DNA from: a virus
Virus record (IMG/VR): IMGVR_UViG_3300045120_000187
Span: 1 to 41,516 of that record
Length of the DNA: 41,516 nt
Strand: one strand, 5' to 3'
The notes beneath the pieces were generated by a model. It did no database searches, had not been told where the DNA came from, and worked only from the letters and a program-made list of their open reading frames with translations. The position numbers and the translations under genes were made by a program. This document shows positions 1 to 41,516 of this stretch, piece after piece. Positions within the stretch are counted from its first letter, which is position 1. Each line of letters begins with the position of its first letter.

Positions 1-50
1 TGGCAGACCTTCGCGAGGGCGAAACTGACACAATGAGGATGACGGCATGA
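1..50 (+). CDS. 3' end of the gene that starts at 40883 (probable DNA-annealing protein)
   Basis: Bases 3-50 read in frame as a 15-residue tail ending in MRMTA and a TGA at 48-50. The gene open at the far end of the window leaves a single A at 41516; joined to TG at bases 1-2 it forms ATG and continues in exactly this frame. The whole protein is therefore 227 residues with the tail encoded here. The stop overlaps the next ATG (47) as ATGA, the usual coupling in this operon. Confidence 0.85.
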   Translation, partial: ADLREGETDTMRMTA

Positions 51-295
51 CCGAATATGACAACACAAATCGCGGGTCTATCTGGAAGAACGACGACAAG
101 CGCGAGGACAAGCACCCAGATTTTAAGGGCAGTCTGAACGTCAATGGCGTTGAATTTTGGGTGTCGGCTTGGAAACGCAAAGAGGGCTCATCGCCAAAGG
201 CACCTGCCCTTTCCTTTAGCGTGAAGCCGAAAGAGGAGAAGCCGGCCCAGCGTCCCAAATCCGGGGATGACATGGACGACTCCATTCCTTTTTAG
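47..295 (+). CDS. SSB-like mini-protein with an acidic IPF tail
   Basis: An 82-residue protein. The N-terminal two thirds has a short beta-rich pattern (GSLNVNGVEFWVSAWKR) and the C-terminus is acidic and ends DDMDDSIPF. That ending is like the conserved tip of bacterial single-stranded DNA-binding proteins, which recruits repair and replication partners. A full SSB OB-fold of about 110 residues is not evident. It lies between the probable annealing protein and NinB, so a role with single-stranded DNA in phage recombination fits. The start overlaps the preceding stop. The function is inferred from tail and context. Confidence 0.6.
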   Translation: MTEYDNTNRGSIWKNDDKREDKHPDFKGSLNVNGVEFWVSAWKRKEGSSPKAPALSFSVKPKEEKPAQRPKSGDDMDDSIPF

Positions 296-306
296 GGGAC
301 GATTAA

Positions 307-687
307 ATGACCCGCGCCACTCTCGTTCTAGTCTCTCCTGAGATCAGGCAGCGCGCCGCCCATTGGGCTGCCAAGCTTCCCGAGGGGACGCGAATTGATT
401 TCAAGGCACCGAAGCGGTCGGTTCCGCAGAATGACCGCATGTGGGCCATGCTTACTGATGTTTCGGCGCAATTGCCTTGGCACGGGATCAGGCTTTCCGC
501 AGACGATTGGAAGCTGATCTTTCTCGACGCGCTGAAGCGTGAGCTTCGCATGGTGCCCAATCTCGACGGGACCGGCTTTGTGAACCTTGGCCGATCTTCC
601 TCTGATTTATCGAAAGAGGAAATGACGAACCTTATCGAACTGATCCATGCTTTTGGGGCAAATCACGGGGTGACGTTTCATGACTGA
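307..687 (+). CDS. ninB: NinB-like recombination protein
   Basis: A 126-residue protein matching the lambda NinB (Orf) family in length and pattern: an N-terminal beta strand, the K-x-x-R-S-x-x-QNDRMWAML helix at about residues 35-50, a W-rich DWKLIFLDALKRE segment at about 67-82, and a C-terminal LSKEEMTNLIELIHAFGA helix at about 101-118. NinB binds single-stranded DNA and SSB and can replace RecFOR mediators in phage recombination. It follows the SSB-like gene and overlaps the HNH gene by 8 bases, forming a recombination cassette. Confidence 0.85.
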   Translation: MTRATLVLVSPEIRQRAAHWAAKLPEGTRIDFKAPKRSVPQNDRMWAMLTDVSAQLPWHGIRLSADDWKLIFLDALKRELRMVPNLDGTGFVNLGRSSSDLSKEEMTNLIELIHAFGANHGVTFHD

Positions 688-982
688 GCTTCGCCAGCGT
701 GAGCCGCGACAGCGCGACGAACGGCATTTGAATTATATCCGGTCGCTGCCGTGCTGCATCTGCGGCGAGGATACCACAGTTGAAGCGGCTCACATCCGCA
801 CCGCATCACTTGCGCACGGTAAAAGATGGACAGGCAAGCAAGAGAAGTCGAGCGACAAATGGGCGCTCCCGCTCTGCAATCGCCATCATCGCGAACAGCA
901 TGATTTCGGCAACGAATTAGCTTGGTGGGTATCCAAGGGCATCGATCCTTTCATGCTGGCAATTTCATTGAGGTCACGATGA
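680..982 (+). CDS. HNH-type nuclease (DUF968/Ref-like)
   Basis: A 100-residue protein with CCICG at about residues 25-29, VEAAHIR at about 34-40 and a C-terminal LPLCNRHHREQH motif at about 64-75. These make a small zinc-bound HNH module of the kind found in lambdoid nin regions (DUF968, YbcO/Ref-like proteins). Such proteins cut DNA during recombination. It is encoded directly after NinB with an 8-base overlap, and its stop overlaps the next start as ATGA. Confidence 0.7.
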   Translation: MTELRQREPRQRDERHLNYIRSLPCCICGEDTTVEAAHIRTASLAHGKRWTGKQEKSSDKWALPLCNRHHREQHDFGNELAWWVSKGIDPFMLAISLRSR

Positions 983-1683
983 CGGACTCTCCCTCCTATC
1001 CTGAGACCGCGCAGCCCGTCGCATGGCGATGGCGATACGACACCGAAGGTTCGTGGAGTTATCGGTCCACAAAGCCGCCGTTTGCCGACGATGCAGATGT
1101 CTTTTGCGAACCCCTCTATCTCGATGTTGCCCAAGAATATCCTGTGATCAATGGACCTTTTGAGGCCCTAGAACAGATCGCTATTGTCTGCACTGACAAT
1201 ATGGACCGTGATTGCAATCATCGGATGGCCTTGGACTTCGTGAGGCAGGTTGCCAATGACTGCATGTCTCGCGCTGCTGCCAAAGAAACTTATCCTCAGA
1301 CGGCTGAACTAGCGCGAAAGGCTGCGCTATTCCGCGAGGGGACCAAGCGCATTTACGAGGGCCAAGGCGCGAAGGCAGATATGTGGTTTTTCGAGCTTTT
1401 CCACTTCCTTGACGATGTTGCCAAATTGGAGAGTAGCTCAGTGGTAGAGCGCCTGACTGTTAATCAGGATGTCGCTGGTTCGAATCCAGCCTCTTCAGCC
1501 ATCCCCGCTCCTGCCCAAGGGGCGGAAGACTGGTCGTGCGCTGCCGATTTTCTGGATGACATCAAAGTCGATGACAACGGCATGTGTCGCTGGTCGGACG
1601 TTGCCAACGCACAAACACACATCCGGCATACGATGCGAGCCGTCCAGCGGACTCCCCCGCTCTCATCGACGGAGGGCAAGTGA
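979..1683 (+). CDS. Accessory phage protein whose frame runs through a tRNA gene
   Basis: From the ATG overlapping the previous stop the frame is open for 234 codons. The N-terminus has the PVAWRWRYD...W.Y...FCEPLY pattern seen in small accessory phage proteins. At codons about 150-175 the translation is simply that of a tRNA-Asn (1427-1501; residues SSVVERLTVNQDV). After it a plausible protein resumes (FLDDIKVDDNGMCRWSDV) and ends just before the strong ribosome-binding site of the next gene. The tRNA is 75 bases, exactly 25 codons, so inserting it would not shift the frame. Whether the full protein is ever made is unknown. Confidence 0.55.
   Translation: MTDSPSYPETAQPVAWRWRYDTEGSWSYRSTKPPFADDADVFCEPLYLDVAQEYPVINGPFEALEQIAIVCTDNMDRDCNHRMALDFVRQVANDCMSRAAAKETYPQTAELARKAALFREGTKRIYEGQGAKADMWFFELFHFLDDVAKLESSSVVERLTVNQDVAGSNPASSAIPAPAQGAEDWSCAADFLDDIKVDDNGMCRWSDVANAQTHIRHTMRAVQRTPPLSSTEGK
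1427..1501 (+). tRNA. tRNA-Asn (GTT), nested in an ORF
   Basis: All arms can be drawn by eye: acceptor TGGAGAG with CTCTTCA (one G-U), D stem GCTC/GAGC, anticodon stem CCTGA/TCAGG with loop CTGTTAA (anticodon GTT at 1459-1461), five-base variable loop ATGTC, T stem GCTGG/CCAGC with loop TTCGAAT, discriminator G, and an encoded CCA at 1499-1501. It looks intact and functional. It lies on the coding strand within the early operon, so it is probably released from the polycistronic transcript by tRNA-processing enzymes. Confidence 0.95.
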
Positions 1684-1685
1684 CC

Positions 1686-1928
1686 ATGGCAACACTCTTA
1701 AAAGTATCGAGCGACGTTGCTGCGATCATGAAGGTGATCGTTCAGATGTCAGACGACGTGAAGGCCGGAGCATCCCCGCTCGACACGCAGGCGAGGCTAC
1801 TGCGGTTGCAAAACAGCATCCAAAAAAACCGCTCCCGCGTAGTCAAGCACATTGATGACCTTTGCGATCTAATCGACGCGGAAAAGGCGTCCTCGCTCCC
1901 CTCCCCACAAAGCGGAAGCCAATCATGA
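1686..1928 (+). CDS. Small helical hypothetical protein
   Basis: An 80-residue protein. The start at 1686 is chosen because GGAGGG lies a few bases upstream and because longer in-frame versions would run into the preceding gene. It is predicted to be mostly helical, with a regular leucine/isoleucine spacing (LLRLQNSIQKNRSRVVKHIDDL at about 39-60) suggesting a short coiled coil. No family is recognised. Its stop overlaps the next ATG. Confidence 0.65.
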   Translation: MATLLKVSSDVAAIMKVIVQMSDDVKAGASPLDTQARLLRLQNSIQKNRSRVVKHIDDLCDLIDAEKASSLPSPQSGSQS

Positions 1929-2182
1929 GCTGGCGCCAAGGTGTAGGCAAATGCCAACCGACTGAGCAAACGCTGGCGTTGATAGATGCCGAAAGGGCGA
2001 AAGCGCGCGCTGCAATAATCGAGGAATTGGCCGTCGATTTTGAAAACAGTGTGCATCACGTTTGGGACAATTACGAGGTCGCTGACCGGCTGCGGGATCT
2101 CGCGCTGTCGCGGCCGAACTGCGAGTCCCCCGCTTCAGAGCTTCCTTCGCAACACTACAACACCACAGGAGAAGCCTCGTGA
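1925..2182 (+). CDS. Small hypothetical accessory protein
   Basis: An 85-residue protein starting at an ATG that overlaps the previous stop (ATGA) and ending on a GTGA overlap with the next gene. The middle has an ALIDAERAKARAAIIEELA helix of the kind found in many small phage accessory proteins that carry repeated R-A-A-I-I-E-E motifs. No domain or function is recognised. Confidence 0.6.
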   Translation: MSWRQGVGKCQPTEQTLALIDAERAKARAAIIEELAVDFENSVHHVWDNYEVADRLRDLALSRPNCESPASELPSQHYNTTGEAS

Positions 2183-2658
2183 ACATCAATTGGGAAGATA
2201 TTGCACCGCTGATTTGTGGCTCTTGCAAAGGCACCTGCAACGCGGCCAATCATGGCCCGGAGAGCGAAATGAGCCCTGACCGGTTCATGGAGCAGCACGG
2301 CTGCGAAAGCCAGGAGGTTTACGACGCCGCCGAGCGCGTAGCGGCATACGTCAATGACCTTGCAGACCTTCAGGAGGAAGGCTGGAAGCGGGCGCAGGCC
2401 CTCTTGGCCGACCATCGCCGCAAGTCTCCAGACTTCCAGAAGCTCAAGGCGTGGTGGTCCGAGGACAGGAACTGGTTTTGTATCTTGTCCGATGACGGGG
2501 TCAACCAAACGACGATTAGCTTGACCGTCGAAGAAGCCAGCCTGCTTTCCATGAGCGCAGAGCCGCCGATCGATAAAATCCCCTCGGCAGAAATGAGGGC
2601 TGAACGCTTAGCGCGTGACGTGGCCCATCGCTCTCCGCAGGAAAGCGAAACACCATGA
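2179..2658 (+). CDS. Hypothetical protein with cysteine-rich N-terminus
   Basis: A 159-residue protein that starts at GTG, overlapping the previous stop as GTGA. The N-terminus carries ICGSCKGTC (three cysteines within nine residues, at about 12-20), which could bind a metal. The C-terminal half is a mixed domain with WWSEDRNWFCILSDDGVNQTTISLT. No family is recognised. It belongs to the tightly overlapped accessory chain of the rightward early operon. Confidence 0.6.
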   Translation: MNINWEDIAPLICGSCKGTCNAANHGPESEMSPDRFMEQHGCESQEVYDAAERVAAYVNDLADLQEEGWKRAQALLADHRRKSPDFQKLKAWWSEDRNWFCILSDDGVNQTTISLTVEEASLLSMSAEPPIDKIPSAEMRAERLARDVAHRSPQESETP

Positions 2659-2837
2659 ACGGCGTCACCGTTAAATTCCCGCATGATCTGATCGCCCTCT
2701 TGGCAATCATGCAGTCCGCCAAAGAACAGGGCGTGCATATGGCGATCTGGGATCGCGATATCAGGGCCGTGCAGGACGCTATCGCCACAATCGAGGGCAT
2801 CCGCGCTTCTGTGTCCACACCGGGAGACCAGACATGA
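2655..2837 (+). CDS. Small hypothetical protein
   Basis: A 60-residue protein linked on both sides by four-base ATGA overlaps. It has an N-terminal helix (DLIALLAIMQSAKEQG) and a second helix ending near the C-terminus. No cysteine motif, membrane segment or known domain is visible. The overlaps and operon position are the main evidence that it is real. Confidence 0.6.
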   Translation: MNGVTVKFPHDLIALLAIMQSAKEQGVHMAIWDRDIRAVQDAIATIEGIRASVSTPGDQT

Positions 2838-3115
2838 GCGAAACTTGCAAATTTTGCGGGACGGTCCCGAATGCCGGCGAGGAGCGGTGCGTTCGGCTGG
2901 ACGACGCTCGGCACTGCGAATGGATGGGCGATTCCGATTGGAAGCGATACAATGATAGCGTGGATAAAGCCCGCGCTTGGGATGCAATAACCAAGGCTAG
3001 GGAAGATGAGCGCGAAGCCTGCGCCAGACATTTAGAGGCGAGCTATCCGGGACATGCTTGGCTGAATGCCGCGTGCGCCGCTATCCGCAGTCGTGTGGGA
3101 GGAGCGCGTGAGTGA
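2834..3115 (+). CDS. Small hypothetical protein with a CxxC motif
   Basis: A 93-residue protein. CKFCG at residues 5-9 and further cysteines at about 19 and 28 suggest a possible zinc knuckle. The C-terminal half is helical, with an AREDEREACARHLEA segment typical of small phage and rhizobial accessory proteins. It overlaps both neighbours. The function is unknown. Confidence 0.6.
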   Translation: MSETCKFCGTVPNAGEERCVRLDDARHCEWMGDSDWKRYNDSVDKARAWDAITKAREDEREACARHLEASYPGHAWLNAACAAIRSRVGGARE

Positions 3116-3350
3116 ATGGCGATTGATTGAGGACTACGAATTCCCGCCGTTCGGTCCCAACGTTCTTGTTGTCGATGGCGGCCACGTCTGCGAAGCCGCC
3201 TATGACCATGACACTGATGCCTGGTATCGCGCGGGAAAGAATCCGCATGATTTCGATTTCGTATCAGGGGATCTTCTGTATCCATCCCACTGGATGCCGC
3301 TGCCCGCCCCTCCCTCGCTCCCTCAGGCAGAAAGAAAGACAGAGGCATGA
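3108..3350 (+). CDS. DUF551-like protein
   Basis: An 80-residue protein read from the GTG at 3108, eight bases inside the preceding gene. The layout matches DUF551: a tryptophan and acidic start (SEWRLIEDYEFPP), a G-x-x-VLVVDGG strand, a W-Y turn, and the signature ending HWMPLPAPP. These proteins are common in phage accessory regions and have no established function. The only in-frame ATG is further upstream inside the neighbour, so GTG is preferred. Confidence 0.7.
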   Translation: MSEWRLIEDYEFPPFGPNVLVVDGGHVCEAAYDHDTDAWYRAGKNPHDFDFVSGDLLYPSHWMPLPAPPSLPQAERKTEA

Positions 3351-3604
3351 CGTCGCCTGCTCCGGAAACGCTGGAACGCGAAAAAGACAAGCTGTATCTT
3401 ACGGATGCGGAGCTGATCCGTTGGCTTGGCGTGCCCGAAAAATACTTCCGGACGATCCTCCCTGCCCTTGAAACCAAGTACAATTTCCCCAGGAAACAGC
3501 CTCTTTTTGGTGGGAGACGCTACCGGCCGGCGGTTAAAACGTGGCTCGACAAGCACAACGGGCTTAACGTGGAAGCCCCTTCCCCCCGGAGAGCCCATCA
3601 ATGA
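3347..3604 (+). CDS. Candidate excisionase / small DNA-binding protein
   Basis: An 85-residue protein ending four bases inside the integrase start (ATGA). YLTDAELIRWLGVPEKYFRTIL (about residues 17-38) looks like a helix-turn-helix or winged-helix start. It is followed by a basic wing (GGRRYRPAVKTWLD). Small DNA-binding proteins placed immediately before int commonly act as directionality factors. The role is inferred from position and fold pattern, not from a recognised family signature. Confidence 0.55.
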   Translation: MTSPAPETLEREKDKLYLTDAELIRWLGVPEKYFRTILPALETKYNFPRKQPLFGGRRYRPAVKTWLDKHNGLNVEAPSPRRAHQ

Positions 3605-4866
3605 GCGATCATCCCAAGATTGACGAAGCGCCCGGCCTGATCTGGAAGCCGCGGAAAGAGGGCTGGGTTGCCTACTGGCAGGCGCGGTCCGAGATTGTAA
3701 AGACCGGCTTCTCGCCGAGCACCGTCCGGCTATGGGAGGGCATCGAACCGTCAGAGACAGATAAGATGCACCTGTCCGCGCAATGCCAACGGCTCCAGGC
3801 CGACATGGTGCTTTGGAGCAAAGGGCAAACCGCATCCAATCCGGCCGTCTTTGATGGCACCCTCCGCACCCTGATCAACTGCTACCAGACAGATCCGGAT
3901 TCGCGATACCACAAGAAGCGCTACACCACACGTCGTAACAACGACACGCTGCTGCGCCGAATTTCGACCCGACACGGTGATGAGCGACTTAGCGACATCA
4001 AGGGGCGAACCATTCACGCCTGGCATGCGGAGTGGAGCGACAAAGGCCGCATGCCGGCGACGTGGCAGGCCATCCGGGGATTGCTTCGCGTTCTGTTTAG
4101 CTTCGGCTTTACGATGCTGGACGACCGGGAGTGCGATCGGCTGTGCCGAACCATGAGCGAAAAATCTCTCGTGTTCGAGACCCCGCTGCCCAACAAGCAT
4201 ACGCTTACCGCGGCGCAAGCTGCTGCCGTCCGGGCGACCGCGCGTGAATGGTTCGGGTGGCACTGCCTCGCCTTGGGCCAGGCCATCCAGTTCGAGGCCA
4301 TGCTGCGGCAACGCGATGTCATAGGTGAGTGGGTGCCACTAACCGAACCCGGTACGTCGGACGTAATATGGCGTGGTCAGAAGTGGATCCGGGGTATTCG
4401 TTGGTCGGAGATCGACCAGAACATGATCCTCGTACACGTCACGAGCAAGCGCCAGAAGACCCTCAAATACGACCTCAAGCTGGCGCCGATGGTCATGGAG
4501 GAGTTCGGCCTGATGCTCGGCATAGATCCTGCCCAGGTCACGAGGGAGATGCTGCCGGCCTCCGGACCCATCATCCGCAGCACTGTCACCGGCATGCCCT
4601 ATGATGCGACCGAGTACCGCCGGAAGTGGCGCCTGGTCGCGGATAAGGCTGGGATTCCCAAGCAGGTCAAAAACATGCACTCCCGAAGCGGCGGGATCAC
4701 CGAGGCGGCCGGGTTCGGAGCGCCCAAGGAACACATCAAGAGCGCCGCCACGCATAGCAACATCTCGACGACCGAGGGCTACATACGCGGCGATGTCGAT
4801 GCAGACGCTACCGCCAACGTGGCGAGGATCAGGATCGCAGGCCGGAACAAACCAAAAACCGAATGA
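3601..4866 (+). CDS. int: Tyrosine recombinase (phage integrase)
   Basis: A 421-residue protein. An N-terminal core-binding domain spans roughly residues 80-190. The catalytic domain has the box I arginine in EAMLRQRDVIG (about R236), a lysine turn TSKRQKTLKY (about 281-290), box II in NMHSRSGGITEAAGFGA (R at about 362), a histidine in ATHSNISTTEGY (about 385) and the nucleophilic tyrosine at about 394. The SRSGGITEA form replaces the textbook HxLRHT but resembles the rDARAGGITEA variants of rhizobial phage integrases. It integrates the genome at attB. It is preceded by a candidate Xis. Confidence 0.9.
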   Translation: MSDHPKIDEAPGLIWKPRKEGWVAYWQARSEIVKTGFSPSTVRLWEGIEPSETDKMHLSAQCQRLQADMVLWSKGQTASNPAVFDGTLRTLINCYQTDPDSRYHKKRYTTRRNNDTLLRRISTRHGDERLSDIKGRTIHAWHAEWSDKGRMPATWQAIRGLLRVLFSFGFTMLDDRECDRLCRTMSEKSLVFETPLPNKHTLTAAQAAAVRATAREWFGWHCLALGQAIQFEAMLRQRDVIGEWVPLTEPGTSDVIWRGQKWIRGIRWSEIDQNMILVHVTSKRQKTLKYDLKLAPMVMEEFGLMLGIDPAQVTREMLPASGPIIRSTVTGMPYDATEYRRKWRLVADKAGIPKQVKNMHSRSGGITEAAGFGAPKEHIKSAATHSNISTTEGYIRGDVDADATANVARIRIAGRNKPKTE

Positions 4867-5047
4867 AGAGGGAACGTTAGACTCTGACACTGCGCTGACA
4901 TGTCTGACACGTTCTAACGATTACAAGCAGTTAGATGCCAAAAATAACGCGATACACTCCTTGATACGGAGACTGATGTCTTTGAAATCGTTTGGGTTGC
5001 GCAAAGTTTTTTGAGACAAAGCCGCTTAGGGCGGCAGGAGGATGACG
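4867..5047 (+). other. Intergenic region after int; candidate attP region
   Basis: No gene is seen here. It holds two copies of TCTGACAC near 4880 and 4900 with a CTGACA between them, an A/T-rich patch around 4935-5010, a GCCGC-TTAGG-GCGGC hairpin just before 5040, and the GGAGG that serves the next gene. Repeated short sites beside an integrase gene could be arm-binding sites, which makes this the most likely attP. No tRNA fragment is visible in it. Confidence 0.35.
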
Positions 5048-5302
5048 ATGGTAGAATTTACGAAATACCGCAGGACGCAAATCGCCGAGATGATTCCCTA
5101 TTCGCCTGACCTCGACCTAGATCTGACCATCGTCAGCGTGTCCAAGCCCGATCGCGAGGCAGGTTCCCCGAAGGCTGGCGACATGGTTGCCAGGAATCCA
5201 AAGAACCACTCCGATATGTGGCTGGTAGCCGCAAAATATTTTGCCGATAATTTCGAACTTCACGAGTCGGAGCAGTTCGCCAAGGTCCAGCGCCAGCAGT
5301 GA
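5048..5302 (+). CDS. Small conserved phage-type protein
   Basis: An 84-residue protein. Of two nearby ATGs, 5048 is chosen because GGAGG lies seven bases upstream, while the ATG at 5042 directly abuts it. The sequence (YRRTQIAEM, SVSKPDREAGSPKAGDMVARNP, DMWLVAAKYFADNF) is the pattern of a small protein often found in proteobacterial phages that marks early accessory regions. Its biochemical role is not known to me. Confidence 0.7.
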   Translation: MVEFTKYRRTQIAEMIPYSPDLDLDLTIVSVSKPDREAGSPKAGDMVARNPKNHSDMWLVAAKYFADNFELHESEQFAKVQRQQ

Positions 5303-5322
5303 ATGCAGAGGAGTGAGAGGCC

Positions 5323-5835
5323 ATGAGCGACGTTATCGATGCCCTTTCTGAGGGCGATATTTATCGATGGTCCTATACCGACCCAAGCACGGACAACCGC
5401 AGTTGGGGCAGCTACCACTGTTGCTCTCGCATCGCCATTGTAGATCGCGGGCGCCTTCGGGATACCTATTGGCAGGTCGGCGGGTCGTTCCCGAGCGACG
5501 GGCGGTCATTCTGCCTGAACGATCTGCCAAAGCTAGAGCTAACACGCCTAGGCAATCTGGCTGACTTTGAAAAGGCGCCCGAATATCAGGCGGACTACTA
5601 CGACGACGCCGATATCCTGAATCTGAACCACGCCAATTCGACACGCGGCAATTTCTATTTGCGCAAAGGGGCATCCCGTAGTCAGCAGAAGATGCTCGCG
5701 GTCTCCCGCTCTAATCTGGAGCGGAGCCTAGCGGATGAACGAAATGCAGTTCGGAGAACAGAGGAACTCCGGGCAGCGATCGCCAAGATCAAGGCCGGCG
5801 AGATTGACGGGTATATCCCGTCGCCTCCTCGGTAA
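5323..5835 (+). CDS. Hypothetical protein with C-terminal coiled coil
   Basis: A 170-residue protein preceded by GAGTGAGAGG. The first 110 residues form a compact mixed domain rich in aromatic residues (YRWSYTDPSTDNRSWGSYHCC). The last 50 are a charged helix likely to form a coiled coil (LERSLADERNAVRRTEELR). No known family is recognised. Confidence 0.6.
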   Translation: MSDVIDALSEGDIYRWSYTDPSTDNRSWGSYHCCSRIAIVDRGRLRDTYWQVGGSFPSDGRSFCLNDLPKLELTRLGNLADFEKAPEYQADYYDDADILNLNHANSTRGNFYLRKGASRSQQKMLAVSRSNLERSLADERNAVRRTEELRAAIAKIKAGEIDGYIPSPPR

Positions 5836-5860
5836 TCAGTAGGCAACGGGAGACTGCGGC

Positions 5861-6223
5861 GTGGTCGCCATTAACTTCTCACACCAATTTGCTGATGCGG
5901 TCGCTTCCGGCCACAAGACGCAAACTATACGCCAATCGGCCAGAGCGAAGGCTGGGCAGCCGTTGCAGCTTTATACGGGGCAGCGCACCAAAGATTGCCG
6001 GAAGCTTGCAGATGCCGTCTGTGTGGATTGTACCTATGTCGGGCTGAGAGCATCAGGCGTAACCCTCGGAGACACATCTCGCTTCCCCGGTCACATAGAC
6101 GACTTTGCGAGGGCGGATGGATTCGAGGACTACGCCGCGATGTGGAAATGGTTTTCGGAGCGGTACAAGACGAACAGCTTCACCGGCCACATCATCCGAT
6201 GGCGGCTGGCGGTGCCGGAATAG
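5861..6223 (+). CDS. ASCH-domain-like protein
   Basis: A 120-residue protein with a GTG start; GGGAG lies eight bases upstream. The pattern SGHKTQTIRQ at about residues 16-25, GQPLQLYTGQRTKDCRKL at about 32-49, an ADGFEDYAAMWKWFSERY helix and the closing TGHIIRWRLA strand match ASCH proteins, a beta-barrel fold related to PUA RNA-binding domains. Related proteins bind RNA or act on modified nucleosides. The substrate here is unknown. Confidence 0.65.
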   Translation: MVAINFSHQFADAVASGHKTQTIRQSARAKAGQPLQLYTGQRTKDCRKLADAVCVDCTYVGLRASGVTLGDTSRFPGHIDDFARADGFEDYAAMWKWFSERYKTNSFTGHIIRWRLAVPE

Positions 6224-6235
6224 GAGCGAAAGACC

Positions 6236-6460
6236 ATGAGACGCTGGCTAGAAACCCGAGGACAGCACCTTTGCACTTGGCTGGCCGTGATGCGGGTATA
6301 TCACGGGCAGCCCTGGGGCTGGCTTGAGAGCGCATGGATTGGCATTTGGTGGCGCTACTACTGCCCGCGCCCGTGCATCGACGACTGGACCGCTCGCGCC
6401 TGTTTCCGGGCCGGATGCTGCGGCTGCAATAACCAAGACCGCTTCAGAGCTAATCAGTAG
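6236..6460 (+). CDS. Small tryptophan/cysteine-rich hypothetical protein
   Basis: A 74-residue protein with a GGAG site upstream. It holds nine tryptophans and seven cysteines, with a CFRAGCCGC cluster near the C-terminus. There is no clear membrane segment; the GWLESAWIGIWWRYY stretch is amphipathic. The function is unknown, and the composition suggests a metal-binding or membrane-surface peptide. Confidence 0.55.
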   Translation: MRRWLETRGQHLCTWLAVMRVYHGQPWGWLESAWIGIWWRYYCPRPCIDDWTARACFRAGCCGCNNQDRFRANQ

Positions 6461-6468
6461 GAGTGGTG

Positions 6469-6651
6469 ATGCGCACAAAAATAGAAATTTTCTGGTCCCA
6501 GGAAGATGATGGCTGGATAGCCGTAGACCTTCTGCGCCCCGGTTGTTCTGCATTTGGGATTTCCGAGAACGATGCCTTGCGGGAATTGCACGATGCCAGA
6601 AAGGCCTGGGACGGCGCTAGGGCTGCGCTCCCGAATGGGGATGGGGCGTGA
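6469..6651 (+). CDS. HicB-like protein without a HicA partner
   Basis: A 60-residue protein. The ATG at 6469 is preferred over GTG codons just upstream because GGAG sits five bases before it. RTKIEIFWSQEDDGWIAVDLLRPGCSAFGISENDALRELHDA matches the partial RNase H fold of HicB antitoxins (strand, D-D-x-x-W, G-x-S-x-x-E-A-L-x-x-L). It stops before any DNA-binding tail. No HicA-like gene with a conserved histidine lies next to it, so it may be an orphan antitoxin or a repurposed domain. Confidence 0.55.
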   Translation: MRTKIEIFWSQEDDGWIAVDLLRPGCSAFGISENDALRELHDARKAWDGARAALPNGDGA

Positions 6652-6740
6652 CTGACATTCTTATCATTATTGGAATAGCGGCAGCGCTCATAGCCCCGCT
6701 TATCATTATTGATGCAGTGCAAAGGGGAACCAACCGGTGA
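6648..6740 (+). CDS. 30-residue single-span membrane peptide
   Basis: A GTG start overlaps the preceding stop (GTGA), and the TGA overlaps the next ATG (TGATG). The product is almost entirely one hydrophobic helix (ILIIIGIAAALIAPLIII) followed by a short basic tail. The coupled overlaps on both sides are the argument that it is translated. The role is unknown. Confidence 0.55.
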   Translation: MTDILIIIGIAAALIAPLIIIDAVQRGTNR

Positions 6741-6937
6741 TGGATATTATTCGCAAGTCGGACGGCAAGTTTGTCATCATTCACGCCGGTCGCGAAGTTT
6801 CTAAGGACTTTGAAACCGAGAACGACGCTTGGACCTGGGCCGATGCAAACGTTGACGATCAGGTTTTGTGCACCCCAAACCGCCTGTCGCCTCCGCTGGC
6901 ATATCGGACTCCCGAACCCAACTTAAAGGCACAATGA
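6740..6937 (+). CDS. Small hypothetical protein
   Basis: A 65-residue protein starting at the ATG that overlaps the preceding TGA. The N-terminal half (MDIIRKSDGKFVIIHAGREV) looks like two beta strands, followed by a W-T-W-A-D helix. It is probably a small cytosolic phage accessory protein. No family is recognised. Confidence 0.5.
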   Translation: MDIIRKSDGKFVIIHAGREVSKDFETENDAWTWADANVDDQVLCTPNRLSPPLAYRTPEPNLKAQ

Positions 6938-7140
6938 TCATGAACCCCGAAGCTAACGGTTGCGCGGAAGCCACCATTGAAGATCATATTGCGTGCTTGG
7001 TGGAGTACCTAAGAAGACCCGGCGCACGCTTAAACGTGAGCGGAGATACGTGGTCGATGTGCTGGGGCGTCGGGGATCCGTTGAATAATGTAATCGCTGA
7101 CCGCCTCAGTCCGCCGAAGATGCCCGCCTCGGGCTTGTAA
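6934..7140 (+). CDS. Small hypothetical protein, end of an overlapped gene set
   Basis: A 68-residue protein starting on an ATGA overlap with its predecessor. It has a short helix (TIEDHIACLVEYLRR) and no recognised motif. It closes the coupled run 6469-7140; the next gene has its own promoter-like sequence. Confidence 0.5.
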   Translation: MIMNPEANGCAEATIEDHIACLVEYLRRPGARLNVSGDTWSMCWGVGDPLNNVIADRLSPPKMPASGL

Positions 7141-7161
7141 CATTTCGTGATTACGCGGGAC

Positions 7162-7189
7162 TTGCGTATACGCAGAATTAGCGTATGTT
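7162..7189 (+). promoter_or_regulatory. Promoter with palindromic operator
   Basis: TTGCGT (7162-7167) and TATGTT (7184-7189) are 16 bases apart, a good sigma-70 spacing. A perfect 12-base palindrome TGCGTATACGCA (7163-7174) overlaps the -35, and part of it recurs as GCGTAT over the -10. It would drive the genes at 7216-7888, and the palindrome suggests binding of a dimeric repressor. The second gene of that operon encodes a small DNA-binding-like protein that could be autoregulatory. Confidence 0.55.
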
Positions 7190-7215
7190 GTGCGCATCAA
7201 CAACGGAGCAAGCAA

Positions 7216-7449
7216 ATGACCCGCAACGAACAAGTCGCCCTCTACGTCGAAGCCTTCCGCGCCTCCCGCAAAGCCGATCGCCAGCGCGGTGCCGCTCAGT
7301 TCGCCTGCATGTCTGACCGCAGCGTTCGTTTCGAGGATTTCGAAGCCCTTCTCGGCCGTCTGACCGCGAAGGCAACCGCAGCTTGGGCCACGGCAACCGC
7401 TGCCACCACCGATCAAGAAATCATCCTCGAAGCGGCGGCGATGGCATGA
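7216..7449 (+). CDS. Small alanine-rich helical protein
   Basis: A 77-residue protein; the ATG at 7216 has GGAG eight bases upstream and lies just after the promoter at 7162-7189. It is predicted to be all-helical and alanine-rich (TAKATAAWATATAATTDQEIILEAAA), with basic residues in the first half. No family is recognised. It is the first gene of a three-gene coupled unit. Confidence 0.6.
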   Translation: MTRNEQVALYVEAFRASRKADRQRGAAQFACMSDRSVRFEDFEALLGRLTAKATAAWATATAATTDQEIILEAAAMA

Positions 7450-7637
7450 CCCCCACCCAATACAAGGCCGCTCTGAAGGCGCTGGGGCTGTCCCAGCACC
7501 TTGCGGGGGACTGGCTCGGGATTGGCCGGCGAACCTCTCAGGGCTACGCGCTGGGCGAATATCCCGTGCCTGAGCCAGTGGCGAAATTGCTGCGGCTTTG
7601 CGTCAAGTTAAAGCTGAGCCCCGAGGACGTGAAGTGA
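7446..7637 (+). CDS. Small HTH DNA-binding protein
   Basis: A 63-residue protein starting on an ATGA overlap. The pattern YKAALKALGLSQHLAGDWLGIGRRTSQGYALGEYPVPEPVAKLL is that of an XRE/YdaS-like helix-turn-helix: a first helix, the recognition helix around GRRTSQGYALGE, then a P-V-P-x-x-V-A-K-L-L closing helix. It could bind the palindrome upstream of its operon. It is not the main repressor, which lies at 39429. Confidence 0.6.
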   Translation: MTPTQYKAALKALGLSQHLAGDWLGIGRRTSQGYALGEYPVPEPVAKLLRLCVKLKLSPEDVK

Positions 7638-7888
7638 ACACCGAGGATGAGACCATGAAAGAGAATTGGGAAAAAGAACTCGACAAGCACGACGGCCAGC
7701 ATGCCACTAAAACCTATACCATCACTCAAGACCAGATGGATAGGCTTCACGGCGCAGCACATAGCGGAGCTATGCTGGGCGGCGATGCGGCTTATAAGGG
7801 GTGTCTGACTGTCGGGGCCGTCCTGGCTGAAATCGCATTCAAGGCAGGTTTCGACAAGTCACCGGGATCGGCGCCTGAAGGGCGATGA
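7634..7888 (+). CDS. Small hypothetical protein
   Basis: Read from the GTG that overlaps the preceding stop, this gives 84 residues. An ATG at 7655, eight bases after GAGG, would give 77 and is equally likely. The composition is charged at the N-terminus and glycine/alanine-rich later (GAAHSGAMLGGDAAYKG). The bases TGAACACCGAG at its start are repeated right after its end (7886-7896), where a 16-codon frame runs into a tRNA-like sequence; this may be a small duplication. Confidence 0.5.
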   Translation: MNTEDETMKENWEKELDKHDGQHATKTYTITQDQMDRLHGAAHSGAMLGGDAAYKGCLTVGAVLAEIAFKAGFDKSPGSAPEGR

Positions 7889-7900
7889 ACACCGAGAGTG

Positions 7901-7967
7901 GCGGGTTCAATTCCCGCTCGCTGGCCGAGATTAGGTAAGTAAAAAGGTTCGAATCCTTTTCCCCGCA
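7901..7967 (+). other. Two tRNA T-arm-like motifs (tRNA remnants)
   Basis: GCGGG-TTCAATT-CCCGC (7901-7917) and AAAGG-TTCGAAT-CCTTT (7943-7959) are textbook T arms. They flank TGGCCGAG, which resembles the D arm of class II tRNAs (Leu, Ser, Tyr). I could not close a cloverleaf for either: the expected acceptor partners and anticodon arm are missing. They look like remnants of one or two tRNA genes with internal deletions, or tRNA-like parts of a larger RNA. Confidence 0.5.
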
Positions 7968-7976
7968 AGGGGTTTT
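7961..7976 (+). terminator. Short intrinsic terminator candidate
   Basis: A four-base-pair all-GC stem CCCC/GGGG closed by a GCAA tetraloop and followed by TTTTG. It would end the accessory operon that stops at 7888. The stem is short, so it could equally be a helix of the structured RNA region. Confidence 0.35.
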
Positions 7977-8067
7977 GTAGCCACGGTGGTACGTGGGGCC
8001 TGACGGGTTGTAGGTGACGGAAAGCCGGAACCTTCTTTCTTTCACTCCTGAGCAGGAATCGAAAGCG

Positions 8068-8259
8068 ATGATCTATTACGCCGCATATCATTCCCCGATC
8101 TACATCGCCCCTGGGACCGTCTATCGCTGCACCGCGAAGCCCGGCCCGTCCGATTGCGTGTGGATGGTGCCGGGGATCCTAAACAGAGACAGGGTTTGTA
8201 CCAGAAGCCGCAAGGCTCCCACGCTCCCTTGCGTAGCTGCCGAAGTACAAGGCGGGTAG
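8068..8259 (+). CDS. Doubtful 63-residue ORF inside the structured region
   Basis: The first 37 residues (MIYYAAYHSPIYIAPGTVYR and on to VWMVPGI) look like protein, then the frame becomes basic and serine/cysteine-rich where the strong hairpins lie. The start codon itself is part of an ATCG-AAAG-CGAT hairpin, and no good ribosome-binding site is seen. It may be a broken gene or no gene at all. Confidence 0.25.
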   Translation: MIYYAAYHSPIYIAPGTVYRCTAKPGPSDCVWMVPGILNRDRVCTRSRKAPTLPCVAAEVQGG

Positions 8260-8485
8260 TCGCGGATCAAAGCGGGTTGGTGACAGCCGGAAAGACGGCA
8301 CAACAGTTCTTAAGCGAACAACGCTCGTGTGGGCCGCAAGCCCGGCGAGCAGACCCGACGCTCCATCGGGGCAGCAGGTGAGAGCCCTGCACGCTCCTGG
8401 CCAACCAACGCCATAGCCCGAATTCCGGTTGTCAAGACCCTCTTTGCGCTAGCAGGTTGAGGGAGGCGCGGGGTAGTGGTGGGGG

Positions 8486-9556
8486 ATGGACGCCAAAATC
8501 AGGGTAACCGCGCGGCCCTATACGACATTCGGTTTAATCCTTGATGAGCATGCCGGATCAGCGCCAGGATTTGATTTCGTTCGTCTTTTCCTGGCAACCT
8601 CAATCGTTGTCTATCATGCGGTTTTCTACACCAGGCCTCCCGAGGAAATCGGCCGCATATTGAGCGGACCTGCGGCAGCATTCATCAACATGCTCGTGCC
8701 GGCGTTCTTTGCGCTCAGCGGGTTTCTGGTGACGGGCAGCCTGCTGCGGCTGAAGAACATCAAGAAGTTTGTCGCACTTAGAATTTTGAGAATCTTACCA
8801 GCGTTGCTGGTAGAGGTATCGCTTTCGGCCATCGTTCTCGGCTCTGCGGTGACAGATATTCCCCTGCGACAATATTTTGCCGACGCGCAGCTTTACTCTT
8901 ACTTCTGCAATATCGTTGGCTTCATCCATTACCAACTTCCTGGCGTCTTCAAACATCAGTATCGGGATATCGTAAATGGCTCGCTCTGGACAATTCCCGG
9001 AGAGATTTGCTGCTACCTTTCATTGGTCGGATTGATGATCGTCGGGATATCGCATCGTCGATGGCTAATGCTCAGCTGCTTTATTGTGGCGACGATCGTA
9101 ACGTATCTGTGGACCAGGCAGAGTGGCGCATTCAGCACACAGCATTGGCTTCCGTTAGTGTTTTGCTTTTACGCTGGAAGTCTGCTGTTCCACTTCAAAG
9201 ACAAAACGCCCTCCTCTTGGGCCATCGCAGTAGCTGCCTTGCTGGCGTTTACCCTGATCTTTTATTTCAGGTACGGCCTTTATATCGTTTTCGGACCATC
9301 CTTGGTTGCTTATGCCGTCTGCTATTTCGGCACCAAGGAGCTTCCCCATATCAGGTATTTGATGGATGGCGATCATTCTTATGGGATCTATCTTTACCAC
9401 GCGCCAATCATTCAGACGGTTGTTTGGGCCATCGGCATGAACATTTCTGCCATAACGTGCTTTGCGATCAGCTTTCCGATCGTTGTCGGGTTCTCAATGG
9501 CGTCATGGCTATTTATTGAGAAGCCAGCTTTGGGCTTGCGACGGAAGATCATCTAG
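8486..9556 (+). CDS. Acyltransferase family 3 (OafA-like O-acyltransferase)
   Basis: A 356-residue polytopic membrane protein with about ten hydrophobic segments. Family marks in order: FDFVRLFLATSIVVYHA (R at about 33, H at about 44), FALSGFLVTGSLLR, RILRILPAL, SLWTIPGEICCYL (about 165-177), SYGIYLYHAPI near the C-terminus and FIEKPAL. OafA-type enzymes transfer acyl groups, usually acetyl, to surface polysaccharide at the inner membrane. In a temperate phage this is a typical lysogenic-conversion gene that alters the O-antigen and blocks superinfection. GGTGGGGG directly abuts the ATG, closer than normal. It ends two bases from the stop of the convergent late operon. Confidence 0.85.
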   Translation: MDAKIRVTARPYTTFGLILDEHAGSAPGFDFVRLFLATSIVVYHAVFYTRPPEEIGRILSGPAAAFINMLVPAFFALSGFLVTGSLLRLKNIKKFVALRILRILPALLVEVSLSAIVLGSAVTDIPLRQYFADAQLYSYFCNIVGFIHYQLPGVFKHQYRDIVNGSLWTIPGEICCYLSLVGLMIVGISHRRWLMLSCFIVATIVTYLWTRQSGAFSTQHWLPLVFCFYAGSLLFHFKDKTPSSWAIAVAALLAFTLIFYFRYGLYIVFGPSLVAYAVCYFGTKELPHIRYLMDGDHSYGIYLYHAPIIQTVVWAIGMNISAITCFAISFPIVVGFSMASWLFIEKPALGLRRKII

Positions 9557-9558
9557 CC

Positions 9559-11757
9559 CTACGGCAAACTCACCTTGGGATTTTGCTGGATATATTGCAA
9601 CACGCTTTGAAGTTTTGGGCTCGGAGAAGCCAGCCCAGACCCGGAATACATTGTCGAATTCAGGCCCCATGTTCCGAAGATAGACCATCCGAAATCGTTG
9701 TAGTGCAAACATGCACCTGTTTGGCCGTTGGATTTTACGGCCGCGTAGTATTGGAGATATGCTGGAATCCAGCGGGGATCTGCCAGTGCGGCGCTCATGG
9801 TGTAGTAAATGAATGTGTCCCCAGAATTTACCATTTGCTCCCCGCTCTCGTAGCAAGTCAGGGGCATTGAGACGCTAAGAGCGCTCATGGTCGCGAGTGT
9901 CTGAGTGGTGATTGGGATCGCGGTATGGGTTATCATTCCGCCGCCGTTCGAGCTACCAGCACCACATCCACTGGGACAATTCCACCATGCGGGCGTAAGA
10001 GGTTGCCAGTGGACGCCACCGTCTGTAGTTGGGTCGATCCCGACGTTGCCGGCCGCGATTGAATAGTAGGTGTTTCCATCCGACGCAGAAACAGGAAACT
10101 TTGCTGCGTATGTCGTGCCAACAGCCCATGCGGGCGCTGCCGTCGTCGTGGTGTAGACGGCATAATAAGTCGTCCCTGATACCAGGTTGGTGCCATTCGG
10201 GGACGAAGCCAATTGAAAACTCGAAATGCTATTTGTTCCAGACACCACCCAATAAAGCGGGAGCTTTGTTCCTCCATCGACCGTAAGCGTTGTATTGCCT
10301 GTGCTGGTCGCACTTGCCTTGAAACAGGTAATTGTCCCATTCGATGGGGTTGCCGGGATCGCGCCATTGCCGCAGGCCGACGAGGATGTCAGCGAGTAAT
10401 CGTTCCCAGTGTTGGTGGTCGTGTTTGCTCCGCTCGAACTTGGGACCAGACCGCCGCCAGTCTGAACGGCAGTGAACACATTGCCTAAGAGGTTAGGATC
10501 GCCCCACGCTGCGGGGATCGCATCCGTTATGTAAGGAGCAACCGTGGTGACATCGAAATGTGAAAGTGACCATCCGCTCCACAGATTGCCCTGCGCCGGG
10601 CCGCCAAGCCACCACCAGTTAGCGCAGTTGCCGCAGGTCGTACCTTGAGAGTTCTGATTAGAACCCAAGCCGAGAACCCGATAATATTTATTGTTGCTGG
10701 ATGCGGCGGTAATCAAACCCATCACATGATCGGCCTGCTTCTCGTAGTAGCTCATACCAGCGACAAATGATGCCGACGTGCTGAATGCGGTTGCTCCGAG
10801 GTTTTTTAGTTGTGTCTGAAGGGTATTGTTGTTCCAAGGCTCGTTGATGTACTCCCAGTAAGCATACTGGTTGAGATTGGCATTGGCGTAGGCGGCGACG
10901 CCAGTCGCAAAATCATCGGAGGCGGCAAGGGGAATGTTGATCCAGCACGCCGCCTGGACCGCGTTGCACAACGCTACCTTTAATTCAATCGGCAACCCTT
11001 GCGTGATGGTCGCGCCGCCGTAGTAGGTTTGCGTGCTCGCATGGTTATAGAACGGTTGAGCGACTACCGGCCGCGTAGCCCAGCTTACGGCACTGAAGTT
11101 CAGGTTGATATTGTCGTAATCCATGAAGCGAAGCACGCGAAACGGTGCTTCGACCTGGATAAAGTCTGGACTTACGCACGCAACCTGCGCCGGGTTGGTC
11201 AAGCAACCAGCGTTCAAAAATTGGGCCGCATATTGCGTGGGGACAACCGCAAACGCGGTAAGATGCGTTGCCGGAATGATGCCCGTAAAGTTGACATGGC
11301 TCACGCCACTTCGCGTGATCGCCGTGCCGGTTGGACTTGGACAAGAAACGGTAGATGATCCGCTTCCAACAACTTGCGCGGTAGCGGTGCCCAAGCAAAA
11401 CACCGTCAGGTTACTGTCAAACGGTCGTGTTTGCACAGGCACGCTAATCTGGTCGGTGTAGACGGTGCCGCTACCCCCAACGGATGACGATAGAGGCCAT
11501 CCGTTCGCGTCAAGCTGCAGGTCCGTCAAATTTCCATTAAGACCAGTTACTCCGAAGCCCCATAACCCGGCTGAGACGTTCCATAGCGCATTGAGAAATG
11601 GATAGTCATTCCCCGGCTGCAAGTTTACCCCGAGCGGGGAAGTATTCGACTGGCAGATGCCAAAAGCGGCACAGAGACCACGCACGCGCGCATGAGATGG
11701 AACCAGCAACGAATAGCCGATCAGAAAACCGGCTATCGCCTTCTTGACTATCTGCAT
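9559..11757 (-). CDS. Exported clan-A glycoside hydrolase-like protein with inserted CBM-like module
   Basis: About 732 residues. It has an N-terminal signal peptide (KKAIAGFLIGYSLLVPSHA), then a domain with YWEYINEPWNN (Asn-Glu-Pro at about 305-307, the acid/base motif of clan-A glycosidases). A second candidate catalytic glutamate lies in CYESGEQ (about 637), with HYNDFGWSIFGTWG following. Residues about 542-587 (AWAVGTTYAAKFPVSASDGN and on to HWQPL) look like a chitin/cellulose-binding module inserted into the fold. It is the last gene of the late operon, where receptor-binding or depolymerase proteins sit. The ATG at 11757 is preferred over GTG at 11763. Substrate unknown. Confidence 0.6.
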   Translation of the reverse strand: MQIVKKAIAGFLIGYSLLVPSHARVRGLCAAFGICQSNTSPLGVNLQPGNDYPFLNALWNVSAGLWGFGVTGLNGNLTDLQLDANGWPLSSSVGGSGTVYTDQISVPVQTRPFDSNLTVFCLGTATAQVVGSGSSTVSCPSPTGTAITRSGVSHVNFTGIIPATHLTAFAVVPTQYAAQFLNAGCLTNPAQVACVSPDFIQVEAPFRVLRFMDYDNINLNFSAVSWATRPVVAQPFYNHASTQTYYGGATITQGLPIELKVALCNAVQAACWINIPLAASDDFATGVAAYANANLNQYAYWEYINEPWNNNTLQTQLKNLGATAFSTSASFVAGMSYYEKQADHVMGLITAASSNNKYYRVLGLGSNQNSQGTTCGNCANWWWLGGPAQGNLWSGWSLSHFDVTTVAPYITDAIPAAWGDPNLLGNVFTAVQTGGGLVPSSSGANTTTNTGNDYSLTSSSACGNGAIPATPSNGTITCFKASATSTGNTTLTVDGGTKLPLYWVVSGTNSISSFQLASSPNGTNLVSGTTYYAVYTTTTAAPAWAVGTTYAAKFPVSASDGNTYYSIAAGNVGIDPTTDGGVHWQPLTPAWWNCPSGCGAGSSNGGGMITHTAIPITTQTLATMSALSVSMPLTCYESGEQMVNSGDTFIYYTMSAALADPRWIPAYLQYYAAVKSNGQTGACLHYNDFGWSIFGTWGLNSTMYSGSGLASPSPKLQSVLQYIQQNPKVSLP

Positions 11758-11767
11758 GCTCACTAGC

Positions 11768-13006
11768 CTATGGTGACGACGTAACTTGGAAAGCTGTCAC
11801 AGGAAATCTTGTTGCGGTTTGATTGTATGTCCAAGTTGAGCCAACTAAAGACGCTGGCCATGTATTGAACGTGCTGCTACCACCATTGCAGTTAGCGCCG
11901 TTGCAACTGATGCTGTCGATGCTGCCGTTGCCTGCGTTAGACAAAAGGCCAGATAGGGAAGGCGCACCCATTGACGTTCCAGCATAATTGGTAAAACCCC
12001 CGAGGACATGCGTAGCATTATCCGAATTAACGCATTCCCACACGTCGCGGCCAGTAGACGTGCCACTCGGTCCAATCTGGATAGACGACCCTAAGGCTCC
12101 GGATTTAGTCCCAGTCGTACCTGTAGCTATGCTCGCTGTGCTAGTTAACAACGCGCCGGGAAGATGTCCCGCACCGTCCGAATAATACGCAATCTGAACG
12201 TTGCCGCTTGAACTGGCGGTTTGAACGTTGACTCCCACGGTCCCAATGGTAACTGTTGTAGGAAAATTGAAATACCTGCAATAGATTTGACTTGCTACAA
12301 ACACCGCTCCAGTCGCTAAGTTCAAAGTGAGTGGAGGAAGATACCAACCGCTAGCGATATATGGATGCTGCGAATAGAACTGATTACAGGTTGACGCCAA
12401 CGTTCCGCTGGTCGTGCAATCGCCCGATAAGTCACCATTGGTGATCGCCGTAGAACCGGAAAATTTCGCGAGATTCCCGCTTGCAGGAGACCCAGAGGTG
12501 GTGACGGTTCCGGAACCACTCGATGCCCGCCCCCTCGCCGTGAAGTAGTTCGTTCCGTCCGAGTAGAGGTCAACGCTCTGGCCCGTGACCAGCGTCAGCG
12601 TGGCCGCCCCGTCGATTGTGGAGGTCGTCGCTGTCAGCGTGACAGTGCCGGCCCCCTCGTTGATAAGGGTCGTTGCCCATCCGTTGAAGAATGTTCCAGA
12701 ACTGGCTACCGCGATCGAGGCCGCAACCGCCGAGGCGTTGGTAAACGTCACCGCCTTGTTTTGGTCGCTTGTAGCGATTGCCTCGGTCGTGGTTGTGCGA
12801 GCATCTACCGCAGACGTGTTCGCATAAGTCTTGAGCTGCGCGCCCGTGCATTTCCGATCAGTCGTTCCGCTGCTCTGCGCGCAATAGAAAAGGTCGGTGT
12901 CCGACAATGCAGATCCGGCCGTCATGTTGGGGACGGAAGTATCAGCCGCGAATGCAGATGAAATCAGGCTGGCACTAAAGCCAACCGCAAGAAATAGACG
13001 ACGCAT
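11768..13006 (-). CDS. Secreted tail-appendage-like protein
   Basis: A 412-residue protein with a clear signal peptide (RRLFLAVGFSASLISSAFA, cleavage before ADTS). The next part (MTAGSALSDTDLFYCAQSSG) is the bulk pattern of phage fibre N-termini. A GSGTVTTSGSP linker and a C-terminal beta-rich serine/glycine/threonine domain follow. It is probably a tail fibre, adhesin or accessory appendage. Fibres are normally cytosolic until assembly, so the signal peptide is odd. No catalytic motif is seen. Confidence 0.6.
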   Translation of the reverse strand: MRRLFLAVGFSASLISSAFAADTSVPNMTAGSALSDTDLFYCAQSSGTTDRKCTGAQLKTYANTSAVDARTTTTEAIATSDQNKAVTFTNASAVAASIAVASSGTFFNGWATTLINEGAGTVTLTATTSTIDGAATLTLVTGQSVDLYSDGTNYFTARGRASSGSGTVTTSGSPASGNLAKFSGSTAITNGDLSGDCTTSGTLASTCNQFYSQHPYIASGWYLPPLTLNLATGAVFVASQIYCRYFNFPTTVTIGTVGVNVQTASSSGNVQIAYYSDGAGHLPGALLTSTASIATGTTGTKSGALGSSIQIGPSGTSTGRDVWECVNSDNATHVLGGFTNYAGTSMGAPSLSGLLSNAGNGSIDSISCNGANCNGGSSTFNTWPASLVGSTWTYNQTATRFPVTAFQVTSSP

Positions 13007-13231
13007 TTAGCAGCCTCCAGCTTTGCAGATATGGCTGGTTCCGTCCACCATCATGAGATGAGATGAACCATCGACCAGAAGAATGAAATTAGTGCCCCCG
13101 CCGCCACCGCCCGAGCCTTTTTTGGAAAATGCTCCCATCTTTCCGAAGCGGTTGCCCTGCCCAAGACCAAAGGCATGCGCGGCGTATATTGAGGATAGGA
13201 TCAGAGCGCCCGCGAGGATGATGCGCATCAT
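13007..13231 (-). CDS. Small exported glycine-rich protein
   Basis: A 74-residue protein with signal peptide (RIILAGALILSSIYAAHA), a GSGGGGGG hinge, then two copies of a short repeat, LLVDGSSHL and MMVDGTSHI, ending in KAGGC. The start overlaps the preceding stop as ATGA. The VDGSSH repeats resemble beta-hairpin units of fibre proteins. The function is unknown. Confidence 0.6.
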   Translation of the reverse strand: MMRIILAGALILSSIYAAHAFGLGQGNRFGKMGAFSKKGSGGGGGGTNFILLVDGSSHLMMVDGTSHICKAGGC

Positions 13232-13638
13232 GAAAGACCCCCGTGCGGGTTTACAATCTGGTAGCCAGCAATGGACCGGGGATGAACGCGGGTCATGTGC
13301 CGGCCTGAGTTGGCGTCATAGGCCAGCCAAGTATCGCCGCCGATATGCCGTTCGAGGACAAAGACGTGATGCCTTCGGACAGCCGCCATACCAGGAGCCG
13401 GCGCGGCCCTCGGAAACCGGAACCAGCTAGCAGCCCGCCATAGCTCATGACGCATTGCGTTCCCGAAGATCCGCACTGCCGCCCCGCAGCCACAGAAGGC
13501 GCGTGAGGGGCACCCGGAAGGATGGGCTACAACCTCCCCTGAAACAGTCCGAGGCGCGTAGTGGTGCCTCTGGCGGGCTTGGGCGGGTAGCGTGACGCAA
13601 GCGAGCGCAAGCGCCGCGATAACAGCGGTTTTCAACAT
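13228..13638 (-). CDS. Exported cysteine-peptidase-like protein (CHAP/NlpC-like candidate)
   Basis: A 136-residue protein with signal peptide (KTAVIAALALACVTLPAQA). The mature part has RAFCGCGAAVRIFG (about 46-59), a WRAASWFRFPRA helix, HHVFVLERHIGG (about 90-101) and TWLAYDANSGRH (about 103-114). This matches a family of small exported proteins common in Bradyrhizobiaceae; the Cys...His arrangement resembles CHAP/NlpC amidases. It could cleave peptidoglycan from the periplasm. The enzymatic assignment is inference. Confidence 0.55.
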   Translation of the reverse strand: MLKTAVIAALALACVTLPAQARQRHHYAPRTVSGEVVAHPSGCPSRAFCGCGAAVRIFGNAMRHELWRAASWFRFPRAAPAPGMAAVRRHHVFVLERHIGGDTWLAYDANSGRHMTRVHPRSIAGYQIVNPHGGLS

Positions 13639-13653
13639 TCGTGATGCTTTCTG

Positions 13654-13947
13654 TTACTTGCCGATGATGGTCTTGAAGCCCATCCAGACGGCCCCAATGA
13701 AGCCGCCGGCAATAATCGTGACGATCGCCTTGAAGGAATAGGCTTGCGCAGCCTCGGTGCTTTTGCGCCATTTCCGGAGATGGCGAAAATCGGCTTGGAG
13801 CTCCCTGCGGTCGTCCTCTTCGATGCCGAATGAGGTTAGGATGGTGGCGATCGTCTTGAGAACCACCGTATCGATCTCGTTATTGTGCAGTCGTTGCTGT
13901 TCGGCCAGAACTTCCGCAACGATGTGTTTTATATCCTGCTCTTGCAT
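13654..13947 (-). CDS. Small membrane protein, lysis-region candidate
   Basis: A 97-residue protein. A charged helical N-terminus (EQQRLHNNEID, DDRRELQADFRHLRKW) is followed by one C-terminal hydrophobic helix (AIVTIIAGGFIGAVWMGF). It resembles the small membrane proteins near phage lysis genes that act as accessory holins or anti-holins. AGGA lies upstream of the ATG. It is four genes downstream of the endolysin. Confidence 0.6.
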   Translation of the reverse strand: MQEQDIKHIVAEVLAEQQRLHNNEIDTVVLKTIATILTSFGIEEDDRRELQADFRHLRKWRKSTEAAQAYSFKAIVTIIAGGFIGAVWMGFKTIIGK

Positions 13948-13966
13948 TCGGTCTATTTCCTAGCCG

Positions 13967-14059
13967 TTAACGTCTCTGAGCTAGGAATTTTTCCCAGCCG
14001 GGTTGAAGCTTTCGCTGCTTCAGCGCGGTTAGGGGCGCTCTGCCGGTTGCTGCCGGCAT
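13967..14059 (-). CDS. 30-residue basic micro-ORF
   Basis: A short frame in the gap between two lysis-region genes: MPAATGRAPLTALKQRKLQP and a tail ending in AQRR. AAGGCGGG lies upstream at a good distance. It is highly basic and helical. It could be a real micro-protein or chance; the ribosome-binding site is the only support. Confidence 0.35.
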   Translation of the reverse strand: MPAATGRAPLTALKQRKLQPGWEKFLAQRR

Positions 14060-14075
14060 GGCGTCCCGCCTTGTT

Positions 14076-14303
14076 TTAGCCTGCCGCAGCGTCGTCTGCG
14101 GCAATCGTTCCATCAATCGACGCGCGCATGGCGGATTCCTGATCGCGCATGGCTTGCCGGTCGGCTGGCGTGAGCGTCTTGTTTTCAAACGCGATGTCAT
14201 AGGCGTTGATCAGGAACGGCGCGGCATCCTGACCGAGTTCGACGGCGACCTTGCCGATTGAAATGGCAAGCTGTACGTCTGCAAGAATGGTTGCGGGGTC
14301 CAT
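14076..14303 (-). CDS. Small hypothetical protein of the lysis region
   Basis: A 75-residue, mostly helical acidic protein (DVQLAISIGKVAVELGQDAAPFLINAY), with no membrane helix long enough to span. It lies eight bases after the lipoprotein gene in the same direction. It is not assigned to a family. Confidence 0.6.
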   Translation of the reverse strand: MDPATILADVQLAISIGKVAVELGQDAAPFLINAYDIAFENKTLTPADRQAMRDQESAMRASIDGTIAADDAAAG

Positions 14304-14311
14304 GATAACTC

Positions 14312-14704
14312 CTAAATGCCGGTGAGATTGTTGTCGGAAATGATCTGCTTCACGGCTGCGATGGCCGTTTGCAGGGTTTTGTAGGCGGCTACCGCCCCGC
14401 TGCTGTTGCCAGACGTGATCTGGTCCTGAGTGGAATTGAACGCGACACTCACGGCAGCGTCAGCATTTCGCATCTTCTTCAGCAACGCCGCATCGTGGCA
14501 ACGGTTGGTCAGCGAGAACGCTGTTCCGCGAGCGCAGCGCGGCAAACCAGCGTAGCTTTTCAGCGTGGCAAGCGCGGTGCCGTCATAGGTATTCCGGGCG
14601 GCGTCAACCTGCCCTTGAGTGATAGCGTACCCTTGCACGGCAGAGATAGTCGTGCAGCCAGAGAGACCGATCGCCAAAGCCGCAAGAATGAGAAATTTAC
14701 GCAT
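14312..14704 (-). CDS. Lipoprotein, possible outer-membrane spanin
   Basis: Read from the second methionine (RKFLILAALAIGLSGC), which gives a proper lipoprotein signal with the lipobox LSGC; 130 residues. The mature part is helical and alanine-rich (VSVAFNSTQDQITSGNSSG, AYKTLQTAIAAVKQII). Position beside the endolysin and holin candidates makes an outer-membrane spanin subunit possible, but the classical proline-rich segment is absent and no inner-membrane spanin is embedded in or overlapping it. Confidence 0.65.
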   Translation of the reverse strand: MRKFLILAALAIGLSGCTTISAVQGYAITQGQVDAARNTYDGTALATLKSYAGLPRCARGTAFSLTNRCHDAALLKKMRNADAAVSVAFNSTQDQITSGNSSGAVAAYKTLQTAIAAVKQIISDNNLTGI

Positions 14705-14715
14705 GAGAATTCCTT

Positions 14716-15075
14716 TCAAGAGGCCTTGCGCTGGCCTTCGAGCGCAGCGGTTGCCATTGCTGGATCAGTGATGGTGATGATCGCTTTGCCGTTTGGCGCG
14801 GCATTGACGAGGGCCTTGGGATTGGCGCCCATCGCTTCGGCCTGCCCGGTCGGGCTTGAACTCTTGATGCCGCGATAGGCCACATACAGAGCGGTCATGG
14901 CGCTAATCAGCGATAGAATGCTATTGGTCGTCGATCCCAACGCTTCGATAACGGTCTTGACCTGATCGAAGGTAATACCAAGCGCCTGTAAGTTCAGAAT
15001 TCCAAAAGCGGTTGCGGCGACGACCGACGTATAATGCGCAGCCGTGTTGACTTGTGCCTGCGTTGGCAGGGGCAT
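14716..15075 (-). CDS. Holin candidate
   Basis: A 119-residue protein with two hydrophobic helices (TSVVAATAFGILNLQALG at about 16-33 and ILSLISAMTALYVAYRG at about 53-69), separated by a short polar turn and followed by a soluble tail. The starting MPLPTQAQVNTAAHY and the place directly after the endolysin are typical of holin-like proteins in rhizobial prophages. It would permeabilise the inner membrane to release the lysozyme. Confidence 0.6.
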   Translation of the reverse strand: MPLPTQAQVNTAAHYTSVVAATAFGILNLQALGITFDQVKTVIEALGSTTNSILSLISAMTALYVAYRGIKSSSPTGQAEAMGANPKALVNAAPNGKAIITITDPAMATAALEGQRKAS

Positions 15076-15098
15076 GATGTTCTCCTTGATGTGATGGG

Positions 15099-15794
15099 TT
15101 AGGAAGTAAGAGCGTTATCGGTCCAGGCTTCGACCAGATCGTCGCGCGTTCCCTGGAAGCTGTTGATGTCGATGCCCTTAGTGAGAATGCCGGGCATTGT
15201 GTGTGGCATCGGTCCAACGCCGTCCCCGGTGAACTGCCACAGCGTCGGTTCAACCCACGGCAACGGCTTTCCAGTGCTGTCTTTCATCTTGGCAACCGGA
15301 CCGTATTCACAGAGCCAGAACGGGCATTCAGCAAACGTCTGCCTTATCTCTTCGCTGGCGTTGACAATATGTTCCTTGACGCGGTTGCCGCTGTAGAGCC
15401 ATAGCGGCCGTCCCAGCATTTCCTTGCCGATCTGGAGGAACTGGACAGCCTGTGAAAGCGTCATTTGCGAGGCTCTGTTGTCCTCCCAATCGAGCGCCAT
15501 CAACGTTCGATAGTCAGGCTGCGCTACATCGAAGAAGTGGTTGATCTGCCCCTGTACCGTGTCGCCCGTGTTGAAGTGATAGGCGCCGGTCAAGAGGTCA
15601 GCGAGCCGCGCATTCTGGACACGTCGCGCATAGGCCGGATCGGATACGCCTATTCCCTGCGTTGCCTTGTGGATCATTCCGTAAATGCCAGCCGACGCCA
15701 GCGCGCGGAAATCGGCAACCGGGTCAGTATGATGGGCATCGCTGTACATCAGATCGCCGTGGAACAGGTCCACAACGCGAGGGAAGATTGACAT
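15099..15794 (-). CDS. GH25 lysozyme endolysin
   Basis: A 231-residue single-domain glycoside hydrolase family 25 muramidase. The marks are VVDLFHGD (D at about 9), GIYGMIHKATQG, TGAYHFN, the catalytic LDWED (D about 102, E about 104), LWLYSGN, LWQFTGDG and GIDINSFQGT. It cuts the beta-1,4 link between N-acetylmuramic acid and N-acetylglucosamine. No signal peptide or cell-wall-binding domain is present, so export depends on a holin. The start overlaps the stop of the tail fibre gene. Confidence 0.9.
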   Translation of the reverse strand: MSIFPRVVDLFHGDLMYSDAHHTDPVADFRALASAGIYGMIHKATQGIGVSDPAYARRVQNARLADLLTGAYHFNTGDTVQGQINHFFDVAQPDYRTLMALDWEDNRASQMTLSQAVQFLQIGKEMLGRPLWLYSGNRVKEHIVNASEEIRQTFAECPFWLCEYGPVAKMKDSTGKPLPWVEPTLWQFTGDGVGPMPHTMPGILTKGIDINSFQGTRDDLVEAWTDNALTS

Positions 15795-16699
15795 CAGATG
15801 CCCGCGAAAATGATGTAGTTTAGGACAATGGCAGGCGGCATTTTATCAACGGGCGTGCTGATGCCGCCTTGTGCGGTGCCGGTCCAGGTATTAGTCACGA
15901 AGGAGCTAAAAGTCCCGCCCGAGCCATTGGCGCTGTTACCAAGCGAAATATGCGTGGTGTCCGTCGATCCAGAAACGGCCGTTAGATTGAAAACCGGGAT
16001 AGCGAGAGATAGCGAGCCGGAAGGCGTATAGGCTGGCAGGTTGGCAGTTAGCAAAGTTTTCGTTTGTGCGCCGCCAGTTGCGCCAAGCGTGACACCATCG
16101 GCAGTCATCGTTGTGGAGGTCAAGCGACTGGCGGCCGAACCTCCCATGTCGTCGCGGCCAAATGGTGCGCGGCCTCGCAAATCTGGCAGCGTAAAATGCG
16201 TACCGTCCGCAGAGCCGTAAGTGGTGCCGATTGCCGTAAACAAATCGGCGTAGCTCGCCCGTAGTACGGATTGGCCGAAGCAAAACAGATAACCGCTTGG
16301 GGCCGTTGTCCCCGCATAGGGCATGATGATGCCAACAGGCAAAAGCGCGAACCCTGCCTGTTTTACGGCACCTGAAGAATTAACCGTCCCGGTAACAGCA
16401 AGCCCGGTTGTGGAAACGTCCAGAACCTTCGCGCCGTTGGCTGCAACGCCGAGATTGTTCGCACCGATATGATAAACGCCTGTGTCAGGATCGGCCGCGA
16501 ATGTAATGGCTGGAGAGCCCACCGTGCCGTTTTCTGCCTTGAGCGGGCCGGTCATCGAGGTTTGACCGTCCGCCGCCACGGAATTGGTCATTTCCGTCGC
16601 GATATCGGTCCAGTTACCGTTATGGCCCGAGGCCGTTATGGTGTTGCCGGAAACGAATGTGTTCGGAACGCTATAGACGCCTGATCCGTTGCGGGACAA
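15794..16699 (-). CDS. Tail fibre with collar domain
   Basis: 301 residues read from TTG; AGGAGA lies six bases upstream, and no in-frame ATG or GTG fits better. The N-terminal part is beta-rich and repetitive (SGNTITASGHN, DPDTGVYHIGANN). The middle has the phage collar motif PVGIIMPYAGTTAPSGYLFCFGQ at about 120-142, with FTLPDLRGRAPFGRD. The C-terminus is a beta-sandwich-like domain ending in MPPAIVLNYIIFAG. It is probably the host-recognition fibre. Confidence 0.85.
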   Translation of the reverse strand: MSRNGSGVYSVPNTFVSGNTITASGHNGNWTDIATEMTNSVAADGQTSMTGPLKAENGTVGSPAITFAADPDTGVYHIGANNLGVAANGAKVLDVSTTGLAVTGTVNSSGAVKQAGFALLPVGIIMPYAGTTAPSGYLFCFGQSVLRASYADLFTAIGTTYGSADGTHFTLPDLRGRAPFGRDDMGGSAASRLTSTTMTADGVTLGATGGAQTKTLLTANLPAYTPSGSLSLAIPVFNLTAVSGSTDTTHISLGNSANGSGGTFSSFVTNTWTGTAQGGISTPVDKMPPAIVLNYIIFAGI

Positions 16700-16752
16700 G
16701 TCGATTCTCCTTTTCCGTTGCTTGTCAGCAAGGGATGTGCTAGTTTTCGTTT

Positions 16753-17373
16753 ATGCCGTTCAAGAAAATGCCGCCGCTATACATGATTTGGATTGGTATG
16801 CGGGGACGCTGCACTAATCCGAAATACCGCCAATGGAAGGATTATGGCGGCCGCGGAATCTCGATCTGTTCACGCTGGGACAGCTACAAGATTTTTGAGC
16901 AGGACATGGGGGACAGGCCGCCCAATGCCACGCTAGAACGCATCGATAACGATGGGCCGTACTCTCCAGAGAATTGCAAATGGGCTACTCGTAAAGAGCA
17001 GGCACGCAACCGGCGCGTCACTCGCTATGTGATGATCGAAGGCATGAAATATCGCGCCGCTGATTTGGCGGAGATCTCAGGTCTCAAGACGGACACCATT
17101 TTAGAGCGCGCGCAGAGCGGGCTTACTTACGAAGAGGTCATCGTCCCCGAGCGACGCATTTTCCACGAGGGCCTAGCGAGAGGCGGGCCAGCAAACGGGC
17201 GCCGTCAACAATCGAAAACCCATTGCCCAAAGGGACACGAATACAGCAGCGAAAATACCGGCATAAGCCCGCAAGGATGGCGCAGATGCAGGAGATGCCG
17301 CGCCGACCAGCAGCTAGAATACATGCGAAGGAAATCTACTGTTGCGTCTGATCCATCATCAGCGCGCGAATGA
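16753..17373 (+). CDS. Free-standing homing endonuclease (HNH-like)
   Basis: A 206-residue protein on the strand opposite its neighbours. [20 protein letters not shown] at about 16-35 and [20 protein letters not shown] at about 60-79 form the conserved nuclease core of mobile phage endonucleases. After a linker comes a zinc-ribbon-like CPKGH...CRRC (C158, H162, C179, C182). Genes of this sort spread by cutting alleles lacking them. It separates the fibre gene from the internal virion genes and overlaps the 3' end of the 17336 gene by 38 bases tail to tail. Confidence 0.8.
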
Positions 17374-18670
17374 TGGCTGCGCGCTTCGCTGGACTAGCAA
17401 GGGACATTTTTGGATTAGCTACCCGCTCTTGATAGAGGGGAGAACGTTTTCGCATTAATTCATCCGCTTTGTTGAGGCTTCGCTTGGCAAGCGCATTAGC
17501 GATCGCCTTTGAACCAGCGCCGATTGATGCAGGAATGGACGCGCCGATAAAGGCGCCTGGCAGCCCGCCCACGGATGCACCAATCCCCGCCCCCGTACCC
17601 GTTGCTAGGGTTTGCATCGCGCCCCCGCCGCCGCCCATCCAGTTTGCTACGCGCCGCGAAGCATTCCGAACCGGGCCGCCACCAACCACGCCATTGAGCG
17701 CAGCAATCTCGCCGTCCGAAAGCCCGGAGACTTCCTTGGGCTTCTCTAGGGCCGCCGCGACTTTTGAGCGGATGGTGTTATCAAGGTTGAGGCCGGAATT
17801 TGCTGCTTTTGCTCTATTCTCGGCACGCTCAAGGATGCCGGTATTTGCGCGGTCGAGATTTCCGGTAATATCGTTTGAGCGCATCGCTGCGGCGTAGTTG
17901 CCGCGCCCTCTTTCGAATAGGGCTTGCGTGGCGGAAGGGGTTCCAGCCAGAACATCCTGCGGAGCAATGTTGGGAAGGAGCTGATCCATTCCCTTAATTG
18001 CTCGACTGGATGCCAACTGATCTTTTGCGGCCTGCGGATTGAAGTTCTGGGCTGTGGCTTGGAGGGATTCGCGGAGCGATTGGAGATTTGCTGCCGTGAA
18101 TATCGCGTCGGGAGGGACATCCTGAAGTGCTTTCAACTTGGCAAACGTTGCCGGTGCATCAACCGGGTGTATGCCGCTGTCGAAAAGCTCTTGTGCAAGC
18201 TTTTGACTGTGAGCGGCAACTGATGCCCCAGTCAAATCCAGGCCGGAGGCCTTGGCCGCTTGTATATCAGTCCCGCCGGCTTTAGCCAATTCTTCCGTGG
18301 AAGGCACCACCGGCTTTTCAGCCTTCAGCGCCATTTTAGCCCCCGGAATAGCCATATCGCCAGCGCGAACGGCCGGATTGACTGGCGTTCCCATGGCCGC
18401 CAAATCAAGAACGCGGCCCATGCCCGCGCCCCCATTTTCGCTTGACGGCACTGGGGCATTGCCGGCCATTACGTCACCCGGAAGGGTAGCGGCCGAGACT
18501 GCGGAATCTGCAACACCACGAACAAGCCTTTCCGGCCATGTTTGATAGCGTTCGCCGGTCAGGCCCAGCAGCTTGTCAACGACGCCACGCGGTTGGTCCG
18601 ATCCGTCCGCCTCTGCCGCTCTAGCCCTTGCGCCCGCAAGCGCCAAAGCGCGTTGCTGCTCTATGGTCAT
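17336..18670 (-). CDS. Internal virion / DNA-ejection-type protein
   Basis: 444 residues starting at the ATG that overlaps the preceding stop. The first half is alanine-rich and helical. Residues about 340-400 are a glycine-rich hydrophobic stretch ([20 protein letters not shown]) that could insert into a membrane, followed by a basic end. Size, order after two other internal proteins, and composition fit a podovirus ejection protein that helps form the DNA channel. No enzymatic motif is visible. The last 38 bases overlap the convergent endonuclease gene. Confidence 0.6.
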
Positions 18671-20739
18671 TTCCACAGTGCGCGCTCCTCGGGCGTCATG
18701 TGCTTCCATAGCTTGGGATCAACGCCGGACGGCGCGGACGATGATGCTTCTTGTGCAGTTTGCGGAGACGACGCTTGATCCCGCTGCTTGATACGATCGA
18801 CCGATGCCTGGCTTTCCTTGCTGATAAGCGGGAAATCATCAACCATCGGCCCCATACCATTACGCCAGCGATCCTGAAGGGCGTTGACCTTGCCCTGCAT
18901 CAGATTGGCTTCCGTCTTGATCGCGGAACGTAATTCGGGGAGGGACTTGGCTGCATCCAAGTTAGCAAGAGCGCGGGCGCGTTCCGCCTCCGATCCAGCC
19001 GAACCAGCGTAGAACTTCGTCACCTCTTCCGAGAAGTGGTTTTTTGCCGTCATGAAGTCGTTATAGGCTTTGCCTTCCGGCGTACCCTGCACGGCGGCAT
19101 TATGCGCCTTGTTGGCGTAGTAGCTCAAGAAAGGAACACCGGATTCCCCGACCTTGCCTAGCACACCTTCATTTTCCGGGGCTTTCAGCCGCTCCAGTGC
19201 ATCCGACATTTCGCCGGCATGTTGAAGCGCCGTATTGCCTGCACTAATCTGGCCTGCGGGAGAACCGACGCCGCCCGACTTGAACTCATTGCGGACCTTG
19301 ACGCGCGCGGTTGCGTTGCCTGCCTCGAATGATGGATCAGCCTGCGTGACATCTCGTGCCAGCTTTTGACCATATTCCGTCTTGAGCAGCATCCCGGTCG
19401 GATATGGCGCGCGGCCTTCGATAACAGCCTGCACTTGTGAGGCATAGCCGGGATCATCCTTTTGGAGCGCCGCGATGTATTCCTTGCCATGGACATTCAT
19501 CAAATCCGGCTGGGTGGTATCGACCTGCGGCGTCGCGGATTTCTGGGCGTTGTAATCCTCGCGGGTCGGCGGATAACCGTAAACCGGCTGGCCGTATTTG
19601 TCCTTGCCGACAATGCCCCATTTCGGTTCATCGGCGCCGTCATAGATGACCTTTCCGGTCTTGGTGACGAGCTTGCCGCCAACCGCAACAGGGGTATTGT
19701 CCGTCGTAATCTTGCTCGTGATGTAGGCGCTGGCGAGGGCCTGCCCCATCTTGCGCTCTTGCGGGTTCTGGCTTTGCAGCATCGCCGCGATCCGCGCCTT
19801 TGCAGGGTCGTCAGGAGTCGCTGGGGCGGTCTGTGGTGCGGCTTGCGGCGCGAGCGCCTGCGCTACCGGGGAAGCCTGCGGACCCGCTGTGGGCGGCCCT
19901 GCGACCTGATACGGGGAAGTCCCTTGCGTTGGCTGGGCATTCGGCGGGATTTCCGAATTATCATCATAAAACGCGGTCTTGCCGAGCATTTGCCCCGGAC
20001 CTTGCGCCCATGTCGGCGGAGACCGGCCGAGCGCTGCCTGTGCCTGCGGCGAAAAGAACATGGTCTTGCCTTCGGTCGGGTCATTCGGGGCCTGTCCGCC
20101 CTCGCCATAGGCACCTTTGATAGCCGCGTCGGCCTGCGCTACCTGTTTCGGGTCTTGCAAGGCGGCAACCATCCTCGAACGTCCGGCTTGCGTATTCCAA
20201 GGCTCGAACTGGTTCGGTGCCTGCACCACGGCGGACGGCGTATCGCCGCCATAGCTGCCATCCACCGCACGGTTGCGGATGACATTGGCAACGCCGGCCT
20301 GCCCTGCTGGGGTGTTTTCCTCCCCTAGAATGGTCTTTATCATGTTCAGCCGGTCTTGTCCGGAGGGCGGATCAAGCGGGCTAGGGTCATTGTTGGAATA
20401 GATTTTGTATGGCTCGGAAAGCGCGGTCGCGACGGGGCTGGGAGCGCCTGTGGTGGGCACTTCTGATCCCGGCATGGCCGAAGCCTGCGGAGACGCACCG
20501 GCGCCCGGATTTAGGAAGTCCAGATAGGCTTTGCTGGTGCCGGCGTCGTCGGACTTCTGCTTTTGATCGTCCTGGTACATTTCGTACCCGCCGAGCGCGC
20601 CCTGCAATGCCCTTGCCGCGCCTTGCGTCCATGCCTGCACCGGGGACGTATCCGCGCCCTGTTGCATCAAGGCAAAGGCAATCCGGCGCTTGTAGTCGTC
20701 GGGCGATAGGTTGACCTGAGTGGTGGGAATGAGCGCCAT
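18667..20739 (-). CDS. Internal virion protein with SleB-like cell wall hydrolase domain
   Basis: 690 residues. A domain at about 128-260 carries ILGEENTPAGQAGVANVIRN (glutamates near 140), PNQFEPWN, DPTEGKTMFFSP and WAQGPGQMLGKTAFY, the pattern of the SleB/CwlJ hydrolase family. The rest is low-complexity alanine/proline/glutamine sequence and a helical C-terminus (about 490-690). It probably travels in the virion and opens peptidoglycan during DNA entry, like internal transglycosylases of other podoviruses. It overlaps both neighbours by a few bases or none. Confidence 0.75.
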   Translation of the reverse strand: MALIPTTQVNLSPDDYKRRIAFALMQQGADTSPVQAWTQGAARALQGALGGYEMYQDDQKQKSDDAGTSKAYLDFLNPGAGASPQASAMPGSEVPTTGAPSPVATALSEPYKIYSNNDPSPLDPPSGQDRLNMIKTILGEENTPAGQAGVANVIRNRAVDGSYGGDTPSAVVQAPNQFEPWNTQAGRSRMVAALQDPKQVAQADAAIKGAYGEGGQAPNDPTEGKTMFFSPQAQAALGRSPPTWAQGPGQMLGKTAFYDDNSEIPPNAQPTQGTSPYQVAGPPTAGPQASPVAQALAPQAAPQTAPATPDDPAKARIAAMLQSQNPQERKMGQALASAYITSKITTDNTPVAVGGKLVTKTGKVIYDGADEPKWGIVGKDKYGQPVYGYPPTREDYNAQKSATPQVDTTQPDLMNVHGKEYIAALQKDDPGYASQVQAVIEGRAPYPTGMLLKTEYGQKLARDVTQADPSFEAGNATARVKVRNEFKSGGVGSPAGQISAGNTALQHAGEMSDALERLKAPENEGVLGKVGESGVPFLSYYANKAHNAAVQGTPEGKAYNDFMTAKNHFSEEVTKFYAGSAGSEAERARALANLDAAKSLPELRSAIKTEANLMQGKVNALQDRWRNGMGPMVDDFPLISKESQASVDRIKQRDQASSPQTAQEASSSAPSGVDPKLWKHMTPEERALWK

Positions 20740-21549
20740 TTACTTGCCCCCAATCCCCTTAAATCCGCTCATGCCCCAGCCGCCGAGGGCCGCGCCACCG
20801 AGACCAAATAAGCCGCCCATCATCGCGTTATTGTAGTTGGTCTGTGTCTGCCACGGCAAAAGGCTGTTCTGGTAGCCCTGCTGAGTAATGCCGGCCACAT
20901 CCGTATTAGCAACCGAACTCTGCGGCGTTGACCCGAAATTGGGCATGGAGACCTGACCGCCGGACATCAGGGCGGTGATTTCATTGATCGGCTGGTTACG
21001 CGCCTGTAGCGCCAACTGCGCGGCCTGTCCCTGGCCGGTCAAGGCGAGCTGGTCATAGGCGTCATTCTTGGAGCGGTTGAAGGCATCCTGCGCCTGCGTG
21101 TACTGATCCGAGCCGGGCATAATGCCCCGGTTCATCAGCGTGGTTTCCTGAGAATCCCAGTCCCGCGCAAACTGCGGATCGAGTCGCTTCGAGCCAAGAT
21201 CGAAGAGGCTCTTTTGCATCGCATCGTTGCTGAGATCCACCGGGGTCGAAAGCAGATTCCCGATGGAGTCGGCTTGGTTAGACGCGATATTGCCGATTTT
21301 GCCTTGAGTGGCCGTCTGTTGATCGTAAAGCTGCTGTTGTTCCGGCGATAGCGTCGTGGTGGCCGTATATTGCGGCGTCCCGTCCGCCCATGTTCCATTT
21401 TGCGAATAGGTCAAGGTTCCTTGCGGCGTGACCTGATTAGTCGAATTTAGCTCCTGCTGGGTCGTCGATGTCGCCTTGTTCGACGCGGTTTGCGCGTTTG
21501 CAGTCGCGACCGGATCGGGAGCGGGAGGCGGGGAAGCAGGGCTGCTCAT
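20740..21549 (-). CDS. Virion structural protein (internal or tail)
   Basis: 269 residues from the ATG that overlaps the upstream stop as ATGA; a GGAG lies 11 bases before it. The N-terminus SSPASPPPAPDPVATANAQ and long glutamine/asparagine-rich helices are usual for a structural protein placed before the internal hydrolase gene in rhizobial podoviruses. The C-terminus has a glycine-rich hydrophobic patch (MMGGLFGLGGAALGG) that may be membrane-active. The exact role is unknown. Confidence 0.65.
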   Translation of the reverse strand: MSSPASPPPAPDPVATANAQTASNKATSTTQQELNSTNQVTPQGTLTYSQNGTWADGTPQYTATTTLSPEQQQLYDQQTATQGKIGNIASNQADSIGNLLSTPVDLSNDAMQKSLFDLGSKRLDPQFARDWDSQETTLMNRGIMPGSDQYTQAQDAFNRSKNDAYDQLALTGQGQAAQLALQARNQPINEITALMSGGQVSMPNFGSTPQSSVANTDVAGITQQGYQNSLLPWQTQTNYNNAMMGGLFGLGGAALGGWGMSGFKGIGGK

Positions 21550-21959
21550 TTCATCCATTTCTCCGCATCCTCATGGAACAACGCATAAAGCAATGCGTCA
21601 TCCTTTCGATGCGGGCCGTAGTATCGTTTCTGTACGCCTTCGAAGGTGAACCCAAGGCGGGGAAGCAATTTCTGCATCACCCGGTTAGTTCGTCTTGTCT
21701 TGGCCGTGATCCGTTGCGCGCGGATCTGCCGGAATACATAGCGGCACCCCACGCCCATGGCGTAGCGGGTCAATGCTCCCGGCCCGTAGATCGAAACCTC
21801 GATGTTTGCGCCAGTCCAGTTATTAAACAGAGCGCCGCCGCATAGCGTTCGATTATCCCGCGTGAACCCGATGCCGACATAAGGCGGGGAAAAGTGTTCG
21901 CCTATCCCGAATGAAACATACTCGGCAATCCATTGGTCCTTGCCAAAGACGGCAATCAC
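21546..21959 (-). CDS. GNAT-like acetyltransferase of the virion module
   Basis: 137 residues. The second half has the GNAT pattern: a beta strand, a helix starting RTNRVMQKLLPRLGFTFEG (about 90-108) and then KRYYGPHRKDDALLYAL. Acetyl-CoA-dependent N-acetyltransferases of this shape recur among podovirus structural genes, where the substrate is not established. The glycine-rich acetyl-CoA loop is weak, so an inactive structural descendant is possible. It overlaps both neighbours by four bases. Confidence 0.65.
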   Translation of the reverse strand: MIAVFGKDQWIAEYVSFGIGEHFSPPYVGIGFTRDNRTLCGGALFNNWTGANIEVSIYGPGALTRYAMGVGCRYVFRQIRAQRITAKTRRTNRVMQKLLPRLGFTFEGVQKRYYGPHRKDDALLYALFHEDAEKWMK

Positions 21960-23512
21960 AGAAATTCGCCAAGCTGGAACGTGATATTAAAGCCGTTGAT
22001 CTGCACCAAAACCGCCCCGGTCGAATTGGTCGAGGTCCGAAAGTGAACCGAAGCGCATTGTCCAATGCCGCTGATCGTGGTCCAGTCCGCCGAGCTTCGC
22101 CCTTCAGTCGCATATACGTCCGTATCGTAAATCGCTCCGTCATAGAGCGCAGAGGCAATCACCGCCGCCGTTGGCGTTCCAATCGTGGCGTTGTCTCGAT
22201 AATCGGTCGAGACGCCAAGCGACGGCGTGATATCGGAATCCGTCGTAATAAGAGGCTGCAATTCCCCGAACTGCTTTTGAAGGCCCTTGGCGTTGAAATA
22301 GTTATAAGCTGTCTGCCCCTCGGCCTGGATCGCGGTAGCACCGTCCACCGCTCCTTTATCCGCTTCCTTCACCGTGCCGTCATTGCCGCCGAAATAAAGC
22401 CTGTCATTGAACACCGCAAAACAATTACCATCCCATCCCGTAAACCGGCACCATGCGCCGGTCAGCGTGTTCATGACGTATTGATATTGCGTAATGCCCT
22501 CCGACACCGGCACGTTCAGAATTGCCATCGTGGAACGCGGATAAGCCGTCAACTCCCAGCCGAAATTCGTTCCAAAGCTTCTCGTCGCCGTGTTCATGGC
22601 CCGGTTAATGCGCTGGGTCAGCGCAACGCCCGCATCGGCGCCACGATCGATTTGCAGCGCCTTGGACAACGGCAGAACGCCGTCAAGGTTTATTAGAGCG
22701 ATATCGCCGGCCACTTTCGTAAAACACTTGTAGCCCATCGGAGGGCCTAGATTGAACACGCCCTGCAATGCAAAGTCGGTCGCGGGATCAGTGCCAGAAT
22801 AAACCGCTACCTGCCCCCTGGAGGAAATGAACACCGCATAATCGTCAGGGCCAAGTCCCGCATCAAGCGTCCATGTCCCCATGGCGACGAGATAGCCGCC
22901 CATCTGGAACACCGAGCCGAGCGGGAACTTTGTTGCAGCTCCCGCGATGCTATCGAGCGGCAGATAACAAGCGTCCATCGATCCCGACAGGACGCCCCAT
23001 ATCCGCTTCTTGAACACGTTGACATTGATGATATCAGCGCCGGTAACGCCCGTTATCGAAGGCGTCGCCCAAACCGAGCCGTTGTAATGCACCGGATCGT
23101 CAAGCCCGGAAACAGCCCACAGATAGGAGGTGTTCGCAGACGTGACATAATTGACGTAGCGCCAGCGGCTGGACGATCGGCTGGTGATAGTGGTCGCGGA
23201 TGCGGCGCCCGAGGCCGTGCAGTCATAAAACGTCCCGTTGCAAACCCCAAACAGCTTGTTGGCCGGATCGGTCAGTCCGTTATAAACCATCAGAGTTTCG
23301 ACGGGATTAGCCGAGATGGCATCGGTCCAGGCCGCATATCCCTTGCGGATTTCGATATAGCCGGGCTGCGGAAAGTAGTTGTCCAGAACGATGGCGCGCT
23401 CCGGTTTCATGTTGGAAAGCGGGCTTACCGCATCCCACCCTTCCGTAGGCGCCGGAATTGACCTCCCCTCGGCAACCCGCCGTCTATTACCGGATCGCAG
23501 CGGTTTAAGCAT
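21956..23512 (-). CDS. Head-closure / tail stabilisation protein (beta-propeller, P22 gp10-like)
   Basis: 518 residues with repeating beta-strand units rich in aromatic and glycine residues (YLWAVSGLDDPVHYNGSVW, RIWGVLSGSMDACYL, DRLYFGGNDGTVKEAD), consistent with a propeller. Its place after the connector gene and length close to P22 gp10 support a packaged-DNA stabilisation protein that seals the head and forms the short tail. No tape measure gene is present anywhere. Confidence 0.65.
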   Translation of the reverse strand: MLKPLRSGNRRRVAEGRSIPAPTEGWDAVSPLSNMKPERAIVLDNYFPQPGYIEIRKGYAAWTDAISANPVETLMVYNGLTDPANKLFGVCNGTFYDCTASGAASATTITSRSSSRWRYVNYVTSANTSYLWAVSGLDDPVHYNGSVWATPSITGVTGADIINVNVFKKRIWGVLSGSMDACYLPLDSIAGAATKFPLGSVFQMGGYLVAMGTWTLDAGLGPDDYAVFISSRGQVAVYSGTDPATDFALQGVFNLGPPMGYKCFTKVAGDIALINLDGVLPLSKALQIDRGADAGVALTQRINRAMNTATRSFGTNFGWELTAYPRSTMAILNVPVSEGITQYQYVMNTLTGAWCRFTGWDGNCFAVFNDRLYFGGNDGTVKEADKGAVDGATAIQAEGQTAYNYFNAKGLQKQFGELQPLITTDSDITPSLGVSTDYRDNATIGTPTAAVIASALYDGAIYDTDVYATEGRSSADWTTISGIGQCASVHFRTSTNSTGAVLVQINGFNITFQLGEFL

Positions 23513-24210
23513 TAGACCGACCAGGAGCCGTCTTGGATAAAGATCCCGCGCGGCTGGTTAGTCTTGGAGCGCGAGATGTTCAGGGTTTTCTTGCCGCCGT
23601 CCCGCACGATGGCTTGCGCCACCTGAAGCTCATAATTCCGAAACTCTTCATCGTATGAAAAGCCCTTGGCCGACTTGAAACGCCAGATCACCCCGAGCTT
23701 CATCAAGTCCTCGGAAAGCAAACCCGTGTCGGTATCGGCCGCCCAAGACGATTGCTCAACCGCCCCCGACGATTGGCACCAGTTCGTTGAGACGTATTCG
23801 AACGCATAGGTATCGCTGGCCGTTGCAGTTGGCGTTATCATCACGCTATTGCCGCGCTGCCGCCAGTTCTCGACGATGGTCGAGGTCAATACCGATTTCT
23901 GAAACTGCCATTCCTGTGGCGTCAACGGTCCATAGACATGACGCTTCCGGGTCCGGTTGAACATGGTTTCGTCAATGTAACGGTCGAAGTCCGAGGGAAG
24001 CGCGCTTGCCTGCGCCTCGGTGGCCGTTGCCGTGAAAGTCTGCTCTTTGGTGGTCCGCTGCCAAGCGTGCCGGCGATTGAGTTCCTTGCCCTCCTGCTGG
24101 GCAAGGCCGACCAGTTGAACAATCTGCGGGTCCGCCGATCCATAGGCCGACGCCGGCTTGGTAATGCCAAGGCGAACGCAAGCGTCCTGGACAAGCGTTA
24201 AAAGGCTCAT
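23512..24210 (-). CDS. Head-to-tail connector protein (P22 gp4 / T7 gp11-like)
   Basis: 232 residues. The N-terminus LLTLVQDACVRLGI is the hallmark first helix of podovirus adaptor proteins, followed by a beta-rich middle (DTYAFEYVSTNWCQSSG) and a C-terminal helix (YELQVAQAIVRDGGKKT). It would sit below the portal as a dodecameric ring. It is linked to neighbours by an overlap on each side. Confidence 0.75.
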   Translation of the reverse strand: MSLLTLVQDACVRLGITKPASAYGSADPQIVQLVGLAQQEGKELNRRHAWQRTTKEQTFTATATEAQASALPSDFDRYIDETMFNRTRKRHVYGPLTPQEWQFQKSVLTSTIVENWRQRGNSVMITPTATASDTYAFEYVSTNWCQSSGAVEQSSWAADTDTGLLSEDLMKLGVIWRFKSAKGFSYDEEFRNYELQVAQAIVRDGGKKTLNISRSKTNQPRGIFIQDGSWSV

Positions 24211-24815
24211 GCCGCTACTTTCTTCGGCCTACCAGGGCCGCGCTTGATTTCGTCGGTCACTTCAATGCCCCTGTCGGCTGCCAGTGATTTCACCAGCGCC
24301 TCAAGTTCATTGATGCGGCGTTCGTAATTGGTGTTCTGCTCACGCAATCCGGCAATCTCGCCGGCAATCGGAGCCGTGGTTTTTATGGCCGTAACGTATG
24401 CCTTGGCATTGTCTCTGAAACCCCTGATGCCGGGCACCGGGATTTTCGCCATGGTGCCGTCAGTAAGGTCAGCCAAGTCCTCGACGGACCGGATATGATA
24501 GGGTTCAAGCGCCTTGACGAGCTGCGGGGTAGCGCCGGGCCATGCGGCTAATGGCGTGCCGTCAACCGGGGACTCCTGACCGGACAGCCACCTATCATAG
24601 GACGGTTTCAGCACTTCCCAGATCGCACTTGGGTTGCCGTTGATGTCGAGCTTTGACAGCCGGGAAATCTTCTCAATCGTGGTGGTGTTCTGCGTTCCCT
24701 TGCGGGTCCATTCGACCTTGGCAACTTCCTTCATCGTGCCATCGGGCTGCGGCTCGTATTCCTTCCAGAAATTGAGCGGAACAATCGACGGCAGACGGGC
24801 ATTAGGATCGGACAT
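24207..24815 (-). CDS. Phage structural-module protein with AT-hook-like tail
   Basis: 202 residues. The N-terminus (FWKEYEPQPDGTMKEVAKVEW) is a strand-rich domain seen in many podoviruses. The centre (ALEPYHIRSVEDLADLTDG) has a helix-hairpin-helix-like pattern. Residues about 160-185 are coiled coil (LREQNTNYERRINELEALV), and the C-terminus is RGPGRPKKVAA, close to an AT-hook. A DNA-contacting head protein is one reading; the true role is unknown. Confidence 0.6.
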   Translation of the reverse strand: MSDPNARLPSIVPLNFWKEYEPQPDGTMKEVAKVEWTRKGTQNTTTIEKISRLSKLDINGNPSAIWEVLKPSYDRWLSGQESPVDGTPLAAWPGATPQLVKALEPYHIRSVEDLADLTDGTMAKIPVPGIRGFRDNAKAYVTAIKTTAPIAGEIAGLREQNTNYERRINELEALVKSLAADRGIEVTDEIKRGPGRPKKVAA

Positions 24816-26094
24816 TAAGACTCCATGCTTGATTTACCCATCCCCCAATTTCTGAGGGTTTCGGGTTTCCATGAAAGATAACCGCAAGCGCCCCATCGGG
24901 AGCGGCTGCTTTGCAGTTATTGGCTTTGTAGGATGGGAACCATTGGGCCGGGAACGTCTCGCCCTCCGGTATCTCCTGCGTAATATATTGCTGATCGCCT
25001 AGCGTGAGTTGCGGGATCATTTCCGGCTTGAACCGATACCAGATATCCCGCTCATGCCCGGTCAGGACCATGACAGAGCTATTGAAGCCCGGTAGCCACC
25101 AGTCTTTGATAATGCCGAACTTATCCCAGAATAAAAGCGGCGATAGATAGCCGGTTATCACCACGTCCAGATCGAAGTAGATCAGCGGCCGTCCGAGCTT
25201 GAACAATCCAAGCTTGGCAAACCAGCCCGGTAGATCGGCCGGAAGGTTCTTGCAGATCACGCCTTCGACCGGCTTATCAGTGAAGCAAACGAATTGATGC
25301 CAGCCCATGAATTTGGCGACACCATCCCGCAGGTTCAGAACATAATCATCGCCGTATTTGTCGCCGGTCTTGACGCAACAGACGATAGGCCCCGCAAAAT
25401 AGTTGCGGTTGGACGCCCGCTGCCGCTTCCATTCGTCTTGCAGCAACCCGTCGCCAAACACTTCGATTTCAACCGGCTCAATGTCGGGCCTGGAAAACCG
25501 TTCCAGCACGTCAAAGAAGTCGTTGACCTGTTCGAGAAAGTTTGGCCGCGTTTGCCGACCGTTGACGGTTATTTGCTCTTTGCTGTCCGCCCGATCCGGG
25601 TAAGCGTGCGTACTTTCCCGGAAACTAGAGTCCAAACCATGGAAGTGAAAGCGGCGAAAACCCAATAGGTAACCAAGATTAAGCCAACGCAACCCAACAG
25701 TACAGCCGCCGCCAACAGATAGGGGTTTTTCGTCATAGTCTGCCCCAATGGATTTAGCGGTCGGATGCCAGATCGTTACATCGCAGTCCTTCAGCTTGTC
25801 GAACACGCTCGGGTCACAGATCGACGCAATAAAATACCGCACCCTCCTGTCGGCCACGAGGTTTTCAGCCATGTGGTCGCCGGGATCGAGTACGGCACAA
25901 GCGTTCGGGACTATTCCCCTCTCAAGCAGATAACCAAGCGAACCGTTGACGGCCACGATATAGCCGCCCAGATCCTTATAGGTGTCTGCCAATGAAGGGC
26001 CACCAGCAGCAACGCTCATCAAGGTCGGATGCGGCCGACACGGCTCAAGTTCACGCAAGCCGCGTTGGCAATTAAGCCGCATGTTGTCCAGCAT
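24802..26094 (-). CDS. MAF/DUF115-like domain fused to a glycosyltransferase-like domain
   Basis: About 430 residues if begun at MLDNMRLNCQRGL; a longer frame to 26154 would place a terminator hairpin inside the coding part. Residues about 25-220 match MAF/DUF115 proteins: MSVAAGGPSLADTYKDLGGY, VAVNGSLGYLLERGI, and HFHGLDSSFRE. Residues about 237-430 resemble nucleotide-sugar transferases: CCVKTGDKYGDDYV, FVCFTDKP, a DxD in IYFDLDVVI (about 308-310) and GFNSSVMVLTG. It lies between decoration and connector genes, suggesting sugar modification of virion or host glycans. Substrate unknown. Confidence 0.65.
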   Translation of the reverse strand: MLDNMRLNCQRGLRELEPCRPHPTLMSVAAGGPSLADTYKDLGGYIVAVNGSLGYLLERGIVPNACAVLDPGDHMAENLVADRRVRYFIASICDPSVFDKLKDCDVTIWHPTAKSIGADYDEKPLSVGGGCTVGLRWLNLGYLLGFRRFHFHGLDSSFRESTHAYPDRADSKEQITVNGRQTRPNFLEQVNDFFDVLERFSRPDIEPVEIEVFGDGLLQDEWKRQRASNRNYFAGPIVCCVKTGDKYGDDYVLNLRDGVAKFMGWHQFVCFTDKPVEGVICKNLPADLPGWFAKLGLFKLGRPLIYFDLDVVITGYLSPLLFWDKFGIIKDWWLPGFNSSVMVLTGHERDIWYRFKPEMIPQLTLGDQQYITQEIPEGETFPAQWFPSYKANNCKAAAPDGALAVIFHGNPKPSEIGGWVNQAWSLNVRS

Positions 26095-26120
26095 TTTAGA
26101 TGCCGGAACGCTCGGAGATA

Positions 26121-26148
26121 GAAAGGGGCGGCAGTCGCCCGCCGCCCC
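26121..26148 (-). terminator. Intrinsic terminator after the decoration gene
   Basis: On the minus strand GGGGCGGC and GCCGCCCC form a perfect 8-bp stem around an 8-base loop (GGGCGACT), followed by TTTC. It begins seven bases after the decoration protein stop. The T-run is short, so it probably only lowers downstream transcription, keeping capsid proteins more abundant than connector genes. Confidence 0.6.
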
Positions 26149-26155
26149 GATCATA

Positions 26156-26677
26156 TTAGTTCGTCAGCGAGACGCGGTTTTCGCAGAACGGACGGTGGAT
26201 TTCAAACTCCGCATGGAGGTTGCCAACCGTGGCCGTGGATGCGCCTTTCGCCAAATGTACCACGTCACCGATCACGGAAGCATCGTCAATCGAGCCGGCC
26301 GTTGAGGTCAGATAAACGATGCCATTGTCCGCGAACAAGGTTAGGCATTTGGCAATTGCCTTCCCGCTGATCTGGAGCCAACCGAATACGGTTGTTGCGC
26401 TCAGGTCAGACATCATGACGCCCATCGGGCCGATGCCGTCCGCCACTGCAAGCGTGGTGGTGTAGTCATCCGCGTTGTAGATGGCCCAGCACTTCGCAAG
26501 TCCGCTGGCAACACCTTTGACATAGATGAATTCGCCCGAGCCGTAGGCGGTAGTTCCGGTATCCTTAGCGCGGACAATCAAGCCGAGCTGATGGTTCTGG
26601 ACGGTGGAGGCCGTCGCGATCGGCTGCATGCCGATGCGCGGGTCCTCAATAGCCCAAGTTCCTGCTGATAGTGCCAT
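26156..26677 (-). CDS. Capsid decoration / accessory head protein
   Basis: 173 residues, beta-rich. The pattern GSGEFIYVKGVAS, YTTTLAVADGIGPMGVMMS and FGWLQISGKAIAK is that of small head-decoration or capsid-stabilising proteins encoded beside the coat gene. It follows the major capsid gene after a 17-base gap with a strong AGGAGA site. Confidence 0.7.
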   Translation of the reverse strand: MALSAGTWAIEDPRIGMQPIATASTVQNHQLGLIVRAKDTGTTAYGSGEFIYVKGVASGLAKCWAIYNADDYTTTLAVADGIGPMGVMMSDLSATTVFGWLQISGKAIAKCLTLFADNGIVYLTSTAGSIDDASVIGDVVHLAKGASTATVGNLHAEFEIHRPFCENRVSLTN

Positions 26678-26694
26678 TGTTCAGTTCTCCTTCT

Positions 26695-27663
26695 TTACGA
26701 GGCGTCGATCAGAACACCTTGCAGCGAACGATTGCTGCAAGTGAGCTGACCCTGCCAGATGATGGGAATGACAACGGCGTCCTGGTTGACCGAATTGCGG
26801 TCATCCAACTGCGACCAGTTGGCGTCTCGATGCACCACCAGCTTTAGATAGTCGCTGTTGACGAAGTACATCGTTTCGCCGGTCGCCGTGAAGTTCGAGT
26901 TGCTATCGTGGATCACGTCAGCGGTATTGAACTTGAGCGACTGGAAGCCTGCGGTGGCTTCGTTGTCCTTGTCCGTATAACGCTGGTTGTCCGTCAGGCC
27001 GCCCCAATACGCCGAATAGAAATCATTCGTAGAAATGAGAACGTCCGGCTTGTCGGTGCCGCGAACACAGGACAGCCAAAGCGCCTGCATTTCGTCGCGA
27101 ATGGTGGATTTCGTCCACGTATTCGTGCCTGAGATTTCGCGGAACTGGTTTTTCCAGAAGGTATAGGTGCCGGAGACGATGCCGCCCACGGTGCCAGTAC
27201 CGTCCGAGGTGATGATGGCGCCGAGGCCGCCCATCTGGTTCGTCAAGGAACCGGACGAGTAGAGATCGACGCTCATGTTATTGGCGGCGGTCCGCATCGC
27301 GTTCTTAAGCCGGGATTTCGCCAGATCGACGATCTGGTTCTTGCCCGAGTTCTGGCGCAATTCGAGGCCGGACGCAGTGACGTTAACGGCGGACTGGACC
27401 CACGAATACTTCGCGGCCGACAGCACGTCGGAAGCGGAGATATTCAGGGTGTCGTACCCGCTGTAACGCTGGAACGTCGAGTTTTCGGCATAATCAAGCG
27501 GCTCAACGATTTCATAACCGCCGTCGATCTTCTTGATGCCCTTCTTGGTCTTGAGGCGTCGGTACAGAGCATTGTGACCCGAGACGTTATCAGCGATAAC
27601 GCCCGGATGCTCCCGGAGGGTAGTCGTCACGATTTCCGTGAACGTGCTGTTCGGGGATGCCAT
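26695..27663 (-). CDS. Major capsid protein
   Basis: 322 residues. The order scaffold, coat, decoration and the sequence itself (start NSTFTEIVTTTLREHPG, then GLELRQNSGKNQIVDLAKSR, a long spine-type helix, and FYSAYWGGLTDNQRY, MYFVNSDYLKLVVHRDANW, IIWQGQLTCSNRSLQG) fit an HK97-fold coat protein of the podovirus type. It is the most likely abundant structural protein of the virion. Confidence 0.8.
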   Translation of the reverse strand: MASPNSTFTEIVTTTLREHPGVIADNVSGHNALYRRLKTKKGIKKIDGGYEIVEPLDYAENSTFQRYSGYDTLNISASDVLSAAKYSWVQSAVNVTASGLELRQNSGKNQIVDLAKSRLKNAMRTAANNMSVDLYSSGSLTNQMGGLGAIITSDGTGTVGGIVSGTYTFWKNQFREISGTNTWTKSTIRDEMQALWLSCVRGTDKPDVLISTNDFYSAYWGGLTDNQRYTDKDNEATAGFQSLKFNTADVIHDSNSNFTATGETMYFVNSDYLKLVVHRDANWSQLDDRNSVNQDAVVIPIIWQGQLTCSNRSLQGVLIDAS

Positions 27664-27704
27664 CTGGCATGTTCCTTATGAGATGGGGTTGATGACCCCT
27701 CACC

Positions 27705-28799
27705 TCACCGGCTGAACGCTGCATCCGCAGCCGCAGCAAGTGTATCCTCCCATGATCCCTTGCGGGACGGGGAAGCACCCGAGCTGGACTTGACATTGAG
27801 TTTAGCGGCCTTCTGTGCGTCGGCGGCCTTCCTCTTGGATTCTTCCGTGCGCTTGGTTTCTTCATCCTTGCGCTGTGTTTCCAGCAACTTTGACCGCGTG
27901 GTGGGGTTAGCCCATCGTGCGGCATCGTATGCCTTGGCGAGCAATGCCTTGTTGTCCAATCCAGGCTCCGCAGCGCGGATAGCATGGATATGGGCGACTA
28001 CATCGCTTTCGATTTCGGAAAAGTCCGTTTTGTCCTTGGAGAAGTCATCAACCAATGTTGCGAGGTTGGCCGCTTCGCGCTCCTGCTTGGAACGCTGTTC
28101 GGCCATGACGTGCTCGCGTGTCTGTCCAACGTCGCGCTTGAGAGACTGAATTTCGGCTTGGAGTGAGCGAACAAGGCCGCTCTCCTGACCGCCCTCTGGC
28201 GACTGACTCGACGCGAACGGACTAGGTTTTCCGTAAGCCTCCGCAACTGCATTGATGCCACTCACGAAGTCCTTATCAAGCATCCGCTGGACTTCCATCA
28301 GCGCGGCAATACCGCGTGCTGGCTCCATTTGGCGGGCCTGAAAATCGCCTCTGTAGTGGTCAATGACTTGGCGGATCGGCTCGGTGGCCTTGACCGTCTG
28401 TCCCAACTCCGAAATGCGCTTGTGGGCCTCGGCTTCCCGCTGGGCAGTCCATGACTGCAAGCTAGGTGGAACCTTGGCCCATTCAGCCTTCAAATCGGCT
28501 GGCAAGGATTGCGGAGCACCGATGGCCGGCGTTGCCGGTTCGGGGCTTGCCGCAACTGGGCTTGCCTCTAAAGGTTTATCTGCTTCGGGTGTTTCACCCT
28601 CTGCCGGCGCCGCTTTCGCTTCGCCCTTGAATTTACCGTCATCTTCGCGCGCCGGGTTTAGCTTGTCCCATGCCGCGTCCATCGTGCTTTCGATGGAATC
28701 CCAGGAATTGTCCTTAACTACCTCGTTTGACGGGGTGGCTGTGTCAACAGTCCCCGCGTCGGGTGCAGCGAGTGCTGCCCCGGTATCGGTATCTGACAT
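27705..28799 (-). CDS. Scaffolding protein
   Basis: 364 residues, strongly acidic and proline/alanine-rich at the N-terminus. A long charged coiled-coil middle (about 200-260) contains SLKRDVGQTREHVMAEQRSK. The C-terminal 60 residues are lysine-rich (KRTEESKRKAADAQKAAK), the usual coat-binding arrangement. It directly precedes the coat gene. It is expected to direct procapsid assembly and leave before packaging ends. Confidence 0.75.
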   Translation of the reverse strand: MSDTDTGAALAAPDAGTVDTATPSNEVVKDNSWDSIESTMDAAWDKLNPAREDDGKFKGEAKAAPAEGETPEADKPLEASPVAASPEPATPAIGAPQSLPADLKAEWAKVPPSLQSWTAQREAEAHKRISELGQTVKATEPIRQVIDHYRGDFQARQMEPARGIAALMEVQRMLDKDFVSGINAVAEAYGKPSPFASSQSPEGGQESGLVRSLQAEIQSLKRDVGQTREHVMAEQRSKQEREAANLATLVDDFSKDKTDFSEIESDVVAHIHAIRAAEPGLDNKALLAKAYDAARWANPTTRSKLLETQRKDEETKRTEESKRKAADAQKAAKLNVKSSSGASPSRKGSWEDTLAAAADAAFSR

Positions 28800-28811
28800 T
28801 AATGCTCCTGG

Positions 28812-29081
28812 TTAGCCCTCAAAGGGCAGCCCATGCTTGCGGGCGAATTTCTCGTTCTTGAACGTCGGCCGGAATTCCGAAGGATCGACAGCCCGGCAAT
28901 TGCTCTTGTCCAGCTCATAGCGGCGTTTCGACCGGCTGGATATTTCTCCCGTGCCGAGCGGAGACATATACGGCTTGATATCGGAACAGATCAGCGGAGC
29001 GCAGATGCGGTCAGGGGTTTCCATCGGGCGGCCGTAGCGGTCAACGAACGCCTGCCGGTCGCGGTCCCAGACGTATCTCAC
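28812..29081 (-). CDS. Small conserved protein between portal and scaffold
   Basis: 89 residues. Its start overlaps the portal stop as ATGA. The core ICSDIKPYMSPLGTGEISSRSKRRYELDKSNC (given as two ends: ICSDIKPYMSP and SRSKRRYELDK) belongs to a small family found in the same slot of many podoviruses, with a conserved arginine-rich S-R-S turn. It may be a portal or head assembly cofactor; the function is not established. Confidence 0.65.
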   Translation of the reverse strand: MRYVWDRDRQAFVDRYGRPMETPDRICAPLICSDIKPYMSPLGTGEISSRSKRRYELDKSNCRAVDPSEFRPTFKNEKFARKHGLPFEG

Positions 29082-31279
29082 GCCCTTGCCTCCGGCTTAG
29101 GCTGCTTCGCCTGCGCGGCCTTATGGTCCATCATTTCAATGCCTAGCGAATGTTTATGATCGATCGCCTGCGCATTTAAGGCTGCCGAGGTTTCCTGCGC
29201 CTGGGCGTCAATGGCGTGCTGCCGCTCTTTCATAGCCATGGTCAGGTTCATCTCGCGCTCTTTCATGGCGAGTTCCTGTTGCTTGATTTGCAGTTCGCGC
29301 TCTTTCATCTGCATTTCGGCCTGCATCTTTTCCATGTCGGCCTGATGCTTTTCCTGCGCGGCCTGCATCCCCAACTTGGCCTTGGCGATCTCGGCCTCGG
29401 CCCGGGCCGCCTCTGCCTGCGCCTTCGGGTCCGGCTTCTGCGGCGGTGGATTTTCCGCCATGGTCTTGCCCTTGTCCGACAACTTATCCAGCGCGTCCTC
29501 AGCCTGCTTGCCGAGCTTGTAGGTGCGCGCGAAAGCCGAATAGACCTCGATCACGGTTGGCATCAACTGCGGATCAAGCTGGACAATCGGCCCCATGGCC
29601 TTGGCGTATTCCGCTGTCCCCTGAAGGAACTGGTTCATGTTGTTCTGGTTGCGGGTCATGTCGGCGCGAATGGTGGAATCGCTTTCCACGTCAATTCGGT
29701 AGCCGCGCATGGTATCGTTACGTAACAGCTTCTCGACTTCCTCCCGCGAGGGCATGGCGAGCATGTCTTGGATCTCTTGCGGGATCTGAGGGGGCTGTGG
29801 CGGGGGCGCCTGTTGCCCCGTCTGCTGGGCTTGCATGGCCATCTGTTGGGCCTGCTGCTGCGCTTGCTGCTGCATTGCCTGGATTTGCGCCTTGGCCTGA
29901 TCCTGCTGCGCCTTGGCCGGGAAGTTAATCCCGGTCATGGTGGTGATGGTATCCCATGAGAATTTCGTTGAAATAATCTCGGCTTTAAGCCGGAACAGAT
30001 CACGGGCAAATCGCTGGATTTCCGCCTGCTTGGACTGCACCCGCATTGAGCCGGTCTGCGCCTTCAATTGCTGCGCGCCCAAGGTCTCGTTAGGATCGGT
30101 CTGCCCCCTCAAGATATCCGACAGGCCGGTGATTTCGTAAATCGTCTGCTTGATCTGGTCGCGCTGGGCGTAAAGTTCCTTAAGAACCGACGCGATGGTC
30201 GCAATCGGCCACCATGCAATCGCCTTTTCAAGCCCGGCGCCGTCGAGGTAGTTTGCCGCACTCTCGACCGCAATCAGTTCGTTATCGTCGGCGTCCGCCA
30301 GCCGAGGCAGTTCGGTCATTCTGCCGTCGTACACACCCTTTGCCTTGAGCGCGTCCACCAGCGCCATAATGCGCTTGGAAACCTTCTCCAGTTCCTCGGC
30401 TTGGTCCTTGTAGGTCGAATAAGGAACGACCGGAATCAGGCTGTCAGAGGTCCTGATGGAATAAATCGGGCGCGGGCTCGGGAAGAAGCCAGTCAGCTTC
30501 AATGGGTCGGGGTCGCGAACCAACGGGGCGTTCTTATAGCTTTCCGCAATGAAGATGACTTCGCGGTTGTCCTTGTCCCAGATTTCCCAGACGGTCGCGC
30601 GCTTGAAGATGTCGGCCGGGGTTTCGCCGTCGTCCTTGTAGCCGTCAATCGTGGAGTCGAGATCGACCGAACCTGCCGCCTTGGGATTTAGCTTCTTTAG
30701 TTCGTCCCGCGTGAGCTGAAGCCGGAACGCAATCCATGGCACATCAACCCAAGTCTTACCCGGCCCGTGGCGAAAATCCTTCCATTGGACATGCTCGCAA
30801 TTGGCTTCCTCGTGAACGACGTTGCCCTGTTCATCGAAATATGGAGAATAACGCACCCGCGAAACCGCCCGGCCCGGCAATTCCATATCATGGGCCAGCG
30901 CCTTCATCACATCATCGAAATCATAGCTATCAATCGAATAGCTGATTGAACGCTCAATGAGGTCCGAAACCTGCTTCCCTACCTTGTCCTCGTCCGAATA
31001 GCGGCGGCGAACATCTGGAACGGGACTGGAATTGTAGATCGAGGGCACAATGGTGTCGATATTGGCAAACAGTATATTAAACGCCCGATCGCCCGTGCCG
31101 CCAGGATTGTCAGACTTCGACTTAGACCCGGCGCGGTAAATCTTTACGGTATCTTCGGCATCCTTGCGCCAAGCCTCTTCCTCCTTGCCTGCAATGGATA
31201 TGGCATCCATCCACATGCGGACGAAAGAGCTGTCGCCCTTTACCTCGTCCTTGGATTCGATCGTGGCTTGGTCAGACAT
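29078..31279 (-). CDS. Portal protein (P22-type)
   Basis: 733 residues, the right size for P22-like portals. It has the N-terminal SYSIDSYDFDDVMKALAHDM and a strand-rich core (HEEANCEHVQWKDFRHGPG, TVWEIWDKDNREVIFIAE). A long charged C-terminus includes a glutamine/proline-rich segment around 490-540 and a lysine/glutamate coiled coil (about 640-710). Twelve copies form the DNA entry ring and packaging motor dock. It is adjacent to terminase as expected. Confidence 0.85.
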   Translation of the reverse strand: MSDQATIESKDEVKGDSSFVRMWMDAISIAGKEEEAWRKDAEDTVKIYRAGSKSKSDNPGGTGDRAFNILFANIDTIVPSIYNSSPVPDVRRRYSDEDKVGKQVSDLIERSISYSIDSYDFDDVMKALAHDMELPGRAVSRVRYSPYFDEQGNVVHEEANCEHVQWKDFRHGPGKTWVDVPWIAFRLQLTRDELKKLNPKAAGSVDLDSTIDGYKDDGETPADIFKRATVWEIWDKDNREVIFIAESYKNAPLVRDPDPLKLTGFFPSPRPIYSIRTSDSLIPVVPYSTYKDQAEELEKVSKRIMALVDALKAKGVYDGRMTELPRLADADDNELIAVESAANYLDGAGLEKAIAWWPIATIASVLKELYAQRDQIKQTIYEITGLSDILRGQTDPNETLGAQQLKAQTGSMRVQSKQAEIQRFARDLFRLKAEIISTKFSWDTITTMTGINFPAKAQQDQAKAQIQAMQQQAQQQAQQMAMQAQQTGQQAPPPQPPQIPQEIQDMLAMPSREEVEKLLRNDTMRGYRIDVESDSTIRADMTRNQNNMNQFLQGTAEYAKAMGPIVQLDPQLMPTVIEVYSAFARTYKLGKQAEDALDKLSDKGKTMAENPPPQKPDPKAQAEAARAEAEIAKAKLGMQAAQEKHQADMEKMQAEMQMKERELQIKQQELAMKEREMNLTMAMKERQHAIDAQAQETSAALNAQAIDHKHSLGIEMMDHKAAQAKQPKPEARA

Positions 31280-31587
31280 CAGGTGTTAGTCAGCGCGGCG
31301 ATCTTGATCGACTTGCCTTTCGGCACAGCAATATATTCAATAAAATCAGCCGGCCGCCGATTGGCCGTCGTTACCGCCGTTGGCGCGGTGCCGATTTCAA
31401 ACGAGCAAATTCCGTCACAGTGAATGCAGATAGCAGCCGTTCCAGCGTTGAATGCGCTGGACGACTGAGACGACCCGCTAAGCGATGTGATCTGTTGCGT
31501 CGCAATGGCCGGCCACTGCGCGATAGAAACGACGCTGCCCGCAAATATAGGAGGTTCGGACAATTCCGTGATGTAGAAAGTCGCCAT
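31279..31587 (-). CDS. Small structural-module protein
   Basis: 102 residues, beta-rich with many serine, threonine and alanine residues (SVVSIAQWPAIATQQITSLSG) and a short PKGKSIKI strand. It is coupled by overlaps to terminase and portal. No family is recognised; small proteins in this slot are often head-surface or assembly cofactors. Confidence 0.6.
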   Translation of the reverse strand: MATFYITELSEPPIFAGSVVSIAQWPAIATQQITSLSGSSQSSSAFNAGTAAICIHCDGICSFEIGTAPTAVTTANRRPADFIEYIAVPKGKSIKIAALTNT

Positions 31588-33161
31588 TATTGCCGCCTCT
31601 TCTTTTGTCTATCGATTAGCTGCTGAATGGTTAAGGTAGACCGCACCGAGCCGTCTGGATGGGCAACCAGAACCGATTGCGACGGGCTCGCCTTCGGCTT
31701 CTCCGGCTTAAGATCCCGATACAGTTCGGCCAGATATCGGAATGCGTCCGAACCGTTAGACGCCCAATTGTGAAACGGTTTGTTGCGCCAGATCCCGCGC
31801 TCTTCGTCCCATTCCTTGCGATAGTTCTTCAACGCCTTAGTGCCCTCGGATGTCGGGCCAGCGTCAAATTCGCAAATGCCTAGAATCTGGCGAACCGAGT
31901 TAATGCCGTCATCAACCGAGTTGATCGGGATTAACCACGTATCCTTGTGCTTCTCTTCGACCTGTTCAAACCTGGTGCGGCCCGACCCCCACTCCTGCAC
32001 CTTGGCATCATGCGGCAGATAGAAGCGGCCCAGCTTCCAGTTGTTGGCCGCCGCCATGCGGTCAAGCTCGGCGATATAGTGCGGCATACCCTCGCCGCTG
32101 TTATGGTAGTAGCCAACAAGCCTGATCCGCGCCGGAGTGATCTGAAAGCACCAGATCGAGTTGTAGTCGCCGACCCCGATGTCCCATACGGTATGAACTG
32201 GAATGCCGGGATGCGCCGGGAAAGATCCGATGCGCCCCTGTAGCTCCGCAGCCGCCATCTGTTCGGCATAGTAGGCTCCCTCAATCGAGGCCTCGAACGC
32301 CTCAGTCGGGGTCGAGGGATATTCCCTCTTCATGTCGCCGAGTTGGTTTTCCGCCTTCTTGGCGTACCAAGCCTTTTGCGCGTCGGTTAGCTTGATGCCC
32401 TCGGTTGCCTCAAGCTTGGCAAAGTAGCGTACCAGCTCATCCGAGATGACAACGCCCTCGGGATCAATCTGATATTCCGGGCTCTCATGCCACGAGTAGA
32501 AATGAAACTTGAAGTCCAGCGGGGTTAGCCTGGCCCCGGCTCTTTGCTTGGTCTGCGCGTTCTGGCAGACCTCGAAGAAATGGCCCTCCTGCCCCTCTGC
32601 AGTGCTTTCGATAAAGACGACCTGCCCAGACTGTACCGTGTTCAAAGCGCCCGTGCGGACTTCTCTGGCCTTCTCCGGGTACTTCGCGCAGAGCTTGCCA
32701 TATTCCGATACGTGGAGGTATTGCAGCGTACCCGACCGAAGCGACGTGCCGACCCGAATACTGGAGTTGTTCGCCAGCATCAACTCAGTGGCGCTGTCCT
32801 TGATAACCGGAACGTGGCTCCTGATGCCGTCCGGCAATTGATCGTATGGGAACTTTACCTTGTCGCGAAAGATCGTCTGAGCGTCGAGCAGCGTGTGGGC
32901 GATAGTGCCGGCGCGAATGTCCGAATTAAACACCGCAGCGTCGAGCATGAAAATCTGGATGAACGTCGTAAAGCCCAACTGCCGGGCCTTCAGGATCGCG
33001 TTCATGTAGTGCATGTTCGAGAACAGGGCACCTTGCGCCCAATTCATCTCAAACCGCGTTCGTTTCCCCTGCTTGTCGGTAATCCAATAGAGATTATTGA
33101 GCCGCCAGCGCCAATCCGAGAACTGGTCAGCCGCCTTGCGGAATGCCTCTGGTTCGACCAT
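31587..33161 (-). CDS. terL: Terminase large subunit
   Basis: 524 residues from the ATG at 33161, where GAAGG lies upstream. The ATPase has a variant Walker A in LKARQLGFTTFIQ (about 57-69) and a YLHVSEYGK Walker B region (about 150). The nuclease has acidic residues in TVWDIGVGDYNSIW (about 325), FYLPHDAKV and NGSDAFRYL. It pumps DNA into the procapsid and cuts it. Together with the circular map this suggests P22-style headful packaging. It overlaps the small subunit by 35 bases. Confidence 0.9.
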   Translation of the reverse strand: MVEPEAFRKAADQFSDWRWRLNNLYWITDKQGKRTRFEMNWAQGALFSNMHYMNAILKARQLGFTTFIQIFMLDAAVFNSDIRAGTIAHTLLDAQTIFRDKVKFPYDQLPDGIRSHVPVIKDSATELMLANNSSIRVGTSLRSGTLQYLHVSEYGKLCAKYPEKAREVRTGALNTVQSGQVVFIESTAEGQEGHFFEVCQNAQTKQRAGARLTPLDFKFHFYSWHESPEYQIDPEGVVISDELVRYFAKLEATEGIKLTDAQKAWYAKKAENQLGDMKREYPSTPTEAFEASIEGAYYAEQMAAAELQGRIGSFPAHPGIPVHTVWDIGVGDYNSIWCFQITPARIRLVGYYHNSGEGMPHYIAELDRMAAANNWKLGRFYLPHDAKVQEWGSGRTRFEQVEEKHKDTWLIPINSVDDGINSVRQILGICEFDAGPTSEGTKALKNYRKEWDEERGIWRNKPFHNWASNGSDAFRYLAELYRDLKPEKPKASPSQSVLVAHPDGSVRSTLTIQQLIDRQKKRRQ

Positions 33162-33426
33162 CAACCGCCTTCAATAAATCAGCCAAGGCGTCGGAAATGT
33201 CGTGCTTCGCTTCAATCGCCGCCAATCTGGCATGGACATAGGGCGCGGCCTTCTCAGCCGCCCAATCGCGCCGATCTGCGGGCATCTCAATATCCCGCAG
33301 GATGCCGAGCATATAATCCAATGGGGACAATCCAGACTCCAGAACGGCCTGCCGCTGCTCCCGAGTGGCCTTGTTCGGAGTGCCTACCTTCCGGCCTGCA
33401 TTGTCTCTCTTACCGCCGCGCGGCAT
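33127..33426 (-). CDS. terS: Terminase small subunit candidate
   Basis: 99 residues. The basic start MPRGGKRDNAGRKVGTPNKA is a variant of the RGGRRPGAGRPKG motif found at the N-terminus of many small terminases. The remainder is helical (SPLDYMLGILRDIEMPADRRDW, AAEKAAPYVHARLAAIE). It recognises the packaging start site. Only a weak ribosome-binding site is visible. Confidence 0.75.
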   Translation of the reverse strand: MPRGGKRDNAGRKVGTPNKATREQRQAVLESGLSPLDYMLGILRDIEMPADRRDWAAEKAAPYVHARLAAIEAKHDISDALADLLKAVDGRTRGIPQGG

Positions 33427-33456
33427 TGTTTGATTTTCTTTGAATGTTTTTCAAGG

Positions 33457-33744
33457 CTACTCCGGCCCCATATTGCTGATCTGGCCAAGCTCGGCCAATA
33501 CGGAGGCGGCCTCATCCTCGATTGTCTGGGCCATGGATGCGCTGACTTGTGTCACCGCTGTCTTGGCCTCCCCGAGCTTTGCAACGGCATCACCGACCTT
33601 CGCTAGGCCGTCTGTGCGGGCTTGAGTTAGACCCGCCCTTGCTTCGTCCATCATGGCGCGGATGCTGGCAACAAAACCGCCGGGCGATGGCTTTGCTACC
33701 GGCGCGGCCGGCATGATATCCACAGGGGGAAGCGGGTCACTCAT
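33457..33744 (-). CDS. Small helical protein before terminase
   Basis: 95 residues from MSDPLPPVDIM. A proline-rich start is followed by a long helix (IRAMMDEARAGLTQARTDGL, KLGEAKTAVTQV) likely to form a coiled coil. The frame stays open upstream to an ATG at 33915 that overlaps the previous gene's stop by 14 bases, giving 152 residues; that start has no good ribosome-binding site. No family is recognised. Confidence 0.55.
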   Translation of the reverse strand: MSDPLPPVDIMPAAPVAKPSPGGFVASIRAMMDEARAGLTQARTDGLAKVGDAVAKLGEAKTAVTQVSASMAQTIEDEAASVLAELGQISNMGPE

Positions 33745-33901
33745 GAATAAAGCTCTTTGGAGGGCGTAATCGATCGGTTGCATCGATTGCTTGATTTTAA
33801 CAACCGTCGTCAATTTCTGACTTTCTCGGCTTAGGCTATGAACCGCCTCGGAAAGATCGCTTGCGTATAGCCGAAACAAAAGCGGGCTGAACGGCCGATC
33901 G

Positions 33902-34066
33902 TCAGGCCGGTTCATCGTCTGGTACGGCGCAATACTCACTCGGCGCGGTATCGGCAGACTTGGCAAGCCTATCCGCCTCTTTGCGCCTTTCGTCTGCTAC
34001 GTCGTGCTGCCAGTATTTCTTGGCATAGCCGGATCTAAAATCGATTCCGGCAATTACATCACCCAT
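33902..34066 (-). CDS. 54-residue protein opening the late operon
   Basis: MGDVIAGIDFRSGYAKKYWQ followed by a charged helix (ADERRKEADRLAKSAD) and an acidic end. GGGG lies seven bases upstream. The frame, composition and position directly after the terminator support a real gene. The function is unknown. Confidence 0.6.
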   Translation of the reverse strand: MGDVIAGIDFRSGYAKKYWQHDVADERRKEADRLAKSADTAPSEYCAVPDDEPA

Positions 34067-34080
34067 GGGATGCCCCAATG

Positions 34081-34108
34081 AAAAACCCGCCAGGACGAAC
34101 CGGGCGGG
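34081..34108 (-). terminator. Intrinsic terminator at the early/late boundary
   Basis: On the minus strand CCCGCC and GGCGGG form a 6-bp stem around an 11-base loop, followed by five T residues. The U-tract ends 15 bases before the start codon of the first late gene, leaving no room for a promoter in between, so late expression needs readthrough or antitermination here. Confidence 0.7.
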
Positions 34109-34129
34109 CGCAAATCACGATGCTGTCTG

Positions 34130-34158
34130 ATTTGGTGTGATTTCTGACGGATTGTCAA
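34130..34158 (-). promoter_or_regulatory. Candidate late promoter with consensus -35
   Basis: The minus strand reads TTGACA (34158-34153), a perfect -35, then 17 bases, then CCAAAT, a poor -10. A consensus -35 with a weak -10 suggests a promoter that needs help or is poised. The expected start point is only about 15 bases before the terminator hairpin at 34108. Confidence 0.4.
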
Positions 34159-34367
34159 GAGGCAGCAATACGATTCTGAGCGTTTGCCAGCTTTGCTTTC
34201 GCCTGCATCCATTCAGTTTTGGCAATTTCGTATTGAATAGCCATTTTGGAAAGCTCATCCGCCGTCTTACCGCAGACGTTAAGCGCTTGGTGACATTCCA
34301 GCATTTGCCATTTCTCATGGGCATCCTCAGCTAAGATAGCGATCTCGTATTTCTGATCTTCAGTCAT
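34155..34367 (-). CDS. Small helical protein before the late promoter
   Basis: 70 residues, from the ATG that overlaps the upstream stop (TGATG). It is all-helical and charged (EDAHEKWQMLECHQALN, YEIAKTEWMQAKAKLANAQ), with the look of a small adaptor. It is the last gene before the late promoter and terminator, the slot used by antiterminators or late activators in other phages. No family is recognised. Confidence 0.55.
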   Translation of the reverse strand: MTEDQKYEIAILAEDAHEKWQMLECHQALNVCGKTADELSKMAIQYEIAKTEWMQAKAKLANAQNRIAAS

Positions 34368-34942
34368 CAACCAATCCCCCAGAGCTTTGCTAATCTTCGC
34401 GCACTCACCCGTAGAATGCGCTCCGCATTATCCCGCGCCGTTGTCCGAGAGTTATACCCGACCGAAAACCCTGCTATTTCGAGCGAATGCTCCTGACACA
34501 CCACGTTGTCCACTATGATGCCGGGTTTGTGGCCGATCGTATCTCTCGCGGCCCGGTATTGCTGGCGATGGTGCGCTTGCTTTTCGGACTTCGCCATGCC
34601 GGACATTGAGCCGGGGTCGGATGCGAAGATTCGGTTGAGGTCCGCTGAGCCTAGCGCGGATTGCAGACCGGCCGAAAACCAATGGTGTTTGTATTTCTGA
34701 AGCGCGATGTATTCAGTGCGCAGGCCCTCTTCCAATGCCCTCGACTTGGTTGCCCTCGTAAGGCGGCTGTAGAGCCTGTCCATCGTGCTATCGACGAACT
34801 GGTATATCCTGCCGCCTCGCTTGTCGTCGCCTACGTGGAAGTGATTGTGGGCTTTGGCAAGCCGTTCTAACGTCGGTCCTTCAACCGGCCGGTATTCCAC
34901 GGGTATTCCCTTGAGTTTCTTGCGTGATGCCAATGCGTTCAT
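34367..34942 (-). CDS. Candidate late-gene regulator (possible DUF6456-like)
   Basis: 191 residues. The basic N-terminus is followed by helical segments, and the last 70 residues (HHRQQYRAARDTIGHKPGII, VCQEHSLEIAGFSVGYNSR, ERILRVSARRLAKLWGIG) resemble the three-helix C-terminal domain of DUF6456 proteins, with a helix-turn-helix look. Its place just before the early/late boundary is that of Q- or RinA-type regulators. Both family and role are tentative. The start is preceded by a tandem GGGGCAAC repeat. Confidence 0.5.
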   Translation of the reverse strand: MNALASRKKLKGIPVEYRPVEGPTLERLAKAHNHFHVGDDKRGGRIYQFVDSTMDRLYSRLTRATKSRALEEGLRTEYIALQKYKHHWFSAGLQSALGSADLNRIFASDPGSMSGMAKSEKQAHHRQQYRAARDTIGHKPGIIVDNVVCQEHSLEIAGFSVGYNSRTTARDNAERILRVSARRLAKLWGIG

Positions 34943-34971
34943 TTCGTTGCCCCTAGTTGCCCCTGCTGCGG

Positions 34972-35613
34972 TTATTCGGCCGCGCTACTAAACGCTGCCC
35001 TGTTTTCATCCTGTTCGCGGATAATACGCAACGCGGTCTGACTGAGTGCATATTTCGACGGCGGCACCTTCCCCATTTCGGCATACTCGGCGCGCATTCT
35101 GGCTTCCGCGCGCTCTCGCGCCTCACGGTTTTCTTCCACCAGATTGTCTGCCGTTTTGATCCGGTCGACCGGCTCAATCCCCCATCTCTCCCCGTATTTT
35201 TCCTTCAATTGCTGGATCGTCGGCTTTTCGCCGGTACGCTCCCGCTCCCGCATCGCCAATTGCTCGGCAATCCGCTTAAGCCGCGCTTGGTGCTGGACGA
35301 TCGGCTCCACGGCATCGTCGCAAGCGTCGTGGACCTCCTTGACGGTCGGGAGCCAGCTTTTTTTGGACGGCAATCCAGTCGCGGGATGGGTGACAGTGGT
35401 GATGACTTCCTCGGGAAACTTCGCCAGGATTGCCGTTATCGCAGCTACGTAAGTCGTTGGATCGTTGGCGTCACCCGTTCGATAGCAGCCGAGGAGGAGC
35501 TTCGCGCGGGATGCTGCGTAGCTCGTCAGTTCCTCGTTTCGGGCCATCGAAGCCGGCAATTGTTCGGCAGAGATCGTCAGCGGCTTGAATGATTGCGGAT
35601 TTTGGTTTGCCAT
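34972..35613 (-). CDS. Replication partner / helicase-loader-like protein
   Basis: 213 residues from MANQNPQSF. The middle (LLGCYRTGDANDPTTYVAAI, AILAKFPEEVITTVTHPATG, KKSWLPTVKEVHDACDD) matches a rhizobial phage family placed after the replication initiator. The C-terminal half is a charged coil ending in a KYALSQTALRIIREQ helix. Its first 143 bases lie inside the end of the preceding gene in another frame. A helicase-loading role is suggested by gene order only. Confidence 0.6.
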   Translation of the reverse strand: MANQNPQSFKPLTISAEQLPASMARNEELTSYAASRAKLLLGCYRTGDANDPTTYVAAITAILAKFPEEVITTVTHPATGLPSKKSWLPTVKEVHDACDDAVEPIVQHQARLKRIAEQLAMRERERTGEKPTIQQLKEKYGERWGIEPVDRIKTADNLVEENREARERAEARMRAEYAEMGKVPPSKYALSQTALRIIREQDENRAAFSSAAE

Positions 35614-36289
35614 TTGATTTTTCCACGGTTTTGAGCCTCGCAGCGATCCACGCTGAAGGGTCAATTACTTGATTTCTTTCTGCATCTTCGATCAGGCCGA
35701 GCACTACAACCGCATCGTCAGAAGCGGCACTCAGGCATTTACCGACAAAGGATCTGCATGCATCCGGCCCCTTGCCGGTCATGGTCGCAAGCTTCGAAAG
35801 CCCTTCGCTGAAAAGCCGCTTTCGATGATCGACAGGCGCGTCAGCGCCAGAAGCGCTAGCTTCTGAATCTTTCTTGCTTCTAGCTTCTAGCTTCTGGGCT
35901 TTATCCTCATCTTTAACCTCTGACTTATCCTGACCCTTAAGGGTAGGGTTGCCCCCCCTCTTGCCATCTTCGACCGCTTTTTCTTTCTTGGCCGCATCTC
36001 TACGCATCCGGCGGGAATAGATCGTGCCGTCATCGTCGCGCTCAAACACGCCCATACCCTCAAGCTCAAGCAAAAGAACCGTGCATTCTTTTTCAGGAAC
36101 ATTGGCGAGGCCAGACAGTTGTTTCTTATCGACGCGGCGCGTTTTGATAAGCAAAGAACCATATGGCTCGGCTTCATGCATGATCGCCAGCATCTCAATC
36201 CAAAGCCCGCGCGCCGCGATTGTGCAGCTACGCAAAGCCGGATCTGCCCGCCAGTCGGCAGGATAGAATTTCATCCATGGATTTTTCAC
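35471..36289 (-). CDS. Phage replication initiator-like winged-helix protein
   Basis: 272 residues with a GTG start overlapping the GapR gene stop (GTGA). The N-terminal PWMKFYPADWRADPALRSCT, GLWIEMLAIMHEAEPYGSLL and LELEGMGVFERDDDGTIYSR match phage replisome-organiser proteins (DUF1376/Lin1244-like winged helix). A charged linker (about 100-145) and a C-terminal domain follow. It would bind the phage origin and recruit the host helicase. It is part of the leftward early operon. Confidence 0.7.
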   Translation of the reverse strand: MKNPWMKFYPADWRADPALRSCTIAARGLWIEMLAIMHEAEPYGSLLIKTRRVDKKQLSGLANVPEKECTVLLLELEGMGVFERDDDGTIYSRRMRRDAAKKEKAVEDGKRGGNPTLKGQDKSEVKDEDKAQKLEARSKKDSEASASGADAPVDHRKRLFSEGLSKLATMTGKGPDACRSFVGKCLSAASDDAVVVLGLIEDAERNQVIDPSAWIAARLKTVEKSNGKPKSAIIQAADDLCRTIAGFDGPKRGTDELRSIPREAPPRLLSNG

Positions 36290-36573
36290 GCAAGCATACC
36301 CATGGCATGCATGTAGGTCTCAAGGATGGTTTCCTGTTCCTGGCGCTCGTTGGCGTCTTGCTTGCGCATCCGAACGATGGTGCGCAGCGCCTTCACGTCA
36401 TAGCCGTTGCCCTTGGCTTCGGCGTAGACATCGCGGACATCGGATGCGATCTCGGCTTTTTGCCCTTCCAGCCGCTCAATCCGTTCAACGACGGAACGAA
36501 GCTGGTCCTTTGAGAATTTAGTGGCGGGGGATTCCGTGACGTGGCTGTTATGCCCGATGCTCGGTTCGTTCAT
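36286..36573 (-). CDS. gapR: GapR-like nucleoid protein (DUF2312)
   Basis: 95 residues. Residues about 22-95 carry the full family pattern: DQLRSVVERIERLEGQKAEI, DVRDVYAEAKGNGYD, KALRTIVRMRKQDANERQEQ, ILETYMHAMGMLA. GapR is an essential alphaproteobacterial protein that binds overtwisted DNA ahead of replication and transcription and stimulates topoisomerases. A phage copy next to replication genes would handle supercoils on phage DNA or displace the host protein. The N-terminal extension NEPSIGHNSHVTES is variable in the family. Confidence 0.9.
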   Translation of the reverse strand: MNEPSIGHNSHVTESPATKFSKDQLRSVVERIERLEGQKAEIASDVRDVYAEAKGNGYDVKALRTIVRMRKQDANERQEQETILETYMHAMGMLA

Positions 36574-36784
36574 CTTCGCGTCCTGTTTCTGAGTTTGTTT
36601 CGGTTACGCGGTGATGATTTACAACAGCAGCCCGCAATGCGAGCGAGGTTCCGGTGATAACGATGTTAGCTAGATGACCCTCCGATATTTCAAACCGGAG
36701 AAGTTCATCGGAGCCGCAAATCTGGATATTGAGGACGTAAACTTGAGGCGCTGGCGTCGTTAGGTATGCGAGCTTTGCAATCAT
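36548..36784 (-). CDS. Small hypothetical protein
   Basis: 78 residues; overlaps GapR by 26 bases and the next upstream gene by four. The core is beta-rich (VYVLNIQICGSDELLRFEIS, HLANIVITGTSLALRAAV), resembling a small PRTRC- or DUF-type fold I cannot name. The C-terminus is charged. The function is unknown. Confidence 0.55.
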   Translation of the reverse strand: MIAKLAYLTTPAPQVYVLNIQICGSDELLRFEISEGHLANIVITGTSLALRAAVVNHHRVTETNSETGREDERTEHRA

Positions 36785-36969
36785 GCCGCCCTGCTTTCAC
36801 GGCGAAGTTGCTTGAGAAGCTTTCCCTCAAGCAATGACTGCAACTCGTTCCGCCTGACTGAGAATGGTTTCTCTTGAGCTACCAGAGAGCGGAGATGGTG
36901 GATCTGCTGGGGAAGGCTTAGCCGCTTGATGCGCGCGCAGACGATGTGGATAGGTGCTTTAGCCGTCAA
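36781..36969 (-). CDS. Small basic protein with TTG start and perfect Shine-Dalgarno
   Basis: 62 residues. No ATG or GTG is available near the start; TTG at 36969 is chosen because AGGAGG lies five bases upstream, the strongest ribosome-binding site in the operon. The protein is basic and helical (RIKRLSLPQQIHHLRSLVAQ, LQSLLEGKLLKQLRRESR). It could be a nucleic-acid-binding adaptor. It overlaps both neighbours. Confidence 0.6.
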   Translation of the reverse strand: MTAKAPIHIVCARIKRLSLPQQIHHLRSLVAQEKPFSVRRNELQSLLEGKLLKQLRRESRAA

Positions 36970-37483
36970 GCGAGCCTCCTACAGCAGCCGCGATGGTCCG
37001 AAGATCCATTTCAACGCAAGTGTCTTTCTCGCGCCATTTCTCGACTAGCTTCTTGCCGTGCAGGATAGTCGCGTGATCCCGGCCAAGCCTCCTGCCGACG
37101 TAAACCGAGGAGCGGCCCGACAAGGCGCAAGCCAGAAAGTACATGATGAATCTCGCGCGGATGAGGCCGCCAACCCTGCTGTGCGATTTCAAATCATGCA
37201 GCGGTATCTTAAAACGTCGAGCACACGCCTTGGTGATATCCGCAATCAAGATGCGGTCGGAGACATCATCCGGGAACACGCCGAACCACGGCTCTTTCAT
37301 AGGCGGCAGTTCGCGGACTACCGGCGCATCAGGAATCGGCGGATCAGGCTCTTTCCCCTGCATGACTTCGGCGTGATGTTTTCTTAACAGCGAAAGAAGC
37401 TGTGCCGATCCGTTCTTCGCTTTGGCGCAATAACCCTTATCCTCATCCGCCGAGCGGTGAGGTCTTTCTAGTTGATCAAGCAT
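36959..37483 (-). CDS. DnaA domain IV-like DNA-binding protein
   Basis: 174 residues. The C-terminal half matches DnaA domain IV: ITKACARRFKIPLHDLKSHS (about 83-102), RARFIMYFLACALSGRSSVY and the signature GRDHATILHGKK (134-145). The first 80 residues are unlike DnaA, and there is no AAA+ ATPase. It should bind DnaA boxes without ATP-driven opening, so it may act at a phage origin or compete with host DnaA. A GGGGCA tandem repeat and GGGGA lie just before its ATG. Confidence 0.8.
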   Translation of the reverse strand: MLDQLERPHRSADEDKGYCAKAKNGSAQLLSLLRKHHAEVMQGKEPDPPIPDAPVVRELPPMKEPWFGVFPDDVSDRILIADITKACARRFKIPLHDLKSHSRVGGLIRARFIMYFLACALSGRSSVYVGRRLGRDHATILHGKKLVEKWREKDTCVEMDLRTIAAAVGGSLDG

Positions 37484-37510
37484 TATTCCCCGTGCCCCCG
37501 TTTGCCCCTG

Positions 37511-37888
37511 TTAGTTCCCCGAAAGGATTTCACGCGCCGCGATAAGCTGAGTTTCAGCCGAGACCAGAGCGTCGCCAGAATAGTTAGCACCAGCTTGCCG
37601 ATGGAGTTGGATTTCGTGTTCAAGATTTTTTATTTCCGTTTTTAGAATTGTCACCAACTCGGCGCGAACCTTGTTCATCAACCAGTGGGGAACAATTTTT
37701 GTGCGGAGCGCTCGGAAGTTTTCGATCTGAGTGTCGGAGATACCTAGTCGTCGCGCGATGTTCTTTCGCGCCTGCAATACCCCTGTTTTGCAGCGTCTAA
37801 CCTCGCTTCTCTCAAGAGAGCGGGTCATTTTATTCAACGCTGCTAAGTCGGAAACCGCACTGTTCATTTGACGGAAATCTTCCTGCAT
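37511..37888 (-). CDS. Small regulator-like protein with HTH
   Basis: 125 residues from the ATG at 37888, with AAGGGA nine bases upstream. ARKNIARRLGISDTQIENFR (about 40-60) is helix-turn-helix-like, followed by helices (LMNKVRAELVTILKTEIKNL) that may dimerise. It could be a CII-like or replication-region regulator. Longer versions from 37906 or 37936 are possible. The 137 bases before it (37889-38025) hold no clear minus-strand gene. Confidence 0.55.
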   Translation of the reverse strand: MQEDFRQMNSAVSDLAALNKMTRSLERSEVRRCKTGVLQARKNIARRLGISDTQIENFRALRTKIVPHWLMNKVRAELVTILKTEIKNLEHEIQLHRQAGANYSGDALVSAETQLIAAREILSGN

Positions 37889-38025
37889 TTTTACAAATCC
37901 CTTCATGACAAATAACGAACATGAAGAACGACACACACCACGACAACGACGACTTCGATCCCTTCACATCGCTAGGTTTGCAGACCGCGATGCTTTTGAA
38001 CCGCCTGCGCATAAGTGCGCAGCTT

Positions 38026-38262
38026 TTAGAACTCGCCTCCGAACAAAAAGAAGGAGGCGAGGAAAAGCCCGAGTGCGAAAACGAGGCCGCAGAAGGACCA
38101 GAACAGCACCCTCAATATTTCGAGAACCGTTTGCGCGAACTCGCTGCGCGGAAACAAAAGGGAGGTAAAATCTAGATCGCGCTGCGTATTGTGCGCGTGA
38201 GATCCGGGCTGCGGTTGCCCCCCTGCCGTGGCCCGGTTCTTCATTCTGAAATGGAGGTTCAT
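38026..38262 (-). CDS. Small membrane-anchored protein
   Basis: 78 residues, coupled to the micro-ORF before it by ATGA. A polar N-terminal half is followed by one strong hydrophobic helix (VLFWSFCGLVFALGLFLASF). About three quarters of its codons end in G or C, more than for the competing frame on the other strand. The function is unknown; host-takeover peptides of this size are common near cro. Confidence 0.5.
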   Translation of the reverse strand: MNLHFRMKNRATAGGQPQPGSHAHNTQRDLDFTSLLFPRSEFAQTVLEILRVLFWSFCGLVFALGLFLASFFLFGGEF

Positions 38263-38357
38263 CGCTGCCCCCGGTGGATGATTTTCCCGACCGCAATGCC
38301 GACGATTGGCGAACCCGCTACCCACGCAACCAACAGGACAATGTGAAAACCAGACAT
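38259..38357 (-). CDS. 32-residue single-span membrane micro-protein
   Basis: MSGFHIVLLVAWVAGSPIVG then a basic end (KIIHRGQR). GGGAG lies seven bases before the ATG. Both ends are coupled to other frames (TAATG before, ATGA after). It may be an anti-host or superinfection-exclusion peptide, but nothing beyond the membrane helix can be said. Confidence 0.5.
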   Translation of the reverse strand: MSGFHIVLLVAWVAGSPIVGIAVGKIIHRGQR

Positions 38358-38407
38358 TACGCAGCTCCCTGCTTTTCCAGTGAAGTTAGATGCTCGGAGA
38401 TGATCAT
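38357..38407 (-). pseudogene. 16-codon stub after the homing endonuclease
   Basis: MIISEHLTSLEKQGAA, joined to the end of the HNH gene by ATGA and to the next micro-ORF by TAATG. It may be a micro-gene, or the 3' stub of a gene split when the endonuclease inserted. The sequence is too short to decide. Confidence 0.3.
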
Positions 38408-38967
38408 GCCGTCCTCGCAAATTCGCCGAAGTGCTTCAAAGCTGCTTCGCAATATGCGACGTGCGCTTCTTCTGGCGTGTGGAAATAGCCAAGGGCGACG
38501 TACTTGCCGCCGACCATAATTTTAGATTTCCACTTCTTCTTGCGCCGGCACCCGTCATAGGACGCCCCCTTCAAACCAGAGAGACTGTCCGATCGTACCT
38601 TTTTGTTTTGTCCCTGCTGCCTCGGGGTAGCAAGGCGAAGATTTGAGGCCGCATTATTCGAAGGAGAACCGTCGATGTGATCAACTTCTAAGTCGCATGG
38701 GATGCAGCCATTCATGTAAACCCACGCGAGATTATGGGCTGCTAACCTGCCGTAGCCAGGAACGGGAATGTACCAGTAGCCGAGCCGAGTTGTGTTGCCG
38801 GCGGCCTTACCAAGGAAAGGGCCGATTTTCCTAGGCGGGTCCTTGATCCACGTAAAAACACCGCTATGAGCGTCGTAGTGAAACCACTCTTGCAGGACCG
38901 CTTGGGCCGGAAGCTCTCTCGTTCTTCTGATCTTCCTCTTGAATGGGCTGGCGGGCGCGGTTCTCAT
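38404..38967 (-). CDS. HNH-AP2 homing endonuclease
   Basis: 187 residues. An HNH nuclease core at about 78-115 (AHNLAWVYMNG, EVDHIDGSPSNNAASNLRLA, with the VDHIDG zinc/catalytic motif at 95-100) is followed by an AP2-type DNA-binding domain at about 132-180 (GLKGASYDGC, KWKSKIMVGGKYVALGYFHT). This is a standard free-standing phage homing endonuclease. It is inserted in the leftward operon on the coding strand, coupled by ATGA on both sides. Confidence 0.85.
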   Translation of the reverse strand: MRTAPASPFKRKIRRTRELPAQAVLQEWFHYDAHSGVFTWIKDPPRKIGPFLGKAAGNTTRLGYWYIPVPGYGRLAAHNLAWVYMNGCIPCDLEVDHIDGSPSNNAASNLRLATPRQQGQNKKVRSDSLSGLKGASYDGCRRKKKWKSKIMVGGKYVALGYFHTPEEAHVAYCEAALKHFGEFARTA

Positions 38968-39143
38968 GCTTGTTCGTCCCGAGGCGGGAGATCAATTTCA
39001 CGCGCCGCCTTTTTGTATTCATCCGCGATCAGATCGGCGCAGCGTCCAATGCACTCGTTGCAAATCTTGCAACCGTCAGCCGATATCAGCCGGAAAACCT
39101 GACCGCTTGGCTTGCCGCAAAATGAGCAGTTGCCATCAGCCAT
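38964..39143 (-). CDS. ClpX-type zinc-finger mini-protein
   Basis: 59 residues. CSFCGKPSGQVFRLI and DGCKICNECIGRCADLI give a C-x2-C-x18-C-x2-C zinc site (C6, C9, C28, C31), exactly the spacing in the N-terminal zinc domain of ClpX, with ClpX-like neighbours (CSFCGK, ICNECI). The ATPase part is absent; a short charged tail follows. In ClpX this domain dimerises and binds adaptors and substrates. It overlaps cro by eight bases and the HNH gene by four. Confidence 0.75.
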   Translation of the reverse strand: MADGNCSFCGKPSGQVFRLISADGCKICNECIGRCADLIADEYKKAAREIDLPPRDEQA

Positions 39144-39351
39144 GGATGATCCCCCACAAATCGTCCGGGGCTTTCATCGATCGTTCGTGGAGGGCGTCTT
39201 GAAGGATCTTGTGGGTTTTGGCCGGGAATTTCCCGATCCGCTTCCAATTGGAAATGGCGGATGTGTGTTTCACGCCGGTTATTGCAGCGACTCCAAGGTT
39301 GCCCCCGAGTGCATCTACAACGTCGCTAACGGTGCATAGTCTCTCAGCCAT
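39136..39351 (-). CDS. Cro-like repressor
   Basis: 71 residues: TVSDVVDALGGNLGVAAITG, then HTSAISNWKRIGKFPAKTHK is a Cro/YdaS-type helix-turn-helix, with a short LQDALHERS helix after it. It is transcribed away from the cI-like repressor and heads the leftward early operon. The ATG lies about five bases past a -10, so its mRNA is probably leaderless. It would bind the shared TTCA-N7-TGAA sites. Confidence 0.8.
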   Translation of the reverse strand: MAERLCTVSDVVDALGGNLGVAAITGVKHTSAISNWKRIGKFPAKTHKILQDALHERSMKAPDDLWGIIHG

Positions 39352-39356
39352 GCCTC

Positions 39357-39385
39357 TTCGTATTCATATTTCCTGAAGAAGTCAA
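39357..39385 (-). promoter_or_regulatory. Leftward early promoter with operator in the spacer
   Basis: The minus strand reads TTGACT (39385-39380), 17 bases, then TACGAA (39362-39357). The 15-base operator TTCATATTTCCTGAA (39363-39377, + strand) lies wholly between them, so a bound repressor blocks polymerase. Transcription would start at or next to the A of the cro ATG. Confidence 0.65.
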
Positions 39386-39408
39386 CATCAGAACTCCTTA
39401 ATAGCGAA

Positions 39409-39423
39409 TTTATATTTTCTGAA
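39409..39423 (+). promoter_or_regulatory. Operator over the repressor promoter
   Basis: TTTATATTTTCTGAA is the second copy of the operator in the cI/cro region, with one half-site base changed (TTTA for TTCA). It covers TATATT (39411-39416), the best -10 for the repressor gene, and ends five bases before the repressor ATG. It probably mediates autoregulation. Confidence 0.6.
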
Positions 39424-39428
39424 ATAAT

Positions 39429-39806
39429 ATGGAACAGATGCAAAAACGTGACCCATTGCGATGGAGATCGCCCGGCTCCCAACGGCTGCGTTGGGTTCGC
39501 CTTGCAGAAGGGTTCGACAACTCGGCGCAGTTCGCTTCCCATGTCGGCCTTGGGACAACCGCATATAGCCAATACGAAAATGGCGTCCGGCTATCGCTGG
39601 ATGCGGCAATCAAGATTGCGAACCGTGTCCCAGGCCTGACCACAGACTTTCTGGTTAGGGGCCGCGAAGAAGGTATGCCCGCCGAGCTGCGGAGGCGGAT
39701 AGAGGCCGTTAGGGAGAGGGAAGAGGCGGAATTGGCACCGGAGGAGCCGCCCATTGAGCGGCCGTCTGTGACCCGCTACGGGCCACCCAAGAGACCTAGC
39801 CCTTAA
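39429..39806 (+). CDS. CI-like phage repressor (XRE family)
   Basis: 125 residues. RLRWVRLAEGFDNSAQFASH and then GLGTTAYSQYENGVRLSLDA form an XRE helix-turn-helix at about 18-60, followed by IANRVPGLTTDFLVRG. The C-terminal half is charged and proline-rich, without the LexA-type self-cleavage domain, so induction must differ from lambda. It faces cro across 77 bases. No ribosome-binding site precedes the ATG, as for lambda cI expressed from PRM. Its last bases overlap the convergent gene at 39796. Confidence 0.8.
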   Translation: MEQMQKRDPLRWRSPGSQRLRWVRLAEGFDNSAQFASHVGLGTTAYSQYENGVRLSLDAAIKIANRVPGLTTDFLVRGREEGMPAELRRRIEAVREREEAELAPEEPPIERPSVTRYGPPKRPSP

Positions 39807-39984
39807 ACGGCACCACGTTCTTGCTCATCTGGATCGGATCGGCGGGCACGTCTACAAGGAATTTGTCCACAAGCTCTTGCAGGGCGGCGATCACCAGAAT
39901 CATATCATCAGGGTTGTCTGGCAACTGACCCGCTAGCGTTATCGCGTGGCGTCGGTGCCATTGCAGCGGCTTCGGCGTCTCCAT
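39796..39984 (-). CDS. Small hypothetical protein convergent with the repressor
   Basis: 62 residues from the ATG at 39984, preceded by a G-rich run. KPLQWHRRHAITLAGQLPDN followed by DMILVIAALQELVDKFLVD is a pattern I associate with small rhizobial proteins of unknown function. It is transcribed from the other side of the rightward promoter region and ends 11 bases inside the repressor gene, tail to tail. Confidence 0.55.
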   Translation of the reverse strand: METPKPLQWHRRHAITLAGQLPDNPDDMILVIAALQELVDKFLVDVPADPIQMSKNVVPFKG

Positions 39985-40119
39985 CCTACCCCCCCCTGTC
40001 CCATCCGACCTAGAACATATCAAGAACTCGTCCCGATTGGGGCGGCAATATGACAGGTCCAAGACACAATCTGCACGAATGTGCGCAGATAAGTCAACTT
40101 GATTGCGGCCAATCTTATT

Positions 40120-40134
40120 TTCACATTTCCTGAA
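40120..40134 (+). promoter_or_regulatory. Upstream operator of the rightward promoter
   Basis: TTCACATTTCCTGAA is a perfect match to TTCA-N7-TGAA. Its centre is 30 bases before the operator inside the promoter, about three helical turns, a spacing that suits cooperative binding of two repressor dimers. Just before it, GATTG-CGGC-CAATC (40101-40114) forms a hairpin. Confidence 0.6.
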
Positions 40135-40142
40135 TTATATTG

Positions 40143-40171
40143 TTGACGCTTCATATTTTATGAAGTAGGTT
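40143..40171 (+). promoter_or_regulatory. Rightward early promoter with operator in the spacer
   Basis: TTGACG, 17 bases, then TAGGTT. The operator TTCATATTTTATGAA (40150-40164), the most symmetric of the four, fits exactly between the two elements, the same arrangement as at the cro promoter. It drives the early genes from 40221 across the junction to the integrase. Confidence 0.65.
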
Positions 40172-40220
40172 CTCTCTATCGAACAAATCACCGGCCAGCC
40201 GGATCGATAGGGGAAAGCAA

Positions 40221-40505
40221 ATGGCAACCGACAGCTATTCAATCCTGACCATCGCAGCCCGCGTCTACGATCAGGACAATCTTTCGCCCCGCGACGAAGC
40301 GTTCCTCGATGCGATCAACAAAGCTGGCCGGGATCACTCGGACGCTCTGCGTCACGCGGCCATCCATTACGGCAGCGGCTCGGACATTTGGCAAGCCGTA
40401 CAGCGTCTGTCCACGAGACAGCGCGATGCAGAGTATGCCCACGCGCTCGCGGTCTTTGAAGCGCAGGACGATGACGAAATTCAACTCCTTCAGGCGGCGG
40501 AGTGA
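40221..40505 (+). CDS. First gene of the rightward operon, hypothetical
   Basis: 94 residues with GGGGAAAG upstream of the ATG. It is helical and acidic (YDQDNLSPRDEAFLDAINKA, QRLSTRQRDAEYAHALAVFE), with no cysteine or membrane motif. First genes behind such promoters are often antiterminators or anti-repressors, but no arginine-rich RNA-binding motif is present. Confidence 0.65.
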   Translation: MATDSYSILTIAARVYDQDNLSPRDEAFLDAINKAGRDHSDALRHAAIHYGSGSDIWQAVQRLSTRQRDAEYAHALAVFEAQDDDEIQLLQAAE

Positions 40506-40510
40506 TCGCC

Positions 40511-40627
40511 ATGAAATCCTTTCTCACCCGTCACAGCCTCACCATCCGAGACGTTGTGGACTTCGTTGTGATCGTTCTTTTCATAAGCACGCTTGCCGTA
40601 TGGGCCGCGCTGGGATCTGGAGCTTAG
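40511..40627 (+). CDS. 38-residue single-span membrane micro-protein
   Basis: MKSFLTRHSLTIRDVVDFVV followed by IVLFISTLAVWAALGSGA: a basic N-terminus and one membrane helix. It lies five bases after the preceding stop and two before the next gene. It is probably a host-interaction peptide of the early operon; function unknown. Confidence 0.5.
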   Translation: MKSFLTRHSLTIRDVVDFVVIVLFISTLAVWAALGSGA

Positions 40628-40629
40628 TC

Positions 40630-40890
40630 ATGTTCGATCTAACGCTTGAATTCGTTTCTGACGCCATGAAAGAGCCTGCGCTTTCGGCCGAGGAACAGAT
40701 GGAACGCCGCATCGACAGCATCATCCGCGATCTGGATGAGTTGATCGCCTTCGCGGCCAATCCGGAAACCGTCGATTTGGTCGAAGCCCAGCGGATCGGC
40801 GTCGGACAGATCGTTTCACGAGCGCAACTGGTCGCCTCTTTTCTCATGGCGCGCAATCCCAACAAACTGCGGGTGATTTCCCATGGGTAA
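40630..40890 (+). CDS. Small helical hypothetical protein
   Basis: 86 residues, all helical and acidic (EEQMERRIDSIIRDLDELIA, VDLVEAQRIGVGQIVSRAQL). It overlaps the next gene by eight bases. It looks like a cofactor of the recombination cassette, such as a small nuclease inhibitor, but no family is recognised. Confidence 0.6.
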   Translation: MFDLTLEFVSDAMKEPALSAEEQMERRIDSIIRDLDELIAFAANPETVDLVEAQRIGVGQIVSRAQLVASFLMARNPNKLRVISHG

Positions 40891-41516
40891 ACCTAGCAAG
40901 GCCGTCATGGACTTCATGGAAAAGTACGGCATCGAGTCCGACGAGATTTGGGAAGTTCACGGCTCAACATGGGTTGTGAAGCACAAGGCCCTTGAGCGCG
41001 TCGCCATTGAGCAAGGCATTGTATGGCTGCGCCCTTCGGTTCAAGTCTGCGACTTGGCGGCGAAGATTGCCGTGATCTGCGCTTTCGGAAAGATTGGCGA
41101 TCGCGAGGAATGGTCATTCGGAGAAGCCTCGCCCGCCAATAACAAGAACGCCTATCCGGTCGCTATGGCTGAAAAGCGTGCGCGGGATCGCGTCATTCTG
41201 AAGCTTTTGGTTTCGCATGGCGCGCTCTATTCGGAGTCAGAGGCCGACGAATTCACCCAGCCGCGCGAATCCACCCAGCCGCGCCAAAATCCGCATGTAA
41301 CGCGCCCGTCCGATGTTGTGTCTCCCGCCGACTACGACGAGCACGGCGAGATCATCGATAATATCCCACACGCGCCGACAGCGCAAAAACTGCGCGTAGC
41401 CGACCAGCGACCGCTTTACGATGCGATCCAGAAGGAAGCGTTGGCGTTCAACAACTCTGCGGGCTTCATGGCTTGGATGAGGTCTCCCGAGACCATACAG
41501 CGCGTGGCTGACTTCA
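40883..41516 (+). CDS. Probable DNA-annealing/recombination protein (continues at base 1)
   Basis: 211 codons here plus the tail at 1-50, 227 residues in all. GSTWVVKHKALERVAIEQGI and then WSFGEASPANNKNAYPVAMA and EKRARDRVILKLLVSHGALY form a conserved core (about 27-120). I associate this pattern with rhizobial phage proteins next to SSB-like and NinB genes; a Rad52/Sak- or ERF-like annealing role is likely by context. A short tandem repeat (TQPRE, TQPRQ) and an acidic linker follow. Confidence 0.5.
   Translation, partial: MGKPSKAVMDFMEKYGIESDEIWEVHGSTWVVKHKALERVAIEQGIVWLRPSVQVCDLAAKIAVICAFGKIGDREEWSFGEASPANNKNAYPVAMAEKRARDRVILKLLVSHGALYSESEADEFTQPRESTQPRQNPHVTRPSDVVSPADYDEHGEIIDNIPHAPTAQKLRVADQRPLYDAIQKEALAFNNSAGFMAWMRSPETIQRVADF

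Follow-up and report, generated by a model that had tools for sequence, protein, structure and literature searches.

Two predicted structured RNAs, one with two tRNA-like T arms, in a gene-free gap of a phage genome

Three groups of described RNAs bear on the locus analyzed here. GOLLD and ROOL are phage-encoded structured noncoding RNAs of obscure function that are often located near tRNA genes (PMC12286853). YrlA is an RNA of 90-150 nt whose T, D, and acceptor arms resemble those of tRNA (PMC8394870). The interdigitated double T-loop motif occurs in three unrelated RNAs and has the consensus sequences AGAGA and UGxRA (PMC7583486). Mimicry of tRNA as a principle is known, from YrlA as well as from tmRNA. 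The RNA that is the focus of this work, annotated herein as double T-arm (DTA) RNA, is by sequence comparison a new class of phage RNA, which covaries, occurs in at least 50 phages, and is found neither in Rfam nor in the open literature searched. That literature, limited to open-licence articles, returned no description of a double T-arm RNA, and one could exist elsewhere.

The window is a 41,516-nt stretch of viral DNA (IMG/VR virus record IMGVR_UViG_3300045120_000187, positions 1 to 41,516). It contains a gap of 597 nt between an ORF that ends at 7888 and an acyltransferase ORF at 8486-9556 (Acyl_transf_3 match). The gap is hairpin-rich and holds no convincing gene, which agrees with the first-pass annotation. 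An internal ORF at 8014-8259 (8068-8259 when counted from its ATG) had no match in Pfam or PHROGs. A scan with 8068-8259, confirmed by tblastn, found three phage contigs in which the match was confined to the last 15-25 codons; these apparent protein relatives are RNA-level matches, and the 63-residue ORF, which has no family, was rejected as a gene. The ORF is probably noncoding, because its C-terminal part lies inside conserved RNA and because a one-base deletion in the relative L004 (L numbers denote the phage loci compared) breaks the frame inside that block. The expectation that the gap would fold better than shuffled sequence held for the plus strand as a whole (z -1.91, none of 100 shuffles equally good; minus strand, z -0.83) and failed for its sub-blocks, none of which was significant alone (z -0.2 to -0.9). 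Since the sub-blocks are unremarkable, folding energy alone is insufficient, and the case for structure is made by comparison with relatives.

The first-pass annotation had read the gap as one large RNA of about 600 nt with two tRNA T arms at its start, possibly GOLLD, ROOL, or something new. The two T arms are present and both are canonical, and novelty was borne out by covariation in relatives and by the lack of an Rfam family. The single large RNA gave way to two RNAs, of approximately 112-145 nt and 123 nt, that occur mostly apart, with approximately 180 nt of the gap carrying no evidence of structure. A cmscan search with 4227 Rfam families at curated thresholds reported only true tRNAs, and permissive searches added only chance matches and, from the tmRNA or plastid models, single T arms. 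The identification with GOLLD or ROOL was abandoned, as neither covariance model matched at its gathering score or at E values up to 5, and no continuous fold longer than 600 nt was found. Against the tmRNA family RF00023 (gathering 47), DTA matched 17 of 374 model positions with 13.9 bits; against YrlA (RF02553), it reached 9.7 bits (gathering 69) over positions 31-47 only, which is one T arm. Neither ARAGORN nor RF00005 called a tRNA at the T arms, and the sole tRNA of the window is a tRNA-Asn at 1427-1501. The predicted features are collected in Table 1.

Table 1. Coordinates of the predicted RNA features in the window
Feature	Position	Strand	Evidence or remark
DTA RNA core	7891-8002, perhaps to 8032	+	Model R2, 87.1 bits, E 5e-20 (window in training set); 50 distinct relatives including the window; covariation
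T arm 1, GCGGG-TTCAATT-CCCGC	7901-7917	+	Canonical T loop on a stem of 5 bp that covaries in 50 phages; aligns with positions 347-363 in the T arm of tmRNA
Linker TCGCTGGCCGAGATTAGGTAAG with D-loop-like GG	7918-7939	+	TCGYTGGCCGAG conserved; GG in linker 51/51
T arm 2, AAAGG-TTCGAAT-CCTTT	7943-7959	+	Stem covaries in 50 phages
Optional P3 hairpin, CCCC-GCAA-GGGG	7961-7972	+	Sequence; variable hairpin here in most relatives, missing from short subclass
P4 hairpin, CCACG-GTGGTA-CGTGG, then directly GGCC	7981-8000	+	Outside search pattern; covaries (helix 3)
TGAC and predicted hairpin closed by GGGTT/AACC	8001-8032	+	Position and GGGGCCTGAC common to L103, L112, L141, and others; window hairpin differs
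R1 RNA, pseudoknotted, with 3' GAC-GAAAGA hairpin, ~123 nt	8182-8304	+	Model R1, 123 bits, E 5e-30 (window in training set); covariation
GGGTTTGTACCA: GGG 8192-8194 with CCC 8226-8228 (pseudoknot), ACCA 8200-8203 with TGGT 8278-8281	8192-8203	+	Double change in L088 (see text)
P2 hairpin, AGCC-GCAA-GGCT	8206-8217	+	Different-sequence hairpin in distant relatives, e.g., L010 GCTGA-GTAA-TCAGC
P1 helix (8219-8225 with 8271-8276) around variable stem	8219-8276	+	93.6% of cells paired, one double-change pair
GAC-A-GCCG-GAAAGA-CGGC module	8282-8299	+	Stem covaries (helix 5); ~35 distinct phage loci carry this module
Block with helices 8323-8350, 8354-8370, 8374-8390	8305-8440	+	z -0.87; no convincing relative among phage loci compared
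Short leader of acyltransferase gene	8436-8489	+	78% over 54 nt with L002 3572-3624, there too directly before ORF start

A weak BLAST match led to an unannotated gap of approximately 940 nt in Pseudomonas phage Touem01 that contains the same two T arms and linker. The pattern GTTCRANTCC-N(3-10)-TGGCCGA-N(10-35)-GTTCRA, derived from the window and Touem01, matched 61 viral stretches. By eye, 50 of the 58 distinct sequences, the window and Touem01 counted, belong to one DTA family, and eight matches were dropped as chance; L127 is a copy of the L105-type DTA. Both T stems have at least 4 bp in 43 DTA sequences. The same pattern gave three chance matches in coding sequence among 754 alpha- and gammaproteobacterial genomes, none of which (0/3) had both T stems of at least 4 bp. 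An exact search with T arm 2 and P3 found no match, and BLAST searches of cultured phages and plasmids with each of the two RNAs returned only Touem01, for DTA, and a weak match to the 3' module described below in Rhizobium phage B1VFA. The Touem01 gap (L099) contains a further T-arm structure at L099:2080-2170 (Touem01 ~13580-13670), with the long closing stem AAGCTCAAC..GTTGAGCTT.

Because the search pattern prescribed the T-loop letters and the TGGCCGA of the linker, the constancy of these letters is not evidence. The T arms are 25 nt apart and are joined by TCGYTGGCCGAG..GG, in which all but TGGCCGA was free to vary. Beyond the pattern, the family shares T-C-G-Y before TGGCCGA, the linker GG, and the optional hairpin; the P4 loop holds GG in 43 of 50 sequences, and GGCC follows P4 in 45 of 51. 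At 7891-8002, the window carries the two T arms, the TGGCCGA linker with its GG, and a P4 with a GG loop ahead of GGCC. Across three helices, the covariation score was 0.507 as compared to 0.119 for shuffled alignments (0/500), and 161 double-change cells were counted versus 46 in shuffles; slid controls were much lower. Ordinary tRNAs would also show covariation of their T stems; DTA is set apart from them by having neither an acceptor nor an anticodon arm and by its conserved linker of 25 nt. Model R2, trained on 32 sequences, found the remaining family members at E 1e-9 or below, a recovery that is not a fully independent test because these members came from the same pattern scan. On 92 other loci, tRNA-rich ones included, nothing scored above 19.5 bits. 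It should be noted that ARAGORN calls of tRNA-Leu, -Tyr, -Ser, or -??? overlap the DTA in L111, L147, L122, L153, and L154, and DTAs may therefore be misannotated as tRNAs in databases.

The genomic context of DTA is variable. An ORF that ends within 30 nt of DTA lies on the DTA strand in 16 of 17 cases, and about two thirds of DTAs do not directly follow a same-strand ORF. An intrinsic terminator follows DTA in 5 of 50 sequences, and the window DTA has no recognizable promoter or terminator. With only five terminators found, many DTAs may belong to longer mRNAs; the close same-strand upstream ORFs and the few terminators suggest transcripts derived from 3' UTRs. The neighboring genes vary among the phages (terminase, portal, ParB-methylase, RecE, virion RNA polymerase, and acyltransferase), none encodes a protein common to the DTA loci, and this variability favors a role in trans. 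tRNA genes are located near some DTAs.

The evidence for the second RNA, R1, consists of eight sequences, several of which are closely related. The seven relatives of the window are L002, L003, L004, L008, L010, L011, and L088, with L008, L010, L011, and L088 added by pattern scans of viral contigs; the locus L009 was dropped as chance. With some departures, the eight sequences have a common order, which is GGGUUUGUACCA, a hairpin, CC.CGCU-CCC, a variable stem, AGCGGG-UUGGU-GAC, a hairpin with the GAAAGA loop, and CCAA. In this structure 92.5% of cells pair, and double changes occupy 11 cells versus 3.2 in shuffles. Covariation scored 0.275 versus 0.140 shuffled (0/500), with slid controls much lower. 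The pseudoknot pairing GGG/CCC is replaced by CAG/CUG in L088; the ACCA/TGGT pairing is nearly invariant in the class and provides no covariation evidence. Model R1 scored 95-136 bits for the full-length class, which are training sequences, versus 37 bits for L088, which lies outside training, and its weaker matches are mostly to the module only. R1 patterns found no real copy in 84,980 bacterial genomes. Compensatory changes in relatives, the check proposed at the outset, were thus seen for both DTA and R1 (0/500 shuffles each).

The 3' GAC-GAAAGA module of R1 is found more widely. The pattern GGTGAC..GGAAAGAC..CCAA, which fixes only the closing pair of the stem, matched 63 viral stretches, and a stem of at least 4 bp surrounds the module loop in 35 of 50 distinct matches, where approximately 5% would be expected by chance. 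The stems covary among 25 sequences with varied pair types; these sequences were picked among stem-positive matches, so that the variety of pair types is evidence and the percentage paired is not. The upstream parts of the loci fall into several classes. Among the 35 stem-positive loci, 11 have a same-strand tRNA gene no more than 500 nt away, as compared to 0 of 15 stem-negative controls (Fisher p 0.011), and the anticipated linkage to tRNAs was accordingly recovered, with tRNAs near a good share of relatives. The module is 2-4 nt from tRNA genes in L071, L095, and the cultured Rhizobium phage B1VFA, where a variant immediately precedes tRNA-Cys. Two further loci show multiple elements. L011:30-236 contains two different GGTGAC-module RNAs in tandem, one of class GGACCGCGCTCGATCAG followed by the R1 class, and L063:1894-2400 (~500 nt) contains a GGTGAC module, a similar second one near 2050, and three T arms for which ARAGORN makes no tRNA call.

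The module also provides a connection between the two families. Six DTA relatives end 3' in the same GAC-GAAAGA hairpin as R1, at the site that corresponds to 8001-8032 of the window, which ties the DTA and R1 families. Regardless, the two seldom travel together: model R2 found no strong DTA and one weak match on 22 records with an R1-type module, and model R1 gave only weak matches on DTA loci. The interpretation of R1 and DTA as a single RNA was rejected since they are mostly separate across records, and the comparison indicates that they are two independent predicted RNAs that adjoin in this window. As for the rest of the gap, the three consecutive helices that had been singled out at 8323-8390 are present as sequence, and their folding energy and lack of a convincing relative (Table 1) lend them no support as structure. 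The acyltransferase leader is possibly a translation-control hairpin.

Taken together, the covariation and model searches suggest that both RNAs are almost certainly real. The fuller statement, that these are two undescribed structured phage RNAs and that DTA is a trans-acting mimic of the tRNA elbow, is plausible with its mechanism included and is put forward tentatively. Besides its two T arms, DTA has a GG segment in the linker and another in the P4 loop. The T loops would most likely dock to GG as they do in the tRNA elbow, which would give one or two tRNA-elbow surfaces without an anticodon arm, acceptor stem, or CCA. Transcription of DTA would occur at operon 3' ends, often right after a stop codon, and would sometimes stop at an intrinsic terminator. 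It would then probably act in trans by occupying factors that recognize the tRNA elbow; putative partners are host tRNA-processing or -modifying enzymes, ribosome-linked factors, or tRNA-targeting defense proteins. R1 is a compact, predicted pseudoknotted RNA whose GAC-GAAAGA hairpin, a module it shares with other phage RNAs, probably binds the partner of DTA or defines the 3' end.

Other functions must be weighed against elbow mimicry in trans. The T arms and P4 could form a cis-acting 3' UTR element that protects the upstream mRNA at its 3' end or directs its processing there, for instance by offering a tRNA-processing RNase a handle, with no role in trans. The 16 of 17 close upstream ORFs on the DTA strand and the terminators that follow some DTAs are consistent with this, as is the position of the R1-type module beside tRNA genes, where RNase P would set the 3' end of the module. 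However, for about two thirds of DTAs no same-strand ORF lies directly upstream, and a shield needs no two T arms with a conserved linker and loops, so we regard a purely cis-acting element as somewhat unlikely. It is less likely still, and in our view doubtful, that DTA binds tRNA through interlocked T loops that stack on the tRNA elbow, as in T-boxes, RNase P, and the ribosome. The two T loops are close together, tRNA genes lie near some DTAs and many R1-type modules, and the double T-loop motif is recurrent in unrelated RNAs; yet its consensus (PMC7583486) differs from the canonical GUUCRANUC loops of DTA, which together with the GG segments are a better fit to mimicry.

A Y-RNA-like tether, in which a tRNA-like domain and a protein-binding stem join a Ro60/Rsr ring to a nuclease as in YrlA, is suggested by the similar size of the two RNAs and by the T arms and D-loop-like GG of DTA. 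This function is improbable given that the RF02553 score is far under gathering with one T arm matched, and that a TROVE/Ro60 gene (PF05731) is found in 0 of 50 DTA records, which are phage records only, such that a host gene is possible. We consider it very unlikely that DTA is a packaging RNA like the phi29 pRNA: in L137, L103, and L101, DTA lies next to a terminase or portal gene, but most DTA neighbors are unrelated to packaging and the terminase of the window is more than 20 kb away. Phage attachment sites (attP) keep parts of tRNAs, T arms among them, and this phage has a weak integrase match, which would fit decayed tRNA genes or an integration attachment site with chance hairpins around it. 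That explanation is contradicted by the three-helix covariation and by the retention of the two-arm unit, linker, and covarying P4 in 50 phages including Touem01; with the integrase-like ORF ending 3 kb away as well, we find it the least credible.

Additional T-arm elements were observed among the loci compared. A T-arm-like element whose 7-bp acceptor-like stem surrounds AATGCGCAGGCTGATGCGC and GCCGGAGTTCAGCACCGGCC occurs in L088 (~3510-3570), L062, L045, L039, L138 (~980-1080), and just upstream of DTA in L105/L126. It adjoins DTA or the GGTGAC module, and the copies in L062 and L088 have no Rfam match. The phage contig L041 (2968-3029) encodes a tRNA-like gene with an acceptor stem, D arm, and T arm and no anticodon arm (GACATTCG..GCTCAGTTGGTAGAGC..GCTGGTTCAAGTCCAGC..CGAATGTC). 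A broader and more speculative possibility, which we do not hold to be probable, is that many phages carry an unnamed repertoire of tRNA-mimicking RNAs. Its members would be DTA, R1, and one or more additional T-arm-like elements (TGCGCAGGCTGATGCGC..GCCGGAGTTCAGCACCGGCC), joined by the shared 3' GAC-GAAAGA module or by location in the same gene-free spots and tRNA arrays, and would engage or divert the host tRNA machinery or tRNA-targeting defenses.

The DTA class fills gene-free gaps that phage genome annotators have left blank. It allows a test of whether phages, besides extra tRNAs, deploy RNA mimics against host tRNA metabolism or tRNA-cutting defenses, and the cultured carrier Pseudomonas phage Touem01 makes DTA experimentally accessible.

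Among known systems, GOLLD and ROOL resemble the two RNAs as structured phage noncoding RNAs that are often adjacent to tRNA genes (PMC12286853). They differ in size, at 659 to over 800 nt versus approximately 112-145 and 123 nt here, and in being represented in Rfam. DTA shares its T-arm sequence GCGGGTTCRATTCCCGC with tmRNA and tRNA, but has no recognized acceptor stem, anticodon arm, CCA, or tag ORF. With the double T-loop motif of T-boxes and RNase P it has in common two T loops in one RNA, whereas its arms are canonical tRNA T arms with another loop consensus; the loops read TTCRANN in all relatives, which is partly fixed by the pattern, and do not follow AGAGA/UGxRA. The closest functional analogue of DTA is YrlA, likewise a short RNA that mimics the T and D arms of tRNA (PMC8394870), with the difference that YrlA has one T arm and DTA has two.
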